A stretch of DNA of 64,000 nt. Source: Acrocarpospora corrugata. Lineage in GTDB: Bacteria > Actinomycetota > Actinomycetes > Streptosporangiales > Streptosporangiaceae. This document shows positions 1 to 64,000 of this stretch, in pieces. The DNA lies in the NCBI RefSeq assembly GCF_009687845.1, contig NZ_BLAD01000046.1:62001-126000 (forward strand), given 5' to 3'. The translations under genes and the position numbers were made by a program. Under the pieces are notes generated by a model. It had not been told where the DNA came from and ran no database searches. It was given only the letters and a program-made list of their open reading frames with translations. Each line of letters starts with the position of its first letter. Positions within the stretch are counted from its first letter, which is position 1.

Positions 1-51
1 GACTGCCACGAGAACCGGCTGGAGTTCCTCTCCCCCGACGAGAACCCGTGA
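1..51 (+). CDS. C-terminal end of an upstream gene (partial)
   Basis: Sixteen codons in frame 1 end at TGA 49-51. The TGA overlaps the GTG start of the next gene (GTGA at 48-51), which is the same coupling used through the following genes, so this is probably the last part of another member of the operon. The visible tail is acidic and ends SPDENP. Too little remains to assign a family. Confidence 0.5.
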   Translation, partial: DCHENRLEFLSPDENP

Positions 52-1307
52 GAACCTTCGCCCGCAACTGGATAGGACTGCCCGACGTCCCCGGCGCGCG
101 CCGCTGGGTGTGGGTGGCGGTGATCGACGCGGTCGGCACGGGCATGCGGATCCCGGTCACCGTCATCTACCTGACCGTGGTCGTCCAGCTGCCCGCCACC
201 CTGGTGGGCGTCGGCCTCGGGGTCGCGGCCCTGGCGGGAACCGTGTGCGCGCCCGCCGCGGGCGCGCTCATCGACAGGTTCGGCCCCAAACCCGTGGTCA
301 TCGCCTGCTTCCTGGCCGCGGCGACCGGCTACTTCGGCTATCTCGCGATCGTGGACTGGGTCTCCTTCCTGGTGGTCGCGGTCATCGCCGAGATCGCCGA
401 GCACAGCGCGCGCCCCGCCAAGCAGGCGCTGGTGGCAAGCATGGTCACCGCCGAGCAGCGGGTGCCGATGATGGCCTTCCAGCGGTCGGTGCGCAATATC
501 GGGTTCGGCCTCGGCGGGCTGACCAGCGCGGCGCTGCTCACCCTGAACACCGACGCCGGCTACTACGCGGTCCTGGCCGGCGACGCGGTGTCCTTCCTCG
601 TCGCCGCCGCGCTGGTCACCGGCATCCACGTCGCGCGCAAACCGGCTCCCCCGGCGAAGGACACCGGCGCGCCCGCCGGGTTCCGCGAGGTGCTCGCCGA
701 CCGCAGGTACGTCGCGCTGGCCGTGCTCAACACCCTGGTCATGACGCACGTCACGGCGCTCAACGTGGGCGTGCCGCTCTGGGTCAGCCAGCACACCTCC
801 GCCCCGCCCGGCCTGGTGGGAGTGCTGTTCGCGATGAACACGGCGCTGGTCGTGCTGCTCCAGGTCCGGCTGACCAAGGGCGTCTCCCGGGCCGGCCAGA
901 CGCCCCCGGTGTACGTGCGGGCGGCGGCGGCCTTCGCGCTGGCCGCCGCCGGCTACTGGGCGGCGGCCCTGACCGGGAACACGCTGGCGCTCGTGGTGGT
1001 CCTCCTGGTGGTCGCCGTACTGGCCCACACCGCGGCCGAACTGTACGGCGCGGTCGGCGAGTGGACGGTCTCCGTCAACCTCGCCCCGGAACACCTGCGC
1101 GGGCGCTACCTCTCCCTGTTCTCCATCAGCTTCTCCGCGCACCAGGCGATCGGCCCGGTGCTCGTCATCCTCCTGATCACCCAGGCGCCAGATCTCGCCT
1201 GGTTCGTCCTGGCCGCAGTGCTGGGCGCGGGCTGCCTGGCGAGCGCCTGGCTGGCCCGGGGCGCGCAGGAGCCCGCCGAACCGAAGGAAGCGAACAGCAC
1301 GGCATGA
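48..1307 (+). CDS. MFS transporter, probable natural-product exporter
   Basis: A 419-residue, strongly hydrophobic protein with about 12 predicted membrane segments and an MFS motif-A-like loop (GALIDRFGPKP, residues 72-82) between helices 2 and 3. It is of major facilitator type, resembling actinobacterial efflux proteins encoded next to nonribosomal peptide genes. The GTG start at 48 overlaps the preceding stop by four bases, and the TGA at 1305-1307 overlaps the ATG of the carrier-condensation gene, so it is translationally coupled on both sides. Export of the locus product is inferred from context; the substrate cannot be read from the sequence. The C-terminal tail is short and charged (EPAEPKEA). 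Confidence 0.8.
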   Translation: MRTFARNWIGLPDVPGARRWVWVAVIDAVGTGMRIPVTVIYLTVVVQLPATLVGVGLGVAALAGTVCAPAAGALIDRFGPKPVVIACFLAAATGYFGYLAIVDWVSFLVVAVIAEIAEHSARPAKQALVASMVTAEQRVPMMAFQRSVRNIGFGLGGLTSAALLTLNTDAGYYAVLAGDAVSFLVAAALVTGIHVARKPAPPAKDTGAPAGFREVLADRRYVALAVLNTLVMTHVTALNVGVPLWVSQHTSAPPGLVGVLFAMNTALVVLLQVRLTKGVSRAGQTPPVYVRAAAAFALAAAGYWAAALTGNTLALVVVLLVVAVLAHTAAELYGAVGEWTVSVNLAPEHLRGRYLSLFSISFSAHQAIGPVLVILLITQAPDLAWFVLAAVLGAGCLASAWLARGAQEPAEPKEANSTA

Positions 1308-2842
1308 CCACACTCGATCCCACCCATCCCGCCGCCACCGCCGACCTGCTCGGCGAGGCATGGCAGGCCGCCCTGGGCGCGGCCCCCTCCGGACCCGACG
1401 CGGACTTCTTCGCCGAGGGCGGCGACTCCCTGCTGGCCGTCCGGATGCTGAGCCGGCTGCGGCAGGCCCGCGTCACCGCGACCCCGGCCGACATCCTGCG
1501 CGGGCGCACGTACGGCGGCATTCTGGCCCGGCTCGAAGCCAACCGGGAGGAACCCGCAGTCCCGGCGGGGGAAGCGGGGCCCGGCGCGGTGCCGCTGCTG
1601 GCCGCGCAGCGCCGCTGGACCGCCAAGGGATTCACCGATCCCGACCACTTCTCGCTCGGCTGGATCTTCGAAGTGCCCGAGCGGACACCGCGCGGCCAGA
1701 CGGTGCACAGCGCCGCCGTGGAGGCCGCGGTGCTGGCCCTGGTGCGCAGGCACGAAGCCCTGCGCACCCGCTACCTGCTCGACGGCGAAGGCGGGCCACG
1801 CGCCGAGGTGCTCCCCGGCCCGCCGGACGGCCTGTTCCAGCGGGTGGACGTGCCCGACGACCAGGTGACCGGCGTGCTGCTGGACGGCTGGCGGGCGCAC
1901 CGGCTGGCCGAGGGACGCGTGCTGGCCGCCCGCTGGCTGCCCGCCCAGCGGCTGCTCCAGCTCGCCCTGCACCATCTGACGCTCGACGGCTTCTCCGTCG
2001 AACTCCTCGCCGACGACCTGGAGGCCCTGCTCGTCGGCGCCGAGCCGGTGGCCGACCCCGGCACGCCGCGCGGTCACGCCCGGGCAGTGTCCGCGTGGCT
2101 GACCTCGGCGGAGGCCAAGCAGGACGCAGAAGCATGGGCGGATCAGAACTGGGCGGAGGTCCGCCCGGTGCCGGTCGAGATGACCGGCCCAGGGCTGCTT
2201 CCCAGCATGGACACCGTGGGAGCCGAACTGGGGGCCCGGGAGACGGCCGCGGTCCAGCGGCTGGCCACCCGGCACGACCTCACGTTCGAGTCACTGGTGC
2301 TGGCCGCCGCCGGCAACGCGATCGCGGAACGGTTCGGCCTGCCCGCCGTGACCGTGGACACCTACCACCACGGGCGGGACCCACTGCCCGGGGGGCCGGA
2401 CCTCACCTCCGGCATCGGGTACTTCCAGGCCACCTACCCGGTGGTCGTCACGGGCGGCCCGGGTGACTGGCTGCCGCGCGCCGTGGCCGAGTCCGGGCGG
2501 GTGCCGAAGAACCGCTTCGGCTTCGACGCGCTGCGCTTCGCCGGTCACGACGCCCTCGCGAACCTGCCGGGCAGCGGCATCCGGCTCAACTTCCGCAGCC
2601 GGATGAGCGAGATCAACGCCAGGGAGGCGGACTGGCTGCCGCCGTCGAAGGTCTCGGCGGGCGGACGCCGTTCGCCCCGGCAGACGGAGCCGTACGTGCT
2701 GATGCTGGAGGCCGATCAGGTGGGCGAGGGGTTCTCCTTCGCCGTCAAGTTCAGCCGGGACCACTTCACCAGGCAGACGGTCGAGCACCTGGTCAGGGCC
2801 ACGCTGGCGCTGCTCACCGTATCCGGCGGGGTGGAGGCGTGA
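1304..2842 (+). CDS. Stand-alone NRPS carrier-condensation didomain protein
   Basis: A 512-residue protein starting at ATG 1304 inside the MFS stop codon. Residues about 10-80 form a peptidyl carrier domain with the phosphopantetheine attachment motif FFAEGGDSLL (Ser42). Residues about 95-510 form a condensation domain whose HHLTLDG motif (residues 223-229) matches the family HHxxxDG; His224 is the expected catalytic base. No adenylation or thioesterase domain is present, so the carrier must be loaded in trans. Such free PCP-C proteins condense an aminoacyl or acyl thioester with an acceptor amine. It is coupled to the next gene by GTGA at 2839-2842. The longer open frame upstream of 1304 lies in another frame of the MFS gene and is not coding. 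Domain assignment is firm; the substrate is unknown. Confidence 0.85.
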   Translation: MTTLDPTHPAATADLLGEAWQAALGAAPSGPDADFFAEGGDSLLAVRMLSRLRQARVTATPADILRGRTYGGILARLEANREEPAVPAGEAGPGAVPLLAAQRRWTAKGFTDPDHFSLGWIFEVPERTPRGQTVHSAAVEAAVLALVRRHEALRTRYLLDGEGGPRAEVLPGPPDGLFQRVDVPDDQVTGVLLDGWRAHRLAEGRVLAARWLPAQRLLQLALHHLTLDGFSVELLADDLEALLVGAEPVADPGTPRGHARAVSAWLTSAEAKQDAEAWADQNWAEVRPVPVEMTGPGLLPSMDTVGAELGARETAAVQRLATRHDLTFESLVLAAAGNAIAERFGLPAVTVDTYHHGRDPLPGGPDLTSGIGYFQATYPVVVTGGPGDWLPRAVAESGRVPKNRFGFDALRFAGHDALANLPGSGIRLNFRSRMSEINAREADWLPPSKVSAGGRRSPRQTEPYVLMLEADQVGEGFSFAVKFSRDHFTRQTVEHLVRATLALLTVSGGVEA

Positions 2843-4248
2843 GCTCCCGCCGGCCGTTCGCGCTGGAGCTGCGGGACGTCGTGCTGTCCCTCGGGCCGCC
2901 GGGCGGGGAGCGGGTGCTGCTGCGCGGGGCCGACCTCCAGGTTCGCGAGGGTGAGTCGGTCCTGCTCTCCGGCCTGGACGGCGAAGCCCGCCGCGGCCTG
3001 ACCGCCCTGCTGGAGGGCAGGATGCCGCCCACGTACGGGACGGTCAGCGTCGGCAGGGGCACCACGGTGCTGGACGCCGGGGACCGGCCCGGCAGCGTGA
3101 CGGTGGCCGGCGAGGCGAGCAGCGTGATCGTCCTGGCCGGGCAGGACGGGGAAGGGCCGCCGGGCCGGTTCCGGTCCCTGCGGCTGGACGGCGGGCAGTT
3201 CGTCGAGTCCCCGGCCGGCCGCGTCCCGCTGGCCGAACTGCACCGCCGTACGGTGGCCGCGCTGCTGGCCGCGGGGGTCGGGGAGGAGGCCGCGGAAGCC
3301 GCGGGCGGCGTGCTGGTGGACGCGGAACGGCGGGGTCACCGATCCCATGGCGTCGCGTTGCTGCCCACCTACCTGCGGCGGATCCGGGACGGCGGGATCC
3401 GCGCCGGGAGCCTGCCGCGCCTCACCGAGATCACTCCCGCCCTCGCGTCCGTCGACGCGGGCGGCGGGCTCGGCCAGCCCGCCGCCCGGCTGGCGGCCGA
3501 CTGGTGCGCGGCCAGGGCCGCCGAGCACGGGCTGGCGGCCGTCGCGGTCCACGACAACAACCACGTCGGCATGCTCGCCGCCTACCGGCACGCCTTCCAG
3601 CGGCATCAGGTGGTGGGGTTCCTGCTCAACACCTCGGGGCCCTCGATCGCCGCTCCCGGCGCCGCCGTACCGACCCTGGGCAGTAACGCGATCTGCCTGG
3701 TCACGCCCTCAGCGGCGGGCGCGGAGCCGTTCTGCGTGGACCTGGCCACCGGAGTCGTCGCCGCCGGCAAGATCAGGGACGCCGCGAACCGGGGGGTGCC
3801 GGTGCCGCCTGGCTGGCTCCAGGACGCGTCCGGCGCGCCCAGCACCGATCCGGGCGATCTCGACCGGGACGGGGCCATTCCCCTGTTCGGCGGGTACAAG
3901 GGCCTGTGCGTCACCCTGCTGGCCGAGATCCTGGCCGGCGCGCTCGCCGGCCACCGGGTCAGCCCGGACGTCGGCAAGCAGCGTAAGCAGCCGGAGCGGG
4001 TGATGGGCTGCTCCCAGCTGTTCGTCGGCTTCTCCACTGGGCACTTCGCGGCCCCCGGTTCGGGCGGCCTGGGTCTGGATGGATTCGTGGACCGGCTTCG
4101 CGGAGCCGTACTGGACGGTCATCCGGGCGTGCCCGCCCGGCCCTGGTTCCCCGACCAGCCGGAGGAGGACCACGCGGCGGACGCCGACGCCCGCGGAGTC
4201 GAGGTGCCGGCGTCCGTGCTGGCCGAACTCGGGTGGGCGCTCCCGTGA
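2839..4248 (+). CDS. Fusion: degenerate ABC-ATPase N-terminal half plus Ldh2-type NAD(P)H oxidoreductase
   Basis: A 469-residue protein with two unrelated parts. Residues 1-120 read like the start of an ABC nucleotide-binding domain (LELRDVVLSLG, then VLLRGADLQVREGESVLL), but the Walker A loop is replaced by SGLDGEARRGLTALLEG, with no GKS/T, and Walker B, signature and H-loop are absent. Residues about 125-469 are a full malate/L-lactate dehydrogenase (Ldh2/YlbC/DpkA) domain: SHG (169-171), DNNHVG (239-244), a Lys at 311 and FGGYKG (350-355). That family includes imine reductases acting on pyrroline/piperideine carboxylates as well as 2-keto acid reductases, so reduction of a cyclic imine or keto precursor for the peptide is a reasonable inference. 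The GTG start overlaps the previous TGA. I know of no described protein with this architecture. Confidence 0.75.
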   Translation: MSSRRPFALELRDVVLSLGPPGGERVLLRGADLQVREGESVLLSGLDGEARRGLTALLEGRMPPTYGTVSVGRGTTVLDAGDRPGSVTVAGEASSVIVLAGQDGEGPPGRFRSLRLDGGQFVESPAGRVPLAELHRRTVAALLAAGVGEEAAEAAGGVLVDAERRGHRSHGVALLPTYLRRIRDGGIRAGSLPRLTEITPALASVDAGGGLGQPAARLAADWCAARAAEHGLAAVAVHDNNHVGMLAAYRHAFQRHQVVGFLLNTSGPSIAAPGAAVPTLGSNAICLVTPSAAGAEPFCVDLATGVVAAGKIRDAANRGVPVPPGWLQDASGAPSTDPGDLDRDGAIPLFGGYKGLCVTLLAEILAGALAGHRVSPDVGKQRKQPERVMGCSQLFVGFSTGHFAAPGSGGLGLDGFVDRLRGAVLDGHPGVPARPWFPDQPEEDHAADADARGVEVPASVLAELGWALP

Positions 4249-4982
4249 ACGCCGACCCCACGCTCGGCTCCGCTCCCGGGTGGCCGCTGGTGCTGTACTT
4301 CCACCACGTCAACGCCCTCGTCGACCACTACACCGCGCTCACCCCCGACGGCTTCCGGCGGGCGCTGGAGACGGTGCTCAGCGAGGTCGGCCCCGCCCTC
4401 GACCCGGCCGGCATCGGGCCAGGATTCCGCCCGCCGGACCATCCGGGCGTGCTGCTCACCTTCGACGACGGCTACCGGGACAACCTGGAGATCGCCGCGC
4501 CGCTGCTCGCCGAGTTCGGCGTCAAGGTCCTGCTCTTCTGCGTCACGGGGGAGCTCGACGCCGCCGACCGGCTGAGCGACGCCGAGCGGGCCGCGCTGCC
4601 GCCGCGCCGAAGCTTCCTGACGTGGGCGGAGGCGGACCGGTTCGCCGCGCTCGGCCATGTGCTGTCCGCCCACACCGTCGGCCATCCCAAGCTGCCGGAG
4701 CTGGGACACCGCGAAGCCGCCGAGGAGATCGCGACCTCGCTGGACCGCATTCGGGCGCGGACCGGTGAACCCGCGCGGACGTTCGCCTACCCCTACGGCC
4801 TCATCCCCGAGCGGCCCGCGGTCCTCGCCGGGGTGCTGGCCTTCGGAACCGTCAAATCCCCGCCGACGTCCTGGGCGCACCGCCCACTGCACATCCGCCG
4901 TACCTATCTGCCGGCCGATGAGGGCGAGCGGTGGGCGCGTCTCGCTATTGGTTGGAGAGAGCAGTGGTTCGGATCTCAGTAG
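4245..4982 (+). CDS. Polysaccharide deacetylase (NodB/CE4) family protein
   Basis: A 245-residue protein using GTG 4245, which overlaps the preceding TGA (GTGA); an in-frame GTG at 4233 is less likely. It has CE4 motif 1 (LLTFDDGY, metal-binding and catalytic Asp pair), motif 2 (SAHTVGHPKL, the H-x3-H zinc ligands) and a YPYG motif near the C-terminus. CE4 enzymes remove acetyl groups from N-acetylated sugars or related amides using a divalent metal. There is no signal peptide, so a cytoplasmic substrate is likely, for example an acetylated intermediate of the biosynthetic locus. It overlaps the following glycosyltransferase by 19 bases if that gene starts at 4964. Confidence 0.8.
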   Translation: MNADPTLGSAPGWPLVLYFHHVNALVDHYTALTPDGFRRALETVLSEVGPALDPAGIGPGFRPPDHPGVLLTFDDGYRDNLEIAAPLLAEFGVKVLLFCVTGELDAADRLSDAERAALPPRRSFLTWAEADRFAALGHVLSAHTVGHPKLPELGHREAAEEIATSLDRIRARTGEPARTFAYPYGLIPERPAVLAGVLAFGTVKSPPTSWAHRPLHIRRTYLPADEGERWARLAIGWREQWFGSQ

Positions 4983-5815
4983 TCATCCCCACCCGCGACA
5001 GGGCTTCTGACCTGCGGCGATGTCTGGACGCTCTGGCCGAGTGCGCCCGTCGTCTGGACGGCTCCGCCGGCCGGGCGAAGCTGCATCAGGTCATCGTCGT
5101 GGACGACGCCTCAGCCACCCGGCAGTCCACCGCCGCGGCCAGGTCCTCGCCCCTGCCCGTCGAGATCCTGCGCAACCCCGGCCAGTCGGGGGCGGGCGCC
5201 AGCCGCCGGCTCGGGGTCGAACTGGCCACCGGTGACGTGCTGGCCTTCCTGGACGACGACGCCGCACCGCGCGGCGACTGGCTCATCCGGGCCGCGACGG
5301 TGGACGACGACCATCCGGCGATCACCGGGCGGGTGCTCTGCTTCGACGGCAGCCTGCTCTCCCACGCCCGCCAGGCTCGATACGACGACCGTTACGCCCG
5401 GCTGGAGCGCGACGCCCCGGTCACGTTCTTCGCCGGTGGCAACAGCTCGGTCCTGACCGAGGTCTTCCACGAGGTCGGCGGCTTCTCGCAGGAGGGCACG
5501 GGCGGCGACAACAGCCTGGCCCGCACCCTGGCCGAACGCGGCAGCCCGGTACGGTTCCGGCCGGAACTGGTCATCGCCCACCGCAACGGCAAAGGCTGGG
5601 GACGGGCGCTGTCGGACGCGTGGTCATCGGGACGGCAGCACGCCGCGCCGATGACCGTGGCCGACGGGATGCGAACAGTGCGCGACGGCGGGATCGGGAC
5701 CACGCTGCCGATCCGCGAGGTCAACCGGTTCCTCGGCGCGGTGCACGTCCTGGGCAGGTTCGCGCGCTCACCCGGAGTGCTGGACGCAGAGCTCAGCCGC
5801 GTACACCCGGAGTAG
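4964..5815 (+). CDS. Family 2 glycosyltransferase
   Basis: A 283-residue cytoplasmic GT-A protein. The start chosen is GTG 4964, preceded by GGAGAG at about 4954-4959; an in-frame GTG at 4931 lies deeper in the deacetylase gene. N-terminal ISVVIPTRDRASDLRRCLDAL is the nucleotide-sugar fold start, VVDDAS and FLDDDAAP carry the metal/nucleotide-binding Asp residues, and FFAGGNSSVL is a typical acceptor-side motif. It should transfer a sugar from a nucleotide donor; together with the deacetylase before it this suggests a deacetylated amino sugar on the locus product (inference). Its 3' end overlaps the convergent SARP gene by 48 bases. Confidence 0.8.
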   Translation: MVRISVVIPTRDRASDLRRCLDALAECARRLDGSAGRAKLHQVIVVDDASATRQSTAAARSSPLPVEILRNPGQSGAGASRRLGVELATGDVLAFLDDDAAPRGDWLIRAATVDDDHPAITGRVLCFDGSLLSHARQARYDDRYARLERDAPVTFFAGGNSSVLTEVFHEVGGFSQEGTGGDNSLARTLAERGSPVRFRPELVIAHRNGKGWGRALSDAWSSGRQHAAPMTVADGMRTVRDGGIGTTLPIREVNRFLGAVHVLGRFARSPGVLDAELSRVHPE

Positions 5816-7789
5816 CCCGGTCAGCAGATACCTGTCGCGGGAGTGACGCGTGAGCAGGTGCGCGCCCGCGAGCTCGTCGAGCAGCAGCCGGACGCGGTGC
5901 ACGGGCAGGCCGGTCAGCTCGGCGGCGGCCTGCGGGGTGACGCCGGGATCCAGAAGCGACCCGAGCCGGCGGAACAGCGTAGCCGCGTCCGAACTGAGTG
6001 ACCGGTACGAGGAGGAGAACACGGCCCGCAGGTCGGTGGCGGGATCACCGCCGGTGAGCACGTCCAGGGGCGCGCGCAGGTCGGCGGCCAGCCTGGCGAG
6101 CGGCCGCGCCCCCGTCCTGGCGGCGGCGATGGCCAGCGCCAGTGGCAGTCCCCCGCACTGCTCGATGATCTCCTCGGCCGCGTCGCGTTCCGCGCGCACC
6201 CGCTCCTCGCCGAGCCTGCTCGCCAGCAGGACGTACGCCTCCTCGGGCGGCAACGGGCCGAGGAGCAGCTGATCGGCTCCCTCGGTGATGACCAGCGGCG
6301 TCAGCTGCGTCCTGCTGGTCACCACGGCCACACACCCTGGCGAACCTGGCAGAAGCGGGCGAACATGCGCGGCGTCCCTGGCGTTGTCCAGCACCACGAG
6401 GATCCGCTTGCTCGCGAGCAGACTCCGGTACAGCCCCACCTGGGCCTCCAGCCCAGCGGGAACGGCGTTCGGCGGAGCGGCGAGAGCGTTGAGGAAACCG
6501 TGCAACGCGTCGGCCACGTCCATCGCCGGCCTGCTCGGATCGAACCCCCGCAGGTCGACGTAGAGCTGCCCGTCGGGGAACCGCGCGGCCACCCGCTGCG
6601 CCCAGTGCACGGCCAGCGCGCTCTTCCCCACGCCCGGAGCCCCCGCCAGCGTCAGGATGGCCGTGGTGCCGGGTGCCCGGGTCAGCGCCCGGTCGAGCTG
6701 GCCGAGCTCGGCCAGGCGGCCGATGATCCGGCCTCCTCTGGGCGGCAACTGCGCCGGGATGACAGCACCGGCCGGTCCTGTCAGGCGCGCCCCGCGCGCG
6801 GGCATCGGCGGGGGCGGGTCGAGGGAGGCGTCGTGGTGCAGGATCGCCTCCTCCAGCGCCTGCAACGGCCGCCCCGGAGCGACGCCCAGCTCCTCCCTCA
6901 GCCTGCCGCGAATCTGGTGGAAAACGGATAACGCGTCCGCCTGCCGTCCGGCCCGATACAGCGCGAGCATGAGCTGCCGGTGCAGGTCCTCGTCGAAGGA
7001 GTGCTGGCGGGTGAGGTCCTCCAGTTCGGGAATCAGCGCCGTGTGGTCGCCCAGGTCGAGCCGGGCCTGCGTGAACAGGTTGACCGCGCTCAGGCGGATC
7101 CGTTCGAGCCGCTCGGCCTGCTCGTCCAGCCAGGGGTGGGCGCTGAGCTCGTCGAGCGGTTGGCCGCGCCACAGCGCGAGGGTGTCCTTGAGCAGGGCGA
7201 CGCGCCTTCTCGGGTCGGCGGAGCGCCTCGCCTCGTCGATGAGCTGCTCGGCGATCCGCACATCGGTGGTGACGTCGCCCTGGACCAGGCAGTATCCGGC
7301 CGGGTGCGTGACGATCGACTCCCGCGCCCCGAAGAGCCGGCGCAGATAGGAGATGTGGCTCTGCAAGGTGTTCACTGCCGTGGCCGGCGATTGTCCGCCC
7401 CAGACGATGTCGATCAGCTGATCACAGCTCACCACTTTCCCCATCCGCAGCGCGAGCGTGGCCAGCGCGGTCTTCCTGCGCAGCCCCGAGACACAGTTCG
7501 CGGTAACGCCGAAGAGCGCGTCGAGCGGCCCGAGCAGCCTGACGGTCACCGGCTGCGGAGAGCCTTGGCTCTGTCCCGCCGGTCGGATCTCCGCCCGAGA
7601 AGGAGCGTTGCGGAGGCTCTTCGCGGTGCCCCCCACTGATGCGAGTGCCACGCTGCCCCCTGATCTGGTGTTCACCGCATCAGACTGTCCGCCTCCAGTT
7701 GTGGATGCCTTTGATCTCACTTGCGCGGGTGACGGCGTGGCGGGAAGAGATCGCGCGATTGCTTGAAATGCTGGGCCATCCACGCACAT
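5768..7789 (-). CDS. AfsR/SARP-family transcriptional regulator with NB-ARC ATPase domain
   Basis: A 673-residue regulator. After a low-complexity N-terminal stretch of about 80 residues comes an OmpR-type winged helix (VTVRLLGPLDALFGV through YLRRLFG), then the bacterial transcriptional activation domain (about 175-325), then an NB-ARC ATPase with P-loop GAPGVGKS (about residue 383) and GGLPLAL. There is no TPR tail as in AfsR. SARPs activate antibiotic clusters, so it probably controls the genes at 48-5815, to which it is convergent. Leu287 is encoded by TTA (plus-strand 6929-6931), a rare codon that makes translation depend on the bldA tRNA in streptomycetes. The true start may lie downstream of 7789, because the first 80 residues are not conserved in type. 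Confidence 0.82.
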   Translation of the reverse strand: MCVDGPAFQAIARSLPATPSPAQVRSKASTTGGGQSDAVNTRSGGSVALASVGGTAKSLRNAPSRAEIRPAGQSQGSPQPVTVRLLGPLDALFGVTANCVSGLRRKTALATLALRMGKVVSCDQLIDIVWGGQSPATAVNTLQSHISYLRRLFGARESIVTHPAGYCLVQGDVTTDVRIAEQLIDEARRSADPRRRVALLKDTLALWRGQPLDELSAHPWLDEQAERLERIRLSAVNLFTQARLDLGDHTALIPELEDLTRQHSFDEDLHRQLMLALYRAGRQADALSVFHQIRGRLREELGVAPGRPLQALEEAILHHDASLDPPPPMPARGARLTGPAGAVIPAQLPPRGGRIIGRLAELGQLDRALTRAPGTTAILTLAGAPGVGKSALAVHWAQRVAARFPDGQLYVDLRGFDPSRPAMDVADALHGFLNALAAPPNAVPAGLEAQVGLYRSLLASKRILVVLDNARDAAHVRPLLPGSPGCVAVVTSRTQLTPLVITEGADQLLLGPLPPEEAYVLLASRLGEERVRAERDAAEEIIEQCGGLPLALAIAAARTGARPLARLAADLRAPLDVLTGGDPATDLRAVFSSSYRSLSSDAATLFRRLGSLLDPGVTPQAAAELTGLPVHRVRLLLDELAGAHLLTRHSRDRYLLTGLLRVYAAELCVQHSG
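6929..6931 (-). promoter_or_regulatory. TTA codon in the SARP gene (candidate bldA-type control)
   Basis: The minus strand reads GAC GCG TTA TCC GTT here, coding Asp-Ala-Leu-Ser-Val in the BTAD domain. TTA is the rarest codon in GC-rich actinomycetes and is concentrated in pathway regulators under bldA control in Streptomyces. That the same logic applies to this organism is inference. Confidence 0.6.
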
Positions 7790-7813
7790 AGGCAGGGTTG
7801 TCCCAGTAAGTGA

Positions 7814-8002
7814 GTTGATGAGGAGAGCAACCCTGGAGGCTTCGGCGAGGAGCGCACGCAGGAAGAACCGGTCGGCGACGACTGGATCGTCTGGGAGGCG
7901 GAGGAGAACGCCGAGTGCGTCATCCGCCTGCTCGTCACCGACAAGCGCTACGACAAGAACCCCGTCTACGGGGGCCCGAGGGACGCCGTCATCACCGAGT
8001 AG
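7814..8002 (+). pseudogene. Orphan coding remnant without a start codon
   Basis: Between TGA 7811-7813 and TAG 8000-8002 there is a 62-codon open frame with protein-like composition and third-position GC bias. It is acidic, then runs GDDWIVWEAEENAECVIRLL and ends YGGPRDAVITE. No ATG, GTG or TTG occurs in frame before the conserved-looking part. It is either the 3' end of a gene whose 5' part was lost, or a short gene with a disrupted start. I do not recognise the family. The rest of 7790-8032 shows nothing else. Confidence 0.35.
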
Positions 8003-8032
8003 CCACGCCCTCGCGGGCCCGACATGCCGGGA

Positions 8033-9274
8033 TCAGCGGTTCCCGGCCAGGTGCCGGGTGAGGTGGTCGATCACCTCACCCGCGTCGTCCTCGATGCCGT
8101 GGATGAACGTGGATTTGCGGCGTCGCAGCACCGGCAGCCCGAGGGCGTACAGGCCGGGGCTGTCGACCACGCCGCCCTCGTGGCGTAGCCGGCCCTTCTC
8201 GTCGACCACGGGCACGTCGAGCCATCCGTAGTCGGGCCGGTAGCCCGTCGCCCACACGATCGTGCGGATCTCGCCGCTCGCCAGGTCGAGCTGCCATCGT
8301 GCCGACTCGGGCACGTGTGTCGGCGCGAAGCGCTCGGGAGGATCTACCTCGGCGTCGCGGCCGTGCTCCTTGGCCCAGTCGTCGAAGGTGTCCAGGAGGC
8401 GCCGCATCTTGAGGTCGGCGAGCGAGAACACGTTGCGGAGCCCGCCGGAGAACAGCGCCTTGCCGTCACGGACGGCCGCCCAGCGGCCCACCAGTTCGAC
8501 GCCCATCGCGGTGAGCGCGTTGAGGTCGAGTGTCCCGCGCTCGGGGGTGCCGACCAGCTGTGGCGAGGGCAGCCGCCGGGCACGGGTCAGGTCGTCGACC
8601 TCGTCGTGGCGCTGATCCCATATGCCCGACGCGTCCATCCACCACAGCACGTCGCGGCCGCGGTACAGGCGCGGCAGCCGCACGTGCTCCCCGACCGAGA
8701 GGATCACCGGCCGCCCCGACCGCCTCAGCTCGGCCGCCAGCTGCACGCCGGTCGCCGACGCTCCCACGACGAGTACGCCGCCGTCGGGAAGCTCGCTGGG
8801 GCTCCGGTAGCCGAACGGCGTCAGCTGCGTGACGGAGGCCGGCACCGCGTCCGCGAACCGCGGCACCGTCGGCTGGTTGCAGGCGCCGCTGGCGATGACC
8901 ACCGCCCGGCAGTGAATCTCGCCGCCGCTCGTCGTGACGCGGTATCCGTCGTCGGCGCGCCGGACCGAGGTGACGTTCGTGCCGGTCCGGACGGGGGCGC
9001 GCGCGACGGCGGCGAAGCGCTCGATGAACTCGACCACTTCGCCCATCGTCATGTAGCCGTCGGGGTCAGGGCCTTCGTAGTGATGGCCCGGCAGGCGGCT
9101 CTGCCAGTTGGGCGTGAGCAGCCGCAGGGAGTCCCAGCGTTCGCGCCGCCAGGAGTTCGCCACCTCGCCGCGCTCCAGCACGACATGGTCGATCGACCGG
9201 TCGCGGAGGAAGTGGCTCGCGGCAAGGCCCGCGTGCCCCGCGCCGACGACGACCGCGGTGGTGCGTTCGATGAT
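8033..9274 (-). CDS. FAD-dependent monooxygenase (FMO-like), start codon apparently ATC
   Basis: The body is a flavin monooxygenase-like oxidoreductase: LERGEVANSW, RWDSLRLLTPN, a second Rossmann motif VVGASATGVQLA and the FMO-type ATGYRPDYGW. The first canonical start (GTG 9179-9181) would remove the FAD-binding GxGxxG. The same frame continues upstream as IERTTAVVVGAGHAGLAA to codons ATC ATC at 9274-9269, preceded by AGGAGG at 9284-9279, and stops only at the TGA of the OsmC gene (9286-9284). Relatives usually begin M-I-E-R, so the expected ATG appears as ATC. The gene, 413 codons from ATC, is either translated from a non-canonical start, produced by readthrough, or disabled. It is co-directional with the OsmC gene, with 9 bases between its ATC and that stop. 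Confidence 0.75.
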   Translation of the reverse strand: MIERTTAVVVGAGHAGLAASHFLRDRSIDHVVLERGEVANSWRRERWDSLRLLTPNWQSRLPGHHYEGPDPDGYMTMGEVVEFIERFAAVARAPVRTGTNVTSVRRADDGYRVTTSGGEIHCRAVVIASGACNQPTVPRFADAVPASVTQLTPFGYRSPSELPDGGVLVVGASATGVQLAAELRRSGRPVILSVGEHVRLPRLYRGRDVLWWMDASGIWDQRHDEVDDLTRARRLPSPQLVGTPERGTLDLNALTAMGVELVGRWAAVRDGKALFSGGLRNVFSLADLKMRRLLDTFDDWAKEHGRDAEVDPPERFAPTHVPESARWQLDLASGEIRTIVWATGYRPDYGWLDVPVVDEKGRLRHEGGVVDSPGLYALGLPVLRRRKSTFIHGIEDDAGEVIDHLTRHLAGNR

Positions 9275-9283
9275 CCGGCCTCC

Positions 9284-9832
9284 TCAGGCGACTTCGACGG
9301 TGACGTTCGTCGGGTTGGTGAGGGCGTCGAACACCGCGGAGCGCTTCTGGGACTGGGCCACCAGCGCTTCGATGTCCTCCTGGGAGGCGTCCGCGTCGAT
9401 GGTGAACGTCACCTTGATGTCGTTGAAGCCGTTGCGCACGTCGCTGTCTGCGCCGAGGATGCCACGGATGTCGTGGTTGCCTTCGACCGTCGACTCGACC
9501 GACCTTAACTGGATGCCGCGATTCTGGGCGACGGACGCCACGCCCGCCGTCAGGCAGCTGGCCAGGCCGACGAGGAGGTATTCGATCGGCGTGATGCCGT
9601 TGTCCTCGGCCGCGAAGACCTCGGGGTGGTCGGCGGTGAAGACCGTTTCGCTCTTGTGGCTCTGCTCCTGGCCGAGGCCGAAGAAGTTCTGGATCTTCGT
9701 GGTGCTGTGCACGCCGTTCTCCCACTTGGAGGAGGCCCGCCAGGTGAACTGGGCGGCCTCTGGCGCGCCCTTCAGCACCTCGCGCGCGTCGAGCAGCGCC
9801 TGTACGTTGACTCCGTTGTCGATCGTGGTCAT
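9284..9832 (-). CDS. OsmC/Ohr family peroxide-reductase-like protein
   Basis: A 182-residue protein from ATG 9832, preceded by a GAGAGGGG ribosome binding site. The OsmC fold is supported by ITPIEYLLVGLASCLTAG, where the Cys lies in the conserved L-x-x-C-L context of OsmC enzymes, and by a C-terminal beta-rich stretch ending in TVEVA. Family members reduce organic hydroperoxides or act in sulfur-linked redox metabolism. The size and the EDNGITPIEYL form fit the YhfA/OsmC-like subgroup rather than Ohr. It is divergent from metX and directly upstream of the monooxygenase, which lies in the same reading frame beyond the TGA. Joint regulation with methionine genes is inference. Confidence 0.8.
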   Translation of the reverse strand: MTTIDNGVNVQALLDAREVLKGAPEAAQFTWRASSKWENGVHSTTKIQNFFGLGQEQSHKSETVFTADHPEVFAAEDNGITPIEYLLVGLASCLTAGVASVAQNRGIQLRSVESTVEGNHDIRGILGADSDVRNGFNDIKVTFTIDADASQEDIEALVAQSQKRSAVFDALTNPTNVTVEVA

Positions 9833-9873
9833 GTGATACCCCTCTCGTTTTCCCCTATTTCCCATCGGAATGC

Positions 9874-9910
9874 TTGACAATACCTTGGCCACGAGGATTA
9901 TGGCTAGGTA
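9874..9910 (+). promoter_or_regulatory. Candidate metX promoter, probably leaderless
   Basis: A consensus -35 TTGACA at 9874-9879 is followed after 17 bases by ATTATG (9897-9902). Transcription would then start at about 9909-9910, which is the A of the first metX ATG, and no Shine-Dalgarno sequence is seen. Leaderless mRNAs are common in actinobacteria; use here is inferred. Confidence 0.5.
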
Positions 9911-11121
9911 TGATTCCGCCCATGGTGTCGGCTTCGACGTCCCCCGCCGGCTCGGTCGGCTATGTCGAAACGCAATATCTGGACTTGCCGAAACCGGTCC
10001 AGCTGGACTGCGGACAGGAACTGCACCCGATCCGCGTCGCGTACGAGACATACGGCACCCTCTCCCCTGAGCGGGACAACGTCATTCTGGTATGCCACGC
10101 GCTCAGCGGCGATGCCCACGCGGCCGGTTTCTCGAAGACGCCGCCCCAGGCGAGCACCCGCGACGGATTCGGGGCCGCGGACCGCGACGGCTCGGCCGGT
10201 AGCGGTCTCGGCTGGTGGGACGGGATGATCGGCCCCGGCAAGGCGTTCGACACCGACCGTTTCTTCGTCGTCGCCACGAACCTGCTCGGCGGCTGCAGCG
10301 GGACGACGGGACCTTCGTCGATCGACCCGGCGACCGGTAAGCCGTACGGATCCGGCTTTCCCGTCATCACGGTCGCGGACATGGTGCGCACCGAGCGGGC
10401 GTTCCTGGACGTCCTGGGCATCGAGCGGCTCGCGGCGGTGGCCGGGGGCTCGCTCGGCGGGATGCAGGCGTTGCAGTGGGCGATCCTGTTCCCCGATCAG
10501 GTCGACGCCATCGTGGTGATCGCCAGCACGCACGCGCTGCACCCGCAGGGCGTCGCCTGGAACGCGATCGCGCGAAACGCCATCATGGGCGACCCCGCCT
10601 GGCAGGGCGGCCACTACTACGGCACCGGCCGTGCCCCCGACGCCGGCATGGGCGTGGCGCGGATGGTCGGGCACGTCACGTACCTGTCCGCGCCGGCGCT
10701 GGACGGCAAGTTCGGCCGGCGGCTCCAGTTCGCCGACGATATCCGCTACACGATCGCCGAACCGGAGTTCGAGGTCGAGAGCTACCTGCGCCACCAGGCC
10801 GACTCGTTCGTCAAACGCTTCGACGCCAACACCTATCTGTTCACCTCACGCGCGCTGACCTATTTCGATCTCGCGCGGCAGCACGGCGGCGGATCACTCG
10901 CGCGGGCGCTCGAACCGGTCTCGGCGCGGACGCTGCTGATCGCGTTCAGCTCCGACTGGCTGTATCCGCCGTCGGCGTCGGAGGAGATCGAGGAGGCGCT
11001 CCGCGCGCTCGGCAAGCCGGTCGAGTTCCAGGTGATCGAGGCGCCGTACGGACATGACTGTTTCCTGCTGGAGGAAGCGCGCCAGACGCCCCTTATCCGC
11101 CACTTCCTGGCCGAAAGGTAG
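9910..11121 (+). CDS. metX: Homoserine O-acetyltransferase MetX
   Basis: A 403-residue alpha/beta-hydrolase-fold acyltransferase that makes O-acetylhomoserine from homoserine and acetyl-CoA in methionine synthesis. The nucleophile elbow AGGSLGGMQAL carries the catalytic Ser; SDWLYPPS supplies the Asp and APYGHDCFLLEE the His. CHALSGDAHAAG and the LLGGCSGTTGPSS oxyanion region are typical of MetX. ATG 9910 fits a leaderless promoter; ATG 9922 is the alternative. metY follows 9 bases downstream, giving a two-step direct sulfhydrylation route to homocysteine. Confidence 0.93.
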   Translation: MIPPMVSASTSPAGSVGYVETQYLDLPKPVQLDCGQELHPIRVAYETYGTLSPERDNVILVCHALSGDAHAAGFSKTPPQASTRDGFGAADRDGSAGSGLGWWDGMIGPGKAFDTDRFFVVATNLLGGCSGTTGPSSIDPATGKPYGSGFPVITVADMVRTERAFLDVLGIERLAAVAGGSLGGMQALQWAILFPDQVDAIVVIASTHALHPQGVAWNAIARNAIMGDPAWQGGHYYGTGRAPDAGMGVARMVGHVTYLSAPALDGKFGRRLQFADDIRYTIAEPEFEVESYLRHQADSFVKRFDANTYLFTSRALTYFDLARQHGGGSLARALEPVSARTLLIAFSSDWLYPPSASEEIEEALRALGKPVEFQVIEAPYGHDCFLLEEARQTPLIRHFLAER

Positions 11122-11130
11122 GGTCGACGG

Positions 11131-12453
11131 GTGACCGACCAGTTCCCCCGCGCCGAGGAAGCCCGCGCATTCGGATTCGAGACACGGCAGCTGCACGCCG
11201 GGCAGCGGCCCGACCCGAACACGGGCGCACGCGCGGTGCCGATCTTCCAGACGACCAGTTACGTGTTCGAGGACCCCGAATCCGCGGCGGCGTACTTCAA
11301 TCTGCAGGAGTACGGGAACACCTACTCGCGCATCATGAACCCGACCGTCGCGGTGTTCGAGGAGCGGGTGGCGAACCTGGAGGGCGGCTGCGGCGCGGTG
11401 GCGTTCGCCAGCGGGATCGCCGCGCAGGCGGCGGCCCTGTTCACGCTGCTGCAGCCGGGCGACCACCTCGTCTCGTCCTCGGCGCTGTACGGCGGGACGG
11501 TGAACCAGCTCAAGCACCTGCTGGGCAAGATGAGCGTCGAGCTGACCTGGGTCGACCCCGACGACCCCGACGCCTGGCGGCAGGCGGTCCGCGCGAACAC
11601 CAAGGCCTTCTTCGGCGAGACGATCGGCAACCCCGCCGGGAACGTGCTGGACATCGAGACCGTGGCGGCCATCGCGCACGAGCACGGGCTGCCGCTGATC
11701 GTGGACAACACCTTCGCGACGCCGTACCTGTGCCGCCCGATCGAATGGGGCGCCGACATCGTGATCCACTCGGCGACCAAGTTCATCGGCGGCCACGGCA
11801 CCAGCATCGGCGGCGTCGTCGTCGAGGCGGGCACGTTCAACTGGTCCAACGGGCGGTTCCCGGTGATCGCGGATCCGTCGCCCGCCTACCACGGCCTGCA
11901 GTTCCACGAGACGTTCGGCAGCTACGGCTACCTGATGAAGCTGCGTGCCGAGACCCTGCGCGACCTCGGCGCGGCGCTCGCGCCGCTCAACGCGTTCCTG
12001 TTCCTGCAGGGACTGGAGACGCTGTCGCTGCGGATGGATCGCCACGTGGCGAACGCGCGGGCGGTCGCGGAGTTCCTGGAGTCGCACGAACTGGCGGCGA
12101 ACGTCACCTACTCCGGCCTGCCGTCGAGCAGGTACCGGCCGCTGGTGGAGAAGTACCTGCCGCGTGGCGCCGGCGCGGTGTTCTCGTTCGACTGCGCCGG
12201 GGGCCGGGACGGCGGGCAGGACCTGATCCGCGGCGTGACGCTCTGGTCCCACCTGGCGAACGTCGGCGACGCGAAGAGCCTGATCATCCACCCCGCCAGC
12301 ACGACGCACCGCCAGCTGGGCGACGGCGAGCTCCGGGCCGCCGGCATCGCGCCGGGCACGGTACGGCTGTCGGTCGGCATCGAGAACGTCGAGGATCTGA
12401 TCTGGGACCTGGAACAGGGTTTCGCGGCAGCGGCGAAGGCGGCGGGAGCATGA
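11131..12453 (+). CDS. metY: O-acetylhomoserine sulfhydrylase MetY
   Basis: A 440-residue Cys/Met-metabolism PLP enzyme that converts O-acetylhomoserine and sulfide to homocysteine. The PLP Lys lies in HSATKFIGGHGTSIGG; FQTTSYVFEDPESAA, NPAGNVLDIE and the C-terminal VRLSVGIENVEDLIWDL are diagnostic for the O-acetylhomoserine aminocarboxypropyltransferase branch. GTG 11131 is preceded by AGGGTCGACGG. The TGA at 12451-12453 overlaps the ATG of the next gene (ATGA), so the two are translationally coupled. Confidence 0.93.
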   Translation: MTDQFPRAEEARAFGFETRQLHAGQRPDPNTGARAVPIFQTTSYVFEDPESAAAYFNLQEYGNTYSRIMNPTVAVFEERVANLEGGCGAVAFASGIAAQAAALFTLLQPGDHLVSSSALYGGTVNQLKHLLGKMSVELTWVDPDDPDAWRQAVRANTKAFFGETIGNPAGNVLDIETVAAIAHEHGLPLIVDNTFATPYLCRPIEWGADIVIHSATKFIGGHGTSIGGVVVEAGTFNWSNGRFPVIADPSPAYHGLQFHETFGSYGYLMKLRAETLRDLGAALAPLNAFLFLQGLETLSLRMDRHVANARAVAEFLESHELAANVTYSGLPSSRYRPLVEKYLPRGAGAVFSFDCAGGRDGGQDLIRGVTLWSHLANVGDAKSLIIHPASTTHRQLGDGELRAAGIAPGTVRLSVGIENVEDLIWDLEQGFAAAAKAAGA

Positions 12454-12932
12454 CCGATCTCGAGCGGTACCAGGACCCGATGACGATCCAGCGGGTGCTC
12501 CACGCCACGAAGACCATCGCGATCGTGGGCCTGTCCAACAACGAGCTGCGCGCCAGCTACTTCGTCGGCTACTACCTCAAGCGGCACGGCTACCGCGTGA
12601 TCCCGGTGAATCCCCGCGAGCGGGAGATCCTCGGCGAGACGTGCTACCCGAGCCTGCAGGACGTGCCCGTGCCGGTGGACGTGGTGAACGTCTTCCGCGC
12701 GCCGGACGCGCTGCCGGGGATCGCGCGGGAGGCGGTGGCGATCAACGCCGGCGCCCTCTGGTGCCAGTTCGGCGTGATCAACGAGGAGGGCGCGCGGATC
12801 GCGGCGGACGGCGGCGTGACGGTGGTCATGGACCGCTGCCTCAAGATCGAGCACGCCCGCTACGTGGGCCGGATGCACTGGCTGGGCTTCAACACCCAGC
12901 GCATCACGTCCGTCCGCGCCGGGCTCCAGTGA
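12450..12932 (+). CDS. CoA-binding domain protein (YccU-like)
   Basis: A 160-residue single-domain Rossmann protein of the CoA_binding family: IAIVGLSNNELRASYFVGYYL forms the nucleotide loop, followed by RVIPVNPREREILGE and VDVVNVFR. GALWCQFGVINEEGARIA matches the family region with a conserved Cys. Stand-alone members often sit beside methionine or cysteine biosynthesis genes; the function is not established. The ATG overlaps the metY stop. The 3' end overlaps the convergent small gene by 29 bases. Confidence 0.85.
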   Translation: MTDLERYQDPMTIQRVLHATKTIAIVGLSNNELRASYFVGYYLKRHGYRVIPVNPREREILGETCYPSLQDVPVPVDVVNVFRAPDALPGIAREAVAINAGALWCQFGVINEEGARIAADGGVTVVMDRCLKIEHARYVGRMHWLGFNTQRITSVRAGLQ

Positions 12933-13191
12933 CGTGCGCGCGGTAGACGTGGGCGAGCGCGGGGTCGGCGGTGGCGATGATCGTGACGATTCTGGTCAGG
13001 ACGCGGGGGCTGGCCCCGGGGTCGCCGATCGTGAGGGCGAGTAGGCCGCTGCCCTGGAGACGGCCGATGCCGTAGTCGGCGGCCGGGCAGGGGTCCGCAG
13101 CCAGATCGCCGGCCAGCGCGCGGGCCGCGGCGAGGGCGTCCGGGCCGGCCGGACGTTGTTCGTGCAGGTGAGCGGCTGGACTGGTGGGCAT
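12904..13191 (-). CDS. Small hypothetical protein (95 aa)
   Basis: ATG 13191 is preceded by AGGAGGTGGACC, an excellent ribosome binding site, which is the main reason to believe the gene. The product begins MPTSPAAHLHEQ, is Ala-rich and has a core LLALTIGDPGASPRVLTRIV that could be a small alpha/beta unit. I do not recognise a family. It converges on the CoA-binding gene with a 29-base overlap. The inverted repeat ATGTAT...ATACAT (about 13222-13245) lies between it and the next, divergent gene. Confidence 0.5.
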   Translation of the reverse strand: MPTSPAAHLHEQRPAGPDALAAARALAGDLAADPCPAADYGIGRLQGSGLLALTIGDPGASPRVLTRIVTIIATADPALAHVYRAHVTGARRGRT

Positions 13192-13323
13192 GGTCCACCT
13201 CCTGGGCGAGTCGGCCTATTTCATGTATATCAGGTCGCCAATACATCGAAGGTCAGGATTGATGATAAAACCTTCTTTTCCTACAGTATAAGTAGGCAAT
13301 GTGCTTATGGAGAGGTGATCTCC

Positions 13324-13689
13324 TTGTTCCCCTACCGCCGTATCGCCGCCCTGACCGCCCTGTTAGCTCTGGCCGCCGCGTGCGGCTCCCCCGCCGCCCC
13401 CGCCCAGCAGGCCGGTACGGGCGCACTCGTCAGCGGCGGAACGCTGGTCTTCGGCGTCAACACCGAGCCGCTCAACCTGGACCCGTACGCCAGCCCCCAG
13501 GACGTGACCGCCCTGTTCACCCGCCCGGCCCTCGACTCCCTGGTCGCCCTCGACGACAAGGGCGGCATGCACCCGTGGCTCGCCACCTCCTGGGAGATCT
13601 CGCCGGACGGGAAGACCTACACCTTCAAGCTCCGCGAGGGCGCACTTACGGCATTCGCCTCCGGGCGAGGCGGTGATCGAGGCACATGA
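13324..13689 (+). pseudogene. Truncated peptide/nickel-type solute-binding lipoprotein
   Basis: From TTG 13324 (GGAGAGGTG upstream) the frame encodes a lipoprotein signal ending in the lipobox LAAAC, then GGTLVFGVNTEPLNLDPYAS, PALDSLVALDDKG and SWEISPDGKTYTFKLREG, the classical N-terminus of family-5 binding proteins (SBP_bac_5). Homology stops at about 13640 after roughly 105 of the usual 500+ residues. The frame then runs through unrelated sequence to TGA 13687-13689. A promoter-like TTGATG (13259) with TACAGT after 17 bases remains upstream, so the stub may still be transcribed. It is the first piece of a collapsed transporter/monooxygenase operon. Confidence 0.75.
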
Positions 13690-13720
13690 CCTGGTCAAGG
13701 CCTTCCGGGGCCGGACCGCC
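13673..13720 (+). pseudogene. Fragment of an ABC transporter ATPase N-terminus
   Basis: From GTG 13673 the frame reads VIEAHDLVKAFRGR, the start of a peptide/nickel-type ABC ATPase (such as DppD/F, where a similar VxxLxKxF stretch precedes Walker A). After about 14 codons it changes into another gene fragment. The short length limits confidence, but an ATPase remnant directly after a matching solute-binding stub is the expected order of such operons. Confidence 0.5.
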
Positions 13721-13721
13721 G

Positions 13722-13811
13722 TCGCTGCTCCAGGAGAAGGGCGTCTTCCGCGCCGACTACACCGGCCCCACCCTCCGCGACCACCTGGGCCTCACCAAGG
13801 AGCCGTCATGA
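13722..13811 (+). pseudogene. C-terminal fragment of an NtaA/SnaA-type flavin monooxygenase
   Basis: Twenty-nine codons read SLLQEKGVFRADYTGPTLRD and end HLGLTKEPS before TGA 13809-13811. This is the conserved end of NtaA/SnaA/DszA luciferase-like monooxygenases, which usually finish with a Tyr-x-Gly-x-Thr-Leu-Arg-Asp/Glu-His/Asn-Leu-Gly-Leu pattern. The rest of the gene is missing. Its TGA overlaps the ATG of the next monooxygenase remnant (ATGA), so the operon was translationally coupled before decay. Confidence 0.65.
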
Positions 13812-15509
13812 CAGCGAACCCGGCACCCCTGCATCTGGCGGTGGCCCCTGGACGGGGCCGGCTGGCACCCGGCCGCCTGGCGGGCCGAAGACGCCCGCCC
13901 CCACCACCTGTTCACGGCCGCGTACTGGGCCGGACTGGTCCTGGAAGCCGAGCGCGGCCTGCTCGACTGGGTCACCTTCGAGGACTCGCTCGGCCTGCGG
14001 TCCTCCAGGTTCGACGGCCCCGACGACCGTCTTGACCAGGTGCGCGGCCGGCTGGACGCGGTCCTGCTGGCCGCCGCCGTGGCGCCGCTGACCTCCAGGA
14101 TCGGGCTGATCCCCACCATCAGTGTCACCCACACCGAGCCGTTCCACGCGGCGATCGGCATCGCCTCGCTCGACCACGCCAGCCGCGGCCGGGCCGGCTG
14201 GCGGCCCCGCGTCTCGGGACGTCCCGACGAGGCCGGGCACTTCGGGCGGCGGTCCTTCCCGCCGCTGGATCTGGCCGACCCGGGGATCCTGGCCCAGATC
14301 GGGAACCTGTTCCGGGAGGCGGGTGACGCGGTGGAGGCGGTCCGGCGGCTGTGGGACAGCTGGGAGGACGACGCCGAGATCCGCGATGCCGCGACCGGGC
14401 GGTTCGTCGACAGGGACCGGCTGCACTACATCGACTTCGAGGGCGAGTTCTTCAAGGTCAAGGGGCCGTCCATCACGCCGAGGTCGCCGCAGGGGCAGCC
14501 GCTGGTGACCTCGCTCGGGCATGACGTGGTGCCGTACGAGTTCGCGGCGGGTTCCGCCGACGTGTTGTACATCACGCCGCACGGCGAGGACGACGCGCGG
14601 CGCATCCGGGTCGGCTCCGGGGCCGTGCAGCTGGGCCACCAGACCGCGCTGGGCGTCGTCGAGCAGTTCGGCATCCTGGAGGCCCTGCACCCCGGCCGGA
14701 TCGATCTCGGGCTCGGGCGGTCCGGGCAGCGGGTCAAAGAGCCGCGGTCCGAACCTCCGGCGCCGCCGCCGGCCGAGTCGCGGATCGTGAACGGGCTGCT
14801 CATTCCGCCGCCGTTCTCGTTCGCCTCGATCGCGAAGTCGCCGATCATCCGGCTGTGGGCGACGATGCTCCAGCAGCCGGGCGCCGAGTCGCCGGACTTC
14901 GCCGAACAGGTGGACGACATCCGGGCGCTGATCGCCGGGACGTACCGGTCGGAGGAGGGGTTCGAGGCGCACGCGCAGCCCGGGGAGGGGGCCGAGCTGG
15001 AGCTGTGGGTGCAGCGGCGGGCAGAGCGCGCAGGTGGCCGCGGAGCGGGGGCTGCCGTTCGCGGCCACCTACCACGTCAGCCCGGCCAGTCTGCTGGAGG
15101 CGGTGGAAGCCTACCGGGAGGCGTTCAAGCCGTCCGAGATCCTGGCCGCGCCGCATGTGATGGTCTCCGCCGACGTGGTGGTTGCCGAGACCGACGCCGA
15201 GGCGCGGCGGGTGGCGGAGCCGTACGGGCTGTGGGTGCGGAGCATTCGCACCCGCGCCGGGGCGATGGCCTTCCGTCGCCGGCGGAGGCGGCGGCCTTCG
15301 AGTAGACCGAGGAGGACCGCACCCTGGTCGCCGACCGGCTGGACACCCAGTTCGTCGGCTCGCCGCAGGCTGTGGTGGAGCGGCTGCGGGTGCTGCGGGA
15401 GGCGACCGGGGCGGACGAGTCGCTGGTCACCACGATCACCCATGACCACGCCGACCGGGTGCGGTCGCAGGATCTGCCGGCGGCCGCCTGGGCGGAGGAG
15501 GCCGGGTGA
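13808..15509 (+). pseudogene. Chimeric, multiply frameshifted luciferase-like (LLM) monooxygenase
   Basis: ATG 13808 opens MTANPAPLHLAVA, then an extra C in the run at 13844-13847 shifts the frame; the correct frame resumes with LDGAGWHPAAWRAEDARPHH. Residues up to about 14610 (GEDDARRIR) are an NtaA/SnaA-type monooxygenase. From VGSGAVQLGHQTALGVVEQF onward the sequence is the middle of an MsnO8-type LLM protein, so two paralogous genes were joined. Further lesions follow: a frame change near 15012-15025 before GQSAQVAAERG, a missing base near 15272, and an in-frame TAG at 15303-15305 where relatives have Tyr. Recognisable coding sequence continues to TGA 15507-15509. Function is almost certainly lost. 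Confidence 0.8.
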
Positions 15510-15518
15510 CGGCTGGTC

Positions 15519-16205
15519 TCAGGCGACCAGGACCGGCACCCGGAGCGCCTGGAAGGTGGTGGTCAGGCGCAGCTGGAAGCCGAGGGACTCGTACAGCCGG
15601 ATGGCGTTGACGTTCTCGACCACCGTGTGCAGGAACGGCGTGTCGCCGCGCTCCCGGATGCCCGCCGCCACGGCCAGGACCAGACGGCTCGCCAGCCCGT
15701 GCCCCCGGAACGCCGGGTCGGTGCAGACCGCGCTGATCTCGGTCCACCCGGGGGGTCGCAGCCGCTCCCCCGCCATCGCCACCAGCGCGCCGTCCCGCCT
15801 GATCCCCAGGTAGGCGCCGAGCTCGATGGTGCGCGGCAGGAACGGCCCCGGCTGGGTCCGCTCGACCAGGTCGATCATCTCCGGCACGTCCGCCGGCCCC
15901 AGGGGGACGGCCTCCGCGTCCGGCGCGCCCTGGACGTCCACGCCGGTCATCTGCGCGCCGGCCAGGGTCATCACCACCTCCCAGCCCGGGGGCGGCGGCA
16001 CCGCCAGACCGGCCACCGCCACCGTCTCGCCCGGCCCCGCCAGCGCGGCCACGTCGTCCCAGTCGGACGGGGACGGCTCGCTCGGCAGGGCCAGGAACGG
16101 GGAGACGTCCAGCGGATACCGCAACGCGCCCCCGTGCCGCTCCGCCAGGTGCGCGTGGGCGCCCAGCAGGGAAGCCCACACAGGATTGTCCAGAACCTCG
16201 CTCAC
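15519..16205 (-). CDS. GNAT family N-acetyltransferase
   Basis: A 228-residue protein from GTG 16205 (AGAGG about 9 bases upstream); an ATG further upstream at 16235 lacks a good ribosome binding site. The C-terminal half carries the acetyl-CoA-binding motif FRGHGLASRLV followed by NVNAIRLYESLGFQLR, standard GNAT motifs A and B. The N-terminal half (DVSPFLALPSEPSP, GLAVPPPPGWEVV) is a second degenerate GNAT-like lobe seen in FR47-type enzymes. The substrate cannot be predicted. It looks intact despite lying among pseudogenes. Confidence 0.8.
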   Translation of the reverse strand: MSEVLDNPVWASLLGAHAHLAERHGGALRYPLDVSPFLALPSEPSPSDWDDVAALAGPGETVAVAGLAVPPPPGWEVVMTLAGAQMTGVDVQGAPDAEAVPLGPADVPEMIDLVERTQPGPFLPRTIELGAYLGIRRDGALVAMAGERLRPPGWTEISAVCTDPAFRGHGLASRLVLAVAAGIRERGDTPFLHTVVENVNAIRLYESLGFQLRLTTTFQALRVPVLVA

Positions 16206-16254
16206 CCGGATACCTCTATCACGACCTCGCCCCATTCCCGCAATTTACGGTAAT

Positions 16255-16273
16255 ACCTACTTGTTTAATAGGT
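16255..16273. promoter_or_regulatory. AT-rich inverted repeat upstream of the GNAT gene
   Basis: ACCTA (16255-16259) and TAGGT (16269-16273) form a perfect 5-bp inverted repeat with a 9-base spacer, inside one of the few AT-rich patches of the region and about 50 bases upstream of the GNAT start. It could be an operator for the GNAT gene or the weak end signal of the nitroreductase remnant; the sequence does not decide. Confidence 0.3.
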
Positions 16274-16276
16274 TTA

Positions 16277-16670
16277 CTAGCGATCCCAGTGCAGGACCTC
16301 CTCCCGGGCGATCCTCCTGGCGGGCTTGAAGTCGGTACCGATGGTGAAGGCCAACGGGATGAACGCGGCGAGCATGACCTCCTCATAGGGCACGCCCAGC
16401 ACCCCGGCCAGTTCACGCTCCAGCGGAGCCTGCGCCGTCGTCCAGACGGCGCCCAGCCCCCGGGCGCGGGCGGCGAGCATGAAGCCCCACACCGCGGGCA
16501 GGATCGACCCCCAGGTCATGGACTGATCCAGCACCGGCGCCTCGTCCGTACGGCCCTCCACCGCGGGGATGACGAACGCGGGGACTCGGTGAACGTTCTC
16601 GTAGAGGTGCCGCAGGCCGTCGGAGATGCGTTCCATGGAGCCGGCGTGGGCGAACACGGCCTCGGGGTGG
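16277..16670 (-). pseudogene. C-terminal part of a nitroreductase-family protein (5'-truncated)
   Basis: Reading from about 16665 to TAG 16277-16279 gives FAHAGSMERISDGLRHLYEN, AVEGRTDEAPVLDQSM, WGSILPAVWGFMLAARARGLGA and YEEVMLAAFIPLAFTIGTDF, the C-terminal two thirds of an FMN nitroreductase. The N-terminal FMN-binding part (the Arg-Ser-x-Arg start) is missing. An open frame continues to 16798 only because it is antisense to the MarR remnant. Its broken 5' end abuts the broken 5' end of that divergent gene. Confidence 0.7.
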
Positions 16671-16673
16671 GGC

Positions 16674-16984
16674 GGCATCTGGTGCTGAAGATGCTCGACG
16701 CCGTCGGCCCCTGCTCCCAGCAGACGCTCAGCGAGGAACTGCGCATCGACCGCAGTGTCATGGTCGGCCTCTGCGACGACCTGCAACAGGCCGGTCATGT
16801 ACGCCGGGAACGCAACCCTCGGGACAGGCGTTCCTACGCCGTCACCATCACCGACACCGGCCGGCAGCGGCTCATCGAGGCGGAGGCGTCGATCCCGTTA
16901 TTCCTCGACGGCACCTTCCACACGCTCACCCCCGATGAGCGCCGTCAGCTCGCCGCACTCCTCAGCAAACTCCTGGGCATCTGA
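16674..16984 (+). pseudogene. C-terminal part of a MarR-family regulator (5'-truncated)
   Basis: From about 16674 the frame reads HLVLKMLDAVGPCSQQTLSE, then IDRSVMVGLCDDLQQAGHV and RRERNPRDRRSYAVTITDTG, the winged helix and wing of a MarR/PecS-type regulator, ending LLSKLLGI at TGA 16982-16984. The first 40-50 residues (dimerisation helices) are absent. Internal starts such as ATG 16691 exist but would give a protein lacking the dimer interface. A regulator divergent from a nitroreductase is a common arrangement; here the shared promoter region has been deleted. Confidence 0.7.
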
Positions 16985-16998
16985 CCGGGTGTTCTGGA

Positions 16999-17150
16999 TC
17001 AGCACTGCCAAATCCCGGTATATCCGGCCTGCGGATCCGTCATCGGGCCGCTCGGGTACGTCGAGTGGTGCATCAGCAGGCCCTTGAACAGCGGCTGGAT
17101 CAGCGTGTGCTTGGCCGATCCAGGGGGCACAGGACCCCAACCGGTGGAGA
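16999..17150 (-). pseudogene. Possible 3' remnant of an unidentified gene in the 16985-17413 gap
   Basis: In the otherwise featureless gap 16985-17413, the minus strand has about 48 codons with good third-position GC bias between an in-frame stop and TGA 17001-16999. The frame includes AKHTLIQPLFKGLLMHHSTY and ends GYTGIWQC. It lacks a convincing start. I do not recognise it. The remainder of the gap shows only a TTGACT at 17340-17345, possibly part of a promoter for the next gene. Confidence 0.3.
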
Positions 17151-17413
17151 CTACCTCTCATCTGGCGGAGGTGGGCCGTGTGCGCGGCATTTGATCTCCC
17201 CCGAGCGGGTCACCCGCGCGAGACCGACGATTGACGGGGAAATAGCCCGATTTACTGGCATACCACCCTCGGTGACCTGGGCAGACGTCCGAATTCCATG
17301 ATCAGAAGGCTGGCCCGAAGGCAGCTGGGCCGCAGTAGGTTGACTGGTTATTTTGGGTGAGCTTGTCGATCCACCGTAGCGAGCGTTCTCGCAGGCGGCA
17401 CATACTGGAGGGG

Positions 17414-17638
17414 ATGAAGACAGCCAGCGGCGAACCCCGTCACCTGCCCACCAGTCCCTTCAAGCCTCCGCCTCCCGCCCCGCCTGCCGAACGGTTCAGC
17501 GTGGACGACCAAGTGACCCATGATCGGTATGGCCTTGGCATCGTCATCAGCGTGGAGGACGAGATCGCGGTAGTCGTCGATTTCGGAGCGCACCAGGAGC
17601 GAATCACGACGCCATTCCACAAGCTGTACAAACTCTGA
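17414..17638 (+). CDS. Small Tudor-like/CarD-like domain protein
   Basis: A 74-residue protein from ATG 17414 with GGAGGGG just upstream. A Pro-rich N-terminus leads into RFSVDDQVTHDRYGLGIVIS and VVDFGAHQERITTPFHKLYK, a single SH3/Tudor-like beta-barrel resembling the RNA-polymerase-interacting modules of CarD/CdnL and small actinobacterial proteins of the same build. Interaction with nucleic acid or polymerase is inference. It is flanked by decayed sequence on both sides, yet looks intact. Confidence 0.65.
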   Translation: MKTASGEPRHLPTSPFKPPPPAPPAERFSVDDQVTHDRYGLGIVISVEDEIAVVVDFGAHQERITTPFHKLYKL

Positions 17639-18133
17639 GACCGCGGCACCGCGGGGAACACACAGGGCGCGCGCATCCACGCCAGTAGCTCGTCCGGGCT
17701 GGCGTGGAAGGTGGGGGCATTGGCCCCGGCCACCCAAACGAGTGCGACCTGAACGATCTCGCACCCCTGCCTCCACAGCCAGGCGCGGTGTTCTCGGCCT
17801 CTGCCCGGAGCCGCTCGGGAAGCAGCTCCGATATCTCGGCGAAGCACTACTTCTCCGACGCAACTGATGTTCGCCGAATCCAGCAGCTCAAGGACGAGTC
17901 CCGACAGCTGCTCGATTCGACCCCGCTTTTCGAGCGCGCGCCAAAGCGTGATTTCTCATGCACGCGGGACTTCCCTCACTGAGCGCGCCTTCACGCCCCG
18001 CCTTCACGCCCCTGAGGATGACCGACACCGCCTTTCGGCACACCTCCCTCTGCACGCCCTGGGCGAGACGGGTGCGGCCTGGGCGCACGCCGAAAGGGCC
18101 TCGGAGAAGCCCGAGACCCTTTCTCTGATCGAG
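17639..18133. other. Gap without a convincing gene
   Basis: These 495 bases have open frames on both strands but none with a ribosome binding site, consistent codon bias and recognisable content. A CCGCGG-CA-CCGCGG repeat lies right after the small Tudor-like gene. The 13-base GCCTTCACGCCCC is directly repeated at about 17987-18012. A minus-strand stretch near 17700-17800 (reading QGCEIVQVALVWVAGANAP) could be a relic, but I cannot name it. Confidence 0.4.
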
Positions 18134-18937
18134 TCAGCCGGAGAAGGCCTCGCGGGCGAACACGGTGAAGTCGCGGGGCGCGCGGCCCAGGAGGTCCTGG
18201 ACGGTGGTCGTGGTGTGGGCGTTGCGGCCGTCGAGGATCTTGGTGAAGAGGGCGGCGAGCAGGGCGGCCTCTTCCTTGGGCACGCCATAGCCGACCAGCG
18301 ACGAGGTGTACTCCTCGGTGCTGACCGGGATGTAGCGGATCTCACGACCGGCGGCGCGGGAGATCTCGGCGGCCACGTCGGCGAGGCTCAGCAGCCGAGG
18401 GCCGGTCAGGTCGTAGGCCCGGCCGTCGTGACCGTCCTCGGTGAGGACCTTGACGACCACGTCGGCGAGATCCTCCACGTCCAGGAACGGTTCGACCTGG
18501 TCACCGGCCGGAAGCGCGATCACGCCGGCCTGGACGGGCCCGGCCAGCGCGCCCTCGCTGAAGTTCTGGTCGAACCAGCTGCCCCGGACGACGGTCCACG
18601 CGGCCCCGGATTCGATCACGCCCTGCTCGGCGACGACCGCTTCTTCCTCGCCCCGCCCGGAGAGCAGCACGAGCCGGCGCACTCCTTCGCCGACGGCGGC
18701 GTCGGCGACTCCGCGGATGGCCTCGGGCGCGTCCGGAAAGGCCAGGTCGGGGTGATAGGTGATGTAAAGGGCGTCGCTGCCGCGCACGGCCGGCGCCCAG
18801 GTCGAGGGGGTGGCCCAGTCGAAGGGCACGGCGCTGCTCCTGGAGACGCCCCGCACCGGAACGCCGAGCGCGGTGAGCCGCTGGATCACTCTGCGGCCGG
18901 TCTTGCCGTTGCCGCCGATCACTGTGTAATTTCTCAT
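18134..18937 (-). CDS. NmrA-like NAD(P)-binding protein
   Basis: A 267-residue atypical short-chain dehydrogenase. The N-terminal YTVIGGNGKTGRRVIQRL is the nucleotide-binding loop (GxxGxxG type), followed by LVLLSGRGEEEAVVAEQGVI, SGAAWTVVRGSWFDQNF and VEPFLDVEDLADVVV, all characteristic of NmrA/QOR2-type sensors or quinone reductases. It lacks the usual Tyr-x3-Lys catalytic pair, so either redox sensing or quinone reduction is possible. ATG 18937 lies 72 bases from the divergent AraC-type regulator, which probably controls it. Confidence 0.85.
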   Translation of the reverse strand: MRNYTVIGGNGKTGRRVIQRLTALGVPVRGVSRSSAVPFDWATPSTWAPAVRGSDALYITYHPDLAFPDAPEAIRGVADAAVGEGVRRLVLLSGRGEEEAVVAEQGVIESGAAWTVVRGSWFDQNFSEGALAGPVQAGVIALPAGDQVEPFLDVEDLADVVVKVLTEDGHDGRAYDLTGPRLLSLADVAAEISRAAGREIRYIPVSTEEYTSSLVGYGVPKEEAALLAALFTKILDGRNAHTTTTVQDLLGRAPRDFTVFAREAFSG

Positions 18938-19009
18938 GCCTTCATTGAAGTGCTCGCGATATGAGATCGAGAATGGCCAAAACTCTCAACCTCATGTTCA
19001 ATCGTCTCC

Positions 19010-19936
19010 ATGGATGCGCTTCATGGTCTCCTCGATGGCCCACGAGCTCGGGACGCCTTCCTGCTGCGCGCGGTGATGCGCCCGCCGTGGGCGGTTCGGG
19101 TGCAGGACGAGGCCCCGCTGGCACTGGTCGCGATCGTGCGCGGCGACGCATGGGTGATGCGCGCGGCTTCCCGCCCGGTACGGCTCAGCGCGGGTGATGT
19201 CGTCATCACCCGGGGCCCCGATGCGTACACCTTCGCCGACGACCCAGGCACCGAACCCCAGATCGTGGTGCATCCCGGCAACCGCTGCGAGACCCCCGAC
19301 GGCGTCGATCTCTCTCTGGCGATGGGCCTGGGCGTACGCAGCTGGGGAAACGCCGCCGACGGCCCCTTCATGATGCTGATCGGCAGCTACGAGCCCCGCT
19401 CCGAGATCAGCGGCCGGCTGCTGCGCGCCCTCCCGCCGATGCTGATCGCCCAGGACGGCGACACCGCCCTCGTCCGCCTCCTGGAACGGGAGATCGCCAA
19501 GGACGATCCCGGCCAGGAAGCGGTCCTCGACCGCCTCCTGGACCTCCTGCTCATCACGACCCTGCGCGCCTGGTTCGCCCGCTCAGACGCCCCCACGTGG
19601 TTCCAGGCCATGAGCCACCCCACCGTGGGCCGCGCACTCCGGCTCCTGCACGCAGAACCGGCCCGCCCGTGGACGGTGGCCTCCCTGGCCGCCGAGGTCG
19701 GCCTCTCACGCGCGGCCCTGGCCCGCTTGTTCACCCCACTGGTCGGCCAGACCCCCATGGCGTACCTGGCGGAATGGCGCCTGACCCTCGCCGCCGACCT
19801 GCTCAGAGACACCGAATCCACGGTCGGCGCGGTAGCCGCGAAGGTCGGCTACGGCAGCGCGTTCGCGCTGAGCACCGCCTTCAAACGGGTACGCGGGGTC
19901 AGCCCGCAGGAGCACCGGGTCCTCGCGGGGGCTTGA
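19010..19936 (+). CDS. AraC-family regulator with N-terminal cupin
   Basis: A 308-residue protein from ATG 19010. Residues about 1-190 are a Cupin_6/AraC-binding type sensor (LVAIVRGDAWVMRA, LSAGDVVITRGPDAY). Residues about 200-305 hold two helix-turn-helix motifs: WTVASLAAEVGLSRAALARL and VGAVAAKVGYGSAFALSTAF, closing with the canonical RVRGVSPQEHR. Such regulators usually activate the adjacent divergent oxidoreductase gene, here the NmrA-like protein. Confidence 0.9.
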   Translation: MDALHGLLDGPRARDAFLLRAVMRPPWAVRVQDEAPLALVAIVRGDAWVMRAASRPVRLSAGDVVITRGPDAYTFADDPGTEPQIVVHPGNRCETPDGVDLSLAMGLGVRSWGNAADGPFMMLIGSYEPRSEISGRLLRALPPMLIAQDGDTALVRLLEREIAKDDPGQEAVLDRLLDLLLITTLRAWFARSDAPTWFQAMSHPTVGRALRLLHAEPARPWTVASLAAEVGLSRAALARLFTPLVGQTPMAYLAEWRLTLAADLLRDTESTVGAVAAKVGYGSAFALSTAFKRVRGVSPQEHRVLAGA

Positions 19937-19938
19937 GT

Positions 19939-19967
19939 CTCCACTAGGACGAGACGCGAAGGTGGAG
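19939..19967 (+). promoter_or_regulatory. Inverted repeat upstream of the MerR gene
   Basis: CTCCAC (19939-19944) and GTGGAG (19962-19967) are exact inverted repeats separated by 17 bases, ending 2 bases before the ATG of the MerR-family gene. MerR proteins bind long-spaced dyads, often in their own promoter, so autoregulation is a reasonable inference. The right arm also supplies the ribosome binding site (GGTGGAGG). Confidence 0.45.
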
Positions 19968-19969
19968 GC

Positions 19970-20905
19970 ATGGACGGCGGCACGCTCTACTCGATCGGTG
20001 ACCTGGCCCGGCGGACCGGACTGACGGTCACGGCCATCCGGTTCTACTCCGACCGCGGAATCGTCCCGCCCACCGACCGCGGCCCGACCGGCTACCGCCG
20101 CTACGACATCGACGCCGTCGCCCGCCTGGACCTCGTACGCACCCTGCGCGACCTGGGACTGGACCTCCCCACGATCCGCAAGGTCGTGAACCGGGAGATC
20201 TCGCTTCCCGAAGTCGCCGCGGCGCACGCCGAAGCACTGGCGGTACAGATCCGCACACTCCGCCTGCGGCGCGCGGTCCTGACGGCGGTGGCCAGGCGCG
20301 GAGCCACCCCCGAGGAGATGGATCTCATGCACAAACTCGCCAAGCTCTCCGAGAACGAACGCCGACACCTGATCGACGACTTCCTCGACACCACCTTCGA
20401 CGGCCTGTACGCCACCGCCGGATTCGCGGGCATCCGCCGCTCAATGACCCCCGAACTCCCCGACAACCCCGAGCCCGAACAGGTCGAGGCCTGGGTCGAA
20501 CTGGCCGAACTGACCCAGAACCCGGATTTCCGCGCCAGCATGCGCCGCATCGCCGAACACCACGCGACCGAACACGCCGAGGGCCCCCCGGGCCCGCGCC
20601 GCGACCCCGCCGCGATGGTCCGCGACCAGGTCGCCCCCGCCCTGACCGCCGGCATCGACCCGACCTCCCCCCAGGCCGATCCAGTCGTCACGGCGGTCGC
20701 CACTCAGTACTCACACGCCTCCGACCACCCCGACGACGCCAACCTCAGGCACCGACTACTGACCCGCCTGCAAACCGTGAACGACCCCCGCCGCGAGCGC
20801 TACCTCCAACTCCTCGCCGTAATCAACGACTGGCCGCCCCCAGAAAGCCTCACCCCATCACTGGACTGGTTCATCCAAGCCTTGCCCGCCCGGATACCGG
20901 GGTAG
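19970..20905 (+). CDS. MerR-family transcriptional regulator
   Basis: A 311-residue protein. Residues 7-75 are a MerR winged helix (YSIGDLARRTGLTVTAIRFY through GYRRYDIDAVARLDLVRTLR), followed by the dimerisation helix and a 200-residue helical effector domain with no Cys metal-site. The C-terminal domain is TipAS-like only in size. Start ATG 19970, 33 bases after the AraC gene, same strand. Its target is unknown; the inverted repeat directly upstream suggests autoregulation. Confidence 0.85.
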   Translation: MDGGTLYSIGDLARRTGLTVTAIRFYSDRGIVPPTDRGPTGYRRYDIDAVARLDLVRTLRDLGLDLPTIRKVVNREISLPEVAAAHAEALAVQIRTLRLRRAVLTAVARRGATPEEMDLMHKLAKLSENERRHLIDDFLDTTFDGLYATAGFAGIRRSMTPELPDNPEPEQVEAWVELAELTQNPDFRASMRRIAEHHATEHAEGPPGPRRDPAAMVRDQVAPALTAGIDPTSPQADPVVTAVATQYSHASDHPDDANLRHRLLTRLQTVNDPRRERYLQLLAVINDWPPPESLTPSLDWFIQALPARIPG

Positions 20906-20943
20906 CGAGCCCCGCCTCTGCGTGACCGTTCTCCATCAGCCAC

Positions 20944-20983
20944 GCAACCTGAGTTGCCTTGATTTTGGCAATCTCGGTAGCCT
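20944..20983 (+). promoter_or_regulatory. Promoter and operator-like dyad of the hicAB pair
   Basis: GCAAC (20944-20948), CTGA, GTTGC (20953-20957) form a perfect dyad. It overlaps a candidate -35 TTGCCT (20954-20959), and TAGCCT (20978-20983) after 18 bases fits a -10 that would start transcription at or just before ATG 20993 (leaderless). HicB antitoxins autorepress at dyads like this. Confidence 0.45.
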
Positions 20984-20992
20984 ACGCTCGTA

Positions 20993-21217
20993 ATGAAGAA
21001 GCGCGACCTTGAGCGGCGGATGAGAGGTCTCGCCAAGGAGTACGGCGTAGAGGTGACCGTGAAGCAGGGCGGGAACCACGAGAAATGGATCGCTGGCTCG
21101 GAAGCGATACCGATTCCCCGGCATAACGAGGTCCGCGAGAACACGGCCAAGGGCATTCTCCGTGACTGGGAGCAGATCCTGGTCGAGATCGCCGAGGAGC
21201 AGGGGGAGGGTAAGTGA
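20993..21217 (+). CDS. hicA: HicA-like mRNA interferase toxin
   Basis: A 74-residue basic protein with the double-stranded RNA-binding-like HicA fold: MKKRDLERRMRGLAKEYGVE, then VTVKQGGNHEKWIAG, where Gly-Gly-Asn-His carries the catalytic His29, then IPIPRHNEVRENTAKGIL. HicA cleaves mRNA independently of ribosome position when not bound by HicB. The TGA overlaps the GTG start of the next gene (GTGA at 21214-21217), a usual toxin-antitoxin coupling with the toxin first. Confidence 0.85.
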   Translation: MKKRDLERRMRGLAKEYGVEVTVKQGGNHEKWIAGSEAIPIPRHNEVRENTAKGILRDWEQILVEIAEEQGEGK

Positions 21218-21687
21218 GCGACACCTATCGCATTGTCGCGAGCAGGGATGAGGACTGGTGGGGGCTGGTCATCTCCGGTCCTGCTCTTAAGCGCCCGCAT
21301 CACACCCAGGTCAAGCGCCTGGAGCAAGCCGAGGAAATGGCCCGCGACCTGGTGACCCTCATGCTGGATGTGGAGGAGGCAGACCTCACTGCCACCTTCG
21401 AGGTAACGCTGTCCGACGAGGACGTCGTCACTGAACTGCGAGAGGCGTTGGAGGCCCGCCAGCAAGCCGAACTGGCACGCGCGAAGGCGGCCAGCAGGAC
21501 CCACAGCACAGTGGCCGACCTCAACAGGCGCGGCTATGTGCAGCGCGACATCGGATTCCTTCTGGGCATCTCGCACCAGGCCGTGGGCAAGCTGCTGAAT
21601 GAGCCGACCAAGAACCCCGCCGAGGACACCAAGGCGGCGAAAAGCCGTACCCGGCGTCGCGCGCGCCAGAAACTCACTGACGCCTAG
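21214..21687 (+). CDS. hicB: HicB-like antitoxin with C-terminal helix-turn-helix
   Basis: A 157-residue protein from GTG 21214. Residues 1-70 are a HicB/partial RNase H-like sensor (YRIVASRDEDWWGLVI, then VKRLEQAEEMARDLVTLMLD), with TATFEVTL ending the fold. Residues about 100-135 are a helix-turn-helix (YVQRDIGFLLGISHQAVGKL), and the tail is highly basic (RTRRRARQK). It should bind and block HicA and repress the operon through the dyad at 20944-20957. Confidence 0.82.
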   Translation: MSDTYRIVASRDEDWWGLVISGPALKRPHHTQVKRLEQAEEMARDLVTLMLDVEEADLTATFEVTLSDEDVVTELREALEARQQAELARAKAASRTHSTVADLNRRGYVQRDIGFLLGISHQAVGKLLNEPTKNPAEDTKAAKSRTRRRARQKLTDA

Positions 21688-21757
21688 ATCGATCACGCAG
21701 CGTGGCTTCAATCGGATCCGGCTTCGCACCCCGGGGCGATAGTTTTCAGTTGGTTTC

Positions 21758-21768
21758 CGAAAGTTTCC
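21758..21768. promoter_or_regulatory. Operator-like CGAAA/TTTC dyad
   Basis: CGAAAGTTTCC is one base from the perfect dyad CGAAA-N-TTTCG described for xylanase-gene repression in streptomycetes. It sits upstream of the secreted SGNH esterase gene. Distance to the gene (about 300 bases) weakens the case. Confidence 0.3.
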
Positions 21769-21844
21769 GTGAGGGTCTTACAGATGATCCCTGATCAGAG
21801 TCACCGCGGTGCGAATGATCTTTGGAATGGGTTAACAAGCATCA

Positions 21845-21873
21845 TTGACACGTTTCTTAACACTTTTAACACT
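21845..21873 (+). promoter_or_regulatory. Candidate promoter of the SGNH hydrolase gene
   Basis: TTGACA (21845-21850), 16 bases, then TAACAC (21867-21872), inside an AT-rich patch that also carries repeated TTAACAC/TTTAACAC. It is the best promoter match in the 375-base gap 21688-22062 and would give a leader of about 180 bases. No gene is seen in the gap. Confidence 0.5.
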
Positions 21874-22062
21874 GGGTCCCCAGCGGCTGGTCGCACGCGC
21901 TCCCTGTGGTCAGCGGCGCCACGACGGCTCTTTCGCACGATGTTCGAGTGAAGGGACAGATCTCCGCCTCAGCGGGCGCGGGGAAGATCAGCTGAGCCGT
22001 CGATTCCGATGCCCGAGCGCATCTGGCGTATCTCATTGAGCAGTATCGGCGGGAGGCCTGGT

Positions 22063-23505
22063 ATGAAACGCTTCATCTTCGCGCTCTTATCGACCCTGAT
22101 CGGTGTTCTGGGCAGGGGCCGGCGTGCCGCGCCGAAGGTGCCACCTTCCGCCGTACTCGCGCAGACCGGGACGTCGGCGATCACCAAACTGGTCGTCGCG
22201 ACCGTGCTCACGGCCGCCGCCGTCGTGGCGTCGCCGGCGCTCGCGGAGATCGGCCCCGCGTCGCACGACCCGGGCGTCTCGCCCAAGATGAACGGGCACT
22301 GGGTCAACACCTGGGTGTCGATGCCGCAGCTCACCGAGCCGGGCAACATGCCACCGGCTCCGTTCACGCAGGAAAACCTGGTCCTGGCCAACAGCACACT
22401 GCGCCAGACGGTACGGCTGACCATCGGCGGCCAGCAGATCCGGTTGCGCTTCTCCAACGCGTTCGGCGGCGTGGCGCTCCCCATCACCAAGGTCTCGGTC
22501 GCACTCCCGGCCGGCGGTTCCGCCGGTGTCGGCTCGATCCAGGCCGGCACCGCCAAGCCGGTGACCTTCCAGGGGCAGCCCTCCGTCGTCATCCCGGTCG
22601 GGTCGCTGGCGGTCTCCGATCCGCTGAACTTCAACGTGGCCGCCGGGACCATCATGACGGTGACGATCTACCTGGCCGAGGGGCAGGCCTCCAACAACAT
22701 CACCTCCCACCCCGGATCCAGGACCACGTCGCACATCCTCGCCGGTGACCATGTCGCGGACGCCGACCTGCCCGGGGCCACCACCACCGACCACTGGTAC
22801 TTCCTCAGCGGCATCGAGATGTGGTCCAGGCACGACACCGCGGCGGCCGTCATGCTGGGCGACTCGCTGACCGACGGGCGCGGCTCCACCACCAACATGA
22901 ACAACCGCTGGCCCGACCAGCTGCTGGACCGGCTGCGGACCCGGCGCTCCACCGACGACGTCGCGATCCTGAACCAGGCCGCCGGCGGCAACCGGATCCT
23001 CAACGACGGGCTCGGCCCCAACGCCCTGTCCCGGGTGGACCGCGACGTGCTCGCGCAGAGCGGGGTGGAGTGGCTGCTGGTCTTCGAGGGCGTCAACGAC
23101 ATCGGCACCGCCGAGGCCGGCCAGGCCGCCCAGCAGCGGGCCGCCGCCGACGTGATCGCGGCGTACGACCAGATCATCCGCCGGGCGCACGCGCAGGGCA
23201 TCCGCGTGTACGGCGCGACGGTGACGGCCTTCGGCGGCAACACCCCCTACGACGACCCGACGGGATACCGCGAGGCGGCCCGCCAGACGGTCAACCAGTG
23301 GATCCGCACCAGCCGCCGCTTCGACGCCGTCATCGACTTCGACAAGGCGACGCGCGACCCGGCCAATCCGCGGCAGCTCCTGCCCGCCTACGACGTCGGG
23401 GACCACCTGCACTTCAACCCGACGGGGTACAAGGCGATCGCCGACTCCGTACCGGCCCGGCTGTTCGAGCGGGAACCGCTGCCGCCCGGCTTCGGCTTCA
23501 ACTAG
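22063..23505 (+). CDS. Secreted SGNH/GDSL esterase
   Basis: A 480-residue protein from ATG 22063 with GGGAGG upstream. A basic start and a long hydrophobic segment (LVVATVLTAAAVVASPALA, ending near residue 65) form an export signal. A beta-rich N-terminal domain (residues about 75-255) precedes the SGNH domain: block I GDSLTDG with the nucleophile Ser, GVNDIG (block III Asn), and DHLHFN (block V Asp/His). The arrangement resembles secreted lysophospholipase/acetylxylan-esterase-like proteins. Deacylation of plant polysaccharide is one possibility. A perfect bidirectional hairpin follows the stop. Confidence 0.85.
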   Translation: MKRFIFALLSTLIGVLGRGRRAAPKVPPSAVLAQTGTSAITKLVVATVLTAAAVVASPALAEIGPASHDPGVSPKMNGHWVNTWVSMPQLTEPGNMPPAPFTQENLVLANSTLRQTVRLTIGGQQIRLRFSNAFGGVALPITKVSVALPAGGSAGVGSIQAGTAKPVTFQGQPSVVIPVGSLAVSDPLNFNVAAGTIMTVTIYLAEGQASNNITSHPGSRTTSHILAGDHVADADLPGATTTDHWYFLSGIEMWSRHDTAAAVMLGDSLTDGRGSTTNMNNRWPDQLLDRLRTRRSTDDVAILNQAAGGNRILNDGLGPNALSRVDRDVLAQSGVEWLLVFEGVNDIGTAEAGQAAQQRAAADVIAAYDQIIRRAHAQGIRVYGATVTAFGGNTPYDDPTGYREAARQTVNQWIRTSRRFDAVIDFDKATRDPANPRQLLPAYDVGDHLHFNPTGYKAIADSVPARLFEREPLPPGFGFN

Positions 23506-23513
23506 CGGCGCAG

Positions 23514-23545
23514 CGCCCGCCCTCCTCGTCCGGGGAGGGCGGGCG
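23514..23545. terminator. Bidirectional terminator hairpin
   Basis: CGCCCGCCCTCC (23514-23525) and GGAGGGCGGGCG (23534-23545) form a perfect 12-bp stem with an 8-base loop, between the convergent SGNH esterase and alpha/beta-hydrolase genes. No T-run follows, which is usual for actinomycete terminators. Confidence 0.8.
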
Positions 23546-23562
23546 TCCGTCGCCCGCGAACA

Positions 23563-24657
23563 TCAGCGGGCGGGTACGGCGAGCCGGTCGCGCAGGAACT
23601 CGACGGCGTCGGCGCGGGCCTGGATCGCCTCGGGGAGCGCGGGTTCCCAGTGGAAGCCGTGCCACATGCCTTCGGAGACCAGCAGCCTGGTTTCGACCCC
23701 GGCGTCGTCGAGCCGCCAGGTGAGGCGGACGATGTCGCTGAGGTTGAGGTCACGGGTACCGGTGGTGAGCACGGTCGGTGGGAAGTCCGCGTCGTAGTCG
23801 GCGTACACCGGAGAGATGCCGGGCGAGTTCAGGGGCTCGTCGCCCGCGTAGAAACGGGCGGGCACCTCGACGCGGAGGTTGGCGACCAGCCCGTCCCTGC
23901 GGTCGTTGGCGGCGACGCTGTCGCCGACGCCGGTGAGATCGGTCACCGGGGTGAACAGGGCGAGAGCGGCGATCATCGGCAGCCCTTCGGCTTTGGCCTT
24001 CAGTACCGTCGCGGTGAGCAGGTTGCCGCCGGCCGAGCTGGCGACGCCGACGATGTCCGCGGGGCTGTGGCGGCGGACGAGTTCCCGGTAGACGGCGAGG
24101 CTCTCGTTCACGGCACGCGGATATCTCGCCTCCGGCGCGAGGGTGTAGTCGATGGAGTAGACGCGGACCCCGAGTTCGTGGGCCATCAGCAGTCCGACTC
24201 GGTCCCGGGCGGTGCCCAGGAAGAATCCGCCGCCGTGGATGTTGATCGCGATCTGGTTCCGCCGGTCCGGGGCGATGGCGGGAGGGGTGACGACTGTCAC
24301 GGGCACTCCCCCGATCGTCTCCCGGTCGAGGGTGAGGCCGTATCGGGCGATCAGCTCATCCTCGACGATCTTCTCCTGGGCGGCGAAGTTCTGACGTTCC
24401 TGAATGAGCCGGTCGCTCGTGACCAGCACCGAGGTGAGTGCGTCGGGGAGGAACAAGGGCCGCATCTCCGCCAGGAACCGCACCGCTTCGTCGCTCATCG
24501 TGGCGCGCTGCCCGTCGGTCACGGCGAGGGGGCGGTTGCCGTAGGCGAGGGCCAGATGGGTACCGGCCGGGACCAGAACGGCCAAGGCGACGGCTATCAC
24601 GATCAGCGTCCGGCGGCGCTTCCGGGTGGTGCTGCGACGGGGATCAGGTTCGGACAT
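23563..24657 (-). CDS. Membrane-anchored or secreted alpha/beta hydrolase (HSL family)
   Basis: A 364-residue protein from ATG 24657. A basic stretch and one hydrophobic segment (TLIVIAVALAVLVPAGTHL) act as signal anchor or signal peptide. The hydrolase core has the oxyanion motif HGGGFFLG, SIDYTLAPEARYP, a nucleophile elbow GVASSAGG, and a C-terminal SEGMWHGFHWEP supplying the His: hormone-sensitive-lipase type carboxylesterase. Upstream starts at 24684 lie inside the TetR operator and are unlikely. It is divergent from a TetR gene with two matching palindromes between them, so repression by that TetR is strongly suggested. Confidence 0.85.
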   Translation of the reverse strand: MSEPDPRRSTTRKRRRTLIVIAVALAVLVPAGTHLALAYGNRPLAVTDGQRATMSDEAVRFLAEMRPLFLPDALTSVLVTSDRLIQERQNFAAQEKIVEDELIARYGLTLDRETIGGVPVTVVTPPAIAPDRRNQIAINIHGGGFFLGTARDRVGLLMAHELGVRVYSIDYTLAPEARYPRAVNESLAVYRELVRRHSPADIVGVASSAGGNLLTATVLKAKAEGLPMIAALALFTPVTDLTGVGDSVAANDRRDGLVANLRVEVPARFYAGDEPLNSPGISPVYADYDADFPPTVLTTGTRDLNLSDIVRLTWRLDDAGVETRLLVSEGMWHGFHWEPALPEAIQARADAVEFLRDRLAVPAR

Positions 24658-24674
24658 GACTCGCCTGCTCTCAG

Positions 24675-24698
24675 ATATAACCAACCGGTTGGATATAT
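24675..24698. promoter_or_regulatory. TetR operator 1
   Basis: A perfect 12-bp palindrome CCAACCGGTTGG (24681-24692) lies within a 24-base dyad with one mismatch (ATATAA on the left, ATATAT on the right). It overlaps the probable -10 region of the divergent hydrolase gene. Confidence 0.75.
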
Positions 24699-24727
24699 AC
24701 GGTACGCGAGCTCTTCCCGCCTTGCAA

Positions 24728-24746
24728 CCAACCGGTTGGATATGAT
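24728..24746 (+). promoter_or_regulatory. TetR operator 2 and leaderless tetR promoter
   Basis: A second exact CCAACCGGTTGG (24728-24739), centred 47 bases from operator 1, runs directly into TATGAT (24741-24746), a good -10 located six bases before the GTG start at 24753. The regulator would occlude its own promoter, giving autoregulation of a leaderless transcript. Confidence 0.7.
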
Positions 24747-24752
24747 GCGCGG

Positions 24753-25391
24753 GTGAGCATTCGCAACGCAGAAGCCACCCGGCGGCGCATTCTCGAGGCC
24801 GCGCGCCACGAGTTCGCCCGATACGGGGTCGCCGGCGCCAGGGTCAACCGAATCGCGGAAGCCGCCGAATGCAACAAACAACTCCTGTACGCCTACTACG
24901 GCGACAAGGACGGCCTCTACGCCGCGACCCGGGAAGAGATCACCCGGCAGACGACCAGCGCGGTCCCCTTCGACGCCGACGACCTGCCCGGCTACGCGGG
25001 ACGCCTGTTCGACCACCACCAGCGCCACCCGGATAACCTGCGCGTAATCGGCTGGGCCCAGCTCGAAGGCCTCTCCACCGAGACCATGTCCCCGGGGTCT
25101 CCGGGGTCTCCGGGGTCTCCGGGGTCTCCGGGGTCTCCGGGGTCTCCGGCGAGCTTCGAGTCGACGCACCAGAAGATCGCCGCCATCCGGGCGGCCCAGG
25201 AACGCGGCACCGTCCGCGCCGACCGCTCCCCCGAGGAACTCCTCGCCCTGGTCCTCAAACTCTCCACGCTCGGCAGCCCCGGCTCCCCCGAATCGACCTA
25301 CCCCGGCAAGACCGCCGCGGACTTCCGCGGCCTCATCGTCTCCGCCGTCCACGAACTCGTCGCCCGGCAGAACACCGGCACCGGCGCCTGA
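24753..25391 (+). CDS. TetR-family repressor with an internal GSP minisatellite
   Basis: A 212-residue protein from GTG 24753. Residues 1-60 are a TetR helix-turn-helix (RRRILEAARHEFARYGVAGA, VNRIAEAAECNKQLLYAYYG). The ligand/dimer domain is interrupted at about residues 113-133 by (Gly-Ser-Pro)x6 encoded by a perfect 9-bp tandem repeat (25094-25147), placed between QLEGLSTETM and FESTHQKIAAI where relatives have a short loop between helices. A second GSPGSPES stretch follows at about 172-179. The protein probably still folds, since the repeat keeps the frame. It likely represses itself and the divergent hydrolase through the two palindromes. Confidence 0.85.
   Translation: MSIRNAEATRRRILEAARHEFARYGVAGARVNRIAEAAECNKQLLYAYYGDKDGLYAATREEITRQTTSAVPFDADDLPGYAGRLFDHHQRHPDNLRVIGWAQLEGLSTETMSPGSPGSPGSPGSPGSPGSPASFESTHQKIAAIRAAQERGTVRADRSPEELLALVLKLSTLGSPGSPESTYPGKTAADFRGLIVSAVHELVARQNTGTGA
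25094..25147 (+). repeat. 9-bp tandem repeat, six perfect copies
   Basis: GGGGTCTCC is repeated six times without a mismatch (25094-25147), encoding Gly-Ser-Pro units in frame in the TetR gene. Perfect identity implies recent expansion or ongoing length change by slippage. Copy changes keep the reading frame. Confidence 0.95.
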
Positions 25392-25492
25392 CACCCGCAC
25401 GGCCGGCCGATGCGGTGAGCACCGTCACCTGCGTGAGACGGCGCCCGATAACGGCGAGCAGCCCGGCGGCTCGCCCGTCCCAGTAGGAGTTC

Positions 25493-27088
25493 TCAGCCGC
25501 TCGCGTTGAGCAGCCAGCGTAGTAGGCGGGTGTCGTTCGGGCTCACGGCGTGCTCCGACCTGGTCACGAGGTCCGCCAGTTCGTGGCGGGCTTCGGCGGG
25601 CCAGGATGGATATGCGCGGGGTAGGTCGCGAGAGCACCAAGCGGCGAGGTCGGCGCGGGCGGTTGTGGCGAGGGCCTCGTCGGGATCGGTGGACAGGATC
25701 AGGTCCGCTTTGATGCGAGTCCACGGGTCTTGGCCGGAGAGGAGCCGGCGGGCGGCATGCCGTACATGGCGAGGGTGGTCCGGAGTGAGGAGCGCCCACA
25801 GGCGGTCGGCGGGCACGCCGGCGGCCGATGAACGGATGGTCTTCACCACATTGCGGACTACTGCCGGGGCGGCGTCCTCCAGTAGGGCGATGACATCGGT
25901 CTCCGCGTTCAGGCGGCGCAGAGTCCGCACCGCTTCGGCCCGGACGCGAGGGCGCGCGTCGTGAAGGTGCGGGATGACCAGGTGGGCGTCCGCGCTGGTG
26001 CCGCAGTCGCCGAGGCCGGCCAGATAGCCGCGCGGGTTCTGGCCGGAAGGGGTCGCGAGGTGTCGCCGGTAGTGGGCGGCCGGGTCGCCGCCAGCGCGAC
26101 TCACCGCCCATTGGGCGGTGAGTCGCACCATTGAGGCGTTGTCAGCCAGGAATCTCAGCCCATGGTCGGTACGCCCCAGCTGTACCAGGGCGGTCAGCGC
26201 CGCGACGCGGATCTGTGCCGCGGTGCCGTCCAGGAGTCTCTCCAGGATGTCCGGCCGATCAGCCGTGATCGCCCGCCCGACCAGGGCTTTCGCGCAACGG
26301 GTCCGCACCACGATGTCGGACCCGTCGAACACCGCCCGCATCATCTCGGCCTCGCTCATCCGCCCGCCGTCGAGCGAAACCTCGTAAGCGAACCGCCGTC
26401 CGCGCCAATCCGCACTCTGGCGTACGTCGGTGAGCGTGGCATCGTCGGCCCGCGACAGAGCCCTGCGAACCACATCGAGGCTGCCACTCCCGCGACTACG
26501 CTCCCCAAGCCGGACAACCACCGGCAGAACCGCCCTCAGCGCGGCTGCGTCGCCCGGATGAAGAGCCCAAGTCCGCAACGCGGGTGCGTCATCGGCGAAA
26601 AGGACTCTCGCCAGCACATACAGGGCCTTGGCCCGGACGGGGGCGGCCCAGTCGGTGGTTCTGATCGTCAGCATCGGAAGGAGCCGGGTGTCAGACCACA
26701 TGGCTGGATGACCGGCCGCTCGTTCCCGCTGTCGACCGTCCGGGGAACAGGCGGCCATGGCGATCGCGAGCGGATTGCGCATCTTGGCTACGAGTTTCGC
26801 CGTCGCGATTCGTTCCTTGCTGTATCCGGAAAAATGCGACCTCAGTGCCAAATCGAGGTCGATCCAGATCTTCGATCCTGCCTGATGCACCAGCTCCAAA
26901 GCCCGGCCCGCAAGCCGATCATCGGAAACGACGACAACCAGCGCGTCCGCGAGGCCATCGGCAGCGCGACGGCCACCTATAGCACTCTCGTGGGCGAGCC
27001 GACGGATCGAGTCCAACATCGACGCACCAGCCCCATGATCGCAGCCCATGAAGTCCCGAACACTATCCCTGTTGTCTGCCACCCGCAC
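25493..27088 (-). CDS. HEAT-repeat-like protein of unknown function
   Basis: An open frame of 531 codons from GTG 27088; ATG starts further in (MLDSIRRLAHESA, about 23 residues later) are alternatives. It is almost wholly alpha-helical with repeated helix pairs such as VRAKALYVLARVLFADD, IRVAALTALVQLGRTD, RVRAEAVRTLRRLNAETD and VVRNVVKTIRSSAAGVP, typical of HEAT/armadillo solenoids. No catalytic motif, signal peptide or membrane segment is visible. Such scaffolds bind proteins or nucleic acid. It has no clear operon partner. Confidence 0.6.
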   Translation of the reverse strand: MRVADNRDSVRDFMGCDHGAGASMLDSIRRLAHESAIGGRRAADGLADALVVVVSDDRLAGRALELVHQAGSKIWIDLDLALRSHFSGYSKERIATAKLVAKMRNPLAIAMAACSPDGRQRERAAGHPAMWSDTRLLPMLTIRTTDWAAPVRAKALYVLARVLFADDAPALRTWALHPGDAAALRAVLPVVVRLGERSRGSGSLDVVRRALSRADDATLTDVRQSADWRGRRFAYEVSLDGGRMSEAEMMRAVFDGSDIVVRTRCAKALVGRAITADRPDILERLLDGTAAQIRVAALTALVQLGRTDHGLRFLADNASMVRLTAQWAVSRAGGDPAAHYRRHLATPSGQNPRGYLAGLGDCGTSADAHLVIPHLHDARPRVRAEAVRTLRRLNAETDVIALLEDAAPAVVRNVVKTIRSSAAGVPADRLWALLTPDHPRHVRHAARRLLSGQDPWTRIKADLILSTDPDEALATTARADLAAWCSRDLPRAYPSWPAEARHELADLVTRSEHAVSPNDTRLLRWLLNASG

Positions 27089-27178
27089 ATCGTTCCATCA
27101 CCGAACACGACATTTCGACGCAAATATCAAGCCGGAGCGTGCGTATCGCCTGTCTGTGAGCCGCTGCCCGGCCTGTCG

Positions 27179-30760
<3,582 letters not shown>

Positions 30761-30871
30761 AGGGGATCTTGGCCTTTCGAGGTGGGACGGACAGCGACCC
30801 AACTCTATCGACCCGCACCGACAAGACTGGTCCGCTAGGCCAGAAAGACCGGGAATCCGCGGTGCCGCGAG

Positions 30872-30902
30872 ACCGGCTCCCGCCGGAGGGGCGGGAGCCG
30901 GT
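30872..30902 (-). terminator. Terminator of the GH5-CBM2 gene
   Basis: ACCGGCTCCCGCC (30872-30884) and GGCGGGAGCCGGT (30890-30902) form a perfect 13-bp stem with a 5-base loop, 10 bases after the glycanase stop codon. Confidence 0.85.
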
Positions 30903-30912
30903 CCGAGGGCGG

Positions 30913-32547
30913 TTACGTGGCCGTGCAGGTCATCGGGGCGGGGAGCCCGTTGGCGGACGACCAGCTGCCGTTGAAGCCGAACGAGGTGGTGGCGTTCGGC
31001 GTCAGCGCGCCGTTCCACGGCATGTTGACGACGGTGACGTTGGCGCCGGTGACGGTGGGGGTTCCGCTCCAGAGCTGGGTGATGGTCTGGCCGTTCGGGA
31101 AGGCCCATTTCACCGACCAGGCGGTGGTGGGCGTGGTGCCGGTGTTCTTGACGGTCACCGTCGCGCCGAACCCGCCGGGCCACTGGTTGGCCACCGCGTA
31201 GGTCGCGGTGCACGCCTTACCGGGAACGGGTGACGGCGAAGGTGAGGGCGACGGCGACGGCGACGGCGACGGGGTCCGGCTGGGGGAAGGTGACGGAGAC
31301 GGGGATCGGCTGGGGGACGGAGAGGGCGAGGGCGACGCGGGCGGCCCGTTCTTGGCCGCCATCCGGGTGGAATGGGCGCGGAAGATGTTCAGGGCCGGGT
31401 CGCCGAATTTGACGGAGTGAATGTCACCGCCCGCACTCCTGTGCGGATACCACCAGAAGGCGGAGCCGTCCCCGTCCTGAGCCTCGAAATAGTTGTATAT
31501 CTCGGTCCACCACTGGTTCCTCGTGCCACTGGTATCAGTGTTCCACTCCCCCATGAAGAAGGGTTTCCCGACGATATTGTGCGAGTCGGAGATCCAGCGG
31601 CCGATCAGCGTCTTGGTCTGTTCCAGGCTGAGCGCCGCCCAGCTGGCCTGCGGATACGGATGCGCCGACGTGAAATCGATGTACGGCGACTGGTGGATGT
31701 AAACGAACGGATTACCCTCGTCCCCACCGAACCCATAACGCGATTCGTGACCCTCAAGACCGGCGCCCAGCAGGTGATTGGGATCGATGCCCTTCACATG
31801 CGCGCCCATCTCGTCCACCCACGCGCGCAACGTCGCCCCGCTGACATTCTCGGCGGCACTGACATCCTGATAACGAGGCTCGTTCATGAGCTCCCAGGCG
31901 AAAATCCCGGGCTCGTCCTTGTACTTGACCCCGCTGTAATGATTCGTCCGGTTCAGCACATACGAAACGTAGTTCTTGTACTGCACGAAACACCCGGGAC
32001 ACTGCGTCTTGTTGAAGAACTTGGCCCGCCCGGGATGCCCGCCCGTCAGCCCTTCCCACTGCAGGCGCGTGTCGATTCCCCCGTACGCCTCCCAGTAGTT
32101 CTCGAACACCGGAATCAGCTTGACCCCGTGCGACTTGGCCGACTGGATCACGTAGTCGAACAGCGCGAACTGCTGGTCGTTGTAGACGCCCTTGGTCTTC
32201 TCGAACCCGTGCCAGTCCTCATGACTGAACATCCACAGGCGAAGCAAGTTCACCTTGTCCGCCTGCAGGTCGGCGAAGTGCGAGTCGATTTTGGCCTTGT
32301 CCATGTACTGCGTCTCGGTGTCCCCGAAACTGCCGCCGAAGGTGAACACGTCGTAGGTGTTGGCCCCGGCGAAGTAGAACGTACGGCCGTCGAGACAGAA
32401 GTGGATACCGCAGCGATAAGCGAATCCCGCCGGTACGGCGGCCCGCGCCGGCGTACGGATCACCAGCGCTCCGGCGACCGCCAGCAGGACGGCGAGCAGC
32501 GCGGTGAGCAGGACCGGTCTGGCGCGATAGGAGGGTTGGGCGAGCAT
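30913..32547 (-). CDS. Secreted GH5 glycanase (mannanase/cellulase-like) with C-terminal CBM2
   Basis: A 544-residue secreted enzyme from ATG 32547 (GAGGAG upstream). Signal peptide to about residue 37 (LLTALLAVLLAVAGALV, ARA-AV). The GH5 TIM barrel spans about 40-415, with the acid/base Glu in FAWELMNEPRY and the nucleophile Glu in FFMGEWNTD; the FYFAGANTYDVFTFGG start suits mannan endo-1,4-beta-mannosidases. A Ser-Pro/Arg linker (about 420-460), encoded by a hexanucleotide-like repeat, leads to a cellulose-binding CBM2 (about 463-544) with paired Cys (CTATYAV, MTCTAT) and exposed Trp residues. Divergent from a sugar ABC importer, with a dyad between, so coordinated regulation is likely. Confidence 0.88.
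   Translation of the reverse strand: MLAQPSYRARPVLLTALLAVLLAVAGALVIRTPARAAVPAGFAYRCGIHFCLDGRTFYFAGANTYDVFTFGGSFGDTETQYMDKAKIDSHFADLQADKVNLLRLWMFSHEDWHGFEKTKGVYNDQQFALFDYVIQSAKSHGVKLIPVFENYWEAYGGIDTRLQWEGLTGGHPGRAKFFNKTQCPGCFVQYKNYVSYVLNRTNHYSGVKYKDEPGIFAWELMNEPRYQDVSAAENVSGATLRAWVDEMGAHVKGIDPNHLLGAGLEGHESRYGFGGDEGNPFVYIHQSPYIDFTSAHPYPQASWAALSLEQTKTLIGRWISDSHNIVGKPFFMGEWNTDTSGTRNQWWTEIYNYFEAQDGDGSAFWWYPHRSAGGDIHSVKFGDPALNIFRAHSTRMAAKNGPPASPSPSPSPSRSPSPSPSPSRTPSPSPSPSPSPSPSPVPGKACTATYAVANQWPGGFGATVTVKNTGTTPTTAWSVKWAFPNGQTITQLWSGTPTVTGANVTVVNMPWNGALTPNATTSFGFNGSWSSANGLPAPMTCTAT
31243..31340 (-). repeat. Simple repeat encoding the Ser-Pro linker
   Basis: GGCGAC and related hexamers repeat imperfectly here and encode (Ser-Pro)n with occasional Arg/Thr, the flexible linker between GH5 and CBM2. 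The block is prone to length change but keeps the frame. Confidence 0.8.
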
Positions 32548-32691
32548 GGAACTCCTCGGTGAGGGTTTCTGGTGGAAGACAGCGCCTGACCGTTGTCGAA
32601 CCCCCAGTGAAGTAATAGACCGGTTAAGCCACAAGGGCTCCCATCGGGCCGTTTCGCCCAACTGCGCCAACGCCGCCCCGCGATCACCATC

Positions 32692-32708
32692 CGATGAAAC
32701 GTTCATCG
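32692..32708. promoter_or_regulatory. LacI-type operator between the glycanase and ABC operon
   Basis: CGATGAA (32692-32698), ACG, TTCATCG (32702-32708) form a perfect dyad with a GAAACGTTC core like LacI-family operators. It lies mid-way in the 349-base divergent gap 32548-32896. No LacI regulator is encoded in the window. The rest of the gap holds only the promoter at 32782-32810. Confidence 0.5.
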
Positions 32709-32781
32709 CACCCGATCCGCGAATCCCACCAGCCGGGAGATAGGGCGACGCCCCCACAAACCCTGGGCCGCCATCACCCGC

Positions 32782-32810
32782 TTGCAACTTATCCGGTTCA
32801 GTGTTAGATC
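32782..32810 (+). promoter_or_regulatory. Promoter of the sugar ABC operon
   Basis: TTGCAA (32782-32787), 17 bases, TAGATC (32805-32810), giving a leader of about 80 bases before ATG 32897. Confidence 0.5.
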
Positions 32811-32896
32811 TCACTAAATCCGAAAATATCGAACAAAAGCCGACGGCCCCCGCGTGACCTGACCCCACGTTTCCCTGGCAGATCGGAGATCCCGGC

Positions 32897-34156
32897 ATGC
32901 GACGTATGCCCGTTGTCGCCTGTGCGCTGCTCCTCGCCGCCCTCGGCGCCGGCTGCGCCACGGGCAGCACGACCGAGACCCAGCAGGCCGACACCTCCGC
33001 CCCGGCCACGATCAGCTACTGGTCGACCGGCGGCGACGACGAGACGGCGATTTTCCAGAAGGCCGCCGACCTGTACAGGAAGTCCCACCCGAACGTCACC
33101 ATCAAGGTCCAGACGCTCTCCTGGGACGACGCGTACGCGAAACTGCTCGCCGCGTCCACGGCCCGCAGCGGCCCCGACATCATCTCCGGCGGCATGACCT
33201 GGACGATCCAGTTCGGCGCCAAGGGCGGCATGGTCGACCTGCGCAAATACGGCGTCGACACGACCCTGAAGGCGCAGGCGCTGCCCGCCCAGTGGGACTC
33301 CGCGATCTCCCCCGACGGCACGGTCTACGGCGTCCCGCTGGACATGTCCACGGTGGCGATCTACTACCGTACCGACCTGTTCGAGAAGGCCGGGATCACC
33401 AGCTTCCCGAAGACGTGGGACGAGCTGACGGCCGCGATGGACAAGCTCAAGGCGTCCGGCGTGAAGCAGCCGTTCAGCATGGACTGGGGCAATCTCGACT
33501 GGATCGGCTACTTCAACTTCCTGTACCAGGCCGGCGGGACGTTCTACACCCCTGACTGCAAACCCTCCCTGAACACCCCGGCCGCCGAGCGGGCCCTGGC
33601 GTACTGGGTGGATCTCTACCAGAAGTACGGCGCGCCGACCGACACCGTGGCCGCCGGGAACGCGCTGGCCACCGGGACCGCGATGGTGTCCGGCGGGAAC
33701 TGGGTGGCCAAGGGCATCGACCTGGACTTCCCGGACCTGAAGGGCAAGTGGGCGATGGCCCCGCTGCCCGCCGGCCCGGCCGGGCCGACCACGTTCGTGG
33801 GCGGGCGCGCGATCGGCGTCACCTCCTACAGCAAGCACGCCGAGCAGTCGGCCGACTTCATCAAGTTCATGTACACCGACGAGGCGATCGCCACGATGGT
33901 CGCGGAGGGCAAGAACCGGAATCTGCCCTACATCCCGCCGCGCCCCGATCTGATCCCGTCCTCGACGTTCACGCCCGAGCAGTCGGCGGTCTTCGCCGAG
34001 TCCATCAGGACCGGCGTTTCGGCGCCCGGCTGCCCCGGCTGGGACGAGAGCGCGCCCGACGTCAGCAAGCAACTCCAGTCGGCCATCCTCGGCAAGGCCG
34101 ACACGAAGACCGCGCTGGCGGAAGCGGCGAAGATCATGGAGCGCAACGCCGGTTGA
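32897..34156 (+). CDS. Sugar ABC transporter substrate-binding lipoprotein
   Basis: A 419-residue lipoprotein; the signal (MRRMPVVACALLLAALGAGC) ends in a lipobox with Cys20. The mature part is a family-1 (MalE/MsmE-type) binding protein: ISYWSTGGDDETAIFQKAAD, then PDIISGGMTWTIQFG, YGVPLDMSTVAIYYRTDLFE and WDELTAAMDKL. It captures a sugar, possibly an oligosaccharide released by the divergent secreted GH5 enzyme (inference). Two permease genes follow after a strong hairpin. No ATPase gene is present, so a shared MsiK-type ATPase elsewhere is expected. Confidence 0.92.
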   Translation: MRRMPVVACALLLAALGAGCATGSTTETQQADTSAPATISYWSTGGDDETAIFQKAADLYRKSHPNVTIKVQTLSWDDAYAKLLAASTARSGPDIISGGMTWTIQFGAKGGMVDLRKYGVDTTLKAQALPAQWDSAISPDGTVYGVPLDMSTVAIYYRTDLFEKAGITSFPKTWDELTAAMDKLKASGVKQPFSMDWGNLDWIGYFNFLYQAGGTFYTPDCKPSLNTPAAERALAYWVDLYQKYGAPTDTVAAGNALATGTAMVSGGNWVAKGIDLDFPDLKGKWAMAPLPAGPAGPTTFVGGRAIGVTSYSKHAEQSADFIKFMYTDEAIATMVAEGKNRNLPYIPPRPDLIPSSTFTPEQSAVFAESIRTGVSAPGCPGWDESAPDVSKQLQSAILGKADTKTALAEAAKIMERNAG

Positions 34157-34170
34157 CGCTAGCGAGCGGA

Positions 34171-34206
34171 CGGGTTCCAGGGCCGGGCCCACGGCCCTGG
34201 AACCCG
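34171..34206 (+). terminator. Intercistronic hairpin between binding protein and permease genes
   Basis: CGGGTTCCAGGGCCG (34171-34185) and CGGCCCTGGAACCCG (34192-34206) form a perfect 15-bp stem with a 6-base loop. Position 15 bases after the binding-protein stop and 30 before the permease start suggests a partial terminator or 3'-stabilising structure that keeps binding-protein mRNA in excess, as in malE-malF. No T-run follows. Confidence 0.75.
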
Positions 34207-34235
34207 AAAGATGACCCGAGACGATGGGAGGACTG

Positions 34236-35129
34236 ATGCGGGACCGGCTTCGGCGCAACCTCACGTCCTACGTGATGCTGGTGCCGTTTCTTGGACTGTT
34301 CCTGGGGTTTCTGGTCTGGCCGCTGGCCAATTCGCTCTACCTGAGTTTCACCGACTTCAACGGCGTGAACGTCCCGGAGTTCACCGGATTGCAGAACTTC
34401 CGGCGGCTCCTGTTCGAGGACGACCGCTTCCGGCACGCCCTGATGAACACGTTCGTCTACGTGATCGCCGCGGTCGGCCTCGGCACCCTGTTCTCCCTGG
34501 CCCTGGCGCTGGCGTTCAGCGGCTCCAGCTGGCCGCACCGCATCATGCGGACGATCTTCTTCCTGCCGTCGGTGACCTCGTCCATCGCCCTCATGCTGCT
34601 CTGGAAGTGGATCTTCAACCCCGGCGATTTCGGACTGGCCAACACCGTCATCGGCCGGCTCGGCCTGGACACCGTCGAATGGCTGGCCAACCCCTCGCTG
34701 ACCATCCCGATCCTGGTCCTGATGTCGGTCTGGGGCGGCATGGGCTACGGCATGATCCTGTACGTCGCCGGCCTGAACTCCATCCCGCACGAGTACTACG
34801 AGGCCGCCCGCATCGACGGCGCCACCACCTGGAACCAGTTCCGCTACATCACGCTGCCGATGCTGCGCCCGGTCACCACCTACGTGGTGGTGACCGGCCT
34901 GATCACGGCCTTCCAGGTGTTCGAGGCGGTCTACATCGTCTTCCGCGGCACCAACAACATCGGCGGCGTCCTCGACTCCGGCCTGATGATCGTCCCGTAC
35001 CTGTACGACCAGGGTTTCACCCACTTCAAGCTCGGTTACGCCTCCGCCGTCGCCTGGGTCCTGTTCCTGATCATTTTCGTGCTGAGCCTGGTCAACCTGC
35101 GCCTCGGCCGCGCGGTGAAGGAGCTCTGA
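34236..35129 (+). CDS. Sugar ABC transporter permease (MalF type)
   Basis: A 297-residue membrane protein with six predicted helices. ATG 34236 follows GGGAGG at the right distance; the in-frame ATG 34224 lies before it. The EAA loop contacting the ATPase reads YYEAARIDGATTWNQFRYIT. MLVPFLGLFLGFLVWPLANS is the first helix. TGA 35127-35129 overlaps the next ATG (TGATG). Confidence 0.92.
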   Translation: MRDRLRRNLTSYVMLVPFLGLFLGFLVWPLANSLYLSFTDFNGVNVPEFTGLQNFRRLLFEDDRFRHALMNTFVYVIAAVGLGTLFSLALALAFSGSSWPHRIMRTIFFLPSVTSSIALMLLWKWIFNPGDFGLANTVIGRLGLDTVEWLANPSLTIPILVLMSVWGGMGYGMILYVAGLNSIPHEYYEAARIDGATTWNQFRYITLPMLRPVTTYVVVTGLITAFQVFEAVYIVFRGTNNIGGVLDSGLMIVPYLYDQGFTHFKLGYASAVAWVLFLIIFVLSLVNLRLGRAVKEL

Positions 35130-36013
35130 TGGCGACCTCACGCAACGGCCACCTGCTCAGGCTGCCCTTCTACCTGCTGTCCCTGACGATGATCGCGCCG
35201 TTCTACTGGATGGTCATCAGCGTGCTCAAGCCGTACTCGGAGCTGACCAGGCAGCCGCCGTCCTTCATCCCGGACACGCCCTCGCTGACCAATTTCTACG
35301 ACCCGGCGTGGACCCCGGACCAGGTCAATCCCGGCCACCAGCAGGGGCTCTTCCAGCGCTACCAGGTGGATTTCGGGTTCTGGCGGTTCATGCTGAACAG
35401 CGTCTTCATCACCACGACGATCACCGTGGGCTCGCTGCTGATCGCCTCACTCGCCGCCTACGTGCTGACGAAACACCGCATCCGGGGCAGACGCGTGCTC
35501 TTCCTCATGATCATCGCCTCGATGATGGTCCCCTGGCAGACCACCCTCGTCCCGAACTACGTGATCATGCGCAATCTGGACTGGCTGGACACCTACCAGG
35601 GCTACATCATCCCGGCCCTGGCCAAGGCGTTCGTCCTGTTCTTCCTGGTGCAGTTCCTGCATTCGATCCCGGACGAGCTGATCCAGGCGGCCCGGGTGGA
35701 CGGCGCCGGCGAATGGCGCATCTGGTGGCAGATCGTGTTGCCGCTCCTGCGCCCGGCCCTGGCCGCGATGTCCATCTTCATCGTGCTCTGGGAGTGGAAC
35801 AACTTCCTCTGGCCGCTGATCATCGTCCAGAGCGACGAGATGGCCAACGTGCCCGTCGCGCTGGCCCGCCTCAACTCCTACTTCTCCGGCGCCCAGCACC
35901 AGGGCGCCATCATGGCGGGCGGCCTGCTCGCCTCGATCCCGACGATCGTCTTCTTCCTGATCTTCCAGCGCTACTTCACCCGCGGCATCGTCCTCAGCGG
36001 CGTCAAGGGGTGA
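35129..36013 (+). CDS. Sugar ABC transporter permease (MalG type)
   Basis: A 294-residue membrane protein, coupled to the preceding permease by a one-base overlap. The EAA loop is ELIQAARVDGAGEWRIWWQI; the final helix and tail (FQRYFTRGIVLSGVKG) are typical of the MalG group. Periplasmic loop residues about 45-85 (TPDQVNPGHQQG) are longer than in small relatives. With the MalF-type partner it forms the channel of the importer. Confidence 0.92.
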   Translation: MATSRNGHLLRLPFYLLSLTMIAPFYWMVISVLKPYSELTRQPPSFIPDTPSLTNFYDPAWTPDQVNPGHQQGLFQRYQVDFGFWRFMLNSVFITTTITVGSLLIASLAAYVLTKHRIRGRRVLFLMIIASMMVPWQTTLVPNYVIMRNLDWLDTYQGYIIPALAKAFVLFFLVQFLHSIPDELIQAARVDGAGEWRIWWQIVLPLLRPALAAMSIFIVLWEWNNFLWPLIIVQSDEMANVPVALARLNSYFSGAQHQGAIMAGGLLASIPTIVFFLIFQRYFTRGIVLSGVKG

Positions 36014-36017
36014 AACG

Positions 36018-36053
36018 CGAGACGCTCCCACGGAAACCCGTGGGAGCGTCTCG
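36018..36053. terminator. Terminator after the sugar ABC operon
   Basis: GAGACGCTCCCACGG (36019-36033) and CCGTGGGAGCGTCTC (36038-36052) form a perfect 15-bp stem, extended by one outer C-G pair, with loop AAAC. It lies 6 bases after the permease stop and 16 before the end of the convergent helicase gene, so it probably works in both directions. Confidence 0.9.
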
Positions 36054-36068
36054 GCGACGTGCTAGTGA

Positions 36069-38054
36069 TCAGCGGCCGTAACGGCTGCCCGTGTGCCCGC
36101 CCTGGCGGAACCCGCCGCCGGTACGGGGACGGAAGCCGCCACTGCGCTGCTCGGCCGGACGGCCCTCACGCGACTCGGGACGAACTTCGCCGTTCCGCGA
36201 CTCGGTGCGGGGACGCTCCCCGCCCTGGTAGGAGGAGGTGCCCCGGTTGTCACCGTTGCCCCGGTATCCGCCACGGTCGCCCCGGTCCTCGAACCGGCGC
36301 GCGCCATCCCGCTCGCCGGCGAACGGACGCCCCCGGCCCGCGGGCCGGTCGGCGTTGAACGGCCGGTTGTTGTTGTACGGGCGGTCGCCCACGGCGGGAC
36401 GCTCCTGCCGGTCGTAGGCCGGCCGGTCGTTGCTGACCCGGCGGTCGTCCCGGTTGTAGGAACGCCCGTAGGACCCACTCGGACGCTCGCCGTTACGGTC
36501 GGCGGGCCGGTCGTTGGTGCGGTCGGCGGGCCGGTCGTAGGAGCGGCCGTTCTCGCGCGGCCGGTCGCCGCCGAACGTGCGCGGCCCCCGGTCGTCACGG
36601 TACTGGCCGCGAGGGGCCCCCTGGGTGTTGTCGCGGCGCGGAGCCGCGCCGTCCTCGGCCGGGCGGCGGTGGAAGTCGTCACGGTCCGGGCGGTCCGTGC
36701 GGTTCCGGTCGCCGAACCGGCGCGGACGCCGCTCGCCGTCGCCGAAGCCGCCACGCGGGCCGCGGTCGGGCTTGGCCCGCAGCGGCTTGCGCACGTCCGG
36801 CTCCCACACGGGGATGGACTCGCCGGAAGGCTGCTGCGCGCCGGCGATCTCCGCCAGCACCGGGTCGCCCGGCGTCACCTTGTGCCGCGACGGGTTGATG
36901 CCGGCCCGGCGCGCCATCGCGTCGGTGGTCCGGCGCTCGTTCGGCATGACCAGCGTGACCACCGAGCCACGCTCGCCGGCGCGAGCCGTACGGCCGCCCC
37001 GGTGCAGGTAGCTCTTGTGGTCGGCCGGCGGGTCGATGTGCAGCACCAGGGTCACGTCGTCGACGTGGATCCCGCGGGCCGCGACGTCGGTGCAGACCAG
37101 GACCTGGACGTTGCCCTCGCGGAACTCGCCGAGGATCCTGGTGCGCTGGTTCTGGCGCTTGCCGCCGTGCAGGCCACCGGCCTTGACGCCGACCCGGGCG
37201 AGCTGCTTGACCACCCGGTCCACCCCGTGCTGGGTGCGGACGAACATGATCGTACGGCCTTCGCGGGCGGCGATCTCAGCAGTGACGTCCGGCTTGTCGT
37301 GGAAGGTGACCTGGAACAGGTGGTGTTCCATCAGCTCGACCGAGGAGGTGGCCGGGGAGAGCGAGTGGGTCACCGGGTTGGTGAGGAAGCGGCGGACGAG
37401 CTTGTCCACGTCCCCGTCGAGGGTCGCCGAGAACAGCAGGCGCTGCCCGTCGGCGGGAGTCTCATCCAGGATCGCGCTGACCACCGGGAAGAAGCCGAGG
37501 TCACACATGTGGTCGGCCTCGTCCAGGATGCTCACCTGAACATCCTCAAGGGAGCATTCGCCCTGCTCCATCAGGTCGGTCAACCGGCCGGGCGTGGCCA
37601 CGACGACCTCGACGCCGCGGCGCAGCGCCTCGATCTGCTTGCCCATGGACATGCCGCCGACGACGGTCTTCATCCGCAGGCCGAGGCCGCGGCCGAGCGG
37701 TTCAAGGGCATCCGCGACCTGGAGTGCCAGCTCACGGGTGGGCACCAGGATGATCGCCTTGGGACGGCGCGGGCGCGCCTTGTCCCCCGCGATCCTGGTC
37801 ATCATCGGCAGGCCGAAGGCGAGGGTCTTGCCGGAGCCGGTCTGGCCACGGCCGAGCACATCGCTCCCGGCGAGAATGTCGGGGATGGCCGCCCGCTGGA
37901 TGGGGAACGGCGCCAAGATGCCCGCGCGGGCGAGGCCGGTGACGAGCGGCTTCGGCAATCCGAGCAGGGTGAACTCCGAAACCGCCGGCTGTTCGGCGGT
38001 TTCGGCGCGGTCAGCGTCGAGGACAACGGGCATAGCGGGGTCAAGCGTGGTCAC
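36069..38054 (-). CDS. DEAD-box RNA helicase with long Arg/Gly/Asp-rich tail
   Basis: A 661-residue protein. GTG 38054 is preferred because GGAAAGG precedes it by 9 bases; ATG 38072 lacks a ribosome binding site. The core (about 25-410) has the Q motif (FPIQRAAIP), Walker A GQTGSGKT (70-77), PTREL, DEAD (in ILDEADHMCDLGF, about 180), SAT and HRGGRTARAGERG. From about residue 423 a 240-residue tail of RGG, RPR, DRPADR and YGRSYNR-like repeats follows, likely disordered and RNA-binding, far longer than in RhlE/CsdA proteins of enteric bacteria. It unwinds structured RNA, often in cold adaptation or ribosome assembly. Confidence 0.9.
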   Translation of the reverse strand: MTTLDPAMPVVLDADRAETAEQPAVSEFTLLGLPKPLVTGLARAGILAPFPIQRAAIPDILAGSDVLGRGQTGSGKTLAFGLPMMTRIAGDKARPRRPKAIILVPTRELALQVADALEPLGRGLGLRMKTVVGGMSMGKQIEALRRGVEVVVATPGRLTDLMEQGECSLEDVQVSILDEADHMCDLGFFPVVSAILDETPADGQRLLFSATLDGDVDKLVRRFLTNPVTHSLSPATSSVELMEHHLFQVTFHDKPDVTAEIAAREGRTIMFVRTQHGVDRVVKQLARVGVKAGGLHGGKRQNQRTRILGEFREGNVQVLVCTDVAARGIHVDDVTLVLHIDPPADHKSYLHRGGRTARAGERGSVVTLVMPNERRTTDAMARRAGINPSRHKVTPGDPVLAEIAGAQQPSGESIPVWEPDVRKPLRAKPDRGPRGGFGDGERRPRRFGDRNRTDRPDRDDFHRRPAEDGAAPRRDNTQGAPRGQYRDDRGPRTFGGDRPRENGRSYDRPADRTNDRPADRNGERPSGSYGRSYNRDDRRVSNDRPAYDRQERPAVGDRPYNNNRPFNADRPAGRGRPFAGERDGARRFEDRGDRGGYRGNGDNRGTSSYQGGERPRTESRNGEVRPESREGRPAEQRSGGFRPRTGGGFRQGGHTGSRYGR

Positions 38055-38395
38055 GAAGTCGTGCCTTTCCATAGAAGATGACGTGCCGCAGCACGGGCGT
38101 GGGCGCGTCACTTCTGCGTAAGGACGAGCCGGGTGTCCGGACGGCCTGAGGCCGTAACCGGATAGGCACCCCTTTCAGGTGCCGGACGGTGCCGGTTCTG
38201 CGCACCGCCCCTGAGGCCGGGGATCCGTCCCCGGCCACGTCGCCGCCACGTCAGCGTGGCGCGAAGTCTGCTCAGCAGTGTGCAGGTGCCGCGGTTCACA
38301 GTCGCGGCGCGTGGTCACAAATCGTGACCGACCCAGCGGCCTTTGAAGGCCGGAGTCCGACCCATCTTACCCTGGATTTCGGACCACCATGAACA
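38055..38395 (-). promoter_or_regulatory. Structured leader/intergenic region upstream of the helicase gene
   Basis: The 341-base gap between sufT and the helicase start contains several perfect hairpins: ACGGCCT/AGGCCGT (38141-38155), GGCACC/GGTGCC (about 38165-38183), GGCCGGGGA/TCCCCGGCC (38215-38236), GCCACG/CGTGGC (38245-38260) and GGTCAC/GTGACC (38313-38329). No gene is seen. Some may terminate the suf operon; those nearer 38054 may form a structured 5' leader controlling the helicase mRNA. Confidence 0.5.
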
Positions 38396-38764
38396 TCAAA
38401 CGTTGAAGCCCAGCATCCGCAGCTGGTCCCGGCCCTCATCGGTGATCTTGTCGGGCCCCCACGGCGGCAGCCAGACCCAGTTGATGACCACGCCGGAGGC
38501 CATGTCGGCCAGGGCCGAGTTGGCCTGCTCCTCGATGACGTCGGTGAGCGGGCAGGCCGCGCTGGTGAGCGTCATGTCGATGGTGACGATCGGCCGGTCG
38601 CCCTCGGCGGCCGGGTCCAGGTTGAGGCCGTAGATCAGGCCCAGGTCCACGACGTTGATCCCGAGCTCGGGGTCGACGACGTCCTTCAGCGCCTCCATCA
38701 CGTCGTCCAGCGCCAGATCACCGTCATAGGTCGCCGCGGTGGGCGTCTCAGTGGGCTTGCTCAT
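38396..38764 (-). CDS. sufT: SufT/MIP18 family Fe-S assembly protein
   Basis: A 122-residue DUF59 protein from ATG 38764 (GAGGAG upstream). DVMEALKDVVDPELGINVVD and LGLIYGLNLDPA are the family hallmarks, and the CPLTD motif holds the conserved Cys. SufT proteins assist maturation of Fe-S enzymes, particularly when cluster demand is high. It is the last gene of the suf operon; the start overlaps the sufU stop by one base. Confidence 0.9.
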   Translation of the reverse strand: MSKPTETPTAATYDGDLALDDVMEALKDVVDPELGINVVDLGLIYGLNLDPAAEGDRPIVTIDMTLTSAACPLTDVIEEQANSALADMASGVVINWVWLPPWGPDKITDEGRDQLRMLGFNV

Positions 38765-39195
38765 CAGGAACTCCTCACCACAGCGTCCTTGTATGCCATC
38801 CAGGCCAGCAGCGCGCACTTCACCCGCGCCGGGAACTTCGCCACCCCGGCGAACGCGATCGCGTCGCCGAGCACCTCTTCGTCGGCTTCGACCTTGCCCC
38901 GGCCCTGCATGAGCCGGGTGAACTCGTCGACCACCGTGAGCGACTCCGTCACGGTGGCCCCCGCGGTCAGCTCGTGCAGCACCGACGCGGCGGCCTGGCT
39001 GATCGAGCAGCCCTGCCCTTCGTATGACACGTCGGCGACCTTGCCCGACTCCACCTTGACCCGCAGCGTGATCTCGTCACCACAGGTCGGGTTCACGTGG
39101 TGAACCTCGGTGTCGTACGGCTCCCGCAGGCCACGCCCCTGCGGGTGCTTGTAATGCTCCAGGATCAGCTCCTGGTACATCGATTCCGTGATCAT
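38764..39195 (-). CDS. sufU: SufU zinc-dependent sulfurtransferase
   Basis: A 143-residue IscU-like protein with the three conserved Cys in PTCGDEITLRV, GQGCSISQAAAS and RVKCALLAWMAYKD. The spacing between the first two Cys is the long SufU form. In Gram-positive bacteria SufU accepts persulfide from SufS through a Zn site rather than acting as the scaffold. The ATG overlaps the sufS stop (ATGA). Confidence 0.93.
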   Translation of the reverse strand: MITESMYQELILEHYKHPQGRGLREPYDTEVHHVNPTCGDEITLRVKVESGKVADVSYEGQGCSISQAAASVLHELTAGATVTESLTVVDEFTRLMQGRGKVEADEEVLGDAIAFAGVAKFPARVKCALLAWMAYKDAVVRSS

Positions 39196-40463
39196 TCAAA
39201 CACTTTCTGCACATGACGGAGCCCGCGAACCAGGGCGTCGATCTCGTCGGTGGTGTTGTAAAGGTACAACGAGGCCCGCGTCGTGGCCGGGATCCCGAAC
39301 CGCAGATGCAGCGGCCGCGCGCAATGGTGCCCTACCCGTACGGCGATGCCGAACACATCATCGAGGACTTGCCCCACATCGTGCGGATGAATATCCATTC
39401 CGCCCGATGTCTTCAACGTGAACGACACCGTGCCCCCGCGCGCCACCAGCGTGCGCGGACCAATCACCTGCAATCCCGAGATTTCCTGCAATGCCTCCAA
39501 CGCGTACCCGGTCAGATGCTGTTCCCACGCCTTGATCTCGGGCATCCCGATCTCGGACAGGTAGTCCACCGCCGCGCCCAGCCCGACCGCCTCCACGATC
39601 GGCGGCGTCCCGGCCTCAAATTTGTGCGGCAGCGGCGCGTAGGTCGAGTGGTCCATCCAGACCGCCTCGATCATCTCGCCGCCGCCCAGGAACGGCGGCA
39701 TCGCGTTCAGCAGCTCGGACTTGCCCCAGAGCACCCCGATCCCAGAGGGACCGACCATCTTGTGCCCGGTGAAGGCGATGAAGTCCACCCCGAGCTCGGC
39801 CACGTCCACCTTCTTGTGCGGCACGGCCTGGGAGGAGTCGAGCAGGACCAGCGCGCCCACCTGGCGGGCCCTGGCCAAGATGGGCGAGATCGAGTTGACC
39901 GTGCCCAGCACGTTGGACTGGTGCGCGAACGCGACGATCTTCGTCCGCTCGTTGACCAGTTCGTCCAGGTTCGACAGGTCCAGCCGGCCCTCGTCGGTGA
40001 CGCCGAACCAGCGCAGCGTGGCGCCGCTGCGCTGGGCCGCGAACTGCCACGGCACGATGTTGGAGTGGTGCTCCATCTCGGTGATGACGATCTCGTCACC
40101 GGGGGCGAGCCGGAACCGCTCGTCGGTGTTCAGCGGGTTGCCGAAGGCGTACGCGACCAGGTTGATGGCCTCGGAGGCGTTCTTGGTGAAGATCACCTCG
40201 TCCCGCGAGGGCGCGCCGACGAAGGCGGCGACCTTGTCGCGGGCGTCCTCGTACGCCTCGGTGGACTCGGCGCCCAGCGCGTGGTGGGCCCGCCCGACGT
40301 TGCTGTAGTGCATCGTCAGGTGTTCCCGCATCGCCTCGATCACCTGGACCGGCTTCTGCGAGGAGTTGCCGGAGTCCAGGTAGATCAGCGGCCGCCCGCC
40401 GGGCAGCTCGCGGGACAGGACCGGGAAGTCCTTCCTGATCCGCTCCACATCAAGACCGCTCAT
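39192..40463 (-). CDS. sufS: Cysteine desulfurase SufS
   Basis: A 423-residue PLP enzyme releasing sulfur from cysteine as persulfide. The PLP Lys lies in FTGHKMVGPSGIGVLWG, TEMEHHSNIVPWQ is the catalytic His region, and the persulfide Cys is in VRVGHHCARPL near the C-terminus. Start ATG overlaps the sufC stop by one base. Partner of SufU in this operon. Confidence 0.95.
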   Translation of the reverse strand: MSGLDVERIRKDFPVLSRELPGGRPLIYLDSGNSSQKPVQVIEAMREHLTMHYSNVGRAHHALGAESTEAYEDARDKVAAFVGAPSRDEVIFTKNASEAINLVAYAFGNPLNTDERFRLAPGDEIVITEMEHHSNIVPWQFAAQRSGATLRWFGVTDEGRLDLSNLDELVNERTKIVAFAHQSNVLGTVNSISPILARARQVGALVLLDSSQAVPHKKVDVAELGVDFIAFTGHKMVGPSGIGVLWGKSELLNAMPPFLGGGEMIEAVWMDHSTYAPLPHKFEAGTPPIVEAVGLGAAVDYLSEIGMPEIKAWEQHLTGYALEALQEISGLQVIGPRTLVARGGTVSFTLKTSGGMDIHPHDVGQVLDDVFGIAVRVGHHCARPLHLRFGIPATTRASLYLYNTTDEIDALVRGLRHVQKVFE

Positions 40464-41209
40464 CAGTGCGCGGCCTTCGTGTACGCCTCGTAGCCCTCGT
40501 CCTCCAGCTTCTCGGCCAGCTCGGCACCGCCCTCTTCGACGATCCGGCCGGCGGAGAAGACGTGCACGAAGTCGGGCTTCACGTAGCGCAGGATCCGGGT
40601 GTAGTGCGTGATCAGCAGCACGCCGGTGTCGCCGCTCTCGCGGAACCGGTTGATGCCCTCGGAGACCACCCGCAGCGCGTCCACGTCCAGGCCCGAGTCG
40701 GTCTCGTCCAGCACGGCGATCTTCGGCTTGAGCAGCTCCAGCTGGAGGATCTCGTGCCGCTTCTTCTCACCGCCGGAGAAGCCCTCGTTGGTGTTGCGGG
40801 TCGCGAACGAGCTGTCGATGGCCAGCGCGTCCATGCCCTTCTTCAGGTCCTTGGCGAACTCGCGCAGCTTGGGGGCCTCGCCGCGGACGGCCGTGACGGC
40901 GCTGCGCAGGAAGTTGGAGACCGACACGCCGGGCACCTCGACGGGGTACTGCATGGCCAGGAACAGCCCGGCCCGCGCCCGCTCGTCGACGGTCATGTCC
41001 AGCAGGTCCTCGCCGTCCAGCAGGACCCGGCCCGAGGTGATCGTGTACTTGGGGTGGCCCGCGATGGCGTAGGCGAGGGTGGACTTGCCGGAGCCGTTGG
41101 GGCCCATGATGGCGTGCGTCTCACCGGAGCGGACGACCAGGTCGACCCCCTTGAGGATCTCCTTGTCGCCGACGGAGACGTGCAGGTCGTGAATCTCAAG
41201 CGTGGACAC
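40463..41209 (-). CDS. sufC: Fe-S assembly ATPase SufC
   Basis: A 248-residue ABC-type ATPase from GTG 41209, preceded by AAGGAG. Walker A is GPNGSGKST, the signature region is FSGGEKKRHEI, Walker B is IAVLDETDSGLD, and the H-loop His lies in LLITHYTRIL. SufC works with SufB and SufD as the scaffold complex. It lies two bases after the Rieske gene. Confidence 0.96.
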   Translation of the reverse strand: MSTLEIHDLHVSVGDKEILKGVDLVVRSGETHAIMGPNGSGKSTLAYAIAGHPKYTITSGRVLLDGEDLLDMTVDERARAGLFLAMQYPVEVPGVSVSNFLRSAVTAVRGEAPKLREFAKDLKKGMDALAIDSSFATRNTNEGFSGGEKKRHEILQLELLKPKIAVLDETDSGLDVDALRVVSEGINRFRESGDTGVLLITHYTRILRYVKPDFVHVFSAGRIVEEGGAELAEKLEDEGYEAYTKAAH

Positions 41210-41211
41210 GG

Positions 41212-41529
41212 TTATGACTCCTTCGAGAGCGAGACATACACGTCGTCGCCGTCGATCTTGACTCGGTAGGTGGGGACGGGCTTGGTGGCCGGCGGACCGG
41301 TCGGCTTGCCGGTGGCCACATCGAAGCAAGAGCCGTGCAGCCAGCATTCGAGGGTGCCCTGGTAGACGTCGCCCTCGCTCAGCTTGACCTCGGCGTGCGA
41401 GCAGACGTCGCGGAGCGCGAACACCCCGTCGCCGGAGCGCACCAGCGCGACGGGCGTGCCGTCGACCTCGACGGGGATGACCCCTTCAGCCGGGATGTCG
41501 CCCAGCTTGCAGACTTTTTCGAACGTCAT
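41212..41529 (-). CDS. Rieske-type [2Fe-2S] ferredoxin within the suf operon
   Basis: A 105-residue protein with the Rieske motifs CSHAEVKL and CWLHGSCFD (C-x-H and C-x2-H ligands). It resembles the NirD/BphF-type small ferredoxins that are usual in actinobacterial suf operons. It may supply electrons or act as a cluster carrier. The ATG overlaps the sufD stop (ATGA). Confidence 0.92.
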   Translation of the reverse strand: MTFEKVCKLGDIPAEGVIPVEVDGTPVALVRSGDGVFALRDVCSHAEVKLSEGDVYQGTLECWLHGSCFDVATGKPTGPPATKPVPTYRVKIDGDDVYVSLSKES

Positions 41530-42644
41530 CGGGAGAGCTCCGCCTCCACCGCCGCGAGCACCCGCTCCTGGATCTCGGGCACCTGGATGCGCTCGATCAG
41601 CTCGTTGAAGAAGCCGTGCACGACCAGCCGCCGCGCCTCCTTCTCGGGGATGCCGCGCGCCTGCAGGTAGAACAGGTGCTCGTCGTCGAGCCGGCCGGAC
41701 GCGGAGGCGTGCCCCGCGCCGGTGATCTCACCGGTGAGGATCTCCAGGTTCGGCACCGAGTCCGCCCGGGCCCCGTCGGTGAGCAGCAGGTTGCGGTTGA
41801 GCTCGTAGGTGTCGGTCCCGGTGGCCTCGGCGCGGATGATGACGTCGCCGATCCAGACGGTGTGGGAGTCGTTGCCCTGCAGGCCGCCCTTGTAGATCAC
41901 GTTGCTGCGGCAGTCGGGCACGCTGTGGTCCACCAGGAGCCGGTGTTCCTGGTGCTGCCCGGTGTCGGCGAAGTAGAGGCCGATCAGCTCGGCGTCACCG
42001 CCGGGCCCCGCGTAGGAGACCCGCGGGGAGAGCCGGACCAGGTCGCCGCCGAGGGTGACCACGATCGACTTGAAGGTGGCGTCCCGGCCGACCAGCGCGG
42101 TGTGCTGGGCCAGGTGCACCGCGTCCCGCTCGCCGTCCTGCACGGCCACGAAGGTGACCTTCGCGCCGTCCCCGACCAGGAACTCGACGTTCCCGGCCCG
42201 GACCCCGGTCCCGGTGTGGGTGATCACGACGACGACCTCGGCCATCGCCTTGACGTCCACCACCAGGTGGGTGAAGAGCGTGCCGCCCTGGCCGTGCACG
42301 TCGATCCTGATCGGCTCGCCGACCACGGCCTCGCGCGGCACGGTGATCACGGTCGCCTTCTCGAACGACGCGTACGCCTGCGCCGCCACCCGGTCGGACG
42401 GCTTGCCGGCCTTGCCCACCCGGGGGTCCCCACGGCCGACCAGTTCGGAACCGATCCCCTCGGGGAGGAAGAGTTCCACCTTGTCGGTGCCGTCGGCGAC
42501 GGCGGACCCGTCGTGCAGGCCCTTCAGCCGGGACAGCGGGGTGAACCGCCACTCCTCTTCCCGGCCGGTGGGGACCGGGAAATCGGCGAGGTCGTATGAG
42601 GCCTTCTCGTGGAGGGTCACGAGAGGCTTGGTCTCCAGGCCCAT
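41526..42644 (-). CDS. sufD: Fe-S assembly protein SufD
   Basis: A 372-residue beta-helix protein homologous to SufB. The C-terminal half carries VDHSVPDCRSNVIYKGGLQG, then RNLLLTDGARADSVPNLEIL and GHASASGRLDDEHLFYLQAR, the SufBD core. The start ATG is two bases after the sufB TGA. It partners SufB and SufC in the scaffold. Confidence 0.94.
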   Translation of the reverse strand: MGLETKPLVTLHEKASYDLADFPVPTGREEEWRFTPLSRLKGLHDGSAVADGTDKVELFLPEGIGSELVGRGDPRVGKAGKPSDRVAAQAYASFEKATVITVPREAVVGEPIRIDVHGQGGTLFTHLVVDVKAMAEVVVVITHTGTGVRAGNVEFLVGDGAKVTFVAVQDGERDAVHLAQHTALVGRDATFKSIVVTLGGDLVRLSPRVSYAGPGGDAELIGLYFADTGQHQEHRLLVDHSVPDCRSNVIYKGGLQGNDSHTVWIGDVIIRAEATGTDTYELNRNLLLTDGARADSVPNLEILTGEITGAGHASASGRLDDEHLFYLQARGIPEKEARRLVVHGFFNELIERIQVPEIQERVLAAVEAELSR

Positions 42645-42646
42645 CG

Positions 42647-44059
42647 TCAGCCCACCGCTCCTTCCATCTGGAGTTCGATGAGCCGGTTGAGCTCCAGCGC
42701 GTACTCCATCGGGAGTTCCCGCGCGATCGGCTCGACGAAGCCCCGGACGATCATCGCCATCGCCTCGTCCTCGCCCAGGCCGCGGCTCATCAGGTAGAAG
42801 AGCTGGTCCTCGGAGACCTTGGAGACGGTGGCCTCGTGGCCCATGGAGACGTCGTCCTCGCGGACGTCCACGTACGGATAGGTGTCGGAGCGGCTGATCT
42901 GGTCGACCAGCAGCGCGTCGCACTTCACCGTCGACGCCGACCCGTGCGCGCCCTCCTCGATCTGCACCAGGCCGCGGTACGACGTGCGCCCGCCGCCCCG
43001 CGCCACCGACTTGGAGATGATGGTGGAGGAGGTGTTCGGCGCGAGGTGCACCATCTTCGCCCCGGCGTCCTGGTGCTGGCCCTCGCCCGCGAACGCGACC
43101 GACAGGGTCTCGCCCTTGGCGTGCTCGCCCATCAGGTAGACGGCCGGGTACTTCATGGTGACCTTGGAGCCGATGTTGCCGTCGATCCACTCCATGGTCG
43201 CGCCCTCGTACGCCACGGCGCGCTTGGTGACCAGGTTGTAGACGTTGTTCGACCAGTTCTGGATGGTCGTGTACCGGCAGCGCGCGCCCTTCTTCACGAT
43301 GATCTCCACGACCGCGGAGTGCAGCGAGTCGGAGGAGTAGATCGGCGCGGTGCAGCCCTCGACGTAGTGCACGTACGAGTTCTCGTCGACGATGATCAGG
43401 GTGCGCTCGAACTGGCCCATGTTCTCGGTGTTGATCCGGAAGTAGGCCTGCAGCGGGATCTCCACGTTGACGTTCGGCGGCACGTAGATGAAGGAGCCGC
43501 CGGACCAGGTCGCCGTGTTGAGCGCGGCGAACTTGTTGTCGCCGACCGGGATGACCGAGCCGAAGTACTCCCTGAAGAGCTCCTCGTGCTCGCGCAGGCC
43601 GGTGTCGGTGTCGACGAAGATGACACCCTTCTCCTCAAGGTCCTCGCGGATCTTGTGGTAGACCACCTCGGACTCGTACTGCGCGGCGACGCCCGCGATG
43701 AGGCGCTGCTTCTCCGCCTCCGGGATGCCGAGCCGGTCGTAGGTGTTCCTGATGTCGTCGGGCAGCTCGTCCCAGGACGCGGCCTGCTTCTCGGTCGAGC
43801 GGACGAAGTACTTGATGTTGTCGAAATCGATGCCGGTCAGGTCGGAGCCCCAGGTGGGCATGGGCTTCCTGCCGAACAGCCGCAGGCCCTTCAGCCGCAG
43901 GTCGAGCATCCACTCCGGCTCGTTCTTGAGCCCGGAGATGTTGCGGACGACGTCCTCGGAAAGGCCACGGCGCGCCGTGGATCCCGCGGCGTCCGAGTCG
44001 GACCAGCCGAACTTATAGTTCCCGAGGCCTTCCAGCTCCGGGCGGTCGGTGACAGTCAC
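42647..44059 (-). CDS. sufB: Fe-S assembly scaffold SufB
   Basis: A 470-residue protein from GTG 44059 with GGAGTCCGGAAG before it; an open frame further upstream is antisense-type extension. It has the SufB signatures [40 protein letters not shown] and the cluster-forming Cys in STVKCDALL. SufB is the main scaffold for nascent clusters. GTGA overlap with sufR stop. Confidence 0.96.
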
Positions 44060-44784
44060 CTTCCGGACTCCTTGCTCTCTCTGTGGTGTCTGGGGCTTAC
44101 GTGCGTGGTGCAGATGCCGTCGCCGTGGGCGATGGTGGCCAGCCGCTGCACGGGCGTGCCGAGCAGTTGCCCGAACGCCTCGGTCTCGGCCTCGCACAGC
44201 TGGGGAAACGCCGCGGCCACGTGCGCGACCGGGCAGTGGTGCTGGCACAGCTGCTCCCCGCCGGTGCCGGTCTTGCTCGCCGAGGCGGCGTAGCCGTCGG
44301 CGGACAGTGCCTCGGCCAGGACCCGCAGCCGCTGGTCCTCCGGCACCTCGCGCATAATGGGCGTGAGGCGCGAGACCAGGGCCGATACCTGTGACCTGGC
44401 GAAGTCCGCGACGGCTTCGTCGCCGAGGCGGTCGGCCAGGAAGCGCAGCGCGCTCCCGGCCAGGTCGTCATAGGCGTGCTCGAAGGCGCTGCGGCCGGCG
44501 TCGGTGATGCCGAACAGCTTGGCCGGGCGGCCCCGGCCGCGCTGGCCGCGCTGCCGTGCCGTCCGCGGCTCGATCATGCCTTCGGTCAGGAGTGCGTCGA
44601 GATGGCGGCGGACGGCGGCGGGGGTGAGCCCGAGCCGTTCGCCGAGCGCGGCGGCGGTCACCGGGCCGTGCTCCAGGATGAGCCGGGCGACGCGGGCACG
44701 GGTCCCGCGCTCGGCCGGCGGCACCGCGGAAGCCCGCGAGGCCGCGCTCTCCCTGGTGTTCACCGTCCCGGTCACGTATTTCAC
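44056..44784 (-). CDS. sufR: SufR-like Fe-S sensing repressor
   Basis: A protein of about 242 residues. An ArsR/DeoR-type winged helix ([40 protein letters not shown]) is followed by a C-terminal cluster-binding region with Cys in [14 protein letters not shown] and PQLCEAE. SufR represses the suf operon when its cluster is intact. The start is uncertain: the frame is open to TTG 44820; GTG 44784 is chosen because TTGTGG and CACACT fit a leaderless promoter just upstream. It heads the operon, GTGA-coupled to sufB. Confidence 0.85.
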
Positions 44785-44855
44785 AACATCAGTGTGCCGT
44801 AATTCCTTCCCCCACCACAAACGGAAGCCGAAACACGGGAAATGGAATTTGTCAC

Positions 44856-44879
44856 GCAGGTTAGCCTTACCTAACCTGC
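44856..44879 (-). promoter_or_regulatory. IdeR/DmdR-type iron box upstream of sufR
   Basis: GCAGGTTAG (44856-44864) and CTAACCTGC (44871-44879) are perfect 9-bp arms around CCTTAC. The core AGGTTAGCCTTACCTAA (44858-44874) closely matches the iron box bound by DtxR/IdeR repressors. It lies in the gap before the suf operon; the only other adjacent gene ends here. Its centre is about 80 bases upstream of the chosen sufR start. Confidence 0.7.
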
Positions 44880-44943
44880 GGAAACGCGCTCCGGACGTGG
44901 CGACGGGCCGGAAACGTTCAAGGTCCCGGCCCGCCGTTTTCCG

Positions 44944-45714
44944 CTATGCCCGCTCCCACGCGGCGAATGACGCGCCGTGCGGGTCGGCGAATACCGCGAA
45001 CCTCCCCATATTCGGGACGGTCTTCGGCCCGTAGAGCTGCCGGGCGCCGAGGCCGCGCGCCTGCTCCATGGTGGCGTCCAGGTTGGCGGTGCCGAAGTAG
45101 ACCAGCCAGTGCGGCGGCACGTTCGACGGGAAGCTGTCGTCCATCTGCATCATCCCGGCGATCGTCTCGCCCGCCATCGTGAACGTGGTGTACGGCTTCT
45201 GGCCCATCTTGTGGGTGTCGGCGCCCCAGCCGAACACGCGGTGGTAGAAGCGCATGGCCGACTCCCCGTCCCGGGTCAGCAGCTCCACCCAGTTGAGCGT
45301 GCCCGGCTCCCCGGCCAGCTGGGCGCCGGGGTGGCGGTCGGACTGCCAGACGCTGACGTACGCGCCGGTCGGGTCCTGGAAGACGGCCATGGTGCCCTCG
45401 TTCATGATCTCCATGGGTTCCATCACGACCGTGCCGTCGGCCTCCCGGACCGCCTGCGCGGTCTTCGCGGCGTCCTCGGTGGCGAAGTAGGTGTTCCAGG
45501 TGGTGCGCTGTCCTTCCATCATCGTGGGGCCGATCCCGGCCACCGCCTTGCCGTTGCGGCGGAACATGCCGTAGCCACCGCTCTCCGGGCGCTCGTCGTA
45601 CTCGGGCATCCAGCCGAACATCTGCCCGTAGAAGTCCGTCGAGGCCTTGATGTCAGTGCTGGACAGATCCACCCAGCAGGCCGTCCCCGGCCGATAGCTC
45701 GTGAACTCCGCCAT
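44944..45714 (-). CDS. Two-domain VOC (glyoxalase-like) protein
   Basis: A 256-residue protein made of two vicinal-oxygen-chelate repeats: residues about 8-125 (CWVDLSSTDIKASTDFYGQM ... FQDPTGAYVSVWQ) and 138-255 (NWVELLTRDGESAMRFYHRV ... FADPHGASFAAWE). This build is common in actinobacteria and often annotated as a glyoxalase or 27-kDa antigen-like protein; the metal ligands vary, so the reaction is not predictable. Confidence 0.85.
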   Translation of the reverse strand: MAEFTSYRPGTACWVDLSSTDIKASTDFYGQMFGWMPEYDERPESGGYGMFRRNGKAVAGIGPTMMEGQRTTWNTYFATEDAAKTAQAVREADGTVVMEPMEIMNEGTMAVFQDPTGAYVSVWQSDRHPGAQLAGEPGTLNWVELLTRDGESAMRFYHRVFGWGADTHKMGQKPYTTFTMAGETIAGMMQMDDSFPSNVPPHWLVYFGTANLDATMEQARGLGARQLYGPKTVPNMGRFAVFADPHGASFAAWERA

Positions 45715-45861
45715 GCCGTATCCCCCTTCTCGGTGACACCGGACTCTTAAGCGTTACACGGCTTTTGTCCTGAAATCTGCTGATTTTACGGGATTCCATG
45801 CAAGGGTTTACCGGGTACACCGGAGGCGGGAGCGGGCGGGCGACTCCCTAAACTCGTAGAC

Positions 45862-46770
45862 ATGATTTCCCCTGCCGTCGAGATCACCGGCCTGGTGAAG
45901 CGGTACGGGCGGACCACAGCCGTCGACGGGCTGACCTTGAGGTGCGCTCGTGGCGAGGTGACGGCGATCCTGGGCCCGAACGGGGCGGGGAAGACGTCCA
46001 CGATCGAGATCTGCGAGGGATTCCTGCGGTTCGACGCCGGCTCGGTGCGGGTCCTCGGCCTGGCGCCGGGCGATCCGGCGCTGCGGGCGCGGGTCGGCGT
46101 GATGCCGCAGTCCGGCGGCGTGCCGCAGGCCATCAGGGCGAGCGAATGGCTGCGCCTGGTGTCCAGGTTCCACGCCCATCCGCTGCCGCCCGCCGCGCTG
46201 CTGGACCGGCTGGGGCTGACCGAGCACGCGCGCACGCCGTTCCGGCGCCTGTCCGGCGGCCAGCAGCAGCGGCTCTCGCTGGCGGCGGCGGTGATCGGGC
46301 GGCCGGAGCTGGTGTTCCTGGACGAGCCGACGGCCGGGCTCGACCCGCAGGCCAGGCACGCCTGCTGGGAGGTGGTCGGCGAGCTCCGCAGCGCGGGGGT
46401 CTCGGTGGTGCTGACCACGCACTACATGGACGAGGCGGAGAAGCTGGCCGACCAGGTGGTGATCATCGATCGGGGGCGGGTGGTGGCCGGGGGCAGTCCG
46501 GCCACGCTGACCGGCGCGGAGCGCCAGCTCCGGTTCCGGGCCAGACCCGGCCTCAACCTGGACGAGCTGCTGATGGCGCTGCCGCCGGGCAGCGCGGCGA
46601 AGGAGTCCCCGGCGGGGCACTACATCATCGAGGGCCTGGTCGATCCGTCGCTGCTGGCCACGGTGACCGCCTGGTGCGCCACCGAGGGCGTGACCACAGA
46701 GGATCTCAGCATCGAGCGCCGCACCCTGGAGGACGTGTTCCTCGAACTGACCGGACGGGAACTGCGATGA
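45862..46770 (+). CDS. ABC exporter ATPase (DrrA-like)
   Basis: A 302-residue ATPase: Walker A GPNGAGKTS, Q-loop VGVMPQSGGVP, signature RLSGGQQQRLSLA, Walker B LVFLDEPTAGLDP, H-loop TTHYMDEAEKL, and the DrrA-type C-terminus LSIERRTLEDVFLELTGREL. It pairs with the ABC-2 permease gene, whose ATG overlaps its stop. Export of a drug, lipid or peptide is likely. Confidence 0.93.
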   Translation: MISPAVEITGLVKRYGRTTAVDGLTLRCARGEVTAILGPNGAGKTSTIEICEGFLRFDAGSVRVLGLAPGDPALRARVGVMPQSGGVPQAIRASEWLRLVSRFHAHPLPPAALLDRLGLTEHARTPFRRLSGGQQQRLSLAAAVIGRPELVFLDEPTAGLDPQARHACWEVVGELRSAGVSVVLTTHYMDEAEKLADQVVIIDRGRVVAGGSPATLTGAERQLRFRARPGLNLDELLMALPPGSAAKESPAGHYIIEGLVDPSLLATVTAWCATEGVTTEDLSIERRTLEDVFLELTGRELR

Positions 46771-47531
46771 CGACGCTCGACTTCAGCCCCGCGCCCGGGG
46801 CCGCGCCGCTGGCCCGGATGGTGGGCGCGCAGGCGGGCGCCGAGATCCGGGCGATGCTGCGCAACGGCGAGCAGCTTTTGCTGACGATGATCATTCCGGT
46901 GCTGCTGCTGGTCGGCTTCTCCAAGGCTCCGCTGCTGAACGTGGCCGGGGAGCGGGTGGACTTCGTCGCGCCCGGCGTGCTGGCGCTGGCCATCATGTCC
47001 ACCGCGTTCACCGGCCAGGCCATCGCGACCGGATTCGAGCGCCGCTACGGCGTGCTCAAACGGCTGGGCGCCACGCCGCTGTCGCGGACCGGCCTGCTGC
47101 TGGCCAAGACGCTGGCGGTGCTGGCGGTGGAGGCGCTGCAGGTGGTGGTGCTGGTCCTGGTGGCGCTGGCGCTCGGCTGGTCGCCGGGCGGCAATCCGGT
47201 CTGGGCGGCGGTCCTGATCCTGCTGGGCACGGCGGCCTTCAGCGGTCTCGGGCTGCTGATGGCGGGGACGCTGCGCGCGGAGGCGACGCTGGCGGGGGCG
47301 AATCTGGTCTATCTGGTCATGCTCGGGCTGGGCGGGGTGGTGCTGCCGCTGTCGACCTATCCCGGATCGATCCGGCCGGTGCTGGAGTTCCTGCCGCTCG
47401 GGGCCTTCACCGACGGCATGCGGGCGGTGCTGGCCGAGGGCTCCGGGCTGCCGTGGGGTCCGGTGGCGGTGCTGGCCGCGTGGGCCGTGGTGGCGCTGAC
47501 GCTGGCGGCCCGGACCTTCCGCTGGGAGTGA
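46767..47531 (+). CDS. ABC-2 type exporter permease
   Basis: A 254-residue protein with six predicted helices, coupled by ATGA to the ATPase gene. IRAMLRNGEQLLLTMIIPVL at the N-terminus, the ATGFERRYGVLKRLGATPLS coupling helix and the FLPLGAFTDGMR motif are typical of DrrB-like permeases. It should form the membrane part of the exporter. Confidence 0.9.
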   Translation: MTTLDFSPAPGAAPLARMVGAQAGAEIRAMLRNGEQLLLTMIIPVLLLVGFSKAPLLNVAGERVDFVAPGVLALAIMSTAFTGQAIATGFERRYGVLKRLGATPLSRTGLLLAKTLAVLAVEALQVVVLVLVALALGWSPGGNPVWAAVLILLGTAAFSGLGLLMAGTLRAEATLAGANLVYLVMLGLGGVVLPLSTYPGSIRPVLEFLPLGAFTDGMRAVLAEGSGLPWGPVAVLAAWAVVALTLAARTFRWE

Positions 47532-47620
47532 TCGGCGGGGGGTATTAACCCATTCGCCCCGATTAAGGCGATGGCTCTACGCTTGGGCTGCCCCAGCCTG
47601 TTGACGGAGGAGTTGCCCTC

Positions 47621-48520
47621 GTGACCGCCGAGACCGTTTCCGGGTCCGCACGGCCGTACCGGTTTCGGTTGGGGGCGGGGCTGCGGGCCGCGTCCGACGC
47701 CGTGCCGCCGTCGGGGCTGGTGATCCTGGGGATCCTGACGGTGCAGATCGGGGCGGGGCTGGCGAAGAACCTGTTCGCCGTGTTGCCGCCGAGCGCGGTG
47801 GTGTTCCTGCGGATCAGCACGAGCGCGCTGGTGCTGGTGGCGCTCGCGCTGCCCCGGCTGCGCGGGCTGAGCCGGCGCGACCTGCTGGTGGGGGCCGCGT
47901 TCGGGGTCAGTCTCGGGCTGATGAACCTGTCGTTCTACGAGGCGCTGGCGCGGCTGCCGATGGGGATCGCGGTGGCGATCGAGTTCCTCGGGCCGCTGTC
48001 GGTCGCGGTGGTGGCGTCGCGGCGGAAGCTGGACTTCCTCTGGGTGGCGCTGGCCGCGACCGGGATCGCGCTGCTCGCGCCGTGGGGGAAGGCGGCGGGG
48101 GCGAGCTGGGTGGGGATCGGGTTCGCGCTGCTGGCCGGGGCGTTCTGGGCGTCCTACATCCTGCTGTCGGCGGCGGTCGGGGGGCGGTTCCCCGGGACGA
48201 CGGGGCTGTCGTTCGCGATGGTGGTGTCGGTGCTGGTCACCGCGCCGGTGGGGATCACCACGGGGGGCCTGGATCTGCTCTCGCCGGAGATCCTGCTGCT
48301 GGGGCTGGGGGTCGGGCTGCTGTCGTCGGTCATTCCGTACACGCTGGAGCTGGAGGCGTTGCGCAGGATGCCGAAGCGGGTGTTCGGCATCCTGATGAGC
48401 CTGGAACCGGCGGCGGCCGCGCTGGTCGGGCTGCTGATCCTGGGCGAGATCCTGCACCTGCGCGAGTGGGCGGCGATCGGCTGTGTGGTCATCGCGTCCA
48501 TCGGGGCGACCAAGGCCTGA
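47621..48520 (+). CDS. EamA/DMT family permease (RhtA-like)
   Basis: A 299-residue protein with about ten helices in two EamA repeats, starting at GTG 47621 with GGAGGAG upstream. FYEALARLPMGIAVAIEFLG and YTLELEALRRMPKRVFGILM are characteristic of the RhtA (threonine/homoserine exporter) branch. Export of an amino acid or metabolite is inferred; the substrate is unknown. Confidence 0.88.
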   Translation: MTAETVSGSARPYRFRLGAGLRAASDAVPPSGLVILGILTVQIGAGLAKNLFAVLPPSAVVFLRISTSALVLVALALPRLRGLSRRDLLVGAAFGVSLGLMNLSFYEALARLPMGIAVAIEFLGPLSVAVVASRRKLDFLWVALAATGIALLAPWGKAAGASWVGIGFALLAGAFWASYILLSAAVGGRFPGTTGLSFAMVVSVLVTAPVGITTGGLDLLSPEILLLGLGVGLLSSVIPYTLELEALRRMPKRVFGILMSLEPAAAALVGLLILGEILHLREWAAIGCVVIASIGATKA

Positions 48521-49198
48521 TCACTCCGGCTTGTTGGCCCAGATCCCCCGGACGTGCTGGATGTGGCCGTGCATGATGTGCTCCGCGGTGGCCCGGTCGC
48601 CGCGGATCAGTGCGTCCAGCAGGTCGATGTGCTCGTGCGCCGAGTTGGCCAGCACGCCGCGGTCGGCCAGGCCCTTCAACCCGTAGAGGCGGGCCCGGGC
48701 GCGCAGGTCGCGGACCACCTCGACCAGGTGCACGTTGCCGGACATGGCCAGCAGCTCCAGGTGGAAGCTCAGGTCGGCGTTGACGTAAGTGAGCAGGTCG
48801 CCTCGGACGGCCGCGGTGACGATCTCGCGGGCCAGCGGCCTGAGCCGCTCGAACTCGGCCGCGCGGGCCGGGTCGGCCAGCCGGGCCACGGTGGGCACCT
48901 CGATCAGCTGCCGGAGTTCGGTGATCTCGTCCAGGTCCCGCTCGGACATCTCGGTCACCCGGAAGCCCTTGTTGCGCACCGCCTCGACCAGGCCCTCCTT
49001 GGCCAGGTCGAGCATCGCCTCCCGGACCGGGGTGGCGGACACCCCGAACTGGGCGGCCAGCACCGGGGCGGAATAGACCACCCCCGGCCGCATCTCCCCC
49101 GCCACGAGGGCCCCCCGCAACGCCTGGGCGACCTGCTCGCGCAGGCTCAGCCGCTCCCCCACCGCCGGCAGGCCGAGCCCTTCAGCTCCCCGAGCCAT
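48521..49198 (-). CDS. GntR/FCD family regulator of the hydroxyproline operon
   Basis: A 225-residue regulator from ATG 49198 (GGGGAG upstream). The winged helix (VAQALRGALVAGEMRPGVVY, APVLAAQFGVSATPVREAML) is followed by an FCD ligand domain with the metal-binding Asp/His residues (DLSFHLELLAMSGNVHLV, SAHEHIDLLDALIRGDRA). It lies downstream of and in the same direction as the hydroxyproline genes, so it probably responds to a pathway intermediate. A dyad at 54026-54044 is its likely target. Confidence 0.88.
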   Translation of the reverse strand: MARGAEGLGLPAVGERLSLREQVAQALRGALVAGEMRPGVVYSAPVLAAQFGVSATPVREAMLDLAKEGLVEAVRNKGFRVTEMSERDLDEITELRQLIEVPTVARLADPARAAEFERLRPLAREIVTAAVRGDLLTYVNADLSFHLELLAMSGNVHLVEVVRDLRARARLYGLKGLADRGVLANSAHEHIDLLDALIRGDRATAEHIMHGHIQHVRGIWANKPE

Positions 49199-49316
49199 CC
49201 CACTCCCCACTCGCGTACTCCCTGCCAGCATGACATCCGTTCCGGGGCCGGGAATCCGGCTGGATGGCCAAAGGGGGATCGTACCGTTTCGCATCCGGAC
49301 AATTAGCACCAGGTCG

Positions 49317-50309
49317 TTAGAGCAAGAATCCCTTTTGGAACGGGTCAAGGGGGTCGAGGAAGTATTGGGCGGTGCCGGTGATCCAGGCGCGGCCGGTGAT
49401 TTCGGGGATGACGGCCGGGCGGTCGTCGACGGTGGTCTCCCCGGTCAGGCGGCCGGTGAAGCGGGTGCCGATGAAGGATTCGTTGACGAATTCCGTACCG
49501 ACGGGAAGGTCGCCGCGGGCGTGGAGCTGGGCCATCCTGGCGCTGGTGCCGGTGCCGCACGGGGAGCGGTCGAACCAGCCGGGGTGGATCGCCATGGCGT
49601 GGCGGGACAGGCGGGCGTCCGAGCCGGGGGCCAGGAACTGGACGTGGTGGCAGCCCCTGATGCCCGGGTCGAGCGGGTGCACGGGTTCGGGAATCGCGTC
49701 CATGATTGCCAGTCCGGCGTCAAGAATCTGCTGTTTGTACGCGCGATCGAACGGAAGTCCGACGGCTTCGATGGGAACTATCGCGTAAAAATTCCCGCCG
49801 TAGGCGAGGTCGTAAGGTATTTCGCCATATCCGGTGACTTTTACGGATTGGTCGAGGGCGACGCTGAACGAGGGCACATTCTGGATGGTGACCGACCTCG
49901 CGGCTCCGTCCTCAACGGCGACCGAGGCCGTGACCAGTCCCGCCGGGGTGTCCAGCCGGATCACGGTCACCGGCTCGGTCACCTCGACCATCCCCGTCTC
50001 GACCAGCACCGTGGCCACGCCGATCGTGCCGTGTCCGCACATCGGCAGGCAGCCGCTCACCTCGATGTACAGCACCCCCCAGTCCGCGTCCTGCCGGGTG
50101 GGCGGCTGCAGGATCGCCCCGCTCATCGCCGCGTGCCCGCGCGGCTCGTACATGAGCAGGGTACGGATGTGATCCAGGTTGGCCATGAAATGTTCCCGCC
50201 GCTCCGCCATGGTCGCGCCCGGAATCACCCCGACTCCCCCGGTGATGACCCGGGTCGGCATGCCCTCGGTGTGCGAGTCCACCGCGTGGAACACCCGCTT
50301 GGTCCGCAT
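49317..50309 (-). CDS. 4-hydroxyproline 2-epimerase (proline racemase family)
   Basis: A 330-residue enzyme with both catalytic Cys: PMCGHGTIGV and SPCGTGTSARM. Two Cys indicate an epimerase/racemase rather than the 3-hydroxyproline dehydratase form, and DSHTEGMPTRV is the family N-terminus. It should convert trans-4-hydroxy-L-proline to cis-4-hydroxy-D-proline. Coupled dehydrogenase and deaminase genes lie upstream. A short decayed copy of its start sits just before it. Confidence 0.9.
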   Translation of the reverse strand: MRTKRVFHAVDSHTEGMPTRVITGGVGVIPGATMAERREHFMANLDHIRTLLMYEPRGHAAMSGAILQPPTRQDADWGVLYIEVSGCLPMCGHGTIGVATVLVETGMVEVTEPVTVIRLDTPAGLVTASVAVEDGAARSVTIQNVPSFSVALDQSVKVTGYGEIPYDLAYGGNFYAIVPIEAVGLPFDRAYKQQILDAGLAIMDAIPEPVHPLDPGIRGCHHVQFLAPGSDARLSRHAMAIHPGWFDRSPCGTGTSARMAQLHARGDLPVGTEFVNESFIGTRFTGRLTGETTVDDRPAVIPEITGRAWITGTAQYFLDPLDPFQKGFLL

Positions 50310-50310
50310 C

Positions 50311-50349
50311 TCAGCTCACCCTCTCCGGGAGCACCCGCTTCGTCGGCAT
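50311..50349 (-). CDS. 12-codon mini-ORF duplicating the epimerase start
   Basis: ATG 50347-50349 opens MPTKRVLPERVS and stops at TGA 50311-50313, two bases before the epimerase ATG (50307-50309), whose protein starts MRTKRVFHAV. The two starts match in 16 of the first 20 nucleotides. It follows the deaminase stop by one base. It is either a leftover of a local duplication or a short leader that couples translation from the deaminase gene to the epimerase gene. Confidence 0.45.
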   Translation of the reverse strand: MPTKRVLPERVS

Positions 50350-50350
50350 G

Positions 50351-51241
50351 TCAGCGCAATCCTTCCGCGAGAACTTTCTCGGTGGCGGCCCGCACCGCGA
50401 CCTCCTGCTCGGGGAGCAGGGGCTGCCTGGGCGGGCGGCAGGTGCCGCCGGTCCGGCCGGCCAGGTCCATGGAGAGTTTGATGGCCTGGACGAACTCGGT
50501 CTTGGCGTCCCAGCGGAGCAGGGGGTGCAGGGCACGATACAGCGGCTGCGCGACGTCGAGATCGCCGGCCATGGCGGCCCGGTAGAGGCGCACGGTGGCT
50601 TCCGGCAGGGCGTTCGGGTAGCCCGCCACCCAGCCGACCGCGCCGGCCAGGGCCAGTTCGAGGAGCACGTCGTCGGAGCCGACCAGCAGGTCCAGGCCGG
50701 GGGCGAGTTCGGCGATCTCGTACGCTCTGCGGACGTCGCCGGTGAACTCCTTGACGGCCACGATCAGGCCCTCGGCGTACAGCTGGGCGAGCAGGGCGGG
50801 GGTCAGGTCGATCTTGGTGTCGATCGGGTTGTTGTAGGCGACGATCGGCACGCCGGCCTCCGCGACCAGGCGGTAGTGCTCGATCGCGGCGCGCTCGTCG
50901 GCGCGGTAGCTGTTGGGCGGCAGTAGCATGACCGCGCCGCAGCCGGCCTCGCCCGCCTGCTCGGCCCAGCGGCGGGCCTCGTGCGCGCCGTACGCGGCGA
51001 TGCCCGGCATGACCCGGTCGGCGCCGATGGCCGCGACGGCGGTCTCGACCACTCGGGCGCGTTCGTCGGCGGTGAGCGTCTGGTACTCGCCCAGTGAACC
51101 GTTCGGCACGACGCCGTCACAGCCGGAGGCCACCAGCCAGCGGCAGTGCTCGGCGTAGGCGGCGAAATCGACGGACAGATCCGGCTTCAGGGGGAGCGCG
51201 GTGGCCACCATCACTCCGCGCCACGGCTTCTCACGCGTCAT
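50351..51241 (-). CDS. DapA-family 1-pyrroline-4-hydroxy-2-carboxylate deaminase
   Basis: A 296-residue (beta/alpha)8 aldolase-type lyase. VPNGSLGEYQTLTADER is the phosphate/carboxylate loop, YNNPIDTKIDLTP contains the conserved Tyr, and LIVAVKEFTGDVRR holds the Schiff-base Lys. Found in a hydroxyproline cluster, it should convert the cyclic imine from D-hydroxyproline oxidation to 2-oxoglutarate semialdehyde and ammonia. The start overlaps the upstream FAD gene by 11 bases. Confidence 0.88.
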   Translation of the reverse strand: MTREKPWRGVMVATALPLKPDLSVDFAAYAEHCRWLVASGCDGVVPNGSLGEYQTLTADERARVVETAVAAIGADRVMPGIAAYGAHEARRWAEQAGEAGCGAVMLLPPNSYRADERAAIEHYRLVAEAGVPIVAYNNPIDTKIDLTPALLAQLYAEGLIVAVKEFTGDVRRAYEIAELAPGLDLLVGSDDVLLELALAGAVGWVAGYPNALPEATVRLYRAAMAGDLDVAQPLYRALHPLLRWDAKTEFVQAIKLSMDLAGRTGGTCRPPRQPLLPEQEVAVRAATEKVLAEGLR

Positions 51242-52601
51242 CGTTCGTACTCCTCAAGGGGTAGGCGGCCAGGTTCTGCAGGCTGATGGGCTGCGCGATC
51301 GGGCGGCGCGGCGGCGGCGGATCCTCCCCGGCCAGCCGGGCGACGGCGTACCCGCACATCCGGCCCTGGCACCAGCCCATCCCTGGCCGGGCCAGCAGCT
51401 TGAGCGACCGCGTATCGACGGCCCCAAGCGCCTGGGCGTCGCAGATCGCCTGGTACGGAACTTCCTCGCACCGGCACACGATCGTGTCGGCGCGCAGCCG
51501 GTCCCGCCAGCCGTCCCGGACCGGGAACACCTCGTGCAGCAGCCGGGCGAACGCGCGCGCCCGCTCCCGGCGCCGCCGCACTCCGTCCGGGAGGGGCGTG
51601 CCGGTGATCGAGTGGCCGGCGATGATCCCGTCGAGTTCGGCCAGCTCCGCGCCGCCGACGCCCGTGGTCTCCCCCGCCGCGTGCACGCCGGTGATCGAGG
51701 TCCGCATCTGGTCGTCCACCGCGACGATCGCGCTGCCGTCGGAGTCGCGCGTGGTCGCGCAGCCGAGCTGCACGGGCAGGTCGAGCTGCGGGACGAAGCC
51801 GTAACCCACCGCGAGCGCGTCGCACTCGATCTCCCGCGTCCTGATCGCCCGCCAGCCGTCATCGATCTTGGCCACGGTGACCTTCGCGAGCTCATCGGCC
51901 CCATGGGCCGCGACGACGGCCTGCCCCCGGTGGTACGGCACCCGATAGCGCGCGAGCGTCGCCGCGTAACCCGCGCCTTCCGCGAGTTTCGCCGGATACC
52001 GCGCCAGAGCGCCCATCTGGCGAGCGGCCTCGAACACCCCCACGACCCGCGCCCCGGCGGCGGCCAGCCCGGCCGCGACAGGCAGCAGAAAGGGCCCGGT
52101 CCCCGCCACCGCGATCCGGCGGCCCGCCACCACGAGATTCCCCTTGAGCAACGCCTGAGCGCCACCGGCGGTCATCACCCCGGGCAGATCCCACCCGGGG
52201 AACGGCACCACCCGATCGTGCGCCCCCGTGGCGATCAGCAGCCGCTCACCCGTCAGCGTCCCCCCGTCATGGTGCACGGCGAAGGACGGCTCCACCGCCC
52301 AGACCCGGCACCCGAGGTGGAGATCGACCCCTGTCAGGCGGTCACGAAGCCGCAGGAAATCCCGGCGCGGGGCAGGCGCCTGAATGGCCTGCTCGATCGA
52401 CTGGTCGCGCCCGAGCCGCTCGTGAGTGGGGTCATCCCGCACATTCCCCCCGCCGAGCTCCGGCGGTGGCTGGCGGTGGAACTGTCCGCCGAGTTGTGCG
52501 GCGGAGTCGACCAGGGCGACGCGCAGCCCTCCGCGCGCGGCCGTGCCTGCGGCTGCCATCCCGGCAGGACCCGCGCCGATGACGATGAGGTCATATTTCA
52601 C
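51231..52601 (-). CDS. D-hydroxyproline dehydrogenase, FAD/[2Fe-2S] subunit (HcnB/SoxA-like)
   Basis: A 456-residue flavoprotein: FAD motif LIVIGAGPAGMAAAGTAA, NAD-like motif IAVAGTGPFLLPVAAGLAAA, GVHAAGETTGVGG. A C-terminal BFD-like domain has Cys in IVCRCEEVPYQ and GWCQGRMCGY for a [2Fe-2S] cluster. It overlaps the ferredoxin-like gene by 4 bases. This three-gene set (FAD/Fe-S, small 2Fe-2S, DAO-type) matches multisubunit D-hydroxyproline or octopine/opine dehydrogenases. Confidence 0.87.
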   Translation of the reverse strand: MKYDLIVIGAGPAGMAAAGTAARGGLRVALVDSAAQLGGQFHRQPPPELGGGNVRDDPTHERLGRDQSIEQAIQAPAPRRDFLRLRDRLTGVDLHLGCRVWAVEPSFAVHHDGGTLTGERLLIATGAHDRVVPFPGWDLPGVMTAGGAQALLKGNLVVAGRRIAVAGTGPFLLPVAAGLAAAGARVVGVFEAARQMGALARYPAKLAEGAGYAATLARYRVPYHRGQAVVAAHGADELAKVTVAKIDDGWRAIRTREIECDALAVGYGFVPQLDLPVQLGCATTRDSDGSAIVAVDDQMRTSITGVHAAGETTGVGGAELAELDGIIAGHSITGTPLPDGVRRRRERARAFARLLHEVFPVRDGWRDRLRADTIVCRCEEVPYQAICDAQALGAVDTRSLKLLARPGMGWCQGRMCGYAVARLAGEDPPPPRRPIAQPISLQNLAAYPLRSTNDDA

Positions 52602-52843
52602 GAGGTGGTCACCTCATCCCCCGGGCGGGCCACGGTCAGGCAGGCGCGGACGTTGGGCTCGCCGTTGACCGTGAGCAGGCAGTCGAAGCAGACGCCGATG
52701 CCGCAGAACAGGCCGCGCGGGCGGCCGTTGATCCTGGTGGTCCGCCAGGAACGGATTCCGGCGGCGTGCAGGGCGGCCCCGATCGTCTGGCCGGGCCGCA
52801 CCGGGATCGGCCGCCCGGAAAAGACGATCTCGAAACCGCTCAT
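52598..52843 (-). CDS. Small [2Fe-2S] subunit of the D-hydroxyproline dehydrogenase
   Basis: An 81-residue Fer2_4 protein (HcnA-like): GQTIGAALHAAGI, then FCGIGVCFDCLLTVNG and RACLT supply the cluster Cys. It overlaps both neighbours by four bases (ATGA each side), indicating 1:1 synthesis with the FAD subunits. Confidence 0.88.
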   Translation of the reverse strand: MSGFEIVFSGRPIPVRPGQTIGAALHAAGIRSWRTTRINGRPRGLFCGIGVCFDCLLTVNGEPNVRACLTVARPGDEVTTS

Positions 52844-54021
52844 GTGAACCTCTCGGGACGGAACGGGAAGAGGTCGAGATCCAACTGCCCCCCAGACTCG
52901 GCCGGTCCAGATCGGCCGTTCGCTCCGGATTTGATTGGTCTGCCCGGCTGGCCGGAATAGCCGGTGACAACGCGGGAGATCAGGAGGCCGGTCGCGGGGG
53001 CCAGGCCGATGCCCGCGCCTTCGTGGCCGGTGGCGTGGTAGAGGCCGGGGGCACGGGGGTCGGGGCCGATGACCGGGAGGTGGTCGGGGCAGTAGGGGCG
53101 GAAGCCGCAGTAGGCGCGGATGACCTTCCTGGTGGCGAGGGCGGGGAAGAGGGCGACCGCTTGTTCGGCGAGGCGGGCGAGGACCGGGTAGGAGACGGTC
53201 CGGTCGTAGCCGACTCTTTCGCGGCTGGCGCCGATGAGGACGGGGCCCGAGGGGGTGCCCTCGACGACCGCGGAGGTTTCCAGGCCCTCGTCTTCGCTGG
53301 CGACGTTGGTGACGTACGCGGCGGTGTAGACCTTGTGGTGGATCAGGGGTTCCGGGAGGGGCTCGGTGACGAGGATGAAGCCGCGGCGCGGGAGCACGGG
53401 GAGGGGGAGGCCGGCCAGGGCCGCGATGTCGCCCGCCCAGGTTCCCGCCGCGTTGACGACGGCTCCGGCGGGGAGGTCGCCCTCGTCGGTGCGGACTCCG
53501 GTGATCCGGTCTCCCGATCGGGTGAAACCGGTCACCCGTACTCCCGTACGGATCTGGGCGCCGGAGGCGTGGAGCAGGCGGGCGGCGGCGAGCATGGGCT
53601 GGACCTGGGCGTCCTGCGGGTAGTAGACGCCGCCGGCCAGGCCGCGCGCGATGTTCGGCTCGTATTCCTCCGGCGTGACCACCTCGGCGCGCACCCCGCT
53701 GGACTCCTGCTTGGCGGCGAGACCGGTGAGCGCGGTCAGCACCTCGGGGGTCTCCGCGACGACCAGGCCGCCCTTGGGCTCGTACTCGAAGCCGCCGACC
53801 TCGGCGGCCAAGTCGGACCAGAGCCCGGCGGACAGCGACGCCAGATCGAGCTCAGGACCGGGCTCCTTGTCGGAGACCAGGACATTGCCCTCTCCGGCCC
53901 CCGTGGTCCCGCCCGCGACGGCCCCCTGGTCGACCACGGTGACGCTCAGCCCGGCTCGCGCGGCGTAGTAGGCGCAGGCCGCCCCCACCACCCCCGCCCC
54001 GATCACCACGACGTCCGGCAT
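52840..54021 (-). CDS. D-hydroxyproline dehydrogenase, DAO-type FAD subunit
   Basis: A 393-residue D-amino-acid-oxidase-family flavoprotein. VVVIGAGVVGAACAYYAARA is the FAD-binding motif, GEGNVLVSDKEPGPELDL and FRPYCPDHLPVIGP are typical of HcnC/LhpB/SoxB subunits, and GHEGAGIGLAPATG closes the FAD site. It is the first gene of the operon. Oxidises cis-4-hydroxy-D-proline to the pyrroline imine (inferred from cluster). Confidence 0.88.
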   Translation of the reverse strand: MPDVVVIGAGVVGAACAYYAARAGLSVTVVDQGAVAGGTTGAGEGNVLVSDKEPGPELDLASLSAGLWSDLAAEVGGFEYEPKGGLVVAETPEVLTALTGLAAKQESSGVRAEVVTPEEYEPNIARGLAGGVYYPQDAQVQPMLAAARLLHASGAQIRTGVRVTGFTRSGDRITGVRTDEGDLPAGAVVNAAGTWAGDIAALAGLPLPVLPRRGFILVTEPLPEPLIHHKVYTAAYVTNVASEDEGLETSAVVEGTPSGPVLIGASRERVGYDRTVSYPVLARLAEQAVALFPALATRKVIRAYCGFRPYCPDHLPVIGPDPRAPGLYHATGHEGAGIGLAPATGLLISRVVTGYSGQPGRPIKSGANGRSGPAESGGQLDLDLFPFRPERFT

Positions 54022-54025
54022 GCAG

Positions 54026-54044
54026 GTAAAATGTCATATTTCAC
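54026..54044 (-). promoter_or_regulatory. Operator-like dyad upstream of the hydroxyproline operon
   Basis: A 19-base imperfect palindrome beginning GTAAAATG and ending TTTCAC, in an AT-rich patch 5 bases upstream of the first gene. It is the expected place for binding by the FCD-type GntR regulator at the end of the operon. The dyad matches at about 14 of 19 positions. Confidence 0.45.
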
Positions 54045-54107
54045 CATAAGAATGCAAGAGTTCCGCCGCACGTCAGGGGCAAAACCGGGACCGCGCCCCT
54101 GGACACC

Positions 54108-54121
54108 TACGATGTCAGGCG
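54108..54121 (+). promoter_or_regulatory. Leaderless promoter of ctaA
   Basis: TACGAT (54108-54113) followed by seven bases and GTG 54121 fits a -10 element with transcription beginning at the start codon. No Shine-Dalgarno sequence is present. Confidence 0.5.
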
Positions 54122-55107
54122 TGAACCTGCGTACACTCCACCACTCTTTCTGGTCGCCCACTCAGCGGAGCATGCGTTCGTGGGCGCTCGCGGCGGTCGT
54201 GGTCAACGCGGGCATCACGGTCACCGGCGCGGCCGTCCGGCTGACCGGCTCCGGCCTCGGCTGCCCGACCTGGCCGCGCTGCACCCCGGACAGCTTCGTC
54301 CCGGTCGCGCACCCCGAGATCTCCCCGATCAACACCGCGATCGAGTTCGGCAACCGCATGCTGACCTTCCTGGTCCTCGCGGTCGCGATCGCCTGCTTCC
54401 TGGCCGCGCTCCGCCTCACCCCGCGCCGCCCCGCCCTGCTCAAACTGGCGATCCTGCAGCCGGCCGGCGTGCTCACCCAGGCCCTGTGGGGCGGCCTGGT
54501 GGTCCGCAGCGCGCTCAACCCGGTCACGGTCAGCGTGCACTTCCTGGTCTCCATCGGCATGATCGCCGCCGCCTGCGCCCTGTACGCCCGCTCCGGCGAA
54601 GGCGACAACCCCCCGCAGCGCCTGGTCCACCGCGACATCCGCACCCTCGGCTTCGTCCTGACCGGCTCGGTCCTGGCCCTCCTGGTCGCCGGCGTCGTCG
54701 TCACCGGCACAGGACCGCACTCGGGCGACGAGGCGGCCTCCCGCTTCTCCTTCGACATCGAGACGGTCGCCCGCGTCCACGCCGACCTGGTCTGGGTCGC
54801 CGTCGGCCTCACCGTCGCCCTGGCCTTCGCCCTGCACGTCACCAACGCCCCCGGCCTGGCCCGCCGCGCGGCCCTGATCCTGTTCCTGGTGGAACTGGCC
54901 CAGGGCGTCATCGGCTATGTCCAGTATTTCCTGGCCGTCCCCGCCGTCCTGGTCGGCCTCCACGTCCTCGGCTCCACCCTGGTCTGGATCGCCACCCTGC
55001 GCGTGGTCTTCCTGCTGCGCGACCGCGGCCCCCTGCCGAACTCCGCCGGCCTGAACGCCGCGGCCGTCAACGCGGGGAAGCGCGTGACATCGCCCTCGTC
55101 GCCTTAG
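54121..55107 (+). CDS. ctaA: Haem A synthase (COX15/CtaA)
   Basis: A 328-residue protein with eight predicted helices that oxidises the haem O methyl group to make haem A. GSGLGCPTWPRC gives the first-loop Cys pair, and the haem-ligand His residues lie in helices such as VSVHFLVSIGM, ETVARVHADLVWV and VGLHVLGSTLVW. The start is GTG 54121; ATG 54112 is an alternative. Works with ctaB (60787-61728). Confidence 0.9.
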   Translation: MNLRTLHHSFWSPTQRSMRSWALAAVVVNAGITVTGAAVRLTGSGLGCPTWPRCTPDSFVPVAHPEISPINTAIEFGNRMLTFLVLAVAIACFLAALRLTPRRPALLKLAILQPAGVLTQALWGGLVVRSALNPVTVSVHFLVSIGMIAAACALYARSGEGDNPPQRLVHRDIRTLGFVLTGSVLALLVAGVVVTGTGPHSGDEAASRFSFDIETVARVHADLVWVAVGLTVALAFALHVTNAPGLARRAALILFLVELAQGVIGYVQYFLAVPAVLVGLHVLGSTLVWIATLRVVFLLRDRGPLPNSAGLNAAAVNAGKRVTSPSSP

Positions 55108-55163
55108 CCCTATGATCGCCGCAATAGCTTTTCGCTACTTTGGCGTGGGATTGGGAGAAGGTC

Positions 55164-55958
55164 GTGGACGACCTCCAGCGGGTTCCGGACGGCATCAACT
55201 CACAGGTGCCGAGTTCGGCCCGGGTCTATGACTACCTTCTCGGCGGGAAGGACAACTACGCCGTCGACCGGGCGATCGGGGAGCGGCTGCTGACGGTCGC
55301 GCCGGACACCCGTTCGGTCGTCCGGGCCAACCGGGCCTTCCTCGCCCGGGCCGTCCGGCTGCTCGCCGAGCGCGGCGTCACCCAGTTCATCGACCTGGGC
55401 ACCGGCATCCCCACCTCGCCGAGCGTGCACGAGGTCGCCAGGGAGACCCATCCCGACGCCAGGATCGTGTACGTGGACAACGACCCCCTGGTCAAGGCGC
55501 ACAACGACGCCCTGCTCGCCACCGACGACGGGGTGATCATCCTGGAGGCCGACATCCGCCGGCCGGAGGACATCGTCGGGCACCCCGACGTGACGAAGCT
55601 CATCGACTTCGAGCGGCCGGTCGGCGTGCTCCTGGTCGCCGTCCTGCACTTCGTCTCCGACGTGGAGGGCGCGTACCGGATCCTGTCCGGGCTGCGCGGC
55701 AGGATGGCCCCGGGCAGCTACCTGGTGCTCTCGCACAGCAGCTCCGAGAGCGAGCCGGAGGTGCTGGCCCAGCTCCAGGCGTCCACGGCCGGCAGTCCGG
55801 CCCAGACCACCTTCCGCTCCCACGAGGAGATCCTCGCCTTCTTCGAGGGCTTCGAGCTGGAGGAGCCGGGGCTGGTCCCCGTCCAGCGGTGGCGTCCGGC
55901 CATGGACTCCATCAGCACCCGCCTCATCGTCGAAGGCGCGGTCGCGAAGAGACCATAA
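55164..55958 (+). CDS. DUF574 SAM-dependent methyltransferase
   Basis: A 264-residue protein of the Methyltransf_19 (DUF574) family, abundant in actinomycetes. SARVYDYLLGGKDNYAVDRA is the hallmark N-terminus; FIDLGTGIPTSPSVHEV is the SAM motif; YVDNDPLV follows. GTG 55164 has GGGAGAAGG upstream; TTG 55140 is an alternative. TATGAT at 55111-55116 may be its -10. Substrate unknown; family members are often near regulatory genes. Confidence 0.88.
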   Translation: MDDLQRVPDGINSQVPSSARVYDYLLGGKDNYAVDRAIGERLLTVAPDTRSVVRANRAFLARAVRLLAERGVTQFIDLGTGIPTSPSVHEVARETHPDARIVYVDNDPLVKAHNDALLATDDGVIILEADIRRPEDIVGHPDVTKLIDFERPVGVLLVAVLHFVSDVEGAYRILSGLRGRMAPGSYLVLSHSSSESEPEVLAQLQASTAGSPAQTTFRSHEEILAFFEGFELEEPGLVPVQRWRPAMDSISTRLIVEGAVAKRP

Positions 55959-56023
55959 GATCTGCCGCCATTTGACCCCTGGCAGAGCCTGCCGCATGCC
56001 CGAGATGCGTAGTTTTAGGATCT

Positions 56024-57841
<1,818 letters not shown>

Positions 57842-57981
57842 CCCGCGCGAGGGTGGTACTGGCGTTCCTAGGCAGAACACGGCCAGTCCACCGGGCCTCA
57901 GACAGCCTCCGGCGGTGTTTACGTGAGGAGCGGGCGAAAAATGCCTGCCTTCGCGAATCATCCATTAAAGGGGGCATTGGG

Positions 57982-58632
57982 GTGGACTGCACCTGCACGA
58001 CGGAGCCGAACGAGAGCGGGACCGCGCTCGACTCCCTCTGCGCCGAGCTTGAGACGATCAACCGTGACGACTCCGGCGGACGGCTGGCCGAAGGGACCGG
58101 CGACGAACCCGCCACCCGCCTCGCGCGCACCATCAACGCCGCCCTGGACCGGCTGGAGCGGGCCGAGGTGCGGGCCGAGGCGATGCTGGACCAGCAGCGC
58201 CGTTTCGCCGCCGACGCCGCGCACGCCATGCGCACGCCCGTGGCCGCGCTCCGCGCGGAACTGGAGGTGGCCCAGCTGCACCCCGACCAGACGGACCTGG
58301 GCGAACTGGTCGGCAGGACGCTGTGCGCCGTGGACCGGCTCCAGGAGGTCCTGGAGAAGCTGCGGGTGCTCTCGATGCCGTCGGCGGTGCCGTGCGAGCC
58401 GAAAGAGAGCGCCGTGCACATCCAGATAGACCAGGTCACCGGCGAGCTGTCGGTCACCATCACCGGGGTGACGGCGGTGCCGGACACCGGCCGCCTGGAC
58501 ACCAACGGGAACGCCGACCTCGACCTGGCCCTCAGCCAGGTGATCGCCCGCGCCCAGGGTGTGCTCCCGGTGGACTTCTCCCCCACTGGGGGCAAGCGCT
58601 TCACCCTGAGATTGCCTATCTCCGGCACTTAG
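57982..58632 (+). CDS. Orphan histidine-kinase DHp-like protein lacking sensor and ATPase domains
   Basis: A 216-residue protein from GTG 57982 (GGGGG upstream). It starts at the tail of a HAMP-like region (LARTINAALDRLERAE), then a DHp helix with H-box DAAHAMRTPVAALR (His81) and its second helix. Where a HATPase domain should follow there are no N, G1 or F boxes; only a final strand-like KRFTLRLPISG remains after DFSPTGG. It cannot autophosphorylate by itself. It may be a phosphotransfer/dimerisation relic or have lost its domains recently. It directly precedes an MmyB-type regulator. Confidence 0.65.
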   Translation: MDCTCTTEPNESGTALDSLCAELETINRDDSGGRLAEGTGDEPATRLARTINAALDRLERAEVRAEAMLDQQRRFAADAAHAMRTPVAALRAELEVAQLHPDQTDLGELVGRTLCAVDRLQEVLEKLRVLSMPSAVPCEPKESAVHIQIDQVTGELSVTITGVTAVPDTGRLDTNGNADLDLALSQVIARAQGVLPVDFSPTGGKRFTLRLPISGT

Positions 58633-58691
58633 GTCGTTATTTGCCCCGGTCTATACCGTTTGCTAGCTGCACGGATGCGATGATCGGGTGA

Positions 58692-59567
58692 ATGAGGCAG
58701 CCGAACGAGCTTCGCGAATTTCTGCGCTCGCGCCGGGCCCGCCTTTCCCCGGCTGAGGTGGGCCTGCCCCCGGGCCGCGGCGGTCGCCGCGTGGACGGGC
58801 TGCGCCGCGAGGAGATCGCGATGGCCGCCGGGGTGAGCGTGGACTACTACACCCGGCTGGAGCAGGGCCGCGCCGGGAACGTCTCCGACCAGGTGCTGGG
58901 CGCGGTCGCCGACGTGATGCGGCTGAACGCGGCGGAACGCAGCCACCTGATGGATCTCGTCAGGCCCGCGACGGCGGTGGCCCGGCCGGTCCACCGCCGC
59001 TCCGTCCTGCACGCGCTGCTGCACTCCCTCGGCCCGGTCCCCGCGCTCCTGCAGACCACCCCGATGGACATCGTCGCGATCAACCGGATGGGCAGGGCGC
59101 TGCTGGACGACTTCGGCGCGATGCCCCGCGCCGAGCGCAACCTGGCCCGCTGGATCTTCCTCAACCCCAAGGCGAGGATCGTCTATCCGGACTGGGCGGA
59201 GGTGGCCTCGACGAAGGTCGCCTTCCTGCGCACCGCACTCGGCCACGACCCCGGCGACACCAGGCTGCGGGACCTCGTCGACGACCTGATGGAGCGCTCC
59301 CCCGAGTTCGCCCGGTTCTGGGCCGACTACCGCGTCGTCTACTGCACGTACGGCACCAAACGCCTCCATCACCCGGACGTCGGCACCATGACCCTCGACT
59401 TCGAATCCCTGGTCCCCGCGGCCGACCCGGACCTGCACCTGATCATCTACACGGGCTCACCCGGTTCACCGTCGGCGGAGAAGCTGACCGAGCTGGCCGA
59501 CCGGCTTCAGATCGGCGGCGGGTACTGCGTGCCCGGCGGCACGTTCGGCGGGGCGCCTGGGGCGTAG
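58692..59567 (+). CDS. XRE-family regulator with MmyB-like ligand domain
   Basis: A 291-residue protein from ATG 58692. The N-terminal helix-turn-helix reads LRREEIAMAAGVSVDYYTRL; residues about 105-285 form the MmyB-type PAS-like domain (PMDIVAINRMGRALLDDF, NLARWIFLNPKARIVYPDW, LRDLVDDLMERSPEFARFW). Such regulators are widespread in actinomycetes, often controlling nearby oxidoreductases. The 3' end overlaps the convergent PrsW gene by 61 bases. Confidence 0.85.
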   Translation: MRQPNELREFLRSRRARLSPAEVGLPPGRGGRRVDGLRREEIAMAAGVSVDYYTRLEQGRAGNVSDQVLGAVADVMRLNAAERSHLMDLVRPATAVARPVHRRSVLHALLHSLGPVPALLQTTPMDIVAINRMGRALLDDFGAMPRAERNLARWIFLNPKARIVYPDWAEVASTKVAFLRTALGHDPGDTRLRDLVDDLMERSPEFARFWADYRVVYCTYGTKRLHHPDVGTMTLDFESLVPAADPDLHLIIYTGSPGSPSAEKLTELADRLQIGGGYCVPGGTFGGAPGA

Positions 59568-60730
59568 CCGGGCGGCGGCACGCCGCGCGCCGCCGAAGCC
59601 TGGTGGCGTTCCGGGATCGGGAAGCCGGCGCGGGCGTGCGCCATGAGGTCGGCGAAGGAGCGCTGCTTGGCGCGGAAGGCGGCCTCGTTGACGCCGCCGC
59701 GGACCGCGCGCTCGTGCAGCAGGCCGAGCTCGGTGGCGGCGAGCTGGTAGTCGCTCATGGCCTGCACCCCGGCCTTGCCGCCGTGGGCCTTGGCCCACTG
59801 CCGGGCCTGCCTGCGCTTCTCCAGGGAGGACAGCATGAAGATGTCGGAGGCGTTGATGAGCCCGTTCGCCTCGTACGGCGGCAGGTAGGTGTGGATCAGC
59901 CCGACGATCCGCTTCCGGTCCCGGACGATCACCCACAGCTCGACGAACAGCAGCGCCATCAGCAGCAGGTAGGCCACCGCCAGCCCCTGGAAGCCGCCGA
60001 AGGAGGCCAGCCCGTTCCACAGCCCGTGCAGCGCCATCGCGCCCAGCCAGCCCAGCACGATCACCCAGACCCCCCGCGGGCCCTTGTGCAGCGCCGCGTA
60101 CGCCACCGCGATGCCGATCATCGAGGTGAACAGCGGATGCGCGAACGGCGAGAGCACCCCGCGCAGCACCACCGTGGCGGCCAGCCCCTCCGGCCCGTTG
60201 TCGGCGAGCGCGGCCAGGTAGTAGCTGACGTTCTCCGACATCGCGAAGCCGAGGCCGACCATGCTGGCGTAGATGATCCCGTCGGTGGGCCCGTCCAGCT
60301 CCTGCCGCCTGAACCGCAGCAGCCCGAGCAGCACCAGGCCCTTCATCGTCTCCTCGACCAGCGGCGCGGCGAAGGTCGCGACGTAGTTGCGCGCCGTGAC
60401 CGCGTCCCCGAGCCGGTCCTCCACGTAGATCAGGTTGAGCGAGTTCAGGATGCCCGCGATCAGGACCGCGATGCCCGCCCCCCAGGCGAACGCGAAGATC
60501 AGGTTGCTGCGCGGCTCGGGTTCCATCCGGTCCAGCGCCAGCACGCCCGCGAGCAGCAGCGGCACCGGCGCGATGGCCAGCGCCAGCGCGATGAAGAACT
60601 GGACCGGGTCCCCGTTGAGGATGTCGAACGAGAAGGACACCAGGGCACAGATCCCCGCCACGACGAGACCGATGATCAGGCCGATCGACGGGCGTTCCCT
60701 CAGCACCGCGCGCGGATCAAGGCTCGCCAT
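59507..60730 (-). CDS. PrsW-family intramembrane protease
   Basis: A 407-residue membrane protein from ATG 60730 with about eight helices in the first 250 residues. It has the PrsW/CAAX-protease-like motifs VEETMKGL (Glu-Glu), FAMSENVSYY (Glu-Asn) and SPFAHPLFTSMIG plus MALHGLWNG (His). A 130-residue cytoplasmic tail with a coiled-coil-like ARQWAKAHGGK stretch and a Pro/Gly-rich end follows. PrsW cleaves an anti-sigma factor in Bacillus; the target here is unknown. Confidence 0.85.
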   Translation of the reverse strand: MASLDPRAVLRERPSIGLIIGLVVAGICALVSFSFDILNGDPVQFFIALALAIAPVPLLLAGVLALDRMEPEPRSNLIFAFAWGAGIAVLIAGILNSLNLIYVEDRLGDAVTARNYVATFAAPLVEETMKGLVLLGLLRFRRQELDGPTDGIIYASMVGLGFAMSENVSYYLAALADNGPEGLAATVVLRGVLSPFAHPLFTSMIGIAVAYAALHKGPRGVWVIVLGWLGAMALHGLWNGLASFGGFQGLAVAYLLLMALLFVELWVIVRDRKRIVGLIHTYLPPYEANGLINASDIFMLSSLEKRRQARQWAKAHGGKAGVQAMSDYQLAATELGLLHERAVRGGVNEAAFRAKQRSFADLMAHARAGFPIPERHQASAARGVPPPGYAPGAPPNVPPGTQYPPPI

Positions 60731-60786
60731 TCCGCGAGCGTAACCGACCCGCAACGTCCTGTCCGCTCCGGTGTGCCAGATTCTCC

Positions 60787-61728
60787 TCACACCAGCAGGG
60801 AGTCCACCGCGACGGCCAGGAACAGCAGCGCCAGGTAGATGTTCGACCAGTGGAAGAAGCGCATCGGCCGCAGGTCGACCCCGGTCTTGCCGGCGTTGAG
60901 GCGGTGCCGCAGCGCGTACACCTCGAACAGGCAGGCGGCGCCGAGCGCGGCGGCGACGGCCGGGTAGAGCGGGCTGGTCGAGGCGATCGGCCAGAGCAGC
61001 AGCGAGCAGAGCACGGTGGCCCAGGTGTAGGCGATGACCTGGCGCACCACCACCCGGTCGGAGGCGACCACGGGGAGCATCGGCACCGACGCGGCGGCGT
61101 AGTCCTCGCGGTAGCGCATGGCCAGCGTCCAGGTGTGCGGCGGCGTCCAGAAGAACACCACGCCGAACAGCACGACCGGCGCCCAGGCCAGCTCGCCGGT
61201 GATCCCGGCCCAGCCGATCAGCACCGGCATGCAGCCCGCGATGCCGCCCCACACGATGTTCTGCGAGGTGCGCCGCTTCAGGATCATCGAGTAGACCAGG
61301 ACGTAGAACAAGATGGCGCCCAAGGACAGCCAGGCGGCGAGCCAGTTGACCGTCAACCCCAGGCCAAGGGTGGACAGCGCGCCCAAAATCACGCCAAAGA
61401 TCAGCGCGCCGCGCGGGGAGACCTGGTGGCGGGCCAGCGGGCGGCGGCGGGTACGCCGCATCACCTCGTCGATGTCCCGGTCGATGTAGCAGTTCAGCGC
61501 GTTCGCGCTGCCCGCCGACAGGGTGCCGAAGAGCATCGTCCAGGTGGCCGGCCACAGGTCGGGAAGGCCCCGGGCGGCCAGGAACATGACGGGCAGCGTG
61601 GTGATCAGCAGCAGCTCGATGATCCGCGGCTTGGTCAGCGCCACATAGGCCCGGACGACCTCGCCGACGGTGCGGCGGGCCGTTCTCGCGGCCCCAGCCG
61701 GGGCCATCGTCGGGTTGTTCGTCAGCAC
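60787..61728 (-). CDS. ctaB: Protoheme IX farnesyltransferase
   Basis: A 313-residue prenyltransferase (haem O synthase) with nine predicted helices. The first Asp-rich motif is [15 protein letters not shown]; the second is [36 protein letters not shown] is the family N-terminus. GTG 61728 is chosen with GGAAG upstream; ATG 61706 (MAPAG) is an alternative. With ctaA it makes haem A. Divergent from tkt. Confidence 0.92.
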
Positions 61729-61904
61729 CGTCAAGGCGCTTCCAGCACGTGCGGGGTCAACGCGTAACCTCTGATTAGAGCGGATCTCCGGACAGCCGCC
61801 GGCAACTTGAGGACTCACTGTAGCCCCGGGATCCGGCGGTCCCTGAATCGGGGCTGCTCAGGTCGGATCGAGGGCGGTCTACCGAACGGTACGGCAGCCG
61901 ACCC

Positions 61905-61910
61905 GTTAGG
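61905..61910 (+). promoter_or_regulatory. Candidate -10 of the tkt promoter
   Basis: TAGGGT lies 60 bases before the TTG start in the 241-base ctaB-tkt divergent gap. No clear -35 is seen. Nothing else stands out in the gap. Confidence 0.35.
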
Positions 61911-61969
61911 GTCCGGTGTGGGCGGGAATTGCCAAAACCGGTGCGAAAAAACCAGAGGGGATCGAGCAG

Positions 61970-64000
61970 TTGAGCAGCGCAAGCCTTGAGTGGAGCGACC
62001 TCGATCGGCAGGCCGTCGACGTGGTGCGGGCCCTGGCGATGGACGCGGTGGAGAAGGCGGGCTCGGGCCACCCCGGCACCGCGATGAGCCTCGCCCCCGC
62101 CGCTTATCTTCTATTCCAGAAGACCATGCGACACGACCCATCCGACCCGACCTGGGTTGGCCGGGATAGATTCGTCCTTTCGTGCGGGCATTCGAGCCTG
62201 ACGCTTTATATCCAACTCTATTTGTCCGGGTACGGCTTGACGCTGGACGACCTCCGCGGCCTGCGCCAGTGGGACAGCCTCACCCCCGGCCACCCCGAGC
62301 ACGGCCACACGGTCGGCGTGGAGACCACCACGGGCCCGCTCGGCCAGGGCGTCGGCAACGCGGTCGGGATGGCGATGGCCGCCCGCCGCGAGCGCGGCCT
62401 GTTCGACCCCGGCGCGGAACCCGGCGCCTCCCCCTTCGACCACCACATCTGGTGCATCGCCTCCGAGGGTGACATCGAGGAGGGCATCAGCCACGAGGTC
62501 AGCGCCCTGGCCGCGCACCAGCAGCTGGGCAACCTGACCGTGCTGTTCGACTCCAACCACATCTCGATCGAGGACGACACCCAGATCGCCCTCTCCGAGG
62601 ACGTCGTCGCCCGCTACGAGGCCTACGGCTGGCACACCCAGACCGTCGACTGGACCGAGACCGGGGAGTACGTCGAGAACGTCCAGGCGCTCAACGAGGC
62701 GCTGGAGGCGGCCCGCGCCGAGACCGACCGGCCGTCCTTCATCCGGCTGCGCACCATCATCGGCTGGCCCGCGCCGCACAAGCAGAACACCGGCAAGATC
62801 CACGGTTCCGCGCTGGGCGCCGACGAGGTGGCCGCCACCAAGCGGGTCCTCGGCATGGACCCCGAGCAGTCCTTCGCCGTCCCCGCCGACGTGCTGACGC
62901 ACTCCCGCGCGGTGGTCGACCGGGGCCGGGCCGCCCACGCGCAGTGGGAGAAGGGCTACCTGGACTGGCGGGACGCCAACCCCGACCGGGCCGCCCTGTT
63001 CGACCGGATGGCCACCCGCACCCTCCCCGACGGCTGGGCGGCGGCGCTGCCCGGCTTCGAGGTGGGCTCCTCGATCGCCACCCGCAAGGCCTCAGGCGAG
63101 GTGCTGTCCGCGCTCGGCCCGGTGCTGCCGGAACTCTGGGGCGGCTCCGCCGACCTGGCCGAGTCCAACAACACCACCATGAAGGGCCAGCCGTCCTTCA
63201 TCCCCGAGGAGTTCCAGACCAAGGAGTTCCCCGGCAACCCGTACGGCCGGACGCTGCACTTCGGCATCCGCGAGCACGGCATGGGCTCGATCCTGAACGG
63301 CATCGCGCTGCACGGCGGCACCCGCCCGTACGGTGGCACGTTCCTGGTGTTCAGCGACTACATGCGCCCGGCGGTCCGGCTGGCCGCGCTGATGAAGCTG
63401 CCGGTCACCTACGTGTGGACGCACGACTCGATCGGCCTGGGCGAGGACGGCCCGACCCACCAGCCGGTCGAGCACCTGTGGGCGCTGCGCGCCATCCCCG
63501 GCCTGGACGTGGTCCGGCCGGCCGACGCCAACGAGACGGCCGCCGCCTGGCACGTCATCCTGGAGCACAACGACCGCCCGGCCGCGCTGGCGCTGACCCG
63601 GCAGAACCTGCCCGTCTACCCGGGCACCGGGGACGCCGCCAAGGTCGCCAAGGGTGGCTACATCCTGGAGGAGGCGTCCAACGGCCAGCCCGAGGTGCTG
63701 CTGATCGGCACCGGCAGCGAGGTCGAGATCGCCGTGGAGGCGCGCAAGCTGCTGGAGGCGGAGGGCATTCCCACCCGGGTGGTGTCGATGCCGTGCGTGG
63801 AGTGGTTCCACGCCCAGGACGCGGCCTACCGGATGACCGTGCTGCCGCCGTCGGTTCCGGCCCGGGTGGCGGTCGAGGCGGGCATCGCGCTGGGCTGGCG
63901 GGAGTTCGTGGGAGACCATGGAAACGTGGTGAGCCTGGAGCACTTCGGCGCGTCCGCGCCGTACAAGACCCTGTATCAGCAGTTCGGCCTGACGCCCGAG
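61970..64000 (+). CDS. tkt: Transketolase (3' end beyond the window)
   Basis: An open frame of 677 codons from TTG 61970, preceded by AGAGGGG, continues to the window edge; about 20 residues are missing. It begins SSASLEWSDLDRQAVDVVRA and carries SGHPGTAMSLAPAAY, the TPP-binding EGDIEEGISHEV and FDSNHISIEDDT, the central IREHGMGSILNGIALHGG and the C-terminal KTLYQQFGLTPE. Transketolase links glycolysis and the pentose phosphate pathway. Its position next to ctaB is common in actinobacteria. Confidence 0.95.
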   Translation, partial: MSSASLEWSDLDRQAVDVVRALAMDAVEKAGSGHPGTAMSLAPAAYLLFQKTMRHDPSDPTWVGRDRFVLSCGHSSLTLYIQLYLSGYGLTLDDLRGLRQWDSLTPGHPEHGHTVGVETTTGPLGQGVGNAVGMAMAARRERGLFDPGAEPGASPFDHHIWCIASEGDIEEGISHEVSALAAHQQLGNLTVLFDSNHISIEDDTQIALSEDVVARYEAYGWHTQTVDWTETGEYVENVQALNEALEAARAETDRPSFIRLRTIIGWPAPHKQNTGKIHGSALGADEVAATKRVLGMDPEQSFAVPADVLTHSRAVVDRGRAAHAQWEKGYLDWRDANPDRAALFDRMATRTLPDGWAAALPGFEVGSSIATRKASGEVLSALGPVLPELWGGSADLAESNNTTMKGQPSFIPEEFQTKEFPGNPYGRTLHFGIREHGMGSILNGIALHGGTRPYGGTFLVFSDYMRPAVRLAALMKLPVTYVWTHDSIGLGEDGPTHQPVEHLWALRAIPGLDVVRPADANETAAAWHVILEHNDRPAALALTRQNLPVYPGTGDAAKVAKGGYILEEASNGQPEVLLIGTGSEVEIAVEARKLLEAEGIPTRVVSMPCVEWFHAQDAAYRMTVLPPSVPARVAVEAGIALGWREFVGDHGNVVSLEHFGASAPYKTLYQQFGLTPE

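Follow-up and report, generated by a model that had tools for sequence, protein, structure and literature searches.

A miniature ABC-derived domain fused to an Ldh2-type oxidoreductase within a conserved actinobacterial gene cassette

What does an ABC-like ATPase part without its P-loop do in front of a complete oxidoreductase? The question is raised by a gene at positions 2839-4248 (+ strand) of a 64,000-nucleotide stretch of Acrocarpospora corrugata DNA, here called the window. The gene is a single open frame of 469 amino acids with a GTG start. Its N-terminal domain (residues ~1-126, 2839..3216, +) is a miniature ABC nucleotide-binding domain that has lost Walker A. It is followed by an Ldh2-type NAD(P)-dependent oxidoreductase domain (residues 130-469 plus the stop codon, 3226..4248, +), assigned from Pfam, PDB matches and its conservation in 15/15 fusions. 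In the Pfam scan of the window protein, Ldh_2 covers residues 130-464 and profile positions 2-332 of 333 with an E-value of 4.8e-78, and nothing beyond Ldh_2 is found at E<=1. For the N-terminus, NCBIfam gives weak ABC matches only, with E-values of 0.03-0.2 within residues 8-73. An earlier description, the sequence-only reading, had held that the fusion is in frame, translationally coupled by GTGA to both neighbours, uniform in codon bias and not an assembly join. All of this stands. The GTGA overlaps at both ends are read directly in the bases, and GC3 is 0.97 in the N-terminal and 0.91 in the C-terminal part. The fusion is confirmed as real, since the identical two-part architecture recurs in 15 genomes, and for this reason an assembly join or a frameshift is rejected.

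A set of homologues with the same architecture had been proposed as a check, and it exists: full-length fusions occur in 15 distinct genomes including A. corrugata, from genome sets that overlap. In a scan of named genomes, the first homologues along nearly the full length came from Microbispora catharanthi, Nonomuraea cavernae and Actinomadura sp. OS1-43, with best-segment identities of 79%, 75% and 51%, respectively. With a profile of these three and the window protein, 11 of the 345 order genomes searched prove to carry a full-length fusion, the window's own and the three seed homologues included; in the class it is carried by 3 of 394, of which one is new. With a 12-member profile, 4/394 genomes from the family of this new genome carry the fusion, three of them new, and 2/396 genomes of the phylum do so, none new. 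Full-length matches score 8e-161 or better in the order, 7.6e-145 or better in the class and 1.8e-186 or better in the further family. In the order search, which scored the four best candidates per genome, the next matches are at 1e-56 and weaker and begin no earlier than profile position 131, so that they cover the second part only. The fusion is also found on one Streptomyces plasmid, beside largely the same genes; this Streptomyces albidoflavus protein has 521 amino acids and is P-loop-less. Two further Streptomyces plasmid matches (H3, H4) lie outside the comparison. In an Ldh2 tree that also includes 17 further Ldh2 rows, duplicates in three cases, a branch with a support of 100/100 sets the 15 fusions apart; a second tree, built without six of these rows, namely the three duplicates and three long branches, gives the group the same support. 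The fusion is conserved across several genera of soil actinobacteria and is a natural-product gene. The literature searched contains no description of the ABC/Ldh2 architecture or of the cassette described below, in agreement with the claim of the sequence-only reading that the architecture is undescribed. We regard it as a real and conserved variant of the Ldh2 family and not as a new kind of system.

The Ldh2 part matches the family profile in all 12 members scanned of the 15. To read its active site, AllD residues His44, His116 and Arg48 and the cofactor residues were taken from excerpts of PMC3527362 and mapped onto the fusion by motif, not by structure superposition. H170 and H242, the counterparts of His44 and His116, are kept in 15/15 fusions, as are P290, D301 and K354, which match active-site or cofactor residues of AllD given in these excerpts; T289 is kept in 12/15. 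A full-domain match to PF02615 and the two invariant active-site histidines place the protein in the Ldh2/L-sulfolactate dehydrogenase-like family (AllD, ComC, YiaK, DpkA), with which it shares the whole domain, the catalytic histidines and most of the cofactor residues checked. Unlike this family, the fusions add an N-terminal ABC-derived domain of ~125 residues. Unlike AllD, they carry Leu in 15/15 cases (L174 in the window) at the position of Arg48, substrate-binding according to the same excerpts, and form their own tree group. The substrate may therefore bind unlike classical 2-hydroxyacids. Catalytic activity is probable, on a substrate other than that of AllD.

Which substrate could this be? 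The genes around the fusion offer a guide. Upstream in the window lie the end of a VOC (glyoxalase-family) gene (1..51, +), the rest of which precedes the window on its contig, and an MFS transporter gene (48..1307, +; Pfam MFS_1). Each of the 14 remaining fusion loci has a match to the MFS protein, at identities of 30-83%, with orthology unsure in the distant ones; a role of the mini-domain as transporter partner is not favoured, the fusion loci carrying an MFS gene, although two ABC ATPase genes are also present in the cluster on the S. albidoflavus plasmid. The gene directly before the fusion encodes a free carrier-condensation (T-C) protein (1304..2842, +; Pfam PP-binding and Condensation), coupled by ATGA and GTGA as seen in the junction bases. 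On the other side follow a polysaccharide-deacetylase-family gene (4245..4982, +; Pfam), a GT2 glycosyltransferase gene (4931..5815, +, with a provisional start codon; Pfam) and a SARP-type regulator with an NB-ARC domain on the opposite strand (5768..7789, -; Pfam BTAD and NB-ARC). The regulator has a match in 3 of 16 other loci compared, which are the three closest. Further upstream of the window, the same contig carries thioesterase, A-T, KS-AT-ACP and ATP-grasp genes as well as genes for a Gfo/Idh dehydrogenase, two TIM barrels (TIM1, TIM2), a sulfotransferase and the VOC protein. TIM1 has no Pfam match and was assigned as a TIM barrel by eye.

Comparison of the loci separates a constant from a variable part. 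All 15 fusion loci, that of the window among them, contain Gfo/Idh, TIM1, TIM2, the sulfotransferase, the deacetylase and GT2; VOC is present in 14/15, the G867 contig, partly read, ending ~300 bases past Gfo/Idh. The deacetylase also occurs in the FMN and unfused variants discussed below. The fusion immediately precedes it in 12/15 loci, whereas G449, G916 and G848 have the fusion at another place within the cassette. The NRPS and PKS genes beside the cassette vary, or are absent in the case of NRPS genes. TIM2 has weak best matches to IolE and IolO, and Gfo/Idh to IolG, which suggests that the cassette works on sugars or sugar acids. The best NCBIfam match of GT2 is MftF of mycofactocin biosynthesis, at 105 bits far below the curated cut-off of 280. 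The sequence-only reading was right to take the protein for a tailoring-type oxidoreductase of an NRPS/PKS cluster. The tie that it drew to the carrier-condensation protein is possible but loose, as the constant neighbours are the cassette genes. Matches to the A-T or T-C queries lie near 14/15 fusions; the 43-kb contig of G144 has none, nor do the stretches searched of the two FMN-type loci and of the unfused pFRL2 locus. These loci weaken the idea that the fusion docks to the carrier-condensation protein.

Natural variants of the cassette bear on the reaction class. A search anchored on TIM2 (E<=1e-60), and thus not biased towards the fusion, found 13 of 345 genomes of the order: the 11 that carry the fusion and, in addition, G257 and G275. 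These two contain all seven cassette genes, and the order search finds no fusion in them at E<=1e-50. Instead, an FMN_dh-family gene sits directly before the deacetylase (Pfam E-values of 5.8e-117 and 2.6e-118). From the tree, its presence may be a secondary replacement of the fusion, weakly placed with a support of 64/61. The other variant is found on the Streptomyces plasmid pFRL2, where the cassette is joined by an unfused Ldh2 protein of 351 amino acids and a nucleotide-sugar dehydrogenase. This unfused Ldh2 presumably works in the cassette, and the N-domain may therefore be dispensable.

From these observations we lean towards an NAD(P)-dependent 2-hydroxy/2-oxo-acid oxidoreductase that belongs to a sugar-tailoring cassette with a sulfotransferase and carries a non-hydrolysing ABC-derived accessory domain. 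The architecture, its conservation, the lost residues and the cassette are observed; we infer the reaction class and direction, the substrate and what the N-domain does, as follows. The Ldh2 domain would rely on NAD(P) and the conserved histidines to convert a 2-hydroxyacid, or a 2-hydroxyamide, into its 2-oxo form or back. The substrate would be a sugar-acid-like intermediate made by the cassette, with Gfo/Idh dehydrogenase, two TIM barrels, VOC, sulfotransferase, deacetylase and GT2, which is combined with different NRPS or PKS genes. The N-domain would descend from an ABC ATPase after loss of the helical subdomain; in the window it would no longer bind nucleotide in the usual way and would act in folding, oligomerisation or docking instead. 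The FMN_dh-family gene in the slot of G257 and G275 counts towards the 2-hydroxyacid reaction class. Its best NCBIfam match is MftD of mycofactocin biosynthesis, at 298 bits far below the curated cut-off of 471. MftD, an FMN enzyme of this family, acts on an amine; the slot replacement is therefore no proof of 2-hydroxyacid chemistry. Beyond the MftD and MftF matches, no mycofactocin gene surfaced in these comparisons, which were aimed at other genes.

The same data bear on a rival reading, a cyclic-imine reductase in the style of DpkA, in which an amino-sugar acid would give rise to a Delta1-pyrroline- or piperideine-2-carboxylate that the Ldh2 domain reduces. The relatives of known structure include DpkA (1wtj/2cwh), and an amino-uronic precursor that cyclises to an imine is conceivable because the cassette contains a deacetylase and GT2 and pFRL2 a nucleotide-sugar dehydrogenase. 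However, the best-scoring solved matches are Ldh2 members other than DpkA, and in two clusters the slot is filled by a gene of the FMN-dependent 2-hydroxyacid-dehydrogenase family, whose flavoenzymes oxidise. We consider such a reductase unlikely. The label 'DpkA-type' given by the sequence-only reading proves too specific, in view of the better solved matches and of the Leu in place of the Arg48 of AllD, and its cyclic-imine interpretation is, more weakly, left unsupported by the FMN-type gene.

How firmly can the N-terminal ~126 residues be called an ABC domain? For the window sequence alone the claim would be weak, and it becomes firm once relatives are added. It draws on a two-piece profile alignment to PDB structures, on ABC_tran (Pfam) matches at E<=1 in 7/12 members scanned (best 7.4e-8), on Foldseek ABC matches and on a motif scan. 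A profile of the six Walker-A-bearing members finds solved ABC domains from 2.4e-9 on. The 60 matches shown of 368 in the PDB were ABC proteins, and an APS-kinase-like P-loop was dropped for this reason. In the two alignments printed, profile positions 11-62 and 65-118 pair with residues 343-394 and 493-547 of 5mkk, and positions 3-62 and 73-119 with residues 22-81 and 192-237 of 9ge6, collinear in both cases. The second pieces are weak taken alone (7-9 bits). Between the aligned flanks ~98-110 residues are absent relative to 5mkk and 9ge6, a stretch in which the Q-loop, the helical subdomain and the signature of ABC proteins fall. The N-terminal ~125 residues are an internally deleted whole ABC domain, a miniature with both flanks present, and not the start or half of such a domain as the sequence-only reading had it. 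Compared with the nucleotide-binding domain of ABC transporters (PF00005; YbbA, TmrAB, MacB), the fold is alike in its N- and C-terminal flanks, whereas the mini-domain lacks the internal residues and is fused to an enzyme. Structure prediction, which had also been proposed as a check, gave Foldseek matches to ABC proteins, but from models of low confidence. Two AlphaFold models, each from four sequences, reach a mean pLDDT of 56 and 53, with residues 31-100 of the Actinomadura model averaging 70-82 by blocks of ten. With this model, Foldseek returns ABC proteins from an E-value of 8e-5 and also Ldh2 structures; with the low-confidence window model, ABC matches start from 3e-4.

The motifs of nucleotide binding differ within the family. 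At residues 44-54 of the window protein (2968..3000, +), SGLDGEARRGL replaces the P-loop, as had been read from the sequence, at the site where the translation aligns with GxxGxGKS or AxxGxGKS in six members, the Actinomadura protein among them. These keep Walker A as GARGAGKS (twice), GGQGSGKS, GERGSGKS, AARGSGKS and AAQGAGKS and, as in ABC transporter domains, are followed by a Walker B with DD, here ending in an invariant DDAD 26 residues past the Walker A Lys. The other 9/15, the window copy among them, have lost Walker A. The term pseudo-ATPase therefore suits the window copy and does not extend to the family, of which 6/15 keep P-loop and DDAD. What all 15 share with ABC ATPases is the sequence and fold relationship of the remaining core. 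A signature-like motif is absent from 15/15 fusions in the motif scan, and the H-loop His, the Q-loop region and the catalytic Glu are missing in the alignments. This bears on a nucleotide-gated enzyme, in which the mini-ABC of the P-loop clade would bind ATP/ADP and tune the oxidoreductase, leaving the window copy as a degenerate relic. The intact Walker A and invariant DDAD of the six members, which form one group (support 67/38 in the first tree, 92/92 in the second), speak for such gating. Against it stand the missing signature and loops and a P-loop that, if ancestral, was lost at least twice, and we hold this explanation to be quite unlikely. The P-loop-bearing state is taken as ancestral because of the ABC origin; the P-loop-less members fall into two separate tree groups, that of G449, which clusters with the S. 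albidoflavus plasmid fusion, and that of the window, and the losses would have occurred in these.

Selection on the N-domain was estimated by pairwise dN/dS (Nei-Gojobori; raw pairwise ranges) in 13 pairs within four groups covering 12/15 members, with G144, G867 and G329 in no group. For residues 1-72 the values are 0.00-0.56 over the 13 pairs and 0.19-0.56 in the 9 P-loop-less pairs; for residues 73-126 they are 0.10-0.75 and 0.28-0.75, respectively, and for the Ldh2 part 0.15-0.42 in all 13. The N-domain is constrained, its second half less so, and this half could be decaying. The unfused Ldh2 of pFRL2 may be ancestral or derived, both being compatible with an AU p of 0.296 for all fusions as one clade. 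That the N-domain is a functionless remnant of a gene-fusion accident would suit this unfused protein and the looser second half, but is very unlikely given the constraint on residues 1-72 and its retention in 15/16 Ldh2-bearing cassettes compared (the genomes and pFRL2, a set biased by the 15 found via the fusion search) and on one plasmid beyond these.

A separate full ATPase gene in homologues had been named as evidence against a fused system. An unfused Ldh2 does exist on pFRL2, and further upstream in G257, and by eye also in G275, a P450-like gene accompanies a separate and full ABC ATPase of DrrA type. With the six-member profile, 14 sources of ABC proteins were tried, three of which gave no row; among the 11 scored, the two DrrA-type ATPases are lowest, with 10-11 bits against 23-55. 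As the least mini-domain-like of the set, they are not favoured as a free counterpart.

For the accessory domain of the favoured oxidoreductase, a doubtful extension is that an ABC core of ~120 residues was recruited for regulation or docking, sensing ATP/ADP in the P-loop clade and acting as a scaffold elsewhere, the window included. If true, the mini-ABC of the P-loop clade would gate a step of a sulfated-sugar natural-product pathway, and an ABC-derived domain would operate without transport and without the canonical sandwich dimer. Independent of this, the family presents an ABC domain shrunk to a miniature core and reused beside an enzyme, with intact, degenerate and absent states side by side. 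The conserved cassette of ~seven further genes is common to varied NRPS/PKS clusters and plasmids, and such clusters can be sought by way of the fusion gene. No assigned product for the cassette was found in the literature searched; a bulgecin-like product was dropped, no report linking it having been found there. On the S. albidoflavus plasmid, cysC, cysD and a sulfate adenylyltransferase gene belong to the cluster that holds the fusion, which fits sulfation.

Both FMN-type variant clusters, in which an FMN_dh-family gene occupies the slot of the fusion (L073 655-4653 and L074 1478-5491), lack the fusion itself. The FMN dehydrogenase is preceded in these clusters by a DrrA-type ABC ATPase and a P450-like gene, and a permease-like gene was read along with the ATPase in L074. 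MftD is the top match of this FMN dehydrogenase, below cut-off; for the GT2 gene of the cassette (window 4931-5815), the top NCBIfam match is MftF, also below cut-off.

A complete cassette is found on pFRL2, a Streptomyces plasmid typed as mobilizable (L079 7143-19855). It is accompanied by enolase-superfamily, phenylacetate-CoA-ligase-family and nucleotide-sugar dehydrogenase genes and is adjoined by a SIR2-family gene. The cluster on the S. albidoflavus plasmid contains cysC, cysD and sulfate adenylyltransferase genes (L080 24451-27247), which would be a fitting source of PAPS for the sulfotransferase.

Within the window, reading by eye identifies a short solute-binding-protein-like frame at 13156-13689 and a short ABC-ATPase-like frame at 13673-14035. 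Together they form an apparently truncated tandem pair (13156-14040) that looks like the leftovers of a peptide ABC transporter operon.
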